From positions 434,001 through 498,000 of the forward strand of contig NW_026516223.1 in the NCBI RefSeq assembly GCF_025602895.1: DNA of 64,000 nt, given 5' to 3'. The stretch comes from Polychytrium aggregatum. Taxonomy: Eukaryota; Chytridiomycota; Chytridiomycetes; Polychytriales. Each line of letters opens with the position of its first letter. Position 1 is the first letter of the stretch. Made by a program: the position numbers and the translations under genes. The notes under the pieces were generated by a model. The model made no database searches. It had not been told where the DNA came from and saw only the letters and a program-made list of their open reading frames with translations. Shown here in pieces: positions 1 to 64,000 of the stretch.

Positions 1-731
1 AGCGGACGGTAGTCCAGCCCAAACATTTCAAAGAGCTCCTGATCCTCGTCGCGAGGCTTCGCCACGAGGGGTATCTCCACCTCTGGATCAGGCGGCGGAG
101 AGAGCAGGTGCGCAAACTCAGAGATCACGGCTGTTGTCCGGATGCTCTTGTCGTCAATCAACGAATCGAGTATGACGTTCACAAACTGCTCGAGTGTTCG
201 ACTGGACCCGTTGTTCGGCTGAGGATGTATCAAAAGGGCGGGCTTGGGAGAGGGCGCAGGCTGTCCAGATGTGGTGTCATTGAAGTTGACTGGCGAAGGG
301 GTGGACGAGGGCAGCACTGCGGATGCGGTCGTCTGGCTTTGTTCCTTGGGAGCGATTGGCGAGCAATGATCGCTTGGTTTTTCATGCTTTAGGTCGGACA
401 AAGGTTTTGGGAGGCGGGGTAGAGGCTTGGGCTCCTCCACCTTTTTAACCTTAGCTTGCTTGGATGGATATTGTCTCTGTATCAGCTGACCCAGGTTTTT
501 TGCGTGCGGTAGGGCACTTGTAAGCTTTGAAGCCGTGAGTGTGGAAGAATCCTCTGTTCGGTTCACATTGGGCAGAGGGTCCTCGGTCTTGCCTGGAACA
601 GGAGGATTTAATTTGAGTTGCTTTGCTACTGCTTTGATTGTTCCCGGCAGTTGACGATTCGAAGCGGTCAGCTTCGTTGGAGTATCCAAGGCTGGTATCG
701 GGATTTGTTGCTTTTGCTGTGGCGGCTGTTG

Positions 732-829
<98 letters not shown>

Positions 830-920
830 GCTGCTGCTGTTTCTGTTGCTGCTGTTGCTGCTGTTTTTGTTGCTGTTGTTGGAGAAGCAATTGCTGTTGA
901 AGTTGCTGTTGCAGTTGCTG

Positions 921-971
<51 letters not shown>

Positions 972-3385
972 GAGAAGGTGCTCCTGCTGCCTTTTGCGCT
1001 CAGTGTTATGCTGGTGCGCCATCTGAAACAGCGTCATCAACAGGCTTCGCAGCTGCTTGGCTCTTTCAACGTCAACGATGAAGATGCCCGCATCGAGAGC
1101 ACGCTTTTGCATCTCGTACATGATCCGCTGGGAGGCGAGTGTTGCGGCAGGGTTCAGAAAAACGATGAATGCACTTGGTTACTCATGGCTGAAGGAGCCG
1201 AACAACCGAGAAGTTGTACAAAGAGGACGACTACGGAGCCTCCTGCAGCCAGCCAGCCAGCCAGCCAGCCGGCAGGAAGTTACGGTGGCGCTGCTTTCAA
1301 ATAGACCCTAGAACCACTTACGCAGATGTAAACCTTCTCGATCTGCGCAATTTCGCGATTGGGCTCATCGGTTCGTGTCGACGTGCCAAATGTCCGGAAG
1401 GCCTCAAACAGGGTATCCAAGCGATCATACATCTTCTGCATCTCCTGCCACTGGAGCACCGTGAATATATATATCATCGTCAGATACGTGGCGACGCCGG
1501 TTCGATCGAAACACTTTGGTCCACAAAGCAGCACGAGACATGGCCATCACATTACCATTCCTCGGACGGTAGCCTGGTCTGCTGCACTCAAGTTAAGAGG
1601 GGTCGAAAGCTGCTGCTGGACGGCGGACACTAGCAAAGCAAAAGGACGCCCGTCAGCAAGTGTAGATCGAGGGAGGTCAGCTGGAAGGATTAGTCGCGGC
1701 ACTGTTGGTCGCTGCAAATCCCGCCGAATCGCGCGCAGAAGATCTTACACGACGCGGTGAAGTTTGGCGATTGAGTCAGAATGTACTTCAATCTGCACCC
1801 AAAGAAGGACAAAGCCCAAGGAGGTTAGCTGGAGCATGCGACTGGAGTGTGTCTGGCAGCGGCTTTGGGTCCCAACACGCTGGACTTACTGCGGAGTTAT
1901 GGCGAGCTATTCGCGGAGTGAGAGGAAGGTGATGCTTTAGTCATAATGAGCCAGAAATTGGGTAATCAAGCCGATCTGGAGACTGGCATGCGGTCATCGG
2001 CTCTCAGGTTGGATTTGACACGCTTAAAAGGCGCGAGTATCTGCAGGAACATTTACCTTCAATGCATTAGGAGGGGTTTGATTCTCTGCACAAACAGGCA
2101 ACTCTGTTAGCGCTTGAAACGGTTATCCGCCCTCGGTAATTGTACTGCAATCCAATACACCTGTGCCAGGTGGGGGCTCGGGACGAGGCGTACACTGGAT
2201 AATAGACGGAGGGAGACGAGACTCTAGGTATCAAGGCGGCTACTTACGTGCTAGGGACGGGGCAGGAGACGGAACTGACTTTGCCGGCTGTACTACTGGG
2301 ATGCTTTGGGACGACCAGTTCAGCCCCAGCGCAGGCCCTGCGGTATTCGAACTCGGGACATGGGTCAAGCCTTGTGACTGCTGCGACGGCTGTTGGGACA
2401 GAATATCGGCCGATAATTGCTTCGGAAGTTGTAATGCTCTGAGACCCGGTGAGATTTCCTGCTTCGGGACTACTGTTTTACGCATAAATACGAGCTTTAG
2501 CATGAAGTGGCCATCGGACATAGCACGTAAGCGGCAAGATACTCACAAATCGCTTCCTTCAGCTTATTGACTCTCTCGACAAGTGCGTCGTGGTATAGAT
2601 TCTTCGGAGGGGGGGAGGCACAGTCAGTTGCGGATCAACACCATATCGAGTTGAAGCCCATTCCCTTTTGCATCTACGAGATGTTGTTGGTAAATTTACC
2701 TTTTGCTGCTTGGCGTTGGAAAAGATATCGGCTTCGTAGACCTTTGCAGCGTCCTGGAGTCGCTCCTGAGTGTTTTTGGGGTCGTTGCTCAGTGATTTGA
2801 GGACTTCCATGCTGTTGAGCAAGAAAGCAAAAAGAGAACGAAAGAAACAGTTGGCGGGTCAGTCTCGGAAGCGTACACAATTCATGAAATCGCAAATCCA
2901 TTCGAGAGTGGTGGCATGCGACTCACAGCAACATTACTGCTTGACGACGATCGTCATCTGTTATTTGGGTCGGATTGGCCTTGTTGAGCTGCTGCTGTTG
3001 CTGAAGTTGCTGCTGTTGCTGCTGAAGCAGCTGCAGCGCTTGTTGTTGGAGCTGCTGAGGCTGCAACTGTTGCTTTTGTTGCTGCTGTTGTTGATGCTGC
3101 TGAAGTTGCTGCTGCTGCTGCTGCTGGAGGAGCTGCAGCGCTTGTTGTTGTTGATGTTGCAATTTCTGTGCGCTTTGCTGAATCTGTAGCTGCTGTTGTT
3201 GCTGTTGCTGCTGCTGTTGTTGCTGCTGTTGTTGCTGCTGTTGTTGCTGCTGTTGTTGCTGGATTTTTTGAATTTGCTGGAGCTTCTGCAACTGAGCAAA
3301 TGCTTGCGATGACTGCTGAGGCGAAATCTGGGGAAAGGCGCGCTGAGGATCCAGTTTCTTGGACTGGCTGGAGAGTTGTTGCTGC

Positions 3386-3450
<65 letters not shown>

Positions 3451-3655
3451 TTGTTGTTGTTGTTGCTGAAGGAGTTGCAATGTCTGTTGCGTTTGCTGCG
3501 CTTGGGTCAGTTGCAGCTGCTGCTGCTGCAGGGCAAGCTGGATCTGCTGATTCTGCTGATTCTGCTGGGTTTGGCTCTGTTGGGCTTGCAGGCGGAGAAG
3601 GGTCTCAATATGGGCTTTGGTGAGCTGCTGCTGCTGTTGTTGTTGTTGCTGCTGC

Positions 3656-3696
<41 letters not shown>

Positions 3697-3952
3697 TTGC
3701 TGCTGCTGGCGTTGCAAGACTCTCATGATATTTTCATTTGAATTAGCAACAGGCGAGTTGAATTGTCCAAGCGCCTGATTTGCTGGAGCTTGGCCGATGA
3801 TCTGATGGCCTTGCTGTGCGATAGGCAGTGAGCCGAGCATAACACTAGAGCTGAGCTGCGCCAGCTGCTGGCTGGTAAGTTGGGACAAAACCGAGCCATT
3901 TGTGGCCTGGCCCTGCAGCCCTAGCTGGAGAGGCGAGTTTTGTTGCTGCTGT

Positions 3953-4014
<62 letters not shown>

Positions 4015-4263
4015 TTGCAACTGTGACGAGGAACCAAAGGTCAAGGCAGCGAGCAATTGTGAATAACACGTCCTGAATGATCGCATATCTACAGGGGACT
4101 CTCCGAACAGAGCTGTGTCTGCAGTGGACACGACAGCGTCGGCATTCGGCAAGAGCACCAGGCTCGAGGAAAAGAGAGGCTCGCAGGGTTGCCGTAGGGG
4201 GGGAGCGGACGGCGACAGATTCCCCACCTGGCCGAGGAGGATGCTGGCCACCAGAGGATTCAT
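1..4263 (-). CDS. MED15: MED15-like Mediator tail subunit, polyglutamine-rich, C-terminus beyond the left edge
   Basis: Probable Mediator tail coactivator that binds activators through a KIX domain. Exons in order of translation: 4263-2927, 2811-2700, 2601-2547, 2472-2248, 2085-2057, 1906-1890 (17 nt), 1792-1749, 1629-1556, 1444-1322, 1127-<1; all phases agree, giving over 1,047 residues. Residues 1-430 are mostly Gln tracts. A KIX-like segment follows across exons 1-3 (DDDRRQAVMLL, then YEADIFSNAKQQ, then DALVERVNKLKEAI), as in fungal Med15/Gal11. Gln/Pro/Ser linkers, another long Gln tract (about 960-720) and an acidic tail (EDQELFEMFGLDY) come next. In yeast the KIX is N-terminal; here a Gln region precedes it, so an internal start near 2.9 kb or a fused upstream exon is possible. 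The family call rests on motif resemblance. Confidence 0.65.
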
Positions 4264-5042
4264 TGCTGGGTACAGTCAAGCACACCCGGGCACGGGCCTG
4301 AGTGAGCAGTGGATTTCTGTGTTCTGGGTTTGGGGCTCGGCGAAAGACAAGCGGCGCTGCTGAGGATGGATGTCTGCTCGGATCGGGCGTCTGCTTGAAT
4401 CGGGCTGATCGAAAGAGCAGCCGCCCAGCCCAGCCCAGCCCAACCCGGCCAGAAGACGCTTGGCGCACGAAAGAAGCCGGTCACGTGGACGGCCCCGCCA
4501 TTCGTCCCGGACAACGACCGCGCCACCAAGGACGGCCTGCACGACAGCGATGATACCGCACCACCAGGGTATGCGAGTGGTGCAAATGGTGCAAATGGTG
4601 CGGACCAAGCATGGCACACGCAACAGTGCCCGGCAGCGATTGGAGCTGATACCCTCGGTATGTCCCGCGAATGTCGCCCGCGCTTCTGGTATATTCCCAC
4701 GCCGGTACTCCGGTATTCGGCTGGCGGCGGTTGCAGACATCACTTGCCTTTGGCCCGCCCAAGCAGCGCTGTGTCATGCACTCAGCCCCGCTCGATATCG
4801 TTGCTGGTGGTCTCGCCCAGTACTGCCAGTTCCGCCTGTTCCCACGGACCGGCGCCGTGTTTTGCTGCGACGCGGCACCGTGGTACCGTGCGACGCTGTG
4901 TCTGCACACCCCGCGCAACGTGTCTTCCAGGCGCGCGAGCCCACGGGCGCATCCTGGTCTTCTGCGCTGGTTGCACCCACGGCGGCCTCTGCCTGCATCT
5001 CGCCCAAGGCCATCGTCGTCTGCGCCCACCGCTGTCGCCGAG
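4264..5042. other. Divergent spacer between MED15-like gene and first AAAP transporter
   Basis: No convincing gene. Open frames on both strands are compositional and lack splice-consistent continuation. It probably holds the two divergent promoters. Confidence 0.4.
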
Positions 5043-8000
5043 ATGGCCACCAACGCCAGCAGCGGCCCCGTCAGGCGAAACACCACACTCAAAATCGTGA
5101 GTGCGTCGGCCCCTGGATGAGCCCGCCTGGGTGCGCCGGCTCTCGGCTCGTTCGGCCGTGCATTTGCTGGAAGCCAGGGGCTTTCGCCCTGCCATCTGGC
5201 TCTCTGGCTCTTTGACGTCGCTCTGCTTCCCTCCCGCTTGCCCCTACCGATCCGCTGATCCGCTGATCCGCTGATCCTGCTTGCCGACACAGCTCCAATC
5301 GACCAAAAATATCGGCTTTGCAGCTGGAATATGCTTTCTCATCAACGGAATGACTGGCCCCGGCTTGGTTCAGACCACAGCCATGTACCAGAGCGCCGGG
5401 TGGATCCTGCCCACGTTCTGCTACATCCTGTTTGCTGTTGTCTCGGGCATGTCGGTGCTGTTCATCATGGAGGCGATGCAGAAAATCCCCGGCAACAAGC
5501 ACTTCCAGGGCGTTGTCGAGTACGCCACGCTCTTCAACTTCTACTTTGACAAACCTCTACACATAACGAGCCAGTTCCTGCTCTACGGCGCCCTCATGTC
5601 GAACGCCGTCCAATGTATTGTCCTTGTTGCTCAGGTAAAGCCAGTCCACGGCGCTGCGGCCCCATTGGCCCACCGGTTCAGTTTGCTGCAGCGGCAGAGC
5701 CATGCTGTATGACATGTACCTGCCATTTGGTTCGAATAGCCAGATCTAATCATGAGTTGTTGGATCCTCTGGTTTCCGACATCCTCTTGGCAGAGCATCG
5801 ACAACATGCTCGTCGACATTTTCAAGTTTTCTTGGGGCGTCTCTTGGTCCCTCAAGTCCATCGTGGTTCACCAGAGCGGACAGGGCCCATCTCCGTTCAA
5901 TGACTATATGATCCTTACTCTGGGGTTGCTGGTGGGTGTCCTCACGGTCGCTATCCCACGAGCAGCGGACTGAATGCCTTGCCATGCGATGCAGCATGAG
6001 GTGCTGTGGACGGTTTGCGGGGAGTATGCCCAACCAAGGTCACCTCCTAGGGCCGAGCCGGCCGGACGACACCCGCTTACTTTGAACTCGTCCGCAGGTT
6101 GTCTTGGCATTCACGATTCCCTTTCTTTTCTTGTCCCTCGGAGACAACATCAATCTGCAATTTGGTACGGCCTGGGACACGCGATGCATCTATCCTAGAG
6201 CCTTGTCCGGGCTGATCCCATCGCAGCCCGCCGCTAACCACCATCCGTATCCACGTGTGTCAGTCTTTGCCATCCTCAGTGGCGTGATCGTCCTGGTCTG
6301 GCTTGGACTCAGTGCCAGGATGATTGTACTCCGGGGCTTCGAGCAGCAACTCGAGCAAAACGTGCCTCTCTTCAGCTTGTCTGGCGTCGGAAATGTGATG
6401 GGTCCTGTGCTGCTCAATCTGGCTTTCACGCAAGTCGTGCCCTCCTGGGTGAATCTGAAGGTATGCATGGCCTCTGTAGCAAAGTGGGGCAATCCAATCG
6501 ATTACTGCTCGGTTCCTTGATTTGTTCTGACGACCAATTCTCGGACTGCCACACAGCGCGCCGATGTCAAGCCCCACACGACCATCACCACGTCACTGTA
6601 CATCGCCACGGCCCTGTATATCTTGGTTGGATTTTTCCGTAAGCTAGTCAAGATCGCGCCTCGCTTGTTTGGCAGCCTGATATCATATCCCCTACAGCCA
6701 CGCGCGAACCACACGCTCGACCTACCCACGCTATCAAGCGATCTGCGGCAGCTGGCCGCCGATCCTACATATCAGTCGGAGCTAACATCGGTGCTCTTTT
6801 TTCTCCGTATCCCGCAGCCGCGGTCGCCTTCAGCAATGTCTCCGACTCGATTATCCCGCCGCTGACGACTCCTCAGCCTGGATTTCCGGCCTCGGCTGTG
6901 ATCGCCAAGATCAGCGCATATGCATACACCTTGATTATGCTCTTGCCGGGTATCCCCGTGTTCATGGTTGTGCAGTACGATAATTTTTGCCAGAATCAAA
7001 TCATGGGAAAGAGTAAGTAGCTCGTGGGCACAGATACCTGCCGTGCACAGCATCCGATCCAGATCAGCGCAGCCCGACGCAGTCCTATTTCAGTCCGATC
7101 TCATCCTTGGACTAACACCCACCTTGACTCATGCAGCACTCTCTGGATTCATGTGCTTTGTGCTTCCGTGGATCGCTGTCGCTGCAATCCCGCTCCAGAC
7201 AAGCGGCGTGATCTTCGGGCTGTTCCTGAACTGGACTTCGGCCATTTTCGTCAGTGCAGCAAACTTTATCCTTCCGTTTCTTGTGTATCTCCGATGCCAT
7301 CAGTTCCGCAAGAAATACGAAGAGTCTCGAGGTAGTTTTAGCCGTGATGCGTGGGGTCATCTGGCGCGAACGATCATCTGAAGCATCTGACTGGGATGTT
7401 ATCTGCGCGCGTCCTCCGAATCGGTTGATACCCACCAGCCTTGGAGAGAAAACACTGACTTGAATGCGAATCGATCTAACTTTCTGGTATACCAATGGCG
7501 TTGCTTCTCTGCAACCTAGAGCTGACCCCGAACCAGAGGGCATTGCTCCGAGTCGTTCATCAAAACTCAAAGGTCATTACCGACCGTCTTGACCAAATCG
7601 ATCATTTGCTCCAACCCGGCCAGTTTGGCACAGCCCCGCGAGGTGACCACCCCGACGATGATAAGACTCAAGTTGAGTCCGAGGAGCCCAAGCCTGTTGA
7701 GACCTCGCCACACAAGCCCTCGGTCCCTGGCTTGCCCAGGTTTGTGGAACGAACAATGACCTTTGGCGACGACAGCTCCATTCAAGGCACATACCAGCGA
7801 GCCGACGATAGCCATGCGCCTGCGATCCCATTCAAAGAGTGGGGCCATGCCCACGGCTCAGATCCTCACCTCCCGTCGACCCTGGGCCCCTCTGCTGCCC
7901 TGACGGCGCCTCGGTCGATCCTGAGTCGCACACCCAGTCCTGGACCTCGCTTCGAGCATACCGATACTCGGTCCAATGCCAGTGCGTCGGAGAGCCCCGT

Positions 8001-8715
8001 GTTGACATCCCTGCGCTTCAGTGAGCCTGTTCGCGATGCTGCAACAAGCAGCACCGACGTCCCCGCTCGAAATCTTTCGTCGTCGCTTGCTATCGCCTCG
8101 TCCTACAAGCGCCCACAGCAATCCTACTCTGTTGATGCCGGCACTCTGCGCAGCCTCCTTGACCTCAATCTCGACGAGGTGGCCGGCAACGTCAACACCA
8201 CTTATGTGACCCGAAAACGTCTCACGGTGAAGCGCTCCAGCAAAAACCCGGCCAGACGATCGACTGGCAGGGGCCGTGACGAGGAACAGCCTGACGAGCC
8301 GGAACCTGTCGCGCTCGTGTCCGTCGAGTCCATCGAGCAGCAGCCCGCGGAGGCAGGCAACACCGATGCCACATTGACCGCCAACGCTGTTGAGACGGAC
8401 AAGATTCAGTTCGAAGACGGCGAAGCCCTCAACGAAACCAGCGGCGGAAAGTCGCTGTTCCGTCCGGAGATAACTGCCCAGGGTCAGTCTGCCCTCAATA
8501 GTTCAAGACCACAAGATATCAAGAACATTACCCTGGGCCGCCACCCAGAGTTCCGCTCCCCATTCTTCCGCGCTGTTCCCGAACACAAGTACATACAGTC
8601 CGACCGTGTTGCGATCGGGTTCATGGTCTTTTCGATCCTGGTTTCGCTCGCCAATCTCTGCTTTGTCATTCAGCAGACCATCCAGACTTTTACCTCGCCT
8701 CGGCCGTCCAATTGA
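5043..8715 (+). CDS. AAAP-family amino-acid transporter, copy 1
   Basis: Membrane amino-acid/proton symporter-type protein (Aa_trans fold). Exons 5043-5096, 5293-5634, 5794-5931, 6098-6164, 6264-6460, 6557-6638, 6818-7012, 7137-7331, 7520-8715 give 821 residues with consistent phase. The first transmembrane segment carries FLINGMTGPGL, the unwound-helix motif of the family; further hydrophobic segments include VVLAFTIPFLFLSLG, LLNLAFTQVVPSWVNLK and LPWIAVAAIPLQTSG. After the tenth or so helix a hydrophilic tail of roughly 330 residues intervenes before a last helix (IGFMVFSILVSLANLCFV) close to the C-terminus, which is longer than usual for the family. It is a tandem paralogue of the gene at 12.9-16.6 kb, sharing splice positions. 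Substrate cannot be read from sequence. Confidence 0.85.
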
Positions 8716-9088
8716 TTCACTCGGCCCTGCGAGGGTGATTGCCCGCACCTGTTACTTGTCCCTGATGTTGTCACTGGCTATACTGCTCTTTCTCTCTTTC
8801 TCTTTCCCTCTGTCTATTGCTCTGTCATATCTAGAACCCGTCTTTGGTTTGTTGCTTGTTGCCACTTGTCGTCGTCGTGCCCGTCTCATTTGGTCCTGTT
8901 TTCGAAGCGTTCACTTGTTGTGCCTCGGTTGTTTCATTCCTCAAGTACAGCCTGGTCGCCGTCCTTTCGTATATTTGCTCAGTCCGTCGTGCTATGAGGC
9001 CGGTGTTGCTGCGTCGGGCTGCATGTCCGTTCTGTTCCAACGTTGCATCGTTCTGCATAACGACACGAACAAAGCGGTGCGTATCCAT
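8716..9088. other. 3' flank of transporter copy 1
   Basis: Presumed 3' untranslated and spacer sequence up to the transposon. No gene seen. Confidence 0.4.
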
Positions 9089-9090
9089 TA

Positions 9091-9116
9091 CGGGCGATCC
9101 AATAAAAAACGGGACA
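9091..9116 (+). repeat. Left terminal inverted repeat of Fanzor transposon A
   Basis: 26 bp ending inward in AAAAAACGGGACA, followed by CCC. The outer nine bases are diverged from the right end. The same register is found in the left end of the miniature element (CAGCGTTTCC outer, GGGACA inner). Confidence 0.8.
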
Positions 9117-9173
9117 CCCAGGTTTTGACCATTGATCGAATATTTTGTTACCCAATGTTATCGCGCGCTGGCC

Positions 9174-9980
9174 ATGACCATTCGCCACACATCCGACTTT
9201 CGCACCGCCGCATTGCGATGCTACGCCCTCATCCATAGCCTGCGTAAGGTCGCCTCCATATTCAGTGTATCCAAGAGCACCATCCATCGATGGCACCGAG
9301 GATGCAAGCTGGATGACCCATCCCGAGTCCCAGCTCGCAGATCCACTTTCTTCGAGCAGGCATGTCCAGTCATTCGCACCCTGATTGAACAGGACCCGTT
9401 CCAGACTGGTCCTGTGCTGCGATGCAAGCTCGAGTCCATCCTCCAGAGGAAAGTTTCACTCTCACTCTGCCACACTGCCATCCACCGAGCAGGTCTCTCA
9501 CACAAGAGGGCAACACACCTCTACAAGTCCAAGCGACTGGATGAGCGAGTGGCACAGTTCAGGGACCAGGTCCGCTCCATTGACCCGCGGCGATTCGTTT
9601 TTGTCGACGAGACAGGGATCAGGAGATCCATTTTCCCTCTCTACGGATACTCACCGAGGGGTGCTCCGCTTCGCCAGCGCAATCACATGAAGCACAAGTC
9701 TGTCTCGGCTGCATTTGCCATCAACCACTCTGGTGTGCTGCATCGCATGTACATCCCCACATCATTCAAGACACACTCGATGGTCGAGTTCTTTGAGCGA
9801 GCGAGCTTCCCAGACGACTCTGTGATTGTGATGGACAATGTCAGCATGCATAAGACAAGGGCTGTCCTGGACTGCATCGAGCGCCGAGGATGGTCAGTGA
9901 TCTTCACCCCACCTGCCTCGCCCGACTTCAATCCCATCGAGAACTTCTTTGGGGTTGAGTCCCCACCGATTTGGGGTTGA
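9174..9980 (+). pseudogene. Tc1/mariner DD34E transposase, truncated after the catalytic glutamate
   Basis: Transposase that would cut and rejoin the element ends. ATG at 9174 is chosen over upstream non-ATG codons. The N-terminus has a helix-turn-helix (RKVASIFSVSKSTIHRW). The DDE catalytic residues are visible: Asp in FVFVDETGIRR, Asp in VIVMDNVSMHK and Glu in SPDFNPIENFF, with 34 residues between the second Asp and the Glu, as in Tc1-type enzymes. The 268-residue frame then runs into a 22-bp tandem repeat and stops (GVESPPIWG), so roughly 30-50 family-typical C-terminal residues are absent, and no continuation is found downstream. Probably inactive. Confidence 0.85.
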
Positions 9981-10013
9981 GTCCCCATCATTTTGGGGTT
10001 TAGTCCCCCAATC
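9948..10013. repeat. Three 22-bp tandem repeats at the transposase break
   Basis: Units at 9948-9969, 9970-9991 and 9992-10013, each beginning TTTGGGGTTGAGTCCCC (third unit with one change and a one-base shift in the C run). Each unit holds a small imperfect inverted repeat, GGGG...CCCC. They replace the transposase 3' end and lie about 240 bp upstream of the Fanzor ATG. Confidence 0.9.
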
Positions 10014-10116
10014 AAGCCGCCATTTTCGCGTTCACATCCCTGGCTTGAACCTCTCGGCGATTTTTGAACAGGTCGCTTCCCCAACCAGCCCGCGCAGACG
10101 GGCTCCTGCTCTCGGG

Positions 10117-10123
10117 TATAAAT
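10117..10123 (+). promoter_or_regulatory. TATA box for the Fanzor gene
   Basis: TATAAAT within CTCGGGTATAAATGTCCC, followed by a pyrimidine-rich stretch and then the Fanzor ATG about 130 bp downstream. The spacing suits a core promoter; inferred only. Confidence 0.45.
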
Positions 10124-10250
10124 GTCCCACCTTCGTCCTGCTGCTTTCTTCCCTCATCTCGCCTTGATCTGATCATTCGCGCCATTGTACGATAAAAAAG
10201 TCTCTGCTCTGACCAGTACCACTGGCAGGCACCCAGCATTCTCTGCCCCC

Positions 10251-12623
10251 ATGCCTCCGAAGCGCAAGGGTGCCGGTGATGGCCAGCCTCGGCCACCCAG
10301 GCCCAAGAAAGCCAAGTCACAGTCGGAGCCTGTCTCTGGTTCGTATTCTGATCTCACGCATGCTTGTTCATCTGTTGCTCCGTCGCTCACCACCACTGCT
10401 TCTGCAGATCCAATGGATGTCGATCCCACCGAGCCTGGTCCATCTACTTCCTCGAGTACCGGCAAGCGATGTCGCCAGTGCGATGGCACCGATCACGAAC
10501 GCTGCAACACTAGCAAGTGTCCCAAATACCGGCCCCTCAAGAGTTCTGTCGTCCCACTCGTGGATGGAAGGTCATCCGCCCCTCAGTTCAGCTGCTTCAA
10601 GCAGACGATAGATGGCTGTTGTCTCAATCCCGCTCTCCGCGACAAGATCCAGGCCACCGTCGAGGCCATGACCCAGATCCAGTTCGAGGCATCCAGGCTG
10701 CTCAACCTGCACATCCTCCGGTGCATCGAGCAGGATCTTCCCGTCCCCGTCATCTCCAAGTCCACCCCTGCTTTCATCCGCCAGTGCTTTAAGATCGTCC
10801 AGGCCGGTGCCCTCTCCCCGACCGGGGACAATGAGAAATACAACGAGCATCTGGTCGCTTCCTTTGGCATCTACCAGACCACTCGGCACGCAGACCTGCC
10901 TCCGGCCCCTCGTCTGCCTGATGGTGCTCACAGTCAGCTTCTCACCCTGGCTGTCAATGCCTATGCTACCAACTGCACCACCCACCTCAACCTGGCCTAC
11001 TGGCGACTCCTTCGCCGCTTCTGTGCTGCTGTCTTCCCAGCCAACAAGCACAAGCACGAAGCCATCGAGGCCTGTCTCGAGCTCTTCGAGAAACCAGGGC
11101 AAACACCACCCAAGGCCGATCTCGAGTTCCTCTATCCAGACTTTGGCCACATCCTGGACGAGTTTCGGTACAGCAACGACCAGGACCGCTTCCGGGCCCT
11201 CCATCGCCTCTCACACCATGTGAGAATCCTCGCCCGAGACAAGATGGTCGACAATGTCCACAAGTGGATCGACTGTGACATGCCCGCCCTCCGAGTCACC
11301 GAGCTGCAGCGCCAGGCCAAGCTGGACGAGCTCACTACCCAAGGCATTCCCTCCGACGACAAGAGGTTCACCACGGCCAAGTCTGAGCTCGGCACCACCA
11401 AGGCCAAGATCAACAAGCTGGCATCCAGGCTCAAGTGGGCTCTCAAGTAGCTCGCCGTCGACACTCCTCCGGCCGTGTGCACGATAGTTCCTCTATGCAC
11501 AGCCAAGGCCAAGTATGTCAAGATTGACACGGTCACTCTTTGGCAACTCCTGGGTCCAAAGAAGCGCCTTGGACTCACCTGGGACAAGCTCAAGGAAGAA
11601 GGTGAGGACGGTGTCAACAACCAGGATCGTCTCTGGCGCAGTTGCTTCAAGCTGCGTAGTTCCCTCTTCCAAGAGCGAGACGTGAACAAGAAGCTGTTCA
11701 ACTACGAGATCAGCACCGATGGCATTGGATGCACCATCGGTCTCGTCAAGTTTGTGCGTCGAACCGATCGCTCCGAGACCATCGAGCCTCCTCCGACTGC
11801 CGAGCAGCGTATCCAGGCCCACATCGGCGACCCAGACCCCGATCGCACCACTTGGATTGGCATCGATCCTGGAGTCGGCTCCATCTTCACGGCGGTCATC
11901 CAAGCACCGGGTCACCAAGACGAGGTGGTCTCGTTCTCCAATGGTCACTATCAGCACATGTGTGGCCACAAGTCCAATACTGAGTGGCACAACACCATGA
12001 AGTATCGACTCGATATCGAGACCTGGATGTCGACCACTCCCTCGCCCAAGGTGTCGTCCTCGGAGGCTTTCAAGGTCCATCTCACCCATGTCCTGCGACC
12101 GGAGCTGCGAGTGCAGCTCGACTTCCACCTTGGCAAGAAGGCCCGTCACCATCGCTTCACGGGCCACAGGAGACGCCAAGTGGCCGTCGACAAGATGTGC
12201 AAGGCCGTCCTGAAGCACGCCCCGATACGGACCGATGTGGTGATCGCCTTTGGCAATGCATCATGGCGTCAAGGCAAGGGCTATGCATCCAGCCCTCAGA
12301 GGCAGCGGTTTGCTCGGTACTTTGAGCAATTCGAGCACCACCGCCGCCGTCCCAATCACCCTCATGGAAGCGTCAAGGTGGCCTCGACGAACGAGTTCAA
12401 CACCTCGCAAGTGTGCTCCAAGTGCCTGGAGCCAGTTCGGTTGGAAGGACTCGATGCGCCCAGTGTTGCGAATTCCCACTTTGTCAGGAGCTGCAAGAAT
12501 CCCAGCTGCCGGACAGTGTGGAATCGCGACGTCAATGCGGCGCGCAACATGATCACAGTGTGCAAGTCGATTGTGGAGACCGGAGAGCGACCGGCGGTCT
12601 TCACTCGGAGGCTGCCAAAGTGA
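10251..12623 (+). CDS. Fanzor-type TnpB-like RNA-guided endonuclease with one in-frame TAG
   Basis: Eukaryotic relative of TnpB, expected to cut DNA under guidance of an RNA made from the element's right end. Single-exon frame of 789 residues interrupted by TAG at 11448-11450 (399 residues before, 390 after); both halves are in one frame and no frame-preserving intron removes the stop. N-terminus: basic NLS-like PPKRKG and RPKKAKS, then a zinc-knuckle-like C-x2-C-x4-H-x2-C-x4-C near residues 77-95. Core: RuvC-I Asp539 in WIGIDPGVGS; RuvC-II strand VVIAFGNAS with no Glu; alternative Glu715 in STNEFNTSQVC; zinc ribbon CSKC...CKNPSC; RuvC-III Asp760 in WNRDVNAARNM. ATG at 10251 was chosen because it starts the NLS and has a TATA box upstream. 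Annotated whole; whether it is expressed by readthrough or is a fresh pseudogene is open. Confidence 0.85.
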
Positions 12624-12721
12624 TCTGATCTATTTCTTGTGGCTTTGCTAGATGCAAGCACAGCACATACTACATGTTCATGGAAACGGCTATATTGTCC
12701 CGTTTTTTTCTGAATAAAGTG
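12624..12721 (+). ncRNA. Candidate guide-RNA (omega-RNA-like) scaffold at the element's right end
   Basis: In TnpB and Fanzor systems the guide RNA scaffold overlaps the 3' end of the nuclease gene and the right end of the element, and the guide is copied from flanking DNA. The 98 bases between the Fanzor stop and the right end are the only sequence in the position expected. No fold was computed and little of it is shared with the miniature element beyond the terminal repeat. Confidence 0.25.
12696..12721 (-). repeat. Right terminal inverted repeat of Fanzor transposon A
   Basis: Reads TGTCCCGTTTTTTTCTG then nine more bases on the plus strand, directly followed by TA. Inverted copy of the 9091-9116 end, and same register as the right end of the miniature element. 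Confidence 0.8.
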
Positions 12722-12897
12722 TAGTTGAATGTGCATGTCCCATCGCGCCCCATCGAAAGTCCTGTGCATCGCCACCAGGCCTGTGACAGCCAGCCCCGCT
12801 CCACCGGCCGCCCTCCGGCGTTTGTCGGACCCGGCCAGCTCTAGCCTGATCTCGCCCATCCTCCAGCTCGCCTCCCCCTCCTCCTCGACCTCCAGCC

Positions 12898-15800
12898 ATG
12901 ACGGTCAACAGGACGCAGACGCTCAAAATCGTATGCCCTTCCCTCGCTCTCGGTCCATCGCACGGCGCACCCCGGGATACGCAGGCCGCCGCCACGGCTG
13001 CAGCCGAAGACTGTCGACCAGCCAAGTCGAACTAACCCGTTGAACGATCCCTCCCACCGCAGCTTCAAACCACCAAAAACATCGGCTTTGCGGCTGGAAT
13101 ATGTTTTCTGATCAACGGTATGACCGGCCCCGGTCTCCCGCAGATTCCGCTGACTTTCCAGGTCGCTGGCTGGATCCTCCCGATGATCTGCTTTGGCATC
13201 TTTTCGATTGTTTCGGGCCTCTCGGTGCTGTTCATCATGGAGGCAATGCAGAAAATCCCTGGCAACAAGCACTTCCAGGTGAGCAGCACATGTGTGCCGT
13301 GCACTTGTAATCACCTGGATGGGGCAAGAATTCGATATCCGCTGTACCGGGCACCCTTGCATCCATCGCTATGGCTGACAGACCTTGCATGCATCCAGGG
13401 ATGCGTCGAATATGCCACGCTGTTCAACTTTTATTTCGACCCAAAGATGCACATTTTCAGTCAGTTCCTTCTCTACGGAGCTCTGATTTCAAACGCCGTG
13501 CAGTCCATTGTGCTCGTTGCGCAGGTAGGCGTCAGAACCTCGGCGAGCATGTCGATCGCAGGCGTTCGGATACAAGTGGCTCCGCCTGTGATCACCATTG
13601 CCGCAGTGGGCCCACAAGCAGCTGAGAGCCACGAGATATGCATCCGCAGCAAGCTGTCGACAATACCTCCCTGCTCATGTCGGAATGGCCGCTCTCTTGT
13701 CCTTGCTTCACCATGTAGTCGTTCGACCAGATGTTTGTGGATATTTTCCACTCGACCTGGGGCTTGACGATCGGCTTCCAGTCGGACCTGAGAGTCCTCA
13801 ACGGCACCAATGTCATGACGTCCGCAACCACGCATATCGCCGACGTAGGCGCTGCCTCTCCCTTTGACGGTACCATGCTTCTCACCGCTGGCTTGTTGGT
13901 ACGTTGAAGCAGACCCACCGCCAGCTGTGTCCGTGCTTCTCTCTGGCTTCGGCCGAGACCCAGCGTCGCCAGTCGACACGCTGTCTCAAACTTGATGCCG
14001 GATGGGGCGTTTCGGCTCGACCCTTCGGCACGACGCTTCCGCGTGGTGTGATTCGGTATATCGAGTCGAGATCGCACGATTGGATGAATGGATGAATGGA
14101 GGAGGCGAACGATTAGGAGGGGGGCGTCGGCAAGGCTATGTCGCTGATTCTGTCAACTATACAAACATCGCAGATGACCTTCCTTGTGATGATCCCCTTC
14201 CTGTTCGTGGATCTCGATAACAACATCAAGGCCCAGATTGGTACCGTACCGGCGCCCCGCCCCATATACGTTGATGTTAGGCCTTGCATTGTTAACTCCT
14301 AGCACATTATCCGTCCTCCAGTGTTTTTTATCCTCACAGTCGCGATAGTCTTTCTGTGGGTTGGCCTGAGTATTTTGAACATCACTCGGATTCAAGGGGA
14401 CATTCCGAGCGTCCTCGCCCAAAACCTCCCTCCCTCAAAATCGGCAGACTCAGTCTTGAACCGCTTCAGTGCCATCAGCACCGTCATGGGCACCGTTCTG
14501 CTCAATCTCGCATTTACCCAGGTGGTACCTTCATGGGTCAACCTGAAGGTGAGCGCACAATCCGTCCCCGGGTGTCTCATGCACGACTTTGAGCACTTGC
14601 TGACGGAGCCGAGGCTAACACCCATCGCCACTGCATCGACCCGAGCAGAAAGCCAACGTATCTCCTCAAAATACTGTTATGATATCGGTGGCCGTTGCCG
14701 TGGTGCTCTATCTCCTCTCTGGCATCCTCCGTAAGTGCTAGCGTATCCCGCTCGTTCGCAGGAGGGGTGCTTGCAAAGCGTGCTTGCACGGAACTCGTCG
14801 TGGTACTACCTGTTGACGCAACATTTTGCCTCCTGCAGCTGCACTGGCTTATGCCCCAAACTCGAATGCTGCCACGATTCTTCCTAGTTTCACTGCTGGA
14901 CCCATTCCCATCCTCGGCAAGATTTCTTCGTATGCCTACACGCTGGTGATGCTTCTGCCCGGCATCCCCGTGCTCTTCATGGTTGCATACGAGAACCTGA
15001 CCCAAAACGAAGTCTGCTCCAACGGTAGGCACGCCCTTCGCTCGCTCTTTATAGCTCACTTATTGCAAATGCGAGGCGAGGTGGATATCTGCAGTGATCC
15101 AACCGACCCGGATCCAATTTCATTTGTACATCAACAGTCAATTTCGACCGACTGCTGGCATCCTGGTTGCTCCGAAGCTAACGCGCGATCCACTTTGGCA
15201 CTCGCATAGCTATTGCCGTCTTCCTTTGCTTTGTGCTGCCATGGCTCATGGTCATTCCCTTCCAAACGGGCGCGGTGCTCATGACACTGCAGCTGTGGAC
15301 ATCGGCCTTGTTTGTCAGCTCCGCCAACTTTATCCTGCCCTTCGTCGTGTACTTGCAATGCCTCAAGTTCCGAGAGCAATATGACTCCCAGAGGGATGCC
15401 ACGGATAAGCAGCGTAAGCCGGCCTGTCTGGGGGATATTATGCAGGATCGAGCCCTACCCAGACAAGTCCCTTCATCGTACACTGACAACTTGGATCTGC
15501 AATCGTGCTCGCGCAGGCCTGACTCCCACGCAGTACAAGCTTCTGCGCAAGATCCACCAGCATTCGTCCAAGATCCAGAAGTACCTCGACGATAGCGAAA
15601 AGGCGCTCCATATGATCCAGCCCGGTGACTTTGGTCCCGAACAAATACCTGAGGGTGACGACGAAATGCTCAAGTCCTTCGAAAGAGGGATCACATTCTC
15701 GGACCACAGCCCCAGAGTGTCGAATGCCGAGGCCACTGACCGGCTTATGCCACCCTTCACTGAGTCCGATTCTCAGTTCTCAACCATGCAGCATGAGCAT

Positions 15801-16607
15801 GAGCATCTCGCCATCCCGCCGATCTCAATCGCACCCGCCTCTCCGGTGGATTCGGTTGCGAAGACACCGTCTCCTCTGCACTCTCCTTCGGCTATGCGAG
15901 CGCCCTCTCCCCTCAGAACACCATCTCCCATGCGGACTCCCTCCCCCGCACGAACTCCCTCTCCCGGACGAGCCCCGTCGCCGCTGGGAACACCTCCCTC
16001 GATTCTACGCCCCCAACGAGGCCTTCCTGACGACTTGAAGAAGCCTGCGAGCATGGAATTCCTTTCCGTCGAATCATTCCTGGATGCCAACGAGGATCCC
16101 TCCACCGCCACTCTCCAAGCCCACGTCAGGCGCAAAACCCTGAATATTCCTCGGAACTTTACTCTTACCGGGCCCAAACGCCAGAGCAAAATGTCAAGCA
16201 CCGGCCCCAAGTCGCCCGAGCCTTCAAAAGACGACGGTCAGCCCTTGCTGAAAGCGGATGAAGAGCCGAGCGAAGCCCACGAGATGGTCCAGATCGACCC
16301 CCAGGAAACAGCCCCAGAACCGGACACGCTGCAGGATATCTCCGAGGGAGCTGGCAAGCGTATTGGTCGAAGTTTCCTGTCCCCGTTGAGAGGCAAAGAA
16401 CCCACTGCGCTCACAAACAGCTACATCCGACGTACGACACTGCCTCGTGATGTCGGATACCGATCGGCATTCTTCCGCACACTGCCGCACTGGTGGCCGC
16501 TGAGTCCGCACATCACAGCGATCCTTTTCCTTGTGTTTTGCATCATCATGTGGATCATCAACCTGATTGCCGTGATCATTCAGACGGTCTCGCCTCCATC
16601 AAACTGA
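12898..16607 (+). CDS. AAAP-family amino-acid transporter, copy 2
   Basis: Paralogue of the transporter at 5.0-8.7 kb. Exons 12898-12930, 13063-13278, 13399-13524, 13719-13898, 14174-14240, 14322-14548, 14649-14730, 14839-15024, 15210-15413, 15517-16607 give 803 residues. Start MTVNRTQTLKI is followed by an intron at the same place as copy 1, then FLINGMTGPGL in the first helix. Splice sites match copy 1 except for one additional intron (13279-13398), which splits the block that is a single exon in copy 1. The cytosolic tail contains SPxRTPSP-type proline-directed phosphosite repeats (about 15.89-16.02 kb) before a final helix near the C-terminus. The start codon lies 176 bp from the right end of the Fanzor transposon, so its promoter may include transposon sequence. 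Confidence 0.85.
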
Positions 16608-17181
16608 AGAAGCCACCTTATTCCAGCATTCACATGAACTGAGCTTCCTTGATTTCATTTTCGGGTGCGAATACATGCAATGAGCAGCCACCTCTGGAAG
16701 CAGGGCGAGGAAAACACCTCCGGTCGTTATCTGGTGCGGATTGGCTAATGGGATGGGCAGGCGAGTTCCATAACCACGCGAGATCTATGAATCAACGAGA
16801 TCCATGGACCAATGAGATACATAACCTCGGGAGATTCATGACCGTGTGAGATCCACGAATACCGACCCAGGTGACCCGTCGTTCCGAGCTTCTGTTGGAA
16901 ATGGTCCCTGGGACGGGACGATTGACCGGACGCTGGGCAGCGTTGGCAGCAAACAGCCCGGATAGTGGCAGTTCAGTGCGAAGCAGGGCACAGCGTGCCG
17001 GATGGACAGTCGAACACATCGTCGCAACAGTGCGATCGCCAATCGACAGCTTCCGACCAAGGCAAGCCACATGTTTCCATTCCGCAGCTGCAAAGTCGCG
17101 CCAAACCAAGTCGTGCCCGTCAGTCCGCTCCAGATCCGCTCCCAATCTTCCCCGCCATCTCGACCGCAGCCGCCGCCGTCC
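16608..17181. other. Spacer with degenerate GAGATyyAT repeats
   Basis: Between 16779 and 16860 a degenerate unit (GAGATCTATGAATCA, GAGATCCATGGACCA, GAGATACAT, GAGATTCATGACC, GAGATCCACGAAT) recurs about every 15-19 bp. No gene seen. The rest is presumably the Rad1 promoter. Confidence 0.5.
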
Positions 17182-18966
17182 ATGGATTCCCAGCCCACCA
17201 TCAGTTCGCAGCCTAACCTTCTCGACTTTGTCGCGGCCCTCGACAATGTCCGGGCAATCGTAACGGTGCTCAAAGCCATCTCTTACAAGGAGGCAAGTTC
17301 GGTTGTGACGGCCAGGTTGCGCACCAACACCAACCAGGGCTGCATGCTGTTGCTTCGTTGCAGCTCTCGTCGGCATCATCCGCCTCGCCCATCGCACTGA
17401 CCCTGGGCAACTCGTCTGCGGATAACAGCATGTGATCTGCTTCATCACCCGAATCGGCCTCACCTTCATAGTCCAAGACTCGCAGAGCGCCCAGTCGATC
17501 GCATATATGCGGCACGAGCTGTTTCGTGAATACGCTTTCCCCTCGCTCGATTACCAGGCGGGCGAGGAAGCGAGCCCCGAAATCTCGTTTTCCGTCAACC
17601 TCCAGAAGTTGATTGAGTGTCTGTCGATCTTTGGAGGCATGTCGAGTGTGCCTTACGGCTCGGCATCATCCTCGTATACGACCTCAAACCAGCACGATCT
17701 CAAGTCGGGTGTCCAGACGACGCTTCGCATGCACTACGCCAAGGCCGAAGGGACCCTAAAGCTGATGTGAGTATTGGCAAACAACGGCGATCGAGGCTCT
17801 TGGTGGACAGCCCCAGTGGCAGCCGTCGATCGGATGACGTCGCGGTGGGTTTGGCGGGCATGAGCATGGAGCTATGAGCCTGAGCGAGGCTATGATACTG
17901 CAGCCCGTGACTGACGGAATACTACTGTGTCCGATGGCTCTAGCCTCGAGGACCAGGGCGTCGTTACAGTCTGCAAGCTCCGCACATACGTTGCCGATCC
18001 GACAGTAGAGCTTCGAGCCAACTTCAATGCCTCTCCAACGACCAGCAAGCTCATCATCAACGTAAGCAACTCGAAACATCTGAACGCAGCAGCACACTAT
18101 CGATTCTATAGCTCAGCTCATGTCTGATGGCTCGCTGACCCTCCTGGGCGTCAAATGCGTCAACTTGCTCGACAAACCACTTTGCCTCCCTCTCCTCCAT
18201 CCCTCAGTCCGAGTGGCTCAAGGGCGCCTTCAGCGAGCTGGACGAAACAAGCACTTCGATCCGGCTCTTGATCTCTCCCCGACCACCGTACTTTCGGATA
18301 TCGGCCTCAGGGCTGTCTGGCCAAACCAACATTGACTATCCCAACGACACCGATGTGCTTGAGGGATTCACATCGCAGGCGACGCAGACATACAGGTCGG
18401 TTCGCGATGGATCTTGCTTCAACTGACTCTGTCCGGCTCTGTGCTCAGAGCATTTACGAGTGCTTGAGCTAACTGCCTGCTATTCTGACAGCTACAACCA
18501 AAAGTTGTTTGTGCCCTGTCTCAAGGCCTTGGCGCTGTCGACAAAGACATCAGTCAAGATCAACTTGGAGGGATTTTTGTTCCTGCAGGTGGGCAAGCGG
18601 ATGGGTGGATTGCATCCATGGACCAGTACCAAGTTCAAGACGTTACACTGCATGCCCAGATTGATACGGTGCTGGGAACCGTTGCTACTCCCTAGCGCTG
18701 TGATTTCCACCATTTTCTTACCGGATGGCCGCAATCTCCTGGCCGTTCCTCTAGTTTCTCATTCCAGTCGGAGAGAAGGCCAACTGCTTTGTCGACTTCC
18801 TGGTACGTCCTGACCCAGAGCGGATAGTGTCCGGTGCGGTGTCGCATAGTAGCATCCTAGTCCCCCGCCAAGAGGTCGCATCGCTCGTCGGCTCACATTG
18901 ATGCCGTTGGATTTGCAGTCGTGCCCAACAGTCGACGACTCGGACCAAGACACAGATGAGGATTAG
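17182..18966 (+). CDS. RAD1: Rad1-like subunit of the 9-1-1 checkpoint clamp
   Basis: PCNA-like clamp subunit (human RAD1, S. pombe rad1, budding yeast RAD17) that loads at DNA damage with Rad9 and Hus1. Exons 17182-17292, 17429-17766, 17944-18061, 18208-18395, 18492-18588, 18755-18802, 18919-18966. Conserved blocks: FVAALDNVRAIVTVLKAI, ICFITRIGLTFIVQDSQSAQ, SEWLKGAFSELDETS, NIDYPNDTDVLEGF, SYNQKLFVPCLKALALSTKT, EKANCFVDFL, with an acidic C-terminus (SDQDTDED). Intron 1 begins AG/GCAAGT, a GC-AG intron. Between 18062 and 18207 one or two residues may be supplied by a micro-exon that I could not place. Codon phase is otherwise continuous. Confidence 0.9.
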
Positions 18967-19465
18967 ATTGAGTGCATAGTTTCTGTCCAAGCGATATAGC
19001 GACTTTGGAAACGGGCGCTGCTGGACGGCCGTAGCGACATCAACGCCCCCGGATCGCATCGTATTGGATCGACGACCCACTGCGTTGCCAGACATATATC
19101 GGACACATCATCGGCACTATGCCGCACTATGCAGACCAAGCACGGACCAAGCACGCCACCAGTATGCGCCCTCATGCTCAGCGCCGTCAGCACCAAATGC
19201 AAAGCCAAATTGCGACTCGCTTCGTCGCGCCCGCTCCAGTCGGAAATACATAGAGCTGCAATTACGACCTTTGACTGCCGCTTTATTATGCCCACGATAG
19301 ACTCTGACCGCATTCGCGGTGACTTTGGCATCGGTCTCCTGTGCACTTTCATCCGTCATCATGGACCCTCTCGGGAGTGGGGAGCGAACGAACTGCTCGG
19401 ATACACAGCCTTTGGACTGTCTCCGCGGGTTGGATGGTCATTGTGAGGACACAGCGTGTCCCGGC
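18967..19465. other. Convergent spacer between Rad1 and the ArfGAP gene
   Basis: Presumed 3' ends of two convergent genes. Nothing else recognised. Confidence 0.4.
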
Positions 19466-22020
<2,555 letters not shown>

Positions 22021-22440
22021 GGTGCCAGGAGAGAATCACGAGACGGTTCTATCGGACCCGGCGGGCGAGATACCAGCGGGCAGCAGCAGCAGCAGCAGGG
22101 CAGGTGCAGACGCAGACGCAGAGAGAGCCCTGCGTTGACGCAGAGGGGCTCGAGAGCAAGAACCGGAAGTCGACGGATCGCTGCTGGCCAGTCCCATTGT
22201 CTGGCTGGCCAGGCTGTGGCTGGCCACGCCAGCGCGGGCCAATCGCGTGCCGTGGCTTGTGCAGCCTTCCTTTTCGGGTTCTCGAAATCGACGGACGCGT
22301 CTGGATCGTGACAGGCCATTCGCGTGGCACCCCCTGGTCGCTGCATCCCCCTCCATCCGGAACAACTCCATTGCCGAGCCAGCACGAACTGAGGACCTGT
22401 ATTCATCACGCACCGCAGCCCCTCTCGCCCGCTCGAGGCC
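22021..22440. other. Spacer upstream of the ArfGAP gene
   Basis: Presumed ArfGAP promoter plus the 3' end of the RRM gene. No gene seen. Confidence 0.4.
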
Positions 22441-25349
22441 TCATAGATCCATCCGACGCTGCTGCTGCTGTTGCTGCTGATGCTCGAGTAACGAGGGCCG
22501 AAGCAGCCCCATGCGGGTCTCGTCCTGGCCACCCACCAACGGCCTCACTGGGAATCCGTACCCCGGATTAACGCCCACGGGCGAATCTCGCGCCCTGGAG
22601 GAGGCATACGGCGACGAGCCAAGCCCGGGGGAAAGCACTTGGGAGGTGTTCTGGCGCCGGTGATGCGACAGCTGGGGCTGATGCTGGGGGTGGGGGTGCT
22701 GCTGCTGATGAGCTTTTGGATCAATTGGGCTCGGCGATGAGCTGAACGGATCGGCCGAAAGCTCCATGGACCGCATCCAGGCATGCATCCGGGCAAGTTG
22801 GTGCTGGTAGCTTCTGTTTTGGGTCTCCAGCTCGCGGACCTCGGTCTGGTGCCGGAGCATCTGGTAGTCGTACTGCCTCCGGAGCTTGTCGTACTCGTGC
22901 TGCGTTTTGTGCAGCTGCATCTCCAGGGCTTGGATTCGATCAACGAGGCCGCCGATCTGGAGGAGCCGGCTGTCAAAGCCGGTCGTCGGTGCGGGGCCGC
23001 GCTCGGCGAGCCGATCGACAGCATCGCCGTGTGTGCGCTCTCGGTTGTCGCGCTGCGTGAGAGAGCTGCGGGGAGCCTGGGAATCGTCCCGGGGCTCATT
23101 GGGCGAGCCGTCGCTTGCGTCGGCATCGCGGTTATCATTATCGAGGTGTGGTCCAGCCGATTCTGGGCTTGTGCTTCCAGGTGAAGTCCTCGCTTTGAGG
23201 CTACGCTTGGTAGTTGGGTCGTTAAGGAGCGGCCTCAGATCATCCGGACACTCGAGTTGCTGGACCGGTGGACGGAGCCGATTGTAAGTAATCCGAGCGA
23301 GAGCAGCGGACTGCTATGGAGAGCGCCGTAGTCAGCGAAGCGTGCTTACCGAGACATGTAACAGAGCGGACTTTTGTCGCTCCGTAAAGAGCGGCACGCA
23401 CAACCCCGCTCGGAGAAGCCTGGTGCTGAGCGACACACTGAGGCTGGGGTTCTTTTCCTTTTGAATGTATCCGACGAGAGACTCCATGGCCACTGAGTAA
23501 GCAAGCAACAGGCAGAACCGGAGCAGTATGATGTCAGTGGTGAGCCGGGTATGCTGCCAAGCTCCTCGACAGGCGCCCCTAAGCGTCGATGAGTCAGGAG
23601 TAGGCCGAGCGTGGGCCGAGCGGTGTGGCCCAAATCAGACCAGGAGCGGCAGCAGACTCTGCGATGTCTCAAGCACACATAGTGAAGGACACTGGTCGAC
23701 ACTACATTTGAGCATCTCAAAGATATGGTCCCTCTGCATCACAGTGATGCTCTCGGGGTCGTTCCAGGGCAGCTTTGCAAGGATTGATATGATGTTCTCG
23801 AACGGCCGCTCGCTGCACCGACGGGCAAAATGAACCTGGTAGATTGGCATGTCCGAAGCAAACAAGTGAGTGATCATCGAGCCATTGAGCGGCATGATTC
23901 GGGGTTAGAATCCATGCTGGAGCCGACGCGATTCTGGTGTCGATCCTCGCAATCGGCAACGCAGCGACCAAGTGCAGTACAAACAAGGGCAGACGACAGT
24001 GATGCAACTACCTTGAGATTTCTGCATATCAGCAGTATGCCGTTGATTTCGTCCCGATGCAGGAACGGGCGCGGCGCGATGCTGAATTGATGTTGTAAGC
24101 GGTGAGCACGCCGTCCCGGCCAAGTGCGATTTGAACGCTGCATGCTGCCTTGTCATGAAGCAATAACGCGACTGCCATGAAGCATCGAGCTCGAGGGAGT
24201 GCAATCGGTCAGTCCTCAGGATGTGCTTACTCTGGAGATTCGCCATGCGTCGGTGTATAAACCGAGGCGCGGGCGCTTAGAGGGATGCCGTATCGAGTCG
24301 GGAAGAGCGTGGTGAGTAACTCTTCCTGGCAGCTGGGCTGAAGGGCGAGACACCGGCCCTTGACGACGATGCGCTGGCCGCGGTGCAGCTCCATCGCAGC
24401 TTGAGCCTCAGCGATAGAGGGGAACTCGACAAATGCGTCCGAGAGTGTTTTTCCAGTGACCCGGTTCATCAGGATGTGGATGCAGTGGGTGTAGGTTGGT
24501 GGATGATGCCCGACAGGGATCTGTGGCAGGGTACGATGTGATATGGTGATATGGTGTGATATGGTGTGGTGTGGTGTGGTGTGGTGTGGTGTGGTGTGGT
24601 GTGGTGTGGTGTGGTGTGGTGATATGGTGATATGGTGTGTGATATGGGGATGATGAAATGTGGTGCGATATGCAATGAGACACAGGGCAGCACTTCCCAA
24701 TGCCGCAGTTTCCAGGACAACGCAGCAGCTCCCAGTACAATGCAGCAGTTCCCAGGGTGCCCATTCGACATCCGCTCCTCCCCTGGATCCTGCACCCGTT
24801 TCGACAATTTCACATGACCCGGCAAATTGCCCGGACAGACCCACAACGGACCATCACTGGCGAAAATAGATTGGTAAGGTCGTTGAGGGTCAGATCCCAC
24901 GGAATGTTGCTGATTTTCAGGACGGCATAGTTCAAGGATGAGGGCAGCACCATCTCGGGTGACATGGTTGGTGGTTCTGTGGGCTTTTGGGCGACCAGGT
25001 CTCTCAAGAAGCGGTCGCTATGGTCGTCGTCGGATAACAGTCCAGAGCCATGGAAGGTTTGTGGAGTGGCTGGGGGACCACCGAACAGTTCTCTGGTATG
25101 CGGCTCGGACGGACGACTGGTTGGCGGTGCCAGCGACAATGAGAGCTGGCTTGACAATGATGAGGGCGTAAAATCGTAGTTGGATGAAGGAAAGGACGCT
25201 GTCCATGGGCCCTGGAGTAGATTGGAGGCAGCAGGGTCTGGGAGCGCGAGGGGCATCGAGACTAGACCGGGCTGCATGGTGCCCTGGGTGCTGTCGTCGA
25301 ATGGAGGGTTGTTTTCGAGCAGCACAAGATCACCGAGCTGGATGCCGGT
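22441..25349 (-). CDS. RRM-type RNA-binding protein with C-terminal coiled coil; 5' end unresolved
   Basis: Exons in order of translation: 25349-24858, 24520-24231, 24081-24012, 23835-23706, 23492-23350, 23313-22441, all in phase. A first RRM is split by an intron (VLKISNIPWDLTLNDLTNLF, then MNRVTGKTLSDAFVEF, then GRCLALQPSCQEELLTTLFP). A second conserved block follows: FLHRDEINGILLICRNLK, CSERPFENIISILAKLPWND, RDHIFEMLK, RLLRAGLCVPLFTERQ. I recognise this as a conserved fungal RRM-protein layout but cannot name the orthologue. The last exon holds a coiled coil (about 22.8-22.95 kb) and a Gln-rich tail. At least one 5' exon lies upstream of 25349; the resolved part enters in phase 0 with TGIQLGDLVLLEN. 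A Ser/Pro-rich minus-strand frame at 25.69-26.2 kb is a candidate for it. Confidence 0.7.
24563..24620. repeat. GGTGT pentanucleotide microsatellite
   Basis: About eleven GTGGT/GGTGT units, flanked by GATATGGT variants. It lies in the intron that splits the first RRM of the RNA-binding protein. Confidence 0.9.
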
Positions 25350-28112
25350 CTGTAAGTGGAAGGCAGCCTGGGCATGGAGGCGCCGAGGAGGATGGCAAAA
25401 CGGGGGTCAGTGGTCGGGCGGTATCGCCGCCAGCACTATGGCAAAATTAGTGGTGCTCGGGAGCGCAGGTCATCAGCGTACTAAGATGGAGCCAGGTGGG
25501 GGTGGGGGACGACGGCAAGGACGAGCACCAAGCAAGATGGGAAGAAGCTGGGAATGTCGAACGGGTGTGGTGCTGCACAGATTGAACCCCCGGACTGCAG
25601 CAAAGAAAGGCTGGCGATTACCTCGGCAGCGAGTTCTCGAGACGACGCCGGCGATCCGCGCGGCCCTGGACAATCGCAAGACAATGTTACGCCCGGTCAG
25701 TCGACACTTTTTGCACCAGGCACAGTCGACAGTTTTTGCACCGGAATGTACCTGAAGCCGAGCTCTGCGTTCTCGATCCAGGGCTTGGGCTCAAACTGAG
25801 TCGCTGCGACGACGATGACGCCGTGGCCGCACCAGAGGGAAAGCTGCCAAGGGCGGAGACCTGGGGCGGCTGCGGGATGATGATCGACAGGGAGCCTCGC
25901 GGGCGCGGGTTAGATTTGGAGAGAAGAAGAAGATCGGGCTCCATCGACTCGGCAGGGCAGATAGAGAGCGAGTCTGGCATGGGCACGAGTGCACGGCAGG
26001 GCAAAGGGGAAGAGGTCGGAGGCCGGGCCAGAGGAGGGTGCTCCTGGGCTTTAAGAGCGCGAGCAGCGACCGGTGACAGCGATACAGCGGATGGCAAGGC
26101 ACTGGGTTCTTGGAAAGCAGGAGTGGAACGAGCGGCGCCGTGGGGAGGGGAAGGAGGTAACTGAATAGGCCGAGGCAATTCAGGGTCAAGTGCAGGCCAA
26201 AAGAGCACTCTCGGCGATCAGGCCGAGGAGGCGCTGGGCCGGGCGGCGGCCGCACCCAGGCCGCCCCACTGGAGCCGTTGCTCTTGGGCTGTGGAGCAGC
26301 CAGTTTGGCAGGACGGCATGGTCGGTCACCGAGATCAGCGAGTCCAAGGCCGGCCGCAAAGAGTACCCGCATGGGAACGCAGTGTGGCCATCATGTGCCG
26401 GCAAGCCCATGTTTCTCTTGCCTTTTGCTCCGCCCCCATCGGCGACGCGGTCAAAAGAAAGAGCAGCGCTGTGATGGACGACGCCCCCTTGCTCGGGCCG
26501 AGAGGGAAAGGGAAGAGCGAAAAGGAAAGACAGTCTCGCCCAACACAGCGCCGAATGGGATGCTCGCCCAGCAAGCGAGATGGCCTGTTCTGTTCGCTCG
26601 TTCTGCAGGAGCATTGTTGCTGTGCGTCTCGGGTTGTGGCGGCCGGGCTGCGTCGGTTGTTGATGCGGCGCCATCGACCATGCATGTCCATGATCCGTGC
26701 TCGTGGTTGGAGCAAGGCGGTGCCGAGCCATATCGGTGTTTCAGGGGCTGGCCCCACAGTCGTTACAGAAATCTGCCGAGGTGGAGCCAACCGCGCCGAT
26801 CTGGATCATGGCAACGACGGAGGAAGAAACGGCCGGATGGATCAAGCGACCCAGGAGACATGTCCGCCGCCTCCGTGTGGAATATGCTACTTGCTGGCCC
26901 TGCACCGGCCTGCACTGGTCCTGCACCGGTCCGATTCGTGGGGCCAAGAACCATCCAGGCCATGCAGACGGCATCCATCGCACGCAGATGTCACTTGGCA
27001 GCAATGGCAAGCTCGGCGCTCTTTTCTGCATGCGTACATGCATTACCATTATCATCGCTGGTGCTGTGGCTGCTGTTATGGCTGCTGCTGACCAGAATGC
27101 AAATGGGACCGGTGATCACCGCCAGCCAGCATGATCTTCAGAGCCGCATCGACCTCGCTTGCGAACCTTCTTTGTCCGCTGCACCCACCCTCTCACCAGG
27201 TGCCTCTCTGGTCTCCATCTGCCGGCCGCCGCCGTGGTCCCGGTCTGCTCCGTTGGGTTGATCCGCACGAGCAGCCAAACACAGCACCATCGAATGGACA
27301 CAGTCAGCACGCCGAGTGGCTCGAGTTCATGGGGCTGGTGCGTGCTCGGCTGCCCATGCCACCCCCGCGTCCACGCTCAAGCCCGATGGAGATCATGCTT
27401 GCTCATGCTCGTGCGAGGCGGCGCCTTTGCCTTTCGCCATTGACCGAGCATTCGTCGGTCAGTCCGTCGGTTGGTCCGTCGTCGGCCCGTCAATGTGTCA
27501 GGCGTGTCTATCCAATCGCCAAGTGTATGGTCAACCACCCAGTGATTGCCCTTTGCCAACGCATTTGGGCGATCGACACGGATGCATCGGCCAGATCAAC
27601 GGCGCACTTCGATTTCGATCGACAGCAGCTTTGTATTTGTCTTTTTGTTGGCGATAGAGCCGGTCTACCCACACACACTGGGACTTGATTTGCGTCTTGA
27701 ACTTTGGGAGAGCAATGAGATGGCAGCCACCGATTTCCATCCGAAGAGGGGGCTCAGTGGGCACAAGGGAAGGAGAAAACAATAATTGATTGCCGCCGGG
27801 GGGGGGCTGTAAGAAACCATGAGGAAAACACGGAGAGATGCATTTGTGGGAAGAAAGGGGAAACATCAAGAGTGCTCAGTCCGTCGTGGGGAGGGGGAGG
27901 ATTGCAGCCACACCCCGCGGGAACCGGTGGCTGAGCACAGCCGCAAACGGGCAAGGTTGTCCGAGGTATTAGGAGCAAGGTCCAAGAGCGATGCGCTTGG
28001 CGGGAGAGAATGTGCGGCAAGAGTGGCTTGTGCGATGAGCACGAGCAGAGGCGGTTCCAGGTTCACAGGGCGAGTGAGAAGAACAGGGACATGGCAGCAG
28101 CGGGCGGTCTCC
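25350..28112. other. Long spacer with the unresolved 5' end of the RRM gene
   Basis: Should contain the first exon(s) and promoter of the RRM gene. Long open frames on both strands at 26.2-27.3 kb look compositional, with no recognisable domain. Short G runs occur near 27790. I could not support a separate gene. Confidence 0.35.
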
Positions 28113-29793
28113 TTAACAGGGGAGGTTGCCGCCTCGTTGGCCGGCGAGGACTTGATACCGGCGCAGACAATCAACTCCAGGGGCCGACACACACTCGCCC
28201 GTTTCTGTATTGAACTTGTAGCCTGTGCATTGGACAAGACAGCGCGGTGAGATCGCTGCAACTTGGTTGGCGACGCCGGCGGTCGAGATTCGGCGACTCT
28301 GTATCGCTCAGCCAGGACAGATTGCAGATCGGCTCAACTGCAGGGGCAAAGAGCCAAGCGTACTCACCCTTGGTACACTCGCAGCGGCCAAGAACGCAGA
28401 TCCAGGAGCCTGGTGGTTGAGCAACGGGAGACATTGCCCCAGGAGGCAGTGGTTAGGGTATTCTGAACGGCACAGATGCCTCGAGTAGGCTCTCAAACGG
28501 TAGAGTCGTGAGCTGTCAGGCTGGGCCGACACGATCGAGGTTCCACATGAGCTGCTCGGAAAGAATGCGCCGGTCGACTGGCTCGAGGCTATTCGACAGC
28601 GTCCGAGTCACTGTCGCAGCGATACTCACTGTTGGGCTTGCAGTCGTAGGTCTGGCTGGTCTGGCCAGTGGAGCACTGCTTCCAGTTAGCGTCCGGAGTG
28701 GATGTCGCAGATGCCGTTGGAACAGGAGCGGGGTCGGTGGTGGAGGGTGTGGCGTAGACAGAAGCGCCGGCGACATTGGCTGAGACCGACAGCGGCGACG
28801 TGGTGGTTTTCGTTGTTGTGGTTGTGGTTGTGGTTGTCGAGGACGAAGCTGGCAGTGGGCGCTGGGTGGTCGAGGCTTGAGCGGGATGGGAGGCAACGGT
28901 GTGGGCGCTCGATGGCCTGTTGACCGGGGGTTGCGGGGCGGGTTCCGGGGTCGAGGTGGGCGTGGAGACTGGGGGAGGAGGAGGAGGAGCCGGCTGGTCG
29001 CCTGGATGCGAGGAGACAGAGTCTTGGTTGAGCAGTCCGCGGGATACAGCCGACAGCGGCCATGGAGGACGCAGGCTCAAGGACTGCACTGGATCGGCAA
29101 CGAGCAAACGACAGCAAGACGGGACGCCATGACGCCGAGCGGTGTCGCTTCGTAGTGCTAGATTCCGTCCGTCCATGATTGCCGGCTTCAAAAGTTCCGC
29201 AGTGTCCCTGAAATCACACACACGGATGGCAGCAGGTCGCCGAAGCGCATCGCAACGTTACCTCCGGGCCAGATGATGTCGACGTTGATGGAGCCATCAA
29301 GGGGAGCGCCGCCGAGAGCTTGCCAGGCAGCGCCACCATAGACATCGATGTTGTGGGCGAGGGCATTGCCTTGCCACAGACAGCTCCCGGCAGGACAAAA
29401 GTCAACAATCGTGGCGGAGATCTGCTTGCTGTGGTCGTTGCTGTTGCGGACGGTGATCTTCTGGAAGCAATACTGGCTCTTCTTGGCACCGCCGTAGACG
29501 GCCTCGGAGACAGCAACGACGTAGTCGACCGGCCAGACCGTGTTCTTGTTGGCGGGCAAGTTGGGGTTGGCCCGGACGCCGTCGCTCAGGATGGCATTCC
29601 AGTGGGGATCGTCGCTGGAGCTGGCGCACCCGACACCAACGGCGCCGGGCTGGAAGCCAGGCTCGGACCAGGCAGGATACTGCGGGAAAGGGCCGTAGTG
29701 CGTGGCCTGGCCAGAGACCCACTGGGCATTCGCCGAGGCCGCGACGGAGAGCAGCGATGCCAGTGTCCAGACGGCGGGGTGAGACGAGACCAT
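28113..29793 (-). CDS. Secreted expansin-like protein with Pro/Thr linker and C-terminal Cys-rich module
   Basis: Exons in order of translation: 29793-29262, 29001-28630, 28409-28368 (42 nt), 28222-28113, giving 351 residues. Signal peptide MVSSHPAVWTLASLLSVAASANAQ. Then an expansin/barwin-type double-psi beta-barrel: GQATHYGP, GAVGVGCASSSDD, WNAILSDG, TIVDFCPAGSC and INVDIIWPGG. The second exon is a low-complexity linker (PAPPPPPPVSTPTSTP, long Thr runs) typical between catalytic and binding modules. The tail is a Cys-rich module: QCSTGQTSQTYDC, WICVLGRCEC, FNTETGECVSAPGVD. The same module stands alone in the divergent gene at 30.6 kb, with an identical 42-nt middle exon. Probable role: loosening of plant or fungal wall polymers; binding role for the tail is inference. 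An alternative end, TLRNF at 29188, arises if a 54-nt segment is spliced differently. Confidence 0.75.
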
Positions 29794-30576
29794 GTCGGGA
29801 TGCGGGAGAACGAGCAGGACCACGGCGGTGGGAGGACGACGGAGAAGAAGGCAAACCGAGCGACGGGCCGGCAAGATGGGTTATGGGACGGATTTCGGAG
29901 ACGGGCTGGAGTTTGGATTCAGGTTGAGTTGGTGCAGCGTTGGTGCAGCGTTGGTGGGACAGACCGCGGCTGGATGTCGCAAATGGGGCCGAGCAAGGCC
30001 GAGCAAGGCGGTCAAGGGGGGCGGGGCGTGGGCCGGGGCCGGTTGGCGATTGGGCCGCGCGTTATGGCCCGCGACAGCCGCGCGCTGTATGGAGCGCCGA
30101 GCAAGGGGACGCGGACGCGCTTTGAGTCACAGGAACAAGCCGCGGGTGCAGCGCCGAGTGCTTTGCGCTTTGTCCGCCGCACAGAGACTGTCCGTGCGAC
30201 GCGTGCCGTGTGCCGGGCTGGCGATCTGCCCAATCGCAGGGCAGGCCCCGATCGGCGGCTCGGGTGGGATCCAGCCACAAGGCCGTGAGCGAACCGCCAC
30301 CGCCCTGTGCCACAATGGCTGCGCAGACAAGGGACGCGACACAAGGGGCTGCCTGTGTCACCCCGCGTTGCGCCACAGCCCCCGATATAGGCGCTGCGCC
30401 ACACGAACTGGCTGCATCCGCACTCGAGCCAGGCGAAGTCACGTGAGTCATGGTGGATGGCCAGCTGCATTGTGGCTGGCCAGGCAGTCAGCCAAATCGA
30501 CACCACAACCAACATCGCAACCAACATCGCAACCAACATCGCAACCAACATCGCAACCAACATCGCAACCAACATC
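29794..30576. promoter_or_regulatory. Shared divergent promoter of two Cys-rich-module genes
   Basis: 783 bp between the ATG of the expansin-like gene and the ATG of the standalone Cys-rich gene. It includes the 12-bp repeats at its right end. No other gene supported. Confidence 0.45.
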
Positions 30577-30577
30577 A
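30506..30577. repeat. Six 12-bp tandem repeats abutting a start codon
   Basis: Unit CAACCAACATCG, six copies. The last unit ends in CATCA, whose final A is the A of the ATG at 30577. The repeat is in frame with the downstream gene, so an upstream ATG at 30457 could add a repeated TNIA peptide. Confidence 0.9.
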
Positions 30578-31179
30578 TGCGGCCGGAACGGAGCGTCGGA
30601 TTCGTCGCACTGAGCGTCCTCGCCATCCTCTCTCCGAGCAGCGGCACCAAAGTCGCCCGCGATGTCATTCCAGATTGGACAACGAGCGGAAGCGACTCTG
30701 GCTGGGTTCAATGTGCGCCAAACGAAACCAGCCAGACGTACGAATGCAAAGAGAATGGTGAGTCTCTGGCGGTCGAGATGGCCACGGTCTGTCCAGGGTG
30801 CCCGCGCACTCCAGGCGTTCCTGGCAGTCCACTCTGAGGTCTCGTTGTTCATCAATTGATCGCGGCGTCGGTCTTGCTCCTTCTCCTCGGCTTGTATGCC
30901 TTGACGGGATGTGCCCCTCTTGCAGCTCTCTGGATATGCTCGCTGGGTCGCTGCGAGTGCAATCAAGGTAAGTCGCAGATGCATTTTGCCTGCCAGCGTC
31001 GATCTCACGGTGCATTTGCGTCCAGCCAACTCACATACCGCTGGGCTCGTTCTGCTTTGGCTCTGAACGTGACAGATTATGCCTTCAACTGGGGCACCCG
31101 AAGCTGCGAATACGCTCCGGGAGTCGACGATTTGGAGCTGATCGCCATCCAGCCGGGGCAGAAGGGATTCCAGCTGTGA
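30577..31179 (+). CDS. Small secreted Cys-rich protein, standalone copy of the expansin C-terminal module
   Basis: Exons 30577-30757, 30926-30967 (42 nt), 31076-31179 give 108 residues. ATG at 30577 gives a signal peptide (MRPERSVGFVALSVLAILSP); the in-frame ATG at 30457 would bury it. Module: WVQCAPNETSQTYEC, WICSLGRCEC, YAFNWGTRSCEYAPGVD. Cys spacing, intron phases and exon length match the C-terminus of the divergent expansin-like protein, so the two are paralogous by module. Function unknown; a secreted wall- or substrate-binding protein is the simplest inference. Confidence 0.75.
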
Positions 31180-31552
31180 ATGCTGGAACGGCGCTCGAAG
31201 CGCTGTCCTGAATGTTGGAGCGAGCGCTGGCGGGTTTCCTCACCATCATCAATCGTCGGGGCTTTGGTTGGCGACGCCTTCGTCTATGCCACGGAACAAT
31301 ACAGCGATACCACTACCACGACAGTCCAGCGAGAGTGCCAGCCCTGCGTCCTCATGTGTCTTGGTCAGATGCGTTTTGGGGCCGAGCTTCCCAATAGTTG
31401 AGAGGCAGCCGCTGGGCTGATGATGCGGCAGCACACCCCAGAGTCGCGCTTTCTTTCCCCTCTGCCGCGATCTCACCAACGCATCCAACGCATCCAACGC
31501 ACCCAACGCATTCGCTGGCGACGATTGCATCAGCCGCCCACCACCCGTTGTC
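31180..31552. other. Spacer before the Sel1-repeat gene
   Basis: Contains a short CGCATCCAA/CGCACCCAA-type repeat near 31480. No gene seen. Confidence 0.4.
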
Positions 31553-33181
31553 ATGAGCTTCAAGGCCGAGAAGCGCAAGCCGGCCAATGCCGACAACAAC
31601 AAGGAGGTGAGCCTGCCTCGAATTGCAGGCTTGCAAGAGTCACGGACTCGACCCTTCTTTGCTCTGTTGCGCTGTTTGCTGACGGCTATGGTCCATAGCC
31701 GATAGAGAAGTATATCTCCCCAAGCCAAAGGGACAGAACTGATGCTCCTGTGTCTCCTTCCCCCTGCGCGCCTGCGATTGCGGCATCCGCATCGACAAAC
31801 GCATCGACAAATGGTGATGCCTGTCCCCAATTACGACGCCCCTCGATCGCATTGACGTCGGTGGCTCGTCTCCTTTCCCTCCCTCAACCAGACCCGGGAG
31901 GCCCTCCTTGCGGCTCACAAACGTGCTGCCCAGCGGTCCGATCCCGAATCTCTCTATCAAATCGCCATCTACTACGAAGAGACCGCGCAGTCCCCCAAAG
32001 ACGAGAAGCAGGCCTTTGAGATGTACTCGCAGGCAGCCAAGCTGGGCCATCGCAGCGCCATGTACGAGCTGGGGCGATGCTACCAGGACGGCCTCGGGGT
32101 CGAGCCAAACCCCAAGGAGGCGTACCAATGGTTCAAGCAATGCAGCAACCTCGGCGACATCGACGCCCTCCTGGTCGTCGCCCGGTATCTCGAGAGCGGC
32201 TATGGCGTCCCACAGAACCGAGAGCAGGCCCTGAAGCTTTACGAAAAGTGTGCCCACAAGGGCAACTCGGATGCCTGCTGCGAGCTCGGTGTCATCGCCC
32301 AGACAGGCCGCATGGGCCCGCCCGACCTCAAAATGGCCGTTCGATACTACCGCCAGAGCGCTGAGCTGGGCAACCCGCTGGGCCAGGAGTATCTCGGGCT
32401 CTGCTACCTCAACGGCACCGGCGTCGAGAAGCAGGAGCGCGAGGCTTTTGAATGCTTCAAAAAGGGTGCCCGCGGCAAGCTCCCTGGCTCACAATACTAC
32501 CTCGGACAGTGCTACGAGCTCGGGATCGGATGCAAGGTCAACCTCGAGGCAGCCAAGCAGGCCTACTACGAGGGCGCCAAGCTCAACCATGACGAAGCCC
32601 AGCTGGCCCTGGGCTACTGTTTCGACAAGGGCGTCGGCACCGAGCCCGAGCCCAAGCGGGCCGTCCACTGGTACGGCAAGAGTGCCCACAACGGGAACGC
32701 CGAGGCAGCCTACAACGTCGCGGACTGCTACCGCTCCGGCCACGGAGTCAACACCGACGACACGATTGCCTTTGAGTGGCTCCGGCGCAGCGCCAAGGGC
32801 AAGTACGCCGATGGTGAATGTCGGCTGGGGCACTGCTATGAATTTGGAATCGGAGTCGACAAGAACCAAGCCAATGCCCTGAAGTGGTATCGCCGCAGCG
32901 CCGAACACGGCAGTCGCACGGGTCAGTTCAACCTCGGTGCCTGTCTCGAACTGGGCATCGGCATCGCCCAGAGTCGCAAGGAGGCGCTTCGGTGGTATCG
33001 CTCCAGTGCAGCGCAGGATTTCGAGCCGGCCAAACAGCGGCTGGAAGCTTTGACGGCAGCACCGACGACATCGGTCGCCAAGGATCCAAAAATCCGACGG
33101 ATTGCGGAAGAGCTCGACAGCGACTCGAGTGACATCCCGATTGCAACAACGCCAAAGAAGAAGCTGAAGCGAAGCGAGTAG
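31553..33181 (+). CDS. Sel1-like repeat protein
   Basis: Exons 31553-31606 and 31892-33181 encode 447 residues. From about residue 30 onward there are at least nine Sel1-like repeats of 36-38 residues (pattern A..LG..YE.G.GV..N...A..WY..AA..G, for example YELGRCYQDGLGVEPN and YCFDKGVGTEPEPKRAVHWY). Such solenoids are protein-binding scaffolds. The C-terminus is acidic then basic (DSDSSDIPIATTPKKKLKR), consistent with a nuclear localisation signal. Chitin-synthase activators of the Chs4/Skt5 type also carry Sel1 repeats, but no prenylation CaaX motif is seen here, so I leave the partner unnamed. Confidence 0.85.
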
Positions 33182-33696
33182 TGCCGCAGCAGCTGCGGTG
33201 TGTTGAATGGGATGATCCCGCACGGACACGGATACCCGCATGGCTGTGCTGCGCTGGACGATTCGGTATCCCACATTGCAGCATGCGCTTACAGCCATCA
33301 CTCCCATCGGTGGATTGGGCTTGGGCGATTCGGGAGCTGGCCGACTTTTGGCCACAAGTTTCATGAGCATAGCCCGCTCGTCATCAACGCAATATACGAT
33401 CTTGCCCCTTGCAGCCCGGGGGGGGTGCTGGGGTGGTGAGGTTGGGTGCTGGATCTAGTTGGTCAAGTCACAAGTGCAGGCATCTGTCAGCTCCATGCGA
33501 TATATCTCCAGCACTTTGCACCAGTGCTGGTCGAATACAATTCACAGAGATGCTGGTGGTAATGCAAAGTTGTATTTGGAAAGCAGTGCCATCCGATGGT
33601 GGATCGCAATCACCGGTGATGAGCGATGCCCATGCACCATGAGTGACAGGCACCGAGGCAGTGTTACGACAGTCCCCGTGCGCAGATAGGACAGAG
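33182..33696. other. Convergent spacer between Sel1 gene and thiolase
   Basis: Presumed 3' untranslated regions. Short G run near 33418. No gene seen. Confidence 0.4.
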
Positions 33697-36309
33697 TTAA
33701 GCTCGCTCGATAACGATGGCGATACCCTGAAGCAGGACGGGCAGAATAGGAACAGAACAGGGGCAGTACAGGGGCAGAACAGGGACAGAATACGACCTGG
33801 TGAGACTGGCTTCCCATTCTGCAGAACAAACCGCAACGAGGGCTGCATTGCGCTGCACTCACCTGTCCGCCGCCGATACAGGCCGCGCCCACGGCGTACT
33901 TGCCCTGGACCCGAGCAAGCTCGTAGCTGAGATGGGTCATGATACGGGCGCCACTGGCACCGAGGGGATGACCTGTGGATACGGAGGCGCATCAAGCAAG
34001 TCAGCCCAGCGTTCAGCCCGCCAACCAGGGACAGTCGATCGGCAGCGTACCCCCTCAACCTGAGTGGAACCTCAGTCCCAGCAAACAGACTGGCTGAGAC
34101 ACCATCAAAGTCAGTCAGCGCCCCTGTTCGGAATCCGCTGCTTACCGAGAGCAATGGCTCCACCGTTGGTGTTGGTGATCGTTCGGTCGAGACCCAGCTC
34201 CTTCTCGACGGCAAGGTACTGGACGGCAAAGGCCTCGTTGACTTCGATCAGAGACATGTCCTTGAGACCCAGGCCGGTCCTCTTGAGTGCACCCCGAATG
34301 GCAGGAACCGGGCCGATGCCCATGACGGTGGGATCAACACCGACGTATTGCCATCCCAGGATGCGAGCGAGGGGTTTGAGGTTGTAGTTCTTGACAGCCT
34401 CCTCGCTGGCAACAACCAAGCTTGCAGCGCCATCCGAGATACCCGAGGCATTGCTGTTTTGGAGCCACGCGAGCAAGCACAGGGAGAGCCGTGTCAGCAG
34501 TGATTGCACGCACCGCCCGTCACTCGCCGACGCAGAAAAGATGTCCGATCGGAATATCAAGTCGCGTGAATCAAGTCACTAGTGGCCAGATGCGACTGGA
34601 AGGCACCGGATTCTGTTCCAGCACAGCGCAAACGTACCCAGCAGTTACCACATCGGTGTCAGTGGTGACGGCCTTCAGCTTAGCGAGGCTCTCGATGGTG
34701 GTGTTGGGCCGGGCGTGCTCATCCACGGCAAACTCTTCAAAGGTTCCTCTCTTCTTGCCTGGGACCTGAATCTTGACAATCTCTTCGCCAAATCGATCGG
34801 CAGCTTGAGCTAGAGATGGTGATGGAATCGGCGGGTGGTGTGGCAGAAGAGCCCACAGTCGTGTGAACATGAGTATCCTCTGAGGATATGTGTGCATCGG
34901 GCGTGGCCGTTCGAGCTGTAGAACATCAAGCGAAGGAAAGACGCACCTGCGGCCCACCGCTGCTGGGTCAGCAAGCTGTACTCGTCTGCATCCTTGCGGG
35001 TGATGTGGTACTGTTTGGCCAGGTTCTCGGCTGTGACCATCATGGGCACTTTGGTGGGATACGAGTCGACGAGGGCATGCGCCAGAGAGTCCTCCATCTT
35101 GAGACTGGGCGGTTGTCAGCGAAGTACGATGTTGGCGATGGTATTCCCCAGTGGTGCGAGAATGTGGCGGGCCGATAGGACGGCAAAGCGACAGCGAGTC
35201 AGGAAACAGCACCAGACGGGAAATGTCCGATACTTTGCGGGTCCTTTGAGGAGGTCATGCCGAACATGGAGACCAATGCCGAGCAGGTTGAACATGGAAA
35301 CCAATGCTGAACAGGCCGAACACGTACTCAACACCATATCGGGTTCCGTTGCGGGCATTTCGCAGAACATAGGGAGCTTGGCTCATGTTCTCGGTGCCGC
35401 CCGTCAACACAACGTTGGCTTCTCCCAGCAGAATCTCCTGAGCGCCATTGATGATCGACTGGAACCCGGAGCCACAGAGGCGGTTCACCGTCAGGGCTGG
35501 GGTCTGGATCGAGAGCCCGGCACGATGGCCAACGTGGCGGGAAAGATAGGCACCGTCTGTGGAATAGGTCGGATATGCTCGTGCGGGTCAGCTCAAGTAC
35601 CAACGGGAATGCTCGACGAAGAATGGCCAGACTTGAGTCTTATCGTGCCAGCAACGCGCGGATCTGGCATGGCATTGCCTCGAACAGTTGCATGATAGCG
35701 CGGCCGGGAGGCCGGATTATGCGAGAGAGAACAGTCGAACACGCGGACACGGCGGAACAGGCAGACGTGCGAGCAATTTGGCGAGAGGCTCAACAAGAAA
35801 CCGTACCTAGAGAGGTTTGGCAGACGTTTCCATAGATGACTGAGTCGATCGGGACGCCCTCGGGCAGCTGCTTGAGGGCCGCAGTAGAGGCGATTCCTCC
35901 CAGCTCAGTGGCCGTCAGATGGGCGAGCTTTCCGCCAAAGGCACCAAAGGGCTGTATTGTCGGAGAAGCAGATTGCAGGGCCATGTCAGGGAGCGACGAC
36001 CGACATTATGAGAAACGGAGACGCGCAGAGGATCGCGAATTGCCTGGATTGTGACTCGAGGCAGAATCGGTCTGGACAAGCGAGTGATTGAAACTCACTG
36101 TTCTCTTGGCAGCAACTGGGCATTGGTTCGCGCATATCCGGAGAGGGCGTGTGTGGGAATATCGGTCAGCTCGACGACGGGACGGCCATGAGTTTCATCA
36201 CGATGCGAGCAGGCGCTGCTGCGATGATCTGGGTGGTATCATACAGACGATGCAGCTGAGAGCGGATGGGTATGTTACCAATGTACACGGGCTTGGTCAG
36301 ACGGGTCAT
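33697..36309 (-). CDS. 3-ketoacyl-CoA thiolase / acetyl-CoA acetyltransferase (ACAA2-like)
   Basis: Cleaves 3-ketoacyl-CoA with CoA in fatty-acid beta-oxidation, or the reverse condensation. Exons in order of translation: 36309-36279, 36115-36099 (17 nt), 35951-35807, 35556-35328, 35104-34947, 34809-34638, 34453-34146, 33972-33863, 33726-33697, giving 399 residues, the usual length. Start [19 protein letters not shown] is the family N-terminus. The nucleophile is Cys92 in [37 protein letters not shown] (His) and [17 protein letters not shown] (second Cys) complete the active site. No cleavable presequence and no canonical peroxisomal C-terminal tripeptide (ends ERA). Mitochondrial ACAA2-type enzymes also keep an uncleaved N-terminus, which favours mitochondria. 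Confidence 0.93.
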
Positions 36310-36880
36310 TGGAGGCAGGATCGGGTTGGATGGCGGCGAGATGGGAGATGGGAGATGGGAGAGGGCGGATGCTCGTGGTGTTCGTGGTGTTCGTGGTGGT
36401 GGTGGGTTTGTCCTGGAGGAAAGTCCGTCAGGATTCACATGTGCAAGCATGTGGCTGGCGGCGCTCACGTGGCGAGAGGCGAGGCGCGTCTCGGCCTGCT
36501 CTCGCGCCGGGTGCCTCTCGCCGCCGTGTGGCTGCGGATCGGCGGGCGGGATCTGGCCCCCAGGCCGGCAGGCAGCGAGAGGAGCAGGCGGCATGCAGAC
36601 AGCCCCCTGGCCCAGAGGCACCCGGGTTTGATGCATATGCACAGGCCGTGGAGAGCGTCGTTGTCTTTGACGAAAGATGCTTATATTGTTTGAAGGGGAG
36701 GGGTAAACTGAATGAGGAAAGACAGGGGCGAAGCGTGACGTTTTTACAGAGGAATGCAATCCCAGTCAAGATCGAGCGGGATCGCCGTGCCTTCCACCCG
36801 AACCAGCGAGAAGCCTGCGTGCTCATACAAATAAAAAAAGGGGAGTGCACTGCAGACAAGCAGCGAGCCACAGCAGTGAT
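36310..36880. other. Spacer between thiolase promoter and GPI-protein 3' end
   Basis: Contains a short GGGAGATG repeat (36343-36362) and GTTCGTGGT repeats (36378-36400). No gene seen. Confidence 0.4.
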
Positions 36881-37896
36881 TTAAAAGCCGAGGGCAGCCA
36901 CCATGATAGCAACGGCAGCGGCGGGGATGACGCCCACGCCGTTGAACGAGGCATCGCTCTTGGCACTGGGCGAGGGAGAGGAGGAGGGCGAGGCGGCGGC
37001 AGCAGCAGCCGAGCAGTAGGGAGCGATCTTGGAGTTGGCGCTGCAGAAAGTCTGCCAGTTGGCGCACTGGGTCGGGCGGACCAGCACAAAAGACGCAAAT
37101 GCGACACGCCGCCGGGAGAAGAGCGGAACGCAACCGGGAGGCGGCAGGGACATGGGCCATGAGCCGAGTACCGAAAAGATAGGAAAGAGATCATGAGTGC
37201 CAGGATGAGGGGTTTGTGCCTCGGACAGAAAGACGGACTCTGCGCAAGACGGGATCAGTGCGTACAGACATGGACGAGCCGGTGGGTGTGCCATGGGGGA
37301 GCAGACAGAGAGTGGAGCAGACAGAGAGTGCAGACAGAGTGCAGCAGACAACACACGGAGGGGCAAGAGATTGAACATATCACGCTGGATGGTCTTACCT
37401 GGCTCATACCGGGCATCTCGAGGCAGAGCTGGCCGTAGGCGTTGAGGGGGTCGCACGACTGGTAGATGAGTGTGGTGTTGGAGGGGGAGCCGGGGCAGAT
37501 GGTGCAGGAATTCATCATGGGCATCTGGTAGCAAATGGAGTAGTCATTCATAGAGACGGCCTTGGCGGTGGGCAGACCAGTGATGTTGGCCGAGCACTCG
37601 GTCGCGGTGGGGGTCGAGGTGCAGAGCTTGTTGATGGTGGAGCAGGCGGCATTGGACGAGGCAGCGGGATCGGCGCAGCCGGTGTGCATGAGAGCGATGG
37701 GGTTGCACTGGCTGGGGTAGGTGGAGCTCATGGTGGTGCAGGTCAGCTTTTGGATGGAGCAGACGGGGAGGTACGAGAGGGAGGAGCACAGGCTGGTGAG
37801 GTCGGTCGAGGCCTGCGAGGCAGGATAGCTCTGGGCGCTGGCCGAGAGGGCCGAGAGGGCAACAAGGGCAAGGGCGGCAAACGAGAACTTGGCCAT
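36881..37896 (-). CDS. GPI-anchored Cys/Met-rich surface protein paired with a copper transporter
   Basis: Exons in order of translation: 37896-37399 and 37066-36881, giving 227 residues. Signal peptide MAKFSFAALALVALSALSASAQ. The ectodomain has about sixteen Cys and Met-containing motifs (CYQMPMMNSCTICP, LCLEMPGMSQC, YLPVCSIQKLTC). A Ser/Ala-rich spacer and a hydrophobic end (IPAAAVAIMVAALGF) look like a GPI-attachment signal. The Cys pattern, including CD.L..Y..LC..MP.M.QC and PYC, is shared with the N-terminal ectodomain of the divergently transcribed Ctr transporter. Copper binding at the cell surface is inference from the Met/Cys motifs and the neighbour. Confidence 0.8.
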
Positions 37897-38643
37897 GGCG
37901 ACGGGAGAGCGACGGGGATGGGAGATGGAGGAAGGAGCGATGGGGGAAAGCGACGACGGAGGATGGACGAAGGAAGATCGAGGCAAGAGAGGCAAGACGG
38001 AGCGCGGACAACGAAGGATGGAAGGCGTGCGGGTGCGGAAGAAGAACCCGGGAGGAAAAAAGTTGGAGGGAGAGCGTGGGCCTTGTGGGGGCAATGGGCA
38101 ACACGGGCGCGCTATTTGTGCTGCGGACCGGCGGGCGCGTGGGGGCGGCTGTGCAGCGTGTGTGCAGTGTGTGCAGTGTGTGCAGTGTGTGCAGTGTGTG
38201 CAGTGTGTGTGGGACTGTGCAGAGAGTGTGCAGTGTCTGTACCGTGGCTGCAGACGCGTTGGCGGCGCCAGGCACAGAGACAGCGCTGCGGCGAGTCTTG
38301 TGACATGCGCCACCGCGGGATGGTGTCGCACGGGGTGTCACGGAGGAGCGACCGCGGCGCGCGTCTCGACACACAGATCCGCCACTGTCCACAGCGGCAC
38401 CACAGCACAGCGGCACCACAGCACAACGGCAAACACGTGGCCGTCGTCGTTTGTCGTTTCGCTGTTTCGCCGTTTCGCCGTTGCGCCAAGGAATACTTCA
38501 ACTCCCATCCATCCGTCCCATCTGTCCCATCCCACCATCCCATCCCTCTGCTGCCCCCGCTGGCGCTTCCACGCTTGTCGCTGCCCTTGGGCCCATCGCC
38601 CCTCGCTGTCCTCCGTCGCTATATGCCCGTGCGTCTCTCAACC
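37897..38643. promoter_or_regulatory. Shared divergent promoter of GPI protein and Ctr transporter, with tandem repeats
   Basis: Holds a 9-bp repeat (TGTGCAGTG, about 38151-38210), a CACAGCGGCAC repeat (about 38391-38434) and a GTTTCGCC repeat (about 38455-38485). The arrangement suggests joint control. No recognised copper-response element was identified by eye. Confidence 0.5.
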
Positions 38644-40091
38644 ATGCTCCGCCGCATCTTCCTTCTCGCCATCGTCCTGGCCTCGCTCTTCATCCTCACC
38701 CACCAGCAAACCACCAACTCCAACTCCAATGTGACCGCCGCCCTCCAGGACCTATGCACCCAAATGCCCGGCATGCCCGGCTGCTCTCTGCGGTCCACCT
38801 GCCAGTCGGCGTCAGCCACCATCCCGTCGCCGTACTGCACACCCCAATCCCTCCTCACCGACATTTGCGTTGTCGATGGCATGAGCGGCATGACCTCGTG
38901 CTCGGGATACAGCTCCATTTGCCCCTCGCAGACCGGCAACTGTGCCCAGCTGCCTGGCATCCCCACCTCCAAGACCCTGGCCACCCAGATCCAGTCCATC
39001 TGCACCCAGATGACCATGGACGGCTGCGAAAAATGCCCGAAGCTTCAGAATCCGGCCACCAAGCCTGTCTACGACGACTGCGACATGCTCAGCGTCTACT
39101 CGATGCTCTGTACGTTGACCGATCGCCGCTGTGGCTCCTTCAGCAGCTCGTCTCTGCGACCTCAGCGGTCCCCGCACTGCTGCCTGTTCCGCCCATCTTC
39201 CCCTTCCCCTTCCCCTTCCAGCTTCCAGTCTTGATCAACCCGATCAAGCATGAGCTATCGTCCGCCTGCTGCGTGTGAGCGTTTTCTGCGAGGCCTCTCC
39301 GTTCTGACACCGTCTCTCTTTGTTTGCCGTGATTGTCTCTCTTCGCACATGCTACTCGAATCAATGCGCCGTTTCCAGGCCAAGCCATGCCCAACATGGC
39401 CCAATGCTCGACCTATGCCGCCTACTGCGCTGACTCTTCGCCCCTGAGCGCCTCGCCCTACTGTCCCGCTTCTCCACAGACCAGCGCCCCGGTCATGAAG
39501 ATGTATTTCCACACCGGCCTGCTCGACTATGTCCTCTTCGAGTCCTGGGTGCCCCGCACCACCGCCCAGTTTGTCGGCTACTGGTTCTTTGGCTTCCTCC
39601 TCGGCGTCTTGTTCGAGTTCCTGCAGGGCTACCACCAGATCCTCGAGGCTCAGTGGACCGAGCAGATGCGAATCGCCAGGAAGGTCAGCGCCAAGGCTTC
39701 GGCATCGAGAGCCAACAACGCCGAGGCCACTTCAACGGCGCACTCGGCTGCCGATACGGCCTATACGCCCATGGCCCCGGGCACCTCGGGTGGTCTCAAG
39801 ACCATCTGGGGCCTGTTCAAGACTCCATCGCCCCTCTCGAACCGGCGGCGTGTGCATGTGTCGTTCATCCGGGCCGTCTATCGCTTCGTCACCGCCACGA
39901 TTGCCTACATCCTCATGCTCATCACCATGACCTACAACGTGGCCCTCTTCTTCTCTGTCGTCGCCGGCCTGGCCGTCGGGACCTTCCTGGTTGCCCAAAA
40001 GGTCAAGGAGATTGTTCTCATCGCCATCAACAGCAGCGATCGCCCTGAAGAGCCCGAGACGACCACCGCCGCCGCTGATCTGTGCTGCTGA
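38644..40091 (+). CDS. Ctr-family copper transporter with Cys-rich ectodomain
   Basis: High-affinity copper uptake channel of the plasma membrane. Exons 38644-39109 and 39379-40091 encode 392 residues (an in-frame ATG at 38623 would add seven). Signal/anchor MLRRIFLLAIVLASLFIL, then a Cys/Met-rich ectodomain (LCTQMPGMPGC, ICTQMTMDGCEKCP, AMPNMAQCSTY). The Ctr core follows: MKMYFHTG, first helix near FVGYWFFGFLLGVLFEFL, second helix with the MxxxM pore motif (MLITM), third helix with GxxxG (GLAVG). It ends in CC, fitting the C-terminal Cys motif of Ctr proteins. The ectodomain resembles the divergent GPI-anchored protein. Confidence 0.9.
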
Positions 40092-40215
40092 TTTGTGCCG
40101 CTGATTTGTGCTGCTGTTTCGAATAAAATCGATGCGCGATCACCACAATAGCTTGGCCAAGTGAGAGTCTGCTCCTCGCCCGCTGGATGTGGGTGAGACA
40201 TGTCCTGCAGGTTTA

Positions 40216-40854
40216 TTACTTTTGATTGCTCTCGGGCTGGTGGAGGACGTCGCTGGTCCATTTGCGTCCGTGGGGCACCTTGGTCCACTTGGGAACCCAG
40301 TGGGCAGGCTTCAGGCCGCCGCGGAACCGCTTCGAGAAGATCCAGTACTTTTCCTGCGGGGTCAGCTCCGACTCTCGCGGAATCAAACGGGCTTGATCCT
40401 GCAGCAGCAGAAGTAGCAGCAGCAGCAGCAGAAGTAGTAGTAGAAGCAGCAGCAGCAGCAGCAGCAGCATCCAAGAGAGTATGTCAGTCGTATGAGCGTA
40501 TCCGTCGTGTGCCTTGATCGGGAGCATCGAAAGAATGGGCAGCAAACGGCCGTGATGCACATGCACCCTTGCGGGTGTGCACAGACACTCGAGGCCTGCT
40601 CAATGATCAACCCTACCAGTGCTCGGAGCCGGACTCCCGACTCGATAATCTTGTCAACAACATCATCGACGGCACGCAGGCGCAGACGCTGGCGATACTT
40701 TTGGGTGTCCGTCAGACGGAATCGTCGCTTCCTGCAGAGTCCGAGGCGGATATATATATAAATATATGGATGTACGGAAGGATATGGGTGAGCAAGCGCC
40801 GGTCGCGGAGAGCCACTTCCACAGACGACCATCACTGAGGGGGCGCTTGAACAC
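40216..40854 (-). CDS. MRPL31: Mitochondrial large-subunit ribosomal protein mL60 (MRPL31)
   Basis: Exons in order of translation: about 40854-40817, 40731-40617, 40398-40216. Conserved core: FKRPLSDGRLWK, then TQKYRQRLRLRAVDDVVDKI, then LTPQEKYWIFSKRFRGG and HWVPKWTKVP, matching fungal mL60. The mL60 family usually begins Met-Phe; here the codon in that place is GTG at 40852-40854, with an in-frame stop not far upstream, so either a GTG start, a missed 5' exon or a sequence change is involved. The second intron is almost wholly a CAG/AGT-type trinucleotide repeat. Confidence 0.85.
40399..40470. repeat. AGC/AGT trinucleotide repeat inside an mL60 intron
   Basis: Runs of AGCAGC with AGTAGT interruptions lie directly next to the splice acceptor of the last mL60 exon. 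Confidence 0.9.
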
Positions 40855-41571
40855 AGCATGCCAACGGGCATATCAATGTCGCTACGGCCGCCGATCCAAC
40901 CGAGTCGCCTTCGTCTGGCTTGTTGTCGATCGAGTCTCCTGCAGCGATTGCATCATCCTCTTGTCGGCAGCACCAATAATATTGCCTTGCGTTCCAATCG
41001 ATTGCATCCTATGTCTTGGTCCAGTGCATCCACAATCGCAGCGTCCATCCTGTCTGTGTGGCTGCTTTATCGGACCCACATCATCCACGGCCCCAACAAC
41101 CTTGAAGATCGTATCTCCACCGAATTCCATCGTGCCGTGTCGAGTCCAGAGGTGCGAGAGAGGGATGGATGGATGGGTGGGTGGATAGATGGATGAATAG
41201 AGTCTGACGATTACCAGACGAGGCCTCCAAGAGAGACCAGCGATGACTTGAAGGGACCAAACATGGCTCAGGCAGTGTGTCAGGGCTCGCGTGCAAGGGG
41301 AGGATGGGTGGCAGGCAGGACAGCAGCAACGGGAAGGGCTGGCTGGTTGGCTGTCGTCGGTGCTGCTGATCGATGCGCGGGCTGATCTTGGAAACCGCAA
41401 GAGAAAGCCGGATCGCTCGTGTCTGTGCTGGCCTGAGAAAAAAACGCAAATCACGTGTCGATTGGACATGGAAAACATGCATGACTGGAACCCAGGGGAC
41501 GGCTGCGAAGAAGCTATCGCAGGGTGGCGACCTTGCGCAAGCTGCGGAAATCGAGGGTGCTGTGCTTGGCC

Positions 41572-41667
41572 ATGAATGCGATGAGTGGGTGGGTGTATTC
41601 AGGCCACAGAAAAAACCGCTGTCATGGCTCAAAACGGGGGGTGTCCCATTTCATTTTGGAAACGCTG
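41572..41667 (-). mobile_element. Solo left-end relic of the Fanzor transposon family
   Basis: About 96 bp match the first 98 bp of the miniature Fanzor element at 63181-63278 in inverse orientation. The terminal 26 bp (41642-41667) differ from that element at one position. The dinucleotide outside is TT rather than TA, so the boundary is slightly damaged. Confidence 0.75.
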
Positions 41668-41844
41668 TTAGATGCGAAGGAGACTCCAAAAACAGGAGCC
41701 ATTCGACCGAATTCCATTGCCTAACGCCATATGCCGCCTGCCGTGGCCGTGAAATCCCTTCACATCGACTGCAGCATGCTGTTGCTCAAGGAGCCCGGCA
41801 GTGAATCCCACCAGGACGGGATCCAGAAAGTAACTACAACAGGG

Positions 41845-41871
41845 TGGTCCGTTTTCAAAATGGGTACGCTG
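41845..41871 (-). mobile_element. Degenerate second terminal relic
   Basis: Reads TGGTCCGTTTTCAAAATGGG then TACGCTG, followed by TA; same layout as the family left end with several changes. Upstream CCAGAAAGTAACTAC resembles the subterminal region of the miniature element. Confidence 0.45.
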
Positions 41872-42295
41872 TATATTGGCGGAAGCGGACAAAAGGGGGA
41901 AAAGGCGAGCTGAATGTGACAGAGGATGCAGGCAGGGCAAATCCGTGGGTCGACAGAGAATCAGACACGGGCAGAACAGAGCTCAGGAGATGGGGCAGAC
42001 AGCCGGTGGTTTTGGGATGGGGGGGGAATCAAGCGAGCGCAAGTGCACGCAGTAGATGGGCAGGCGGTACATAGGGAATGACCAACCGATCGGCCGACGT
42101 TGCAGCGAACGTGTGTGCTCGGAGTGGTGCTTCAGAGATCTCCCCATCCGAGCATTTTTAGGCGGCAGGTACTACGACTCGACGATGATCACCAACTATA
42201 TGCCCAAAACAGAGTATCAATAATGGCTGGTTAGACGCGGAGAGGGCGAGAGTCAACAGAGAAATCTCCCTCTCCTCCCCAACGATGCAGCAGCA

Positions 42296-43135
42296 CTATC
42301 TCAGCGATGCAGCAATTCCCTGCAACGGGCTGAGATCCCATATTCCGTGCTCGGTCTCTTGCTCATAGATAATCTTACATCGAGAAACGCCGTCTTCTCG
42401 GGATCCTGTCGGGGGGGGGGAGTAAGGCGTTAGCATCCGAATACACAGACCCGGCACTTCACTGAGGTGACTCGGCCAAGGCAACTACCGTGCCGGCTTG
42501 TTGCGGCAGCTGCCCAGCAATTCGTCTCAGCGCACTCATCCAGCAATATCGCTCGTACGCACCACAAACTTGATGCCGAAGGCTTTGTATTTCTCGCTGT
42601 TCTCTCTCTCGAGGAACTCGGTGAGCCGCTTGCGAGTCTGAGGCCAATGTGCAACCAGCGAGTATCCAAAGTCAGCAAAGTCAAAGTCAGCAAAGCCAAA
42701 GCCGTCGTTGTCACTCCGCTAATCCCCCAATGCCCAGATTCAGAAATAGCGATTGCTCCTTCAATGTGCGCTGAGGGCGGGCAGCTCTGTTGTCGAGAGG
42801 GGTCGCCTGATTCGCACAGCCTTTGTCGGCAGCGGCCATGAGCAGGTCTCTGCGTCCCATCCGCCATCGCCTGCTGCAGATACGATGCTCACCTTGTCGA
42901 AATGGGTCTTGATGCAGTAGTCAAACATAAAGCAGGTCCAGACCGAGAAGCAGCACTCGAGCACCGAATGCCCCGAGACCCTTCCGGACTCTTGCAGCAT
43001 GTCGTTGATGGACCTGATGGTGCCGTGGTACACCTCCGGCGGGACTCCAAGCGGCTTGAGTGCGGCGGGCATGTCTGTGACAAACTTGATGGTGCTTTCG
43101 CCGCCAGAGTAGTCTCGGTCGACTCGGATGATCAT
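42296..43135 (-). CDS. ERF4: ERF4/GOLGA7-family palmitoyltransferase accessory subunit
   Basis: Partner of the DHHC acyltransferase that palmitoylates Ras-type proteins at the ER/Golgi. Exons in order of translation: 43135-42893, 42637-42559, 42405-42296, giving 143 residues. Family motifs: IRVDRDYSGGESTIKFVTDMP, INDMLQESGRVSGHSVLECC, then hydrophobic VWTCFMFDYCIKTHFDKV, TRKRLTEFLERENSEKY and FGIKF near the end. The donor at 42558 was chosen to keep REDGVSRCKIIYEQE in frame; a donor three to four bases earlier is possible. Divergent from SPF45. Confidence 0.88.
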
Positions 43136-43509
43136 GAATGCGGGGTGTGGGTTGTGGGTTGTGGGGCGCTGATGGCGAAGGGAGGCTGGGCTTTTCGTGG
43201 CTGGCGTGGCCGGTCGGCTGTTGGCAACGACAGAGGCTGGCGGTGAATCGGGGAAGCCAGACGGAATGCAGGCTGGATCAGTCGGAGCCAAGACAGCTGT
43301 GGGCCGAGGCGGGCGGCCGGGATGCAGGCGGACCCAGGCAGAAGGCGACGGCAGTCGAGATGAGGGGAGGAGGGCTGCTGGCTCCGCGCCGCCAGGCTTG
43401 GACAAATGGCGGTCGCTCATCACGGCTTCCACCGCCCATCGCTCCTGCCACCCATCGTCCATCGTCCATCGTCCATCGCCCTGCACCGTCTCTCCCGCTC
43501 ACTCCCACA
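43136..43509. promoter_or_regulatory. Divergent promoter between ERF4 and SPF45
   Basis: 374 bp between the two start codons. GCCCATCG/CCATCGTC repeats occur near 43435-43475. No gene. Confidence 0.45.
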
Positions 43510-45805
43510 ATGTCGCTCTATGGCGATCTGCCTCCGCCAACCGGCGGCCCCTCGGCCTCGTCGGGCTCGTCCGCCGGGCTCTACGATGCCTTCACGCCCG
43601 CAAAGTCTGCATCATCTTCGTCGACAGCAGCCGACGACAAGAAAAAGAGCGCAATGCCAGGTATCAGCTCCGTCCGAGATCAAACAACGCACCCAGCTGC
43701 ACCCAGCGCATTGTCCTGCAGGCGAAGCAGGGCTGATATTCGAGCACCTCACCCGAATCCGTGCCAACGCCGTTATGCTTCTATGGATGCCGGCGGCTGC
43801 GTCAGGCTGGCTCGCCCTCGATCGTTCGCTGCAGCCAACTCTCAACAAAAAGGCCGGCCTTCCCAAGCCCAAGGTCCCTGTCTTTCGACCCACCATCTCG
43901 GCCGCTGCTCAAGCAGCGTCGCTTGCCGGCGAGCCCAAATCGCAGCCGCTGTCCAACTCGACAACAGCGGCCAAACCCGTCGTCGGCGACTGGCACTCCA
44001 AGGTATCGATCGTATTCGTCTGTGTGGCTGCCATGATCGGCAGCTGCTGAAGCCATCAAGGCTCCTGGAATCAGCAGCACGACCTCGAATGCAATCCAGG
44101 CGCGATGGAGACTCACCCGCTCGCCTCTATTGCTCTCGCCGCCGCTCTTGACCGACGGAACCCAGAAAAAAGCTCAGGGCAAGCGACCTGCACCAATGTC
44201 CCTGGACGACGAATACGGTACTCGATCCACTCCGCCTCAGAGTGCGCTGGGCTCATCTGGCAGATGAAAAAATGCAGTGGCTTGCCCTTTCTCTCTCTCT
44301 CTCTCAGTGACTCCAACCCTTGTGATCTGCTGAAGTCGACGGGCTCATGAACGGCATTTGCCACGCAACTTTTCCTCGCATCACAGATCCGAGCCGGCCA
44401 AACGAGTACGACGCATTTAAGCAGCAACTCAAGCAGCGGAAGGAGGAAGAGAAATTCAAAAAGTTCCAGGAGGATCAGCGAAGGAACAGTCGCCGATCAC
44501 CGAGTATGTCGTGCACGGATGCACTCCCATTCGGGCTGGCGCTGCTGCCTCGGCGCTGCTGCCTCGGCGCATCGTTCGATCAGCCCTGCTTTGCTGCATC
44601 GCTCGCATGCTGAATATCGGCGGTCATCAACACAGGTCCCGACAGAACGTTTCCGTATTCAGCTCGAGCCGAGCCTCTGCGGGATATCCCCCCTCGGCCG
44701 ATGCCCACAGTCCCGACACCTGTGGCGACATCAGCAGCCACGCGTCCGATGGACATGGATCTCTCGGGCGAGGATGCCTATCTGCGCCGAATGAGGATGA
44801 GCAACTCGGCCCCGACAGAGCCGGTCTCGCTGGCAAGGTGGGATGATGCAAATACAGAGAACCGGGAATGGGCGCCATGGCAACCCGATTGCGGACTCTC
44901 GGCCAGCTCGAACGGATCGACTGCCTATGGATGCTCCGCATGCCAAAATGTACTTGGAGCCCGTGCCTCTGTCGCATCGCTGACTCAAGCTCGTGTCGCT
45001 GGTTAGGCCCGAGTCAATTCGCACCGCGGCCCCACCTGAGCAAAACGACGTGGACACCAGCGGAAGATCCCTGGGTGTGTTTGAGTCAGCACTGGCCTCT
45101 TCAACTGCACAAGTGATGGGCGCACCGCAGATTCCCCAGCAAGGTAAACGACAGGACCACGACAGGATGGCAAGTCCGCCTGCCTCGCTGATCAGCCAGC
45201 TCGAGACTGACATCGAGCTGCGTCTCAACCGCCAACAGAGCCAGAAGGAGCTGCCGGGCCAACTACAGTGCTGCTGCTCACCAACATGGTCGGTCCTGGA
45301 GAAGTCGATGACACGCTGCAGGATGAAACAGCAGAAGAGTGTTCCAAGTACGGCCAAGTGGAGCGCTGTCTGATCTTTGAGGTAAGCGGCAGCCGAGGAA
45401 AGGCACTCTGCCCTCCGTGTGTACTGGGCCTATCTTTTTCGACCATGAGTCCGCCAACACATACCCGCTCGTCTCTATGGCGACACTGCCCTTGCGCACC
45501 AGGTTCCTGATAAGCAAGTTCCCGATGACAAGGCTGTGCGTATCTTTGTCAAGTTCAAGCAAGTCGCATCTGCTGTCCAGGGTAAGTCAAGTGCGCCAAG
45601 CTGCACTGCTGCTGGATGGTGTGGGTCGACACAAATCGAGTGTCGTTGCTTCGGACCTTCCTCGGCAAGCCCTGACCCTCTGCTCCACTGCCTCGTTTCA
45701 GCGCTCAATAATCTGAACGGGCGATACTTTGGAGGCCGCACAGTCAAAGCCATATTCTTTGATCCGGCTCGATTCGACCGATACGACCTCGCCCCACAGC
45801 TTTGA
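43510..45805 (+). CDS. RBM17: SPF45/RBM17-like splicing factor with UHM domain
   Basis: Alternative-splicing factor that binds SF3b/U2AF ligands through a U2AF-homology motif. Exons 43510-43660, 43806-44002, 44166-44217, 44387-44503, 44636-44837, 45007-45143, 45218-45381, 45503-45581, 45702-45805 give 400 residues. Family landmarks in order: MSLYGDLPPPTGG, SLQPTLNKKAGLPKPKV, KKAQGKRPAPMSLDDEY, NEYDAFKQQLKQRKEEE, SGEDAYLRRMRMS, then the UHM: VLLLTNMVGPGEVDDTL, EECSKYGQVERCLIFE, AVRIFVKFKQ, LNGRYFGGRTVKAIF. The Arg-x-Phe loop of UHMs is present (GRYF). I could not find the G-patch that normally sits before the UHM. Confidence 0.88.
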
Positions 45806-46210
45806 GGACAGCCCGCAGTCGAATCGCTCTGGAGACTGGCGTGCTGACTCCCAGAGTGACGAAAGAGCCCTTTCACGAGCATTACACTTCCACCAAACGG
45901 CTGTTGTCTCCACACACCACACAGCCGCGATACAAGAGATTACGCACAACCGTCTCACCACTAATTGGCCAAATTCGGTGTCGCCCGGTATTGGACTCGC
46001 ACTGTGAGTCGTTTTACTATCGCGACAATGCCGAGCCAGTTGGATACACGAAATAGTCTGTCTCTATCCAAGACAATAGCTGAGCAGGCCAAGCCCTGGA
46101 CTCATGTTTCACCACCGGATTTCCAAGGGCTGGCTTCGGTCTGCCCTGTGCGCTTTCGATGAAGCCGTGTGGAAGTCGGGACGCCCCAAGGGAGCTGGTT
46201 GCTTGCGCGA
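45806..46210. other. Convergent spacer between SPF45 and frataxin
   Basis: Presumed 3' ends of both genes. No gene seen. Confidence 0.4.
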
Positions 46211-47140
46211 TCAGTCGTCCATATTCGACTCGACATCCACATCCCTGTCGAGCAGCTGGGTCAGCTCTTTGTTCAGCAGCTCTGTCAGCTTCACATTTCC
46301 ACGATGATAGATCCATTGGGTCCGACCATTATCTTCGATCAGGTCAAAGCGCATCGGGCCGCTACCGGAATCGATTCGTGAGTGCGTGTGGTCAGACGAG
46401 GGATACAGCATGCGGAGTCTAGTGGAGGGGTCACCCAAGATCGCTGCCAGAGGATTTGAATGCCGATAGCACTTTGACGATGGCGCTTCGTACCTGATGG
46501 GTGACGAGAGCCAGATCTGCTTGTTGGGAGGTTGCTTATTGAGGACGAATGTGCCCTTGGATCCAAGCTTGAGGGTAATGACACCGTTCTGGCGGGGATG
46601 ATGCCGACAGATGCGTTGTCAGGAGAGTGTTAGGCGGAGAGCATCACCGCTGATGACCGAGATGCACTGGATGGATAGATGGATGGTCCAGCGAGTCTGG
46701 GACATCCACAGTCCATCTTACCGCGAACAGCACATCGAATCCCTCGAGCTCAATCTCGTCGCCAAGCTCTTCGAGGTGGTGCGCAACCGAATCGAGATAC
46801 TCGTCGGCGTGGCGATGATAGGTGCGATCATCCAACTGCAGCGGCCTGTCGTCAGCGAGGGGGGTGGGATTCAAGAGAGCTGAATACGTGCAGGTTTCTC
46901 TTTCCGCCATGTATCATGCTTCCCACATGCGATGGCGTCGTTGGGCCACAGCAGCCACATTGTCTACCTTGAGGCATGGAGCGATCGGATCTGGCTGTGC
47001 GATGGGCCAAGCACGACAGCCGGCAGACGGCGGGCAGATGCAGAAGCCAGTCTTGGTCGGCAGCCCGCGGCGATTCGACCAGCCAGACCCATCGTCGGTG
47101 GCAGCAGGAGGCTTCGTCGGATCAGGCCAAGGACATGCAT
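46211..47140 (-). CDS. FXN: Frataxin
   Basis: Mitochondrial iron-sulfur cluster assembly factor. Exons in order of translation: 47140-46968, 46845-46722, 46588-46494, 46361-46211, giving 180 residues with continuous phase. The N-terminus is a mitochondrial presequence rich in Arg, Ser and Ala ([32 protein letters not shown]). The mature domain shows [19 protein letters not shown], the acidic ridge [32 protein letters not shown] and [13 protein letters not shown], all diagnostic, then [17 protein letters not shown] and [13 protein letters not shown]. Confidence 0.95.
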
Positions 47141-47622
47141 GATATCACGATGGACGAGTGCCCAGCGGGGGATTTGGCGATCGGGGACAACCGAAACCAG
47201 GCGGCGAGATGGAAGGGGACGGGCGGATATTGGGCCAAGGCGGCTGGCCGTGCGGTGCCAAACAGCACTGGAATCCGAAAGCAACAGCGATCTTTGTTGG
47301 CCAAACCCACCAGCCGAAACAGCATTGGCTGCATGCTCCGACATGGGCGGGCGATGATGCAATGCGACGCCGCGATGGCAGAGAAAGACAATTGACCACA
47401 TCCACAGCCATCCCAGGGCCAGCCAAGAGCGGTTCGGTCGCCTATGGACTGTTGCTGTTTCCTCAGTCCGCACACGGATGCAGTCGATGGCAATGGCTCG
47501 GCTCCGTGGCCGCTGCCCCATACGACTCGGCTCATATCCTCCCCGTACTCCAATCGACCGGCGAGAGATCCCTGGTCTCGGCCAAATCTCGTCGCCCGGC
47601 CGAATCTCGTTGCTCGGTGGAC
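47141..47622. other. Spacer between frataxin promoter and TXNL4B-like 3' end
   Basis: Carries a short repeat GGCCAAATCTCGTCGCCCGG/CCGAATCTCGTTGC near 47578-47615. No gene seen. Confidence 0.4.
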
Positions 47623-48317
47623 TCAAAAGTCTTTGTAGAGCAGGTCGTACTTCGGGATCCGCGACTTTTCGATCGGACAGCTGACGATCAGCTTGCCTCG
47701 CATGGCGCCTCGGACAATGGTCTCGACGAGATCGATAAAATCTTGCTTGTCGGCAAAAGCCCCGATCCACTTGGTGTGATCGGGCGTGCTGGTCGATGAG
47801 GCGGTTGCAATGGTGAGATCCGACAGCCGGCAGAGAGCAACGCAGCATCAATGCCCGCGCAGGCGACGGTGTTGGACCAGCTCTTACCCATAATCCACCT
47901 TCATGTGTTGTGCGTTGAAAAAGAATAGCGTTGCCGGGATCCAGGTGATATCAAAGTAACGCACATAGTCGGGCACCCGCTCGGCCTCGACCAAGTAGAT
48001 CGATGCCATTTTCCGGAGCTCCATGTGCGCCTTCTCGAGCTGCCCCGCCGATGCAGATACGGATCTCGTCAGCAAGTGCGCTGAACATGCACTACCAACT
48101 TGTCTGGGATGACTCTGGTGCTTCTCGCTGTCATTCAGGGCCGTGCAGACCGTGCGGGCCATCTAGCGGCTTTGGGCCTTACGATATGATCCTGCGCCAG
48201 ACACTCGGGGTCGTTGCTCTTGCCAAACCGCAGAACGACGAGCCGATCGCGGGTCTCGCGGATGACCCGGTCGATATCCCGCTTCTCGGTCAGGGTCGGC
48301 AGCACAAACTGCGACAT
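47623..48317 (-). CDS. TXNL4B: TXNL4B-like (DIM1-like) thioredoxin-fold spliceosome protein
   Basis: Small thioredoxin-fold protein of the U5/tri-snRNP family. Exons in order of translation: 48317-48183, 48039-47888, 47788-47623, giving 150 residues, the family length. Start [19 protein letters not shown], then [94 protein letters not shown] and [10 protein letters not shown]. The C-terminal extension and AQHMKVDYG favour TXNL4B over canonical DIM1/TXNL4A. Divergent from POLA2. Confidence 0.92.
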
Positions 48318-48738
48318 GTCTCGGTCACCGGGAGGGCCAGCAATGCAGTTGCTGTGGATGGTGCTGATGGAGATGCTGGGGATGCTGATGGAGATGCTGA
48401 TGGAGATGCTGATGGAGATGCTGGGATGCTGACCTCGGCAAGGCTGCGACATCTATCCGCCCCGGCTTGGCTTCCAATTTGTCCATAATTGGCAATTCTG
48501 TGCTCTGCGGCGATTGGCTGGCGCCGATCCAAGCCGTTTGATCGACTTGCCCCATCGCCGCCTCTGTCCCGCCCGTTGCTGCTTTGCCCAGTTCAGGATC
48601 GATCGTCGCTTCGTCTGGGGCCCATCTGTTTGATCTGTTGTCAATCCTTGACGAGCCGGGTGCTTCTACTGACCTGCGTGTCTTCACAGCGCCGTCACAG
48701 CTCGCCACAATCCGCTCAAGCTCCTCCCGACACCCGCC
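48318..48738. promoter_or_regulatory. Divergent promoter between TXNL4B-like and POLA2, with minisatellite
   Basis: 422 bp between start codons. A 12-bp minisatellite (GATGCTGATGGA, about 48361-48430) lies just upstream of the TXNL4B-like start. Confidence 0.5.
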
Positions 48739-50871
48739 ATGACCTTGGACGAGGGCACAATTGCCAAGAAATTCGGCCTCTCGGCCCACAGCCCCGGAGG
48801 CCGCGAGACGATCGATCGTCTGCTCCACTACTGCCGCATATACGATCTGGATGCCGACACCCTGTGGACAAAGTGGGAGGCCTTTGTCATCAACGGAACC
48901 TTTGTCGACTCGATCGGCGAGCAATATACTCCTGAATCACCCACAATCGAGCTGCTCGATCGGCTCCGAGACACCCTCTCGCGAGACCAGACACGCAAGC
49001 AGAACGAGCGAATGAGTATCAACTCCAGTAGCTTTATGTCTGCCCGCAGGGCTGAGGCTCCAGCCGGCACTGGCCACCCCAAGCTCATCATGAGCGACGA
49101 TCTTGACAGCATCATCAGCCCAGATAGGCTGATGACTCCCAAGAAGGCCAAGATCACCCTCAGGGACCACTCTGGCAGAGCCACCTCCATCGGCTCGCCC
49201 ACTTCGCAATACTCTGGCTCCTTCACCTCCCCAACCAAGCCCATCCGCATCACCTCTCCCACCAGCACATCCCTCCACTCGCCGTCCCGCAACTTGAACC
49301 GGGCCCGTTCCCCGACCCCGACCCCGACCCCGCTCACGCCTTCGACCCATGCTCAGCGCTTCGCCACTCGCACCAACCGGGGTCAGCGAGACGGCGCTGT
49401 ATTCAACGATCACATCCCCTTCAAAGCCAGCATTCCCGACCAGCCGGTCCTCTGCAGCATCACACTTGCACCCAACCAACAAACAGACGGGTACCGGTTC
49501 ATGTTTTCCAAGCTCGTCGACCAGGGCGGAATCATCAACGACCGCATCAACGACATGGCCGATCGCATCAAGGAGCGCAGGCTCGAGCAGCTCAGTGCCG
49601 ACGACAGGGAGAACTTCCAGGTCAGCCACCCCACGCAGCCTTCGCAGGAGCCCGTCTTTATCATCGGCCGGATCTGTTCCGAGAATGCAGCCGGCGTCGT
49701 GACCCAGGGCACGCTGTCGGCACCCGACTCGGAAGCCTCCCAGATTGAAACCCGATTCAAGGACGGTGGGATCGTCATTGAGGCTTCGCGGGAGCTCGGC
49801 AACGGCGCCCGTGTCCCGCTTGATTTCAGCGAGCTGCTCAAGACAGGCAAGGGTTATGAGTTCTTCCCTGGTCAGATCGTTGGTCTGGAAGGCATGAACG
49901 TATCGGGCCGCAAGCTGACGATCACCCAAATCCACAATCCACCCGCGCTGCCGGCCACGACCTGCTCGCTGGCCAATCTGGCGCGCATGTACCCCGCCGA
50001 CAAGCCCACATCCAAGTACCCGCTGAACATTGTGATCGCCAGCGGGCCGTACACGCTCAACGACTCGCTCGAATTCGAGCCCCTGGAGGATCTCGTGCAA
50101 GCCATCGAGGAGCAGATGCCGGATGTGGTCCTGCTGCTGGGTCCGTTTGTCGACGACCGACATCCCATGATCGAGAACGGGAACACTGACCTGACCCCGG
50201 ACGAGATCTTTGCCTCGCAAGTGTCGACCCGTATTCGCCGCATCGTCGAGGCCCCGCGCAAGGGCATTCGTGTTGTGATGGTGCCCTCGACGCACGACGC
50301 CTACATCGAGTGGTGCGTGTTTCCCCAGCCGCCTCTCGGCTCGGGAGTCAGTGCAGCCGAGATTCACTACCGCCGCGCGGCACTCGATCTGCCCGAGTCG
50401 GTCCTGCTCTTCCCAAACCCGGTGCAATTCTCGATCAACGAAATCACCTTTGCGATCTCGACCTGCGACATCCTTTTGCACTTGTCCTCCGAGGAAGTCT
50501 CGCGGGTGGCCAGGGGACAGATCTCGGACCGTATGAGCCGGCTCTTTGGCCATGTGCTGACGCAGCGAAGCCTGTACCCTCTCCTGCCGCCCTCGCACAA
50601 CGAAGGCATCAACTATGCTCGAAGCTCGGAGCTGGAACTGCAGGCCCGACCGGACGTGATGATTCTGTCAAGCTTCCTGACACACACACAGAGAGTCGTC
50701 GACGGCTGCCTGTGCATCAACCCCTCGCTCGCCTGTCGCGGCCAGCAGGGAGGAACGTTCACACGGCTCACGATCTATCCCCTGGAGCTCGACAGTGCCG
50801 GAGCTGGCGAGGATGTATTTGTGGAGAGCAGCGTCGCCATGCGAGCTCGAGCAGAGGTTATCCGGATCTAG
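48739..50871 (+). CDS. POLA2: DNA polymerase alpha-primase subunit B
   Basis: Regulatory B subunit of the replicative polymerase alpha-primase. Intronless frame of 710 residues, unusual in this intron-rich window. An N-terminal helical domain (TIAKKFGLSAHSPGG, DADTLWTKWEAFVINGT) is followed by a Ser/Thr/Pro linker rich in SPT/TPT sites, likely cyclin-dependent phosphosites. The OB domain (VLCSITLAPNQQTDGYRFMF, FIIGRICSENAAG, YEFFPGQIVGLEGMN) and the inactive phosphoesterase domain come next (IVIASGPYTLNDSLEFEPL, MPDVVLLLGPFVDDRHPMI, VVMVPSTHDAY, VLLFPNPVQFSINEI, DILLHLSSEEVSR, INPSLACRGQQGGTFTRL). Confidence 0.96.
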   Translation: MTLDEGTIAKKFGLSAHSPGGRETIDRLLHYCRIYDLDADTLWTKWEAFVINGTFVDSIGEQYTPESPTIELLDRLRDTLSRDQTRKQNERMSINSSSFMSARRAEAPAGTGHPKLIMSDDLDSIISPDRLMTPKKAKITLRDHSGRATSIGSPTSQYSGSFTSPTKPIRITSPTSTSLHSPSRNLNRARSPTPTPTPLTPSTHAQRFATRTNRGQRDGAVFNDHIPFKASIPDQPVLCSITLAPNQQTDGYRFMFSKLVDQGGIINDRINDMADRIKERRLEQLSADDRENFQVSHPTQPSQEPVFIIGRICSENAAGVVTQGTLSAPDSEASQIETRFKDGGIVIEASRELGNGARVPLDFSELLKTGKGYEFFPGQIVGLEGMNVSGRKLTITQIHNPPALPATTCSLANLARMYPADKPTSKYPLNIVIASGPYTLNDSLEFEPLEDLVQAIEEQMPDVVLLLGPFVDDRHPMIENGNTDLTPDEIFASQVSTRIRRIVEAPRKGIRVVMVPSTHDAYIEWCVFPQPPLGSGVSAAEIHYRRAALDLPESVLLFPNPVQFSINEITFAISTCDILLHLSSEEVSRVARGQISDRMSRLFGHVLTQRSLYPLLPPSHNEGINYARSSELELQARPDVMILSSFLTHTQRVVDGCLCINPSLACRGQQGGTFTRLTIYPLELDSAGAGEDVFVESSVAMRARAEVIRI

Positions 50872-51623
50872 GCCCGACGAGGACTGGCCGCAATGGAGAC
50901 TGGGCCACTGGGCCGGCCGGTGCGATCGACGCGGGCAAGAGTGTTGAGTGCTTCGGCCAGAGATCTGTTGTTGTCCCTGACGAAATGCAGCAAATCTACT
51001 TGGACGATCCCAATGCGCCCACACCGTCCCTTCCCTTGTCCACGGGCGACCGAGCAGCACCGATGGGCAGTTTCCGCCTTGGTTTCATGCCCGGCCCGCC
51101 GCTCGGCCGAAGGGTGCACTCGCTGCTTGTTCTTCGTGGCCGATGGATGTGCTTTGTCACCTGCCCCCACCAGACCATCCCGGCTTGGTCTTGTCGTCCG
51201 TTGTGCCCAGGCTTGCATTTGGCTCAGGCACCCGCTCCCAGTGCTGTCAGCTGCGGGACATCAATGTCCATCGCGACGGCTGTCTCGATCGGCTCGCCGC
51301 ACGTACGTCGTCGGCACACCAGTCTCGTCCAAGGCGGTCATCGGCCTCTCCCGCATCGGATCGCTCTCGCTCTCGCAGTGCCAGCCAGGGCCGTCTCGGT
51401 CGCGGTCGCCCCTTTCTCCTGTCCCCCCCCCCACTGGCGATCGCGCCGATCGCCGTCTTTGGCAGGAGCTCTTGCTGTGCACTGCCGCTCTGCTCTGCGT
51501 TCTTGCGCCTGCATCTCGCCCTCTCCTCGAGACTCGCCCGAGCCTCCTTCCTCTGCCCTGCTGCCGGCCCTGCCTCCCTCCCATCCCCTTGCCTCTGTAT
51601 CCAATCGATCTCCCATCTTCATC
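50872..51623. other. Spacer upstream of the SH3-septin gene
   Basis: Presumed POLA2 3' end and septin promoter. CT-rich from about 51340, with a C run at 51421-51431. No gene seen. Confidence 0.4.
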
Positions 51624-53216
51624 ATGGCCAGCTCCACCCGGGACACAAACCTGTACTATGTCGTGGCTCCGTACGTCCCGGCAGCCAACGACGAGCTCGC
51701 TGCATCGGTCGGCGACCGCATCACCATTCTCCACGACTACGGTGACGGGTGGGCCTTTTCAAACAACTGCAGCACAGGAAATGTCGGGCTCTTTCCCCGC
51801 ATTTTCCTGTCTCTGAACCTGCCTCCGGGCGTCGAGGAGAAAAGTGTTCCTGTCCCGGTCGAGGCCGAAGGCAGCCTGAGCGAGCGCAAGGAGATTCCCG
51901 ATGCCCCCTCCAAGCCCTCGCCGTCGCTGAACTATCCCTCGGGCCAGTCCAGCAGCGCCGCTCCGCCCCCTCCCCCGGATGTCTCCTCCAAGCCTGATGT
52001 CACAGCGACAGGCGTCTCCGCCGAGGCCACCTCTGCTGCAGATAAGCGCATCAGCAAGCTGCCCCCCAACCTGCCTCTGCCCACCCCTGAAGTCGTATCA
52101 GAGCCCGGTCCAAACCGAGAGGCTCTGGCTCAGAAAGCCGACGAGTTCAAGAACGCAGTCTCCAAGCGGGTCCCCGAAAACATTGGATCGCTCCGGGTTG
52201 CCTTTGTCGGCGACTCGGGCATTGGCAAGGTGAGCCTGTCCGGCTGGGTCGGCTCGCTGTCGAAGCGTATTGAGCAAGAGGGAGGGATAAGGGCGAGCAG
52301 CCACGGACACTGGGAGGATGGTCAATGGCTTGCCGCCACAACCACAGCGTCGCTGCCATACGCATCTCTTCCATACCCATCGCTCCGAGCCGATCTCCTC
52401 CATCGCCTGCTCGCTGATCTTTGTTGACTCTCGGCTCGTTTCGGGCCGACTCTAATCCGTTGCCGCTGCTTGCGCCAGACCTCGCTGATGACCAAGTTCT
52501 TGGCTCAAGAGGACATCAAGATCCGCGACCCCCTGCCTCCTGCAGACGCCTCCATGTCAATCTGCGAGATCCGGGCATCTACCGTCGCAACCGACAACCT
52601 GCTGCTGAACGAGCTGCCCATGAACCTCACCTTCGTGGACACCCCTGGCTTTGGCGTTCAAACCGATGCCATGCATGTCATCCGGGCCATCAACGACTAC
52701 TACATTGGCCAGTTCAAAAAGACCGACGCCATCTTCTCCAACAACATCCCTCCAGTCAACCTCATCCGCTTTGTTCGTGGCAACACCGGGGCCCATAGCC
52801 ACATTGTCGTGACCGTCTATGCCATTCTGCACCGCCTGACCAACGTCGACCTGGTCTATATGAGGAACATTGCGCACCTCTGCAACCTGGTCCCCGTGCT
52901 GATCAAGTCCGACTCGCTGACAAGCAAGGCCGTCTTTGATCTCAAAAAGTCGATCCTGGCCGCGCTGAAGAAGGAGGGTATCAAGATGTACAACTTTGGC
53001 TTTACCGACGACGAGCTGCAGTTCTGTGCAGAGAACCACATCAGCCATGTGCCTCCGTTTGCGGTGTCGTCCGATGTCGAGGATGGCCCGCAGCTGGGAT
53101 CCGAGAACGAGTTCGATACGCTCTATCGCCACATTCTCCACATCCACATCGACACCCTTCGATACGAAGCCGCCGCCAAGTTTGCCCAGTGGCGCGAGGC
53201 CACGTCCAAAGCCTAG
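51624..53216 (+). CDS. SH3-domain/septin GTPase fusion
   Basis: Exons 51624-52229 and 52479-53216 encode 447 residues. Residues about 10-66 form an SH3 domain (YYVVAPYVPAANDELAASVG, DRITILHDYGDGWAFSNN, GNVGLFPRIFLSL). A Pro/Ser linker follows (about 70-170). The C-terminal half is a septin-type GTPase: P-loop GDSGIGKTSL at about 196-205, split by the intron after the Lys; switch II VDTPGFG (Asp256); an N/TKxD-like IKSD; and a septin-like GIKMYNF block. There is no long C-terminal coiled coil. Core septins lack SH3 domains, so this is probably a scaffold or regulatory septin that links the cytoskeleton to Pro-rich ligands. Confidence 0.85.
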
Positions 53217-53914
53217 AGCGAGTGAGTGCGCACGGCTGCTTCCGGTTCGGTTTAGTTCGGCGCGGCTCGGTTTAGTTTGGTTCGGTCTGGGGTCTCTTGC
53301 TCGTCCTGGCCGGCAGCAGTAGTGGTCGCCTGGAGTTTGATGCTATCACTTGTGGGGCTGACTAGAATGTGTGCATACGCTATATGCACGGATGCTCTGT
53401 ATACGGATACTCTGTGCATGGATGCTATAGGCGCATTCGCTCCTCTTCCTTTCCATTTTCTTTTAACCCGGTTCTCTCAAGCGCCTCCTCTTCTCCTTCC
53501 ATTGCATCCTCATGCCACAGTCATCTGCTGTTGACGCCGTTGACGCTGTTGAATCTTTTCCTTGCCCGACCGCCTGCGTAGCGACCCGGGGTCTTTGTCC
53601 TCATGCTGGTTTCTGAACTCTGAACAGGGGTTCACGATCAATAAAATCGAGATAATCCTGGTTCAATAGCAGGACGCGTGGTCTTGTGGGTCGACGGCAG
53701 CCGGGGGAGATGGGCGCTGGGAGATGGAAGATGGAGGATGGAAGATGGAGGATGGAAGATGGAGGATGGAGGATGGAAGGTCGAGGGGCGCAAGGCAGAA
53801 AGGGAGCCGCTGCCATGTTCCGGGCCAACGAGCGACGGAGACTTGTGTCCGCTCTTGCTGCGATCGCTCCGCCCAGACCCAGACCCAGACCTAGGCTCCA
53901 GTTCCGCCGACACC
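53217..53914. other. Spacer with GATGGAAGATGGAG minisatellite
   Basis: A 14-bp repeat occupies about 53719-53778. An upstream in-frame-looking start (MFRANERRR at 53815) was not used because 53915 matches the MTHFS N-terminus better. No other gene. Confidence 0.45.
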
Positions 53915-55463
53915 ATGTCCGCCCTCAAGCAGATGAAGGTCGCTCTCAGAAAGGAGTGGAAGAACGTCGTGCCGACCCTCTCCGATGCCGTCGTTGCGGA
54001 GGAATGTAAGAGTCTTCCGCTCTGGATCTGCAAGCGGCGATTCGTTATTGTGTTGCCCTGGCTCCTGGCTGAGCGGGCTGCTGCTTGGAGACAACTCTCC
54101 GGCGACAGAAACGGAGACTAACCGCATTCGCACCATATCACCCTCCGATGTCGTCCTGTCCTTTGGATGGGCTTGATCGCAAATGGGCGTCTGTGAAGCC
54201 GCCAAGGTCGCTGCCCGACTATGGATGCTCCCGCAGTATCGCCGGGCGCAGAACGTGTGTGTCTATATCAGCATGAAGGGCGAGATCTCGACCCAGGGAA
54301 TCATCGAGGCGCTCTTTGCTGAAGGTGAGAGGCGAGCCCGGGCGTTCAGTCGATGTATTCGGCTGGCAATACCCGCACCGACCACGGCGACGATGCTCAC
54401 CGGCGATGTGGGCTTTGAACTGACCGCAGGCAAGAACTGCTACATTCCGAGATGGCACGGCGACGTCATGGTAAAATCGACACTCGCTGCTCTATGCCAG
54501 CCTGCCTGTCTGCCTGTCTAGGCGGAATCGGATTTGCGACTGGACGGTCTGTTGGCGATATGCGGTGGCAATCGGCACGGCGAGCAACAAGATGACCAAC
54601 ACTCACCCTCTGGCACCCAGGACATGGTCAAGCTCAAATCCCTCGAGGACTATCGCAGCCTCCCACTCAACCGATGGAATATTCCCGAGCCCGACCACAG
54701 CGAAGTTCGGGAGAACGGTAGGCACATCTGCCCTTGAATTCCAGCAATCCCCACCCGGCTCTGACTGAATGCATGCTCGGAATCATGTAGCTCTGGAAGC
54801 CAACGGCCTTGATCTGATCATCATGCCGGGTAGGTGCTGTCACCGGGATGCTTGCGGCGAGTGCCGAGCCAAGCGCTTGGCCAGTGCTCTTGCGAAGGAC
54901 GACTTGCATTAATAGTATCTACTTGCTGGATTGCTGGACTGCTGGACTGCTCTGGGTCGACATTGCAGGGGTTTACTTTGACAAGGAGGGATGGCGACTG
55001 GGTCATGGCAAAGGGTAAGTGCATCTGCCCCCCCCCTTATACCTCCACCATGCTTCCAGTATCATCCGTGACCTCTCCGACCTGCTTTCAGCGCCGGCTC
55101 GTCCACAGCCATGCCGATTCCTGTGCACTTGTCCTTCTTGGTCTGTGGATTGATCGTCGATGCCTGTGTCTTTCCCACACCCAGTTACTACGACCGCTAT
55201 CTCGACACCTGCGAGGCGTTTGCCCGCAGTCGCAGCATCGAAAAGCCATTCACCGGTGAGCACTCCCGCACTCCCGCACTCCCGCACTCCCGCACTCCCG
55301 TATGCACTACCCACCCCCGTCGCAGCGTCTCACTCCTGCATCCGTCTTCCCAGTGGCCCTTGCGCTCTCGGCCCAGATCCTGGCGACAGGAACTGTGCCC
55401 CGCGACACGCACGACCGCAAGCCCGACCTGGTTCTCGCTCCTGATGTCGAGCTTGGGCAGTGA
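53915..55463 (+). CDS. MTHFS: 5-formyltetrahydrofolate cyclo-ligase
   Basis: Converts 5-formyl-THF to 5,10-methenyl-THF with ATP. Exons 53915-54005, 54199-54324, 54430-54470, 54621-54717, 54791-54829, 54969-55014, 55185-55255, 55354-55463 give 206 residues, the family length, from eight small exons. Motifs: MKVALRKEWKNVVPTLS, MLPQYRRAQNVCVYISMKGE, CYIPRWHG, WNIPEP, LDLIIMPG, VYFDKEGWRLGHGKGYYDRYL and APDVELGQ at the end. The last intron contains five 8-bp repeats (CACTCCCG, 55261-55300). Confidence 0.93.
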
Positions 55464-55807
55464 GCAGACGAAGCAGGATCTGAGCCCGCCTCACCTGTCC
55501 GCTGCGATCTGCTGATCCAGGCGCCGCTGAGTGTTGCTGCCTGCGTTCGTGGGAGAGCTGCTTCCATCCGCCCACTCTCTCGGCTGTTCTGGTCTTGGTC
55601 GGCGTGGGGTGTGTCGCACGTGAGCGTTTTTCTTTCTGCCCTGGCACTGAAATACACCGCCGATCGCCCCAGACGAAACACCGTCTCCGCTGCCATCATC
55701 ACCGACGCCATATCCGACACCGACACAGCCATCGCTATCTTCATCGCCATTGCTGCTGCCGTCGCTACCGCCCGCCACCACACCTCCCTGAGATACCTGT
55801 CGACGCC
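55464..55807. other. Spacer between MTHFS and ELP3
   Basis: 344 bp with no recognised feature; presumed ELP3 promoter. Confidence 0.4.
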
Positions 55808-59378
<3,571 letters not shown>

Positions 59379-60311
59379 GCCGGCCGGACGCCATGCGCCA
59401 TCGCCCACGCTGCCCCTGCCGGAGCGGGCGGGCGGCCAACAGAGATCTCTCCCCAAATCGCCGCTTGCCCAGTGGCGCAACACATTGAGGATCAGATGTG
59501 CCGAAGCGAGGCCGCAACGACGACGGCGACGACGAGAGACGGACAGGGCGAGTCCCAGGACAGCCAGCGGCCTTGCGAGGCAACGAGCGCAGGTTGCAGG
59601 TCGCAGGTCGCAGGTCACAGGTCGCAGCAGGGACCAGGGATAGCACCGATTCGGCCGCAGTCCTAACGCCTGGCCACAGCTCTGGGCCAGCTTGCTGCGA
59701 CATTGAGGGGTGATGGCCGGCCGTGGGAACCGCTCTGCTGGTCGCGTCCGCATCCATGCCCAGCGACGCGGAAGAGACTGCCCGGGCACGCTGGGGAATG
59801 GCGGCGAGCCACGTCGGAGACTGCGGGCGCAGCCGCAGCAGCGACTGCGATTTGAAATGGCTGCGGCTGCAGTTGTTGTTGTTGTTGTTGTTGTTCGAAG
59901 GGGAAATAAGGTGCTGAAGGACATCAAGCGAGCAAGAGCAGCAAGCGAGGAGAGGGGGCACCGAGACCGCACCAAATCAGCACCAAATCAGCACCGAGAC
60001 CGCACCGAGGCCGCACCGAGACCGCCGGCTCAATCGCAGCCACGGCACCGACACACACACACCCGCGGTCCCACGCCCCAAGGGCCTGTCCTTGTGCCGC
60101 GCGGTGCGAGGGCGGCTCTCCGGGAAAACTTTTCCGGCGGGCTTGGCAGCGATACAGTCCCCGGCGGGGTATTTGAGCCCGGGCATCGGTCTGCTCTGAC
60201 TTGATCAGCACCGCCCTGTCGTCGATCCGACATCGCCTGGGTTACTATTCGGCTCTCCCCGCCATCCTGCCATCGCCGCTCCCGCTCCCGCCCCCTGAAC
60301 CAACCACCGCC
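59379..60311. other. Spacer between ELP3 and the MFS transporter
   Basis: Contains GCAGGTC 7-bp repeats (about 59590-59627), a GTT run (59874-59895) and CACCAAATCAG/CACCGAGACCG repeats (about 59970-60025). No gene seen. Confidence 0.45.
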
Positions 60312-62867
60312 ATGTCGGCCAGCGAACAAGCCACCGCCGTCGAGGTGACCGAAAAGGACCTGGACAACCACGAAGAGCACCACGAGAAGAAGGGCGATGA
60401 ACTGCCCCATGCCTCCCGGCTCACCCGGCTCGAGTTCCTGCTTGTTTTCGTGAGGTAATGTCTCGCTCGTGACGACTCCCTTGCATTGGCTGCACTGCAC
60501 CAACGCTGCACCTGCAATTCGCCTGCAATTCGCCTGCAATTCGCCTGCAGTTCGCCTCCGTCCAGCCCGGCATGCCCTTCCACTCTCCACCCTCAACCAC
60601 CACCACTGGCATCCACTCATCCCCCGCTGGCCTTTCGTTGTCCTCTGCAGCTTGGCCTTTGCTGTCTTCCTCGCCGCCCTCGATCAGACCATCATTGCCG
60701 TCGCTCTCGGCCAGGTCGTCAAGGAATTCTCTGCTCTCGACAAGGTCTCCTGGATTGGAACGGCCTTCCTGCTCACGGCGGTAAGTCTCCATGTTGCGGA
60801 CGGCAGGCCCAATCAGCCGCAATTCAATTCACTCCTGGCTCATCGTTGCTCTGTGATTGTCCCCCAGACCGCGTTCATTCCCAGTTACGGCAAACTCGCG
60901 GATATCTTTGGCCGCAAGTCTGTCTTCCTGGTCGCCATCGTCACCTTCGAAATCGGCTCGCTGCTCTGTGCGCTGAGTAACAGCATGATCATGCTCATTA
61001 TCAGTCGCGCCGTCGCCGGTCTCGGTGCTGCCGGTATCTTCTCGCTTGTGATTGTCATCATCAGTGACCTTACCACCGTTCGCGAGCGCCCTACCTATCA
61101 AGGGTATGTTCAACTGTCTGCCTGCATGCTGCTCCCGCCCTTTGCACCGCCAGTGCGTGCGCGCTTGCCTGCATGTATGTCCCACGCCGCTTGGCAGTGT
61201 CTCGCCTTCCTCCCTAATCCGATCGCTCATCATGTCTGCGTTTCTGCCGTCACAGCGTTATCGGTGCTGTCTTTGGCCTCGCCTCCGTCGCCGGTCCGCT
61301 CCTGGGTGGTGTCTTTGTCGATCACCTGAGCTGGAGATGGTGCTTCTGGATCAACCTCCCCATCGGCGCCGTCACTATCGTCGTCGTGACCTTCTTCCTC
61401 AAGTACCCCCGCCGCGACGTCTCAATCAAGGAGCAGCTGAAGCACCTCGACCTTGTCGGAACCATCCTCCTGATCGGCGCTGTCACCACCCTCCTGGTTC
61501 CCATCCAGAACGGCGGCACCGCCGACTTCCCCTGGAACAGCGCCTTGGTCATCTCGCTGTTTGTCGTCGGCGCCATCTTTGTCGTGCTCTTTGTGATCTG
61601 GGAAGCCAAGTATGCTCGCGACCCCGTCATCCCGTTTTCGCTCTTCAAGAACCGCTGGGTGCTCGCCATCTTCGCGAACGCCTTCTTCTTTGGCATGTCG
61701 TTCTTCATCGTGCTCTTCTACTCGCCTCTGTACTTCCAAGTCGTCAATGGTGGTAAGTATCCAGACTACCCGTGCTGGCTGTGGTAGTGGTAGTGGTAGT
61801 GGTAGTGGTAGTCTAGACTGGGCTTGGTGTCTATGCAGGACATGCGTCGATCCTGCCATTTGCGCTGACCCCGACCGTCTCTCTGCGTCTCCGTGCCTTC
61901 AGAAACCGCCACCCAATCCGGTGTCAGCACCATCCCTCTCGTCCTCGGCATCTCTGTCCTCGCCGTCCTGAGTGGTGTTTTCATCACCGTGACTGGCCAC
62001 TACATGCCCCTGGTGACTGTTGGCTCCATCCTGATCAGTAAGTCTCTTTCGCTGGTGTGTTTGGCTTGCCTTAGCATGGCTTGCCTTAGCTTGGCTTGCT
62101 CCATGGACTTTCCTCAACATCGATGGCTTGCAAGCCTCCACAGTGCCAGCATAGGGACCTAACGGATCCTGTCTTTCTTTCAGTGACTGCCTCTGGACTG
62201 ATCTCAACCCTTGACGAGAACTCGACTCGTGCTATGCAGATCGGATACCTCTTCCTGGCCGGCGCCGGCAGCGGTCTGGTCGTCCAGACCCTCCTCATCG
62301 GTGCACAGAGCGCAGTTGATGCCGAAGATGTCTCTGTCGTCACCGCCAACACCAACTTCTGGCAAACCATCGGCACCGTCCTCGGCCTCGCCAGTGAGTG
62401 TCCCTCCGTGGCATCAACTCTGCTCGTCGCCGTTGCTCTTTCCTCCCCCGGGGCGTATTTTGCAATCTGGTTGTGTCGGTTGGATCACACTCTTCGGACA
62501 TTGGTCGCGAATGGCGTGTCGTTCTGGTGTTGCATGGCTGACCATCGACATCTTCTTCCGCCCCTTAGTCGTTTCCTCGGTCTTCAACAACAAGCTCTCT
62601 ACCAACCTCGCCGAGGCCCTCCAACAGATCCCTCCGGCTGACTTCCCTCCCAACTTCAACCCGGCTCTCCTCGGCGGCGACCCCAGCAGCATCCACTCGC
62701 TGCCTCCTGCTCTCCAGGGCCCCGTCATCCACGCTTTTGTCAAGAGCTTGTCGCTGATGTTCATCTGCGTCATCCCCTTTGCCGCCTGCCTGTTCATTGC
62801 CTCGTGGTTCATCAAGAAGACGCCGCTGCCCAAGGAGGCACGCAACGCCGCCCCCGCTATGGCTTAA
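60312..62867 (+). CDS. Major facilitator (DHA2-type, 14-helix) transporter
   Basis: Proton-coupled exporter of the drug:H+ antiporter-2 group. Exons 60312-60454, 60651-60780, 60868-61103, 61256-61752, 61903-62037, 62184-62393, 62569-62867 give 549 residues. Landmarks: [14 protein letters not shown] in helix 1 (DHA motif), [14 protein letters not shown] (loop 2-3), [40 protein letters not shown] (motif C) and WINLPIG. Length and helix count fit 14 segments. The N-terminal tail is acidic and His-rich. Substrate is unknown; fungal homologues include multidrug and siderophore exporters. Intron 4 carries a GTAGTG repeat (61781-61812). Confidence 0.9.
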
Positions 62868-63178
62868 GCGAGTACCCACGACCTCCTCGTCGTTGGTGCC
62901 TTTCGCACTCCTTGGCTCCAGCTCGTTGTCTTGGATCCGTCAAATCTCCCTCGATGCAGCTTGCTGGTGCTGCCCAGCCGGAACATTATTATTTCCACTT
63001 CTATCCTCCTATCATGGCATCCCTCGGATGATATTTCTGATTGCTCATTTATATTCACCAGGGCGGGAGTTACCTTCTTTGTCTGCCCGCCTTGTCTATG
63101 CTTTAATATCCTTCAACAAAAGCCACAACCCTTTTACTTGCACCAGGGCATCTGTTATGGCCCAAATCCTGTGTTGTT
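62868..63178. other. Spacer before the miniature Fanzor element
   Basis: Presumed 3' end of the MFS gene. Nothing else seen. Confidence 0.4.
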
Positions 63179-63180
63179 TA

Positions 63181-63206
63181 CAGCGTTTCCAGAATGAAAT
63201 GGGACA
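63181..63206 (+). repeat. Left terminal inverted repeat of miniature element
   Basis: Starts CAGCGTTTCCAGAATGAAAT then GGGACA; preceded by TA. Confidence 0.85.
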
Positions 63207-63289
63207 CCCCCCCCCGTTTTTAACCAGGATAGTGATTTTTCTGGAACCTGAATACACCCACCATATCATCGCATTCATAGCTATTCAGT

Positions 63290-63784
63290 ATGTCCAAGGA
63301 GACCGAAGTGGTGATTGCCTTTGGGAATGCTTCCTGGAAACAGGGGAAGGGATATGCATCCAGTCCCAGGAGACTCAGGTTTGCCAAGTACTTTGAGCAG
63401 TTCCACCACCACCAGAGACGACCACCAGACCGATCCGTCTCCAAGATCCATGTGTGCTCGGTGAACGAGTTCAACACGTCCCAGGTGTGCTCACATTGCC
63501 GGGAATTCAAGCGACTTGAGTCACCCGAGTATCTTGATGTCGAGAAACCACACTTTGTCCGGAGCTGTACAAGCTGCCATACGCTGTGGGATCGAGACAT
63601 CAATGCAGCCAGGAACATGATCTCGGTATGCCAGTCGATCATCGCCACAGGAGATCGACCGGGTGTATTCAAGACCATGCTTCCCAAACCAACCAAAACC
63701 ACTCGATTGCCAACCAGGACGGGAAACAATCGCACGGCTTGTTCACTGGGGCCTACAGTCAGCCAGCAGGGTTCAGATATCTGA
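63290..63784 (+). pseudogene. C-terminal Fanzor fragment (RuvC-II to RuvC-III)
   Basis: 164-residue frame from ATG 63290. It aligns with the last third of the Fanzor at 10.3-12.6 kb: VVIAFGNASWKQGKGYASSP, VNEFNTSQVCSHC (alternative catalytic Glu and zinc-ribbon Cys), CTSCHTLWDRDINAARNM (RuvC-III Asp). The RuvC-I Asp and the whole N-terminal domain are missing, so it cannot cut alone. The stop has shifted: where the full-length protein ends (LPK), this frame runs on for about 31 residues. It may persist because it overlaps guide-RNA sequence at the right end. Confidence 0.88.
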
Positions 63785-63798
63785 AGCCAGAAAGGAAC

Positions 63799-63824
63799 TG
63801 TCCCGTTTCTTTCTGGACCGGCTG
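63799..63824 (-). repeat. Right terminal inverted repeat of miniature element
   Basis: TGTCCCGTTTCTTTCTGG then CCGGCTG, directly followed by TA. A perfect 14-bp palindrome (TTCAGATATCTGAA, 63772-63785) lies just inside. Confidence 0.85.
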
Positions 63825-64000
63825 TACATGTTGCGTGCACAGCGAAATCTACTCCCTGTTTCTTCCTTGGTATTCAACTATTATTTGCTTGGTTGGGCCG
63901 GATACACTCCCATCTCAGTGAAAGAACTGGCACAGTACAGTCGAGGCGGGGGACGGTGGACGGAAGGAGTGGAAGCGTATATCAGGGCCCAGAAACTAGA

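Follow-up and report, generated by a model that had tools for sequence, protein, structure and literature searches.

What does a cut-and-paste transposon gain from carrying an RNA-guided nuclease? The question is raised by a locus of the fungus Polychytrium aggregatum, located in a 64,000-nt stretch of contig NW_026516223.1 (hereafter the window), where the initial annotation had described a complete mariner-type transposon with a Fanzor nuclease as cargo and had proposed that the nuclease served to keep the element at its locus. Our analysis of the window and of related copies in the assembly identified this element (Table 1) as belonging to a Tc1/mariner-type family of high copy number, in which a DD34E transposase and a Fanzor1 share one pair of ends.

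Table 1. Features of the element and of related sequences in the window (positions of the 64,000-nt stretch).
Feature	Position	Strand	Basis
Tc1/mariner-type element (3,631 bp) with transposase and Fanzor1	9091..12721	+	Co-terminal copies; ends recurring genome-wide
Left terminal inverted repeat	9091..9116	+	Sequence CGGGCGATCCAATAAAAAACGGGACA
Right terminal inverted repeat	12696..12721	-	Reverse complement CACTTTATTCAGAAAAAAACGGGACA
TTA at left junction (T and the TA target-site copy), predicted as target-adjacent motif of Fanzor	9088..9090	+	T-before-TA counts
Right TA target-site copy; predicted final two bases of guide-RNA scaffold	12722..12723	+	TA in right flanks; paired in fold
DD34E transposase (268 aa), C terminus truncated here	9174..9980	+	Pfam DDE_3, 3.3e-21
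22-bp tandem array (TTTGGGGTTGAGTCCCC...), point of transposase frame loss	9948..10013	+	Sequence
N-terminal half of Fanzor: 399 codons up to an in-frame TAG (11448-11450)	10251..11450	+	Reading frame
Cysteine/histidine cluster, zinc-knuckle-like, Fanzor N terminus	10470..10528	+	Alignment with P0005 and P0006
Fanzor, C-terminal half, RuvC and zinc finger	11451..12623	+	Cas12f1-like_TNB, 2.3e-9; motifs
Scaffold predicted for guide RNA (omega/re-RNA), spanning 3' end of Fanzor frame, right end and right TA	12574..12723	+	Fold of sister copy L031
First ~20 nt of right flank, putative guide segment	12724..12743	+	Analogy with published Fanzor1 RNAs
Left terminal repeat of second family, at fragment's end (solo end)	41642..41667	-	Sequence comparison
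644-bp derivative of second, related Fanzor family	63181..63824	+	91% over 535 nt to family-2 copy L074

In the window copy, as annotated, the transposase and the Fanzor1 gene have the same orientation and a TA lies on each side of the element. Eighteen further copies were fetched at 8.8 kb, all of them starting at the equivalent of window positions 9087-9097 and ending at 12723-12727, with both genes between the same ends in every case and internal deletions in some. The annotation had foreseen that transposase and Fanzor might turn out to lie in separate elements with different ends; this co-termination confirms a single element with the nuclease as cargo and rules out two nested elements. 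Searches of the assembly returned 260 right ends (28-mer, up to 2 mismatches) and 382 left ends (29-mer, up to 3 mismatches), against 0 for the reversed control pattern in both cases, counts to be read knowing that many assembly regions are present twice. The ends are indeed inverted 26-bp repeats, and calling them matching was generous, since 18 of 26 positions are identical in the window copy, where the inner 13 positions form the sole long perfect run; comparison of the commonest left end in the family (CAGGCAATCC...) with the right end gives 19 of 26.

The description of the transposon as complete holds for its structure, with both ends in place, but not for its coding capacity. The window transposase, with acidic motifs at 9603, 9828 and 9930, is missing the final ~50 residues of the 310-aa form present in seven of the 19 copies, and units of the 22-bp array were absent from each of these seven. 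The DD34E spacing, 34 residues from the second D to the E, was counted by hand on the protein of a sister copy (P0019). The Fanzor frame, interrupted by TAG at 11448 in the window, is open over 788-790 aa in 12 of the 19 copies.

Assignment of the nuclease relied on motifs, sequence profiles and fold. Its N-terminal half alone had no match in Pfam or PDB; the Cys/His cluster in this half was aligned with P0005 and P0006 (sister copy), and the similarity of P0005 to zf-CCHC_6 was weak, below the cut-off of that profile. The C-terminal half contains DPG at 11865, EFNTSQVCSKC at 12393 and WNRD at 12519, DPG and E715 being invariant across a 10-sequence Fanzor alignment. The published RuvC fingerprint of Fanzors, that is DPG and a glutamate six residues before a CxxC zinc finger, followed by D (PMC10711439), is thus present in the window Fanzor, although it also covers Fanzor2. 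With an intact sister copy as lead sequence, a profile matched SpuFz1 (4.2e-35), PpFz1 (4.8e-25) and GtFz1 (6.9e-25) in PDB, and mimivirus L79, a Fanzor2, at 8e-12, while a predicted model of moderate confidence (pLDDT 68.8) retrieved only Fanzor1 structures at Foldseek ranks 1-7. By both profile and fold, Fanzor1 rather than Fanzor2, TnpB or Cas12 is the nearest group and SpuFz1 the nearest solved structure. A protein search with the full-length Fanzor gave no hits at E <= 0.001 among 7,994 scored sequences and the C-terminal half alone gave 17; we attribute the empty result to the way words were selected rather than to real absence.

Both genes are under purifying selection of about equal strength. 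Relative to the expectation from a CpG-aware reshuffle, the nonsynonymous/synonymous ratio was 0.36-0.49 for the Fanzor and 0.37-0.42 for the transposase, and 1.40-1.81 in the two wrong Fanzor frames. The window copy alone, with its truncated transposase and the stop in its Fanzor, could suggest decay, in line with a chance nesting of two unrelated elements in which the Fanzor would be a functionless passenger. This reading is hardly credible in view of the 18 co-terminal copies, which refute nesting, the persistence of open frames and the constraint on both proteins.

The annotation had also placed deleted derivatives of the element in the same 64 kb. This needs correction: the deleted derivative that our analysis found there, at 63181-63824, with a left end after TTTA, a C-terminal Fanzor fragment and a right end before TA, belongs to a second, related family, as does the solo end at 41642. 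Two or more Fanzor families are present in the genome together with many derivatives, and one copy of the first family (L037) is located inside a derivative of the second. The four short derivatives that were read end to end each retain 168-448 nt of the right side.

Regarding the target site, TA was found at both junctions in 18 of the 19 full copies (9089-9090 and 12722-12723 in the window), the exception being L043, with CA on its right side, and in 35 of 37 distinct right flanks. This TA duplication, the DD34E DDE transposase and the terminal inverted repeats place the family in the Tc1/mariner (IS630) group. The break at TA anticipated for empty sites was observed at one related unoccupied site (L047 versus L037/L029), where the occupied locus reads TTTTTA-element-TAACAAG and its counterpart in L037 is TTTTTTTAACAA; a joined-flank search for the window copy and 13 other loci, with 40 of 57 candidates scored, found no empty site for these. 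A T precedes the left TA in 18 of the 19 full copies (p 2e-14, with 181 TTA among 1226 TA in the window as background), and TTA is present at 95 of the 99 left ends listed for the first family, a comparison that includes the ends of short derivatives. Right flanks beyond the TA are flat, with A as the next base in 6 of 37. Members of the family insert at TA, 3' of TTA in one orientation, and since the related unoccupied site has the T, it was ruled out as part of the element. The published target-adjacent motifs of Fanzor1 enzymes, CATA in SpuFz1 and TTAAN in GtFz1, are on the 5' side of the target (PMC10432273), and following this precedent TTA is the predicted motif of the family's Fanzor.

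The right end presents features that could correspond to a guide RNA. Published Fanzor1 guide RNAs come from the right end of the element, with the terminal inverted repeat and the target-site duplication inside the scaffold, and reach ~15 nt beyond the duplication (PMC10711439). In L031 the last 150 nt gave a fold with a z-score of -2.81, with none of 200 shuffles equally stable and the right TA paired; the z-score was -1.00 for its last 110 nt, and -0.29 for the last 110 nt of the window copy itself, no better than shuffles. Mean column identity in the 150-nt predicted scaffold was 98% across 30 copies, and the final 300 nt count among the element's least variable stretches; in 39 distinct sequences, diversity was 0.024 in the 3' noncoding segment versus 0.064 at third codon positions. 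Covariation was uninformative, with 44 of 53 pairs invariant and none changed on both sides, and the right end had no Rfam match up to E 1.

On balance, RNA-guided retention is probably the best explanation for the pairing of transposase and Fanzor in this family, as far as sequence can tell. The transposase would move the element by cut and paste, and the Fanzor transcript would supply, from its 3' end across the right end and right TA, the scaffold for a guide RNA, with the sequence immediately outside the right end as guide. Fanzor and this RNA would then recognise an unoccupied site by TTA, as target-adjacent motif, followed by a guide match, and would cut it, so that repair off the occupied homologue or sister would bring the element back; short derivatives retaining the right end could provide guide RNAs in trans. 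The left-only TTA, the conserved, foldable right end and a selection on the Fanzor similar to that on the transposase make the retention model compatible with the data. The annotated role in keeping the locus is supported to that extent, but a one-sided TTA is also seen in elements devoid of Fanzor. These are two symmetric short elements (266 and 269 bp) with the left end of the second family at both sides, too short for a Fanzor gene and without a right end, each with TTA at a single side and GTA at the opposite one. They indicate that the transposase may set the motif, so TTA could reflect nothing more than target choice by the transposase, through an asymmetric strand-transfer complex, with a Fanzor that is active and whose benefit is perhaps not retention. 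This is a serious alternative that we nonetheless hold to be somewhat improbable. In its favour, the 99 left ends with a TTA majority take in short-derivative ends. In IS200/IS605 elements the TnpB motif is also the target motif, so the transposase and Fanzor readings overlap. Yet the symmetric sample is limited to two, the probability that each would have one or more TTA sides being ~0.075 at the window background, and Tc1/mariner integration is not known to show one-sided flank preferences. Six further left ends of the second-family type had TTA (two), ATA (two) or an altered TA (two; TTCA and ATAA).

The coexistence of at least two Fanzor families with many derivatives also bears on where the nuclease would act. 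Instead of restoring its own locus, it could work in trans, on other copies or rival elements, or be a self-limiting regulator; the copy nested in a derivative of the second family would yield a guide against that family, and help in trans is raised in the discussion of PMC10432273. We regard this as unlikely, since self-targeting is the simplest reading of a left-only motif beside the sites where the element itself is inserted.

Same-site copies on paired contigs weigh against the retention model. Their right flanks are 99.7-100% identical while the elements differ by 2.3-3.8% in five of six pairs, which is the reverse of faithful re-copying unless the assembly mixed repeats. Variants between the paired elements are mostly present in other copies, and CpG decay was ruled out as the source of shared variants, with only 24 of 193 common variants of CpG type. 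It is conceivable, if rather far-fetched, that the insertion site is fixed and the element exchanged for other family members, through repeated Fanzor-directed breaks at TTA and repair or refill from ectopic copies; such site swapping would represent a eukaryotic element with its address held by an RNA guide and its content turned over. Allelic pairs of the second family had been considered as an unambiguous control for repeats mixed by the assembly (over 400 nt, L081/L082 are identical and L084/L087 99% so), and were withdrawn because these pairs were first recognised by equal scores; pairs inferred from contig position (C407:91654/C112:897150, C378:15865/C364:13760 and C378:39056/C364:36859) differ in score and frame. 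Linkage disequilibrium in the second family (13 copies, 400 nt) is near the shuffled level too, so mosaicism is not special to the first.

With respect to known systems, IS200/IS605 and IS607 elements with TnpB likewise combine a transposase and an RNA-guided nuclease with a right-end guide RNA, here predicted, and a left-flank motif, but their transposase is an HUH enzyme or a serine recombinase, whereas the Polychytrium family relies on a DDE cut-and-paste enzyme with TA duplication. PGv-1 and PUl-1, two Tc/mariner elements that carry Fanzor1 (Bao and Jurka, 2013; PMC3627910), have a mariner-like transposase and Fanzor1 in one element, and for their group terminal inverted repeats and TA target-site duplications are described. 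PGv-1 is viral, single-copy and bears an extra endonuclease gene (PMC3627910), in contrast to a fungal family with hundreds of ends and many open copies, in which the flank motif can be tested. SPu-1, which encodes SpuFz1 in Spizellomyces punctatus, is also a fungal Fanzor1 element with TA duplication and a 5' motif ending in TA (CATA there, TTA proposed here), but contains only a Fanzor, of 633 aa, in 17 full-length copies (PMC3627910; PMC10432273). Saito et al. (PMC10432273), in the first biochemical Fanzor paper, found no transposase flanked by the SPu-1 inverted repeats and no clear transposase association for their other three Fanzors, while the Polychytrium transposase lies inside the same ends. 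The pairing of transposase and Fanzor1 in mariner elements has therefore been known since 2013 and this family is a further member; what is new is the purifying selection on both genes, the foldable right end that includes the TA, and the left-only TTA. This large two-gene fungal family includes intact copies and short derivatives with the right end retained, and its left-flank motif yields a prediction of the nuclease's target rule; together these make the benefit of a Fanzor to its transposon testable, specifically and cheaply.

The window lies at G000:C124:434001-498000, in a genome assembly of 64.7 Mb and 418 contigs from the chytrid Polychytrium aggregatum. The initial annotation had described here a complete transposon with matching 26-bp inverted ends. 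Flanking TA, two ends and both genes are indeed present, but the Fanzor frame is split by an in-frame TAG, and the terminal repeats found at both ends are identical at only 18 of 26 positions (19/26 between the right end and the commonest left end). Three units of the 22-bp array are present in this copy, one in each of the other three copies with a 268-aa transposase, and none in the seven copies (7/7) with a 310-aa transposase.

Features of the window copy and of related short elements
Feature	Position	Remarks
Element	9091-12721	TA on each flank
Left terminal repeat	leftmost part of 9091-12721
Transposase	9174-9980	matches DDE_3, 3.3e-21
22-bp tandem array	9948-10013	TTTGGGGTTGAGTCCCC, internal inverted symmetry, transposase 3' end
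Fanzor piece 1	10251-11450	parted from piece 2 by single in-frame TAG
Fanzor piece 2 (C half)	11451-12623	matches Cas12f1-like_TNB, 2.3e-9
Noncoding tail	98 nt after Fanzor	terminates in right terminal repeat
Family-2 derivative	63181-63824	644 bp; TTTA at left
Short symmetric element, 269 bp	G000:C223:320675-320943	family-2 left ends inverted; TTA on exactly one side
Short symmetric element, 266 bp	C223:766221-766486	family-2 left ends inverted; TTA on exactly one side

When the genome was searched at the DNA level with the Fanzor C half plus the right end, 41 matches were obtained (40 of 1,103 candidates scored), 40 of them, window included, at 96-100% identity and one at 68%. The window copy and 18 further copies, taken as 8.8 kb each, were compared in full length; about 20 others contributed at most their right part. 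In window coordinates, all 18 begin within 9087-9097 and terminate within 12723-12727, and internal deletions occur in some of them. Transposase and Fanzor thus belong to one element with one pair of ends, as initially proposed, and the two genes were found in separate elements with different ends in none of these 18 copies. A Fanzor frame of 788-790 aa is present in 12/19 copies, window included, the 310-aa transposase in 7/19, and both in 4/19. Genome-wide, 260 right ends were counted with up to 2 mismatches allowed, and 382 left ends with up to 3, against 0 occurrences of either reversed control; many regions of the assembly are in duplicate, so that these and all other counts exceed the number of independent insertions. 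When 100 listed right ends and 78 of 100 listed left ends were paired, 51 pairs were obtained, 41 spanning 3.2-3.8 kb and 10 short (seven of 284-386 bp, three of 1,115 bp), while 49 right and 27 left ends among those listed had no partner. With a distant query for family 1, 71 of 772 candidates were scored, and open frames of at least 790 were present in 56. In copy L032 the junction on the left, around reverse-strand position 3166, reads TTTA-TAGTCAATCC..., and the first bases of its left end match the right flank TATAGTCAATCGGG and not the usual CAGGCAATCC; this junction is chimeric, as from microhomology repair.

The Fanzor of L031, a sister copy with an intact gene (P0018, 790 aa), carries DPG at RuvC1, and a glutamate precedes its zinc finger by six residues; together these are the fingerprint given for Fanzors in the part of PMC10711439 consulted. 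With a 10-sequence profile SpuFz1 ranked first (4.2e-35), followed by PpFz1, GtFz1 and then mimivirus L79, a Fanzor2 (8e-12), and the seven best structural matches of the predicted model (pLDDT 68.8, pTM 0.58) were all Fanzor1. The N terminus bears a Cys/His cluster that two metagenomic relatives also have.

A second family, whose Fanzor is 52-56% identical to that of family 1 over the shared C part, is represented by L074, with a frame of 856 aa. With 138 of 980 candidates scored, it gave at least 60 matches over most of the query, 44 with open frames of at least 800, and at least 78 partial matches besides. Deleted derivatives had been noted in the same 64 kb; a 644-bp one is there, but it derives from family 2. 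In L074 (1746-4316, reverse strand) the Fanzor N terminus has two Cys/His clusters, and family 1 has one. Common sequence lies downstream of the family-2 right end in L037 (6773-7691), L047 (2900-3138) and L074, from which family 2 may be part of a larger repeat unit. The gene model of annotated protein P0008 (640 aa) fuses an F-box protein with a Fanzor C-terminal fragment, which could reflect either exonisation of a family-2 derivative or an error in the model.

Pooled pairwise dN/dS was 0.31 for Fanzor and transposase alike. The observed mutations were also redistributed 500 times, each among sites sharing its base and CpG class, and the synonymous count was reached in none of these reshuffles (0/500). 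Relative to this expectation, nonsynonymous/synonymous ratios were 0.36-0.49 for the Fanzor and 0.37-0.42 for the transposase, against 1.40-1.81 in the two wrong Fanzor frames. The low ratios in the true frames therefore indicate selection on the Fanzor, which is maintained in spreading lineages with a strength similar to that on the transposase.

At least one flank was found in a second contig for 13 of 14 insertion sites queried. Six pairs sharing an insertion site were compared (L005/L045, L007/L035, L014/L034, L021/L033, L013/L043 and window/L002). Their right flanks had 0-4 differences per ~1,400 bases, while over the final 2,700 element bases there were 63-103 differences (2.3-3.8%) in five pairs and 11 (0.4%) in window/L002; 697 random pairs had a mean of 107 (range 75-138), so that two of the five divergent pairs (63 and 68) are closer than every random pair. 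Variants exclusive to both partners numbered eight in window/L002, three and one in two other pairs, and none in the remaining three, and those differing between partners were mostly present in other copies too. At one site the two copies are unequal in length (~3,365 vs 3,629 bp). Across the 19 copies, linkage decays within 100-200 bases to almost what shuffling gives, and family 2 behaves likewise. Ectopic gene conversion would account for both the partner differences and the low linkage. The near-perfect flanks, and the shorter frame of one partner in three family-2 pairs (inferred by position), make it more likely that one locus was built twice by an assembler mixing reads of near-identical repeats. 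Per-copy interiors are to be read with care; flanks, ends and target motif are unaffected.

In a set of 39 distinct sequences, of which some come from paired contigs, variability is among the lowest in the last 300 nt, and diversity is 0.024 in the 98-nt noncoding tail compared with 0.064 at third codon positions, although recruitment of copies by the Fanzor C half or right end lowers diversity across that half. The last 150 nt of L031 gave a predicted fold of -48.8 kcal/mol (z -2.81, 0/200 shuffles as stable), in which the right TA is paired with an upstream UA, closing the last stem. For the last 110 nt, z was -1.00 (L031), -0.29 (window copy) and -1.11 (family-2 derivative), and for the left 110 nt 0.13. 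None of the 53 pairs in the right-end fold changes on both sides and 44 are invariant, too little variation to judge covariation.

Copy L047 lies in a repeat with an unoccupied relative at L037/L029, and comparison of TTTTTA|element|TAACAAG with TTTTTTTAACAA shows that TA is duplicated and that the T before it is target sequence, in one moderate case matching over 150 nt leftward and only 22 nt rightward. This T precedes TA on the left in 18/19 full copies, picked without regard to left flank, against 181/1,226 in the window background (p 2e-14). Over the range shared by the left ends found without flank and those found with TTA at 0 mismatches, TTA was present at 95/99 places; the four exceptions, read directly, were TTCA, AATA, AGTA and TTG, two being an altered TA rather than a different base before it. 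Among 44 left flanks read directly, a biased set with 20 taken from the TTA list and five for absence from it, 41 had T before TA, with A 21, T 15, G 7 and C 1 one base further out. Right flanks had TA in 35/37, with no bias in the next base (G 11, C 11, T 9, A 6). The left flanks being T-biased and the right ones flat after TA, TTA is one-sided. TnpB and Fanzor require a motif 5' of the target, and Fanzor1 motifs include CATA and TTAAN, according to the part of PMC10432273 consulted; on this precedent TTA is the predicted Fanzor motif. The bias may also come from the transposase, and the motif may perhaps be common to both proteins. The two short symmetric elements are each bounded by a pair of family-2 left ends, with TTA at one junction and GTA at the opposite one; they have no room for a Fanzor or right end, which counts against a Fanzor-only cause, two being too few to choose between transposase and Fanzor. 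Six further left ends of family-2 type had TTA (two), ATA (two) or an altered TA (TTCA, ATAA).

Fanzor1 genes in Tc/mariner elements, some with both genes, were described in 2013 by Bao and Jurka (PMC3627910, consulted in part), and our literature search found no paper naming both 'Polychytrium' and 'Fanzor'; the kind of element is therefore already known, and the P. aggregatum family is new, and large. For SPu-1, the element of SpuFz1 in Spizellomyces punctatus, the portion of Saito et al. consulted reports that no transposase flanked by SPu-1 repeats was found. The mariner-Fanzor family of P. aggregatum is a member useful for experiments.
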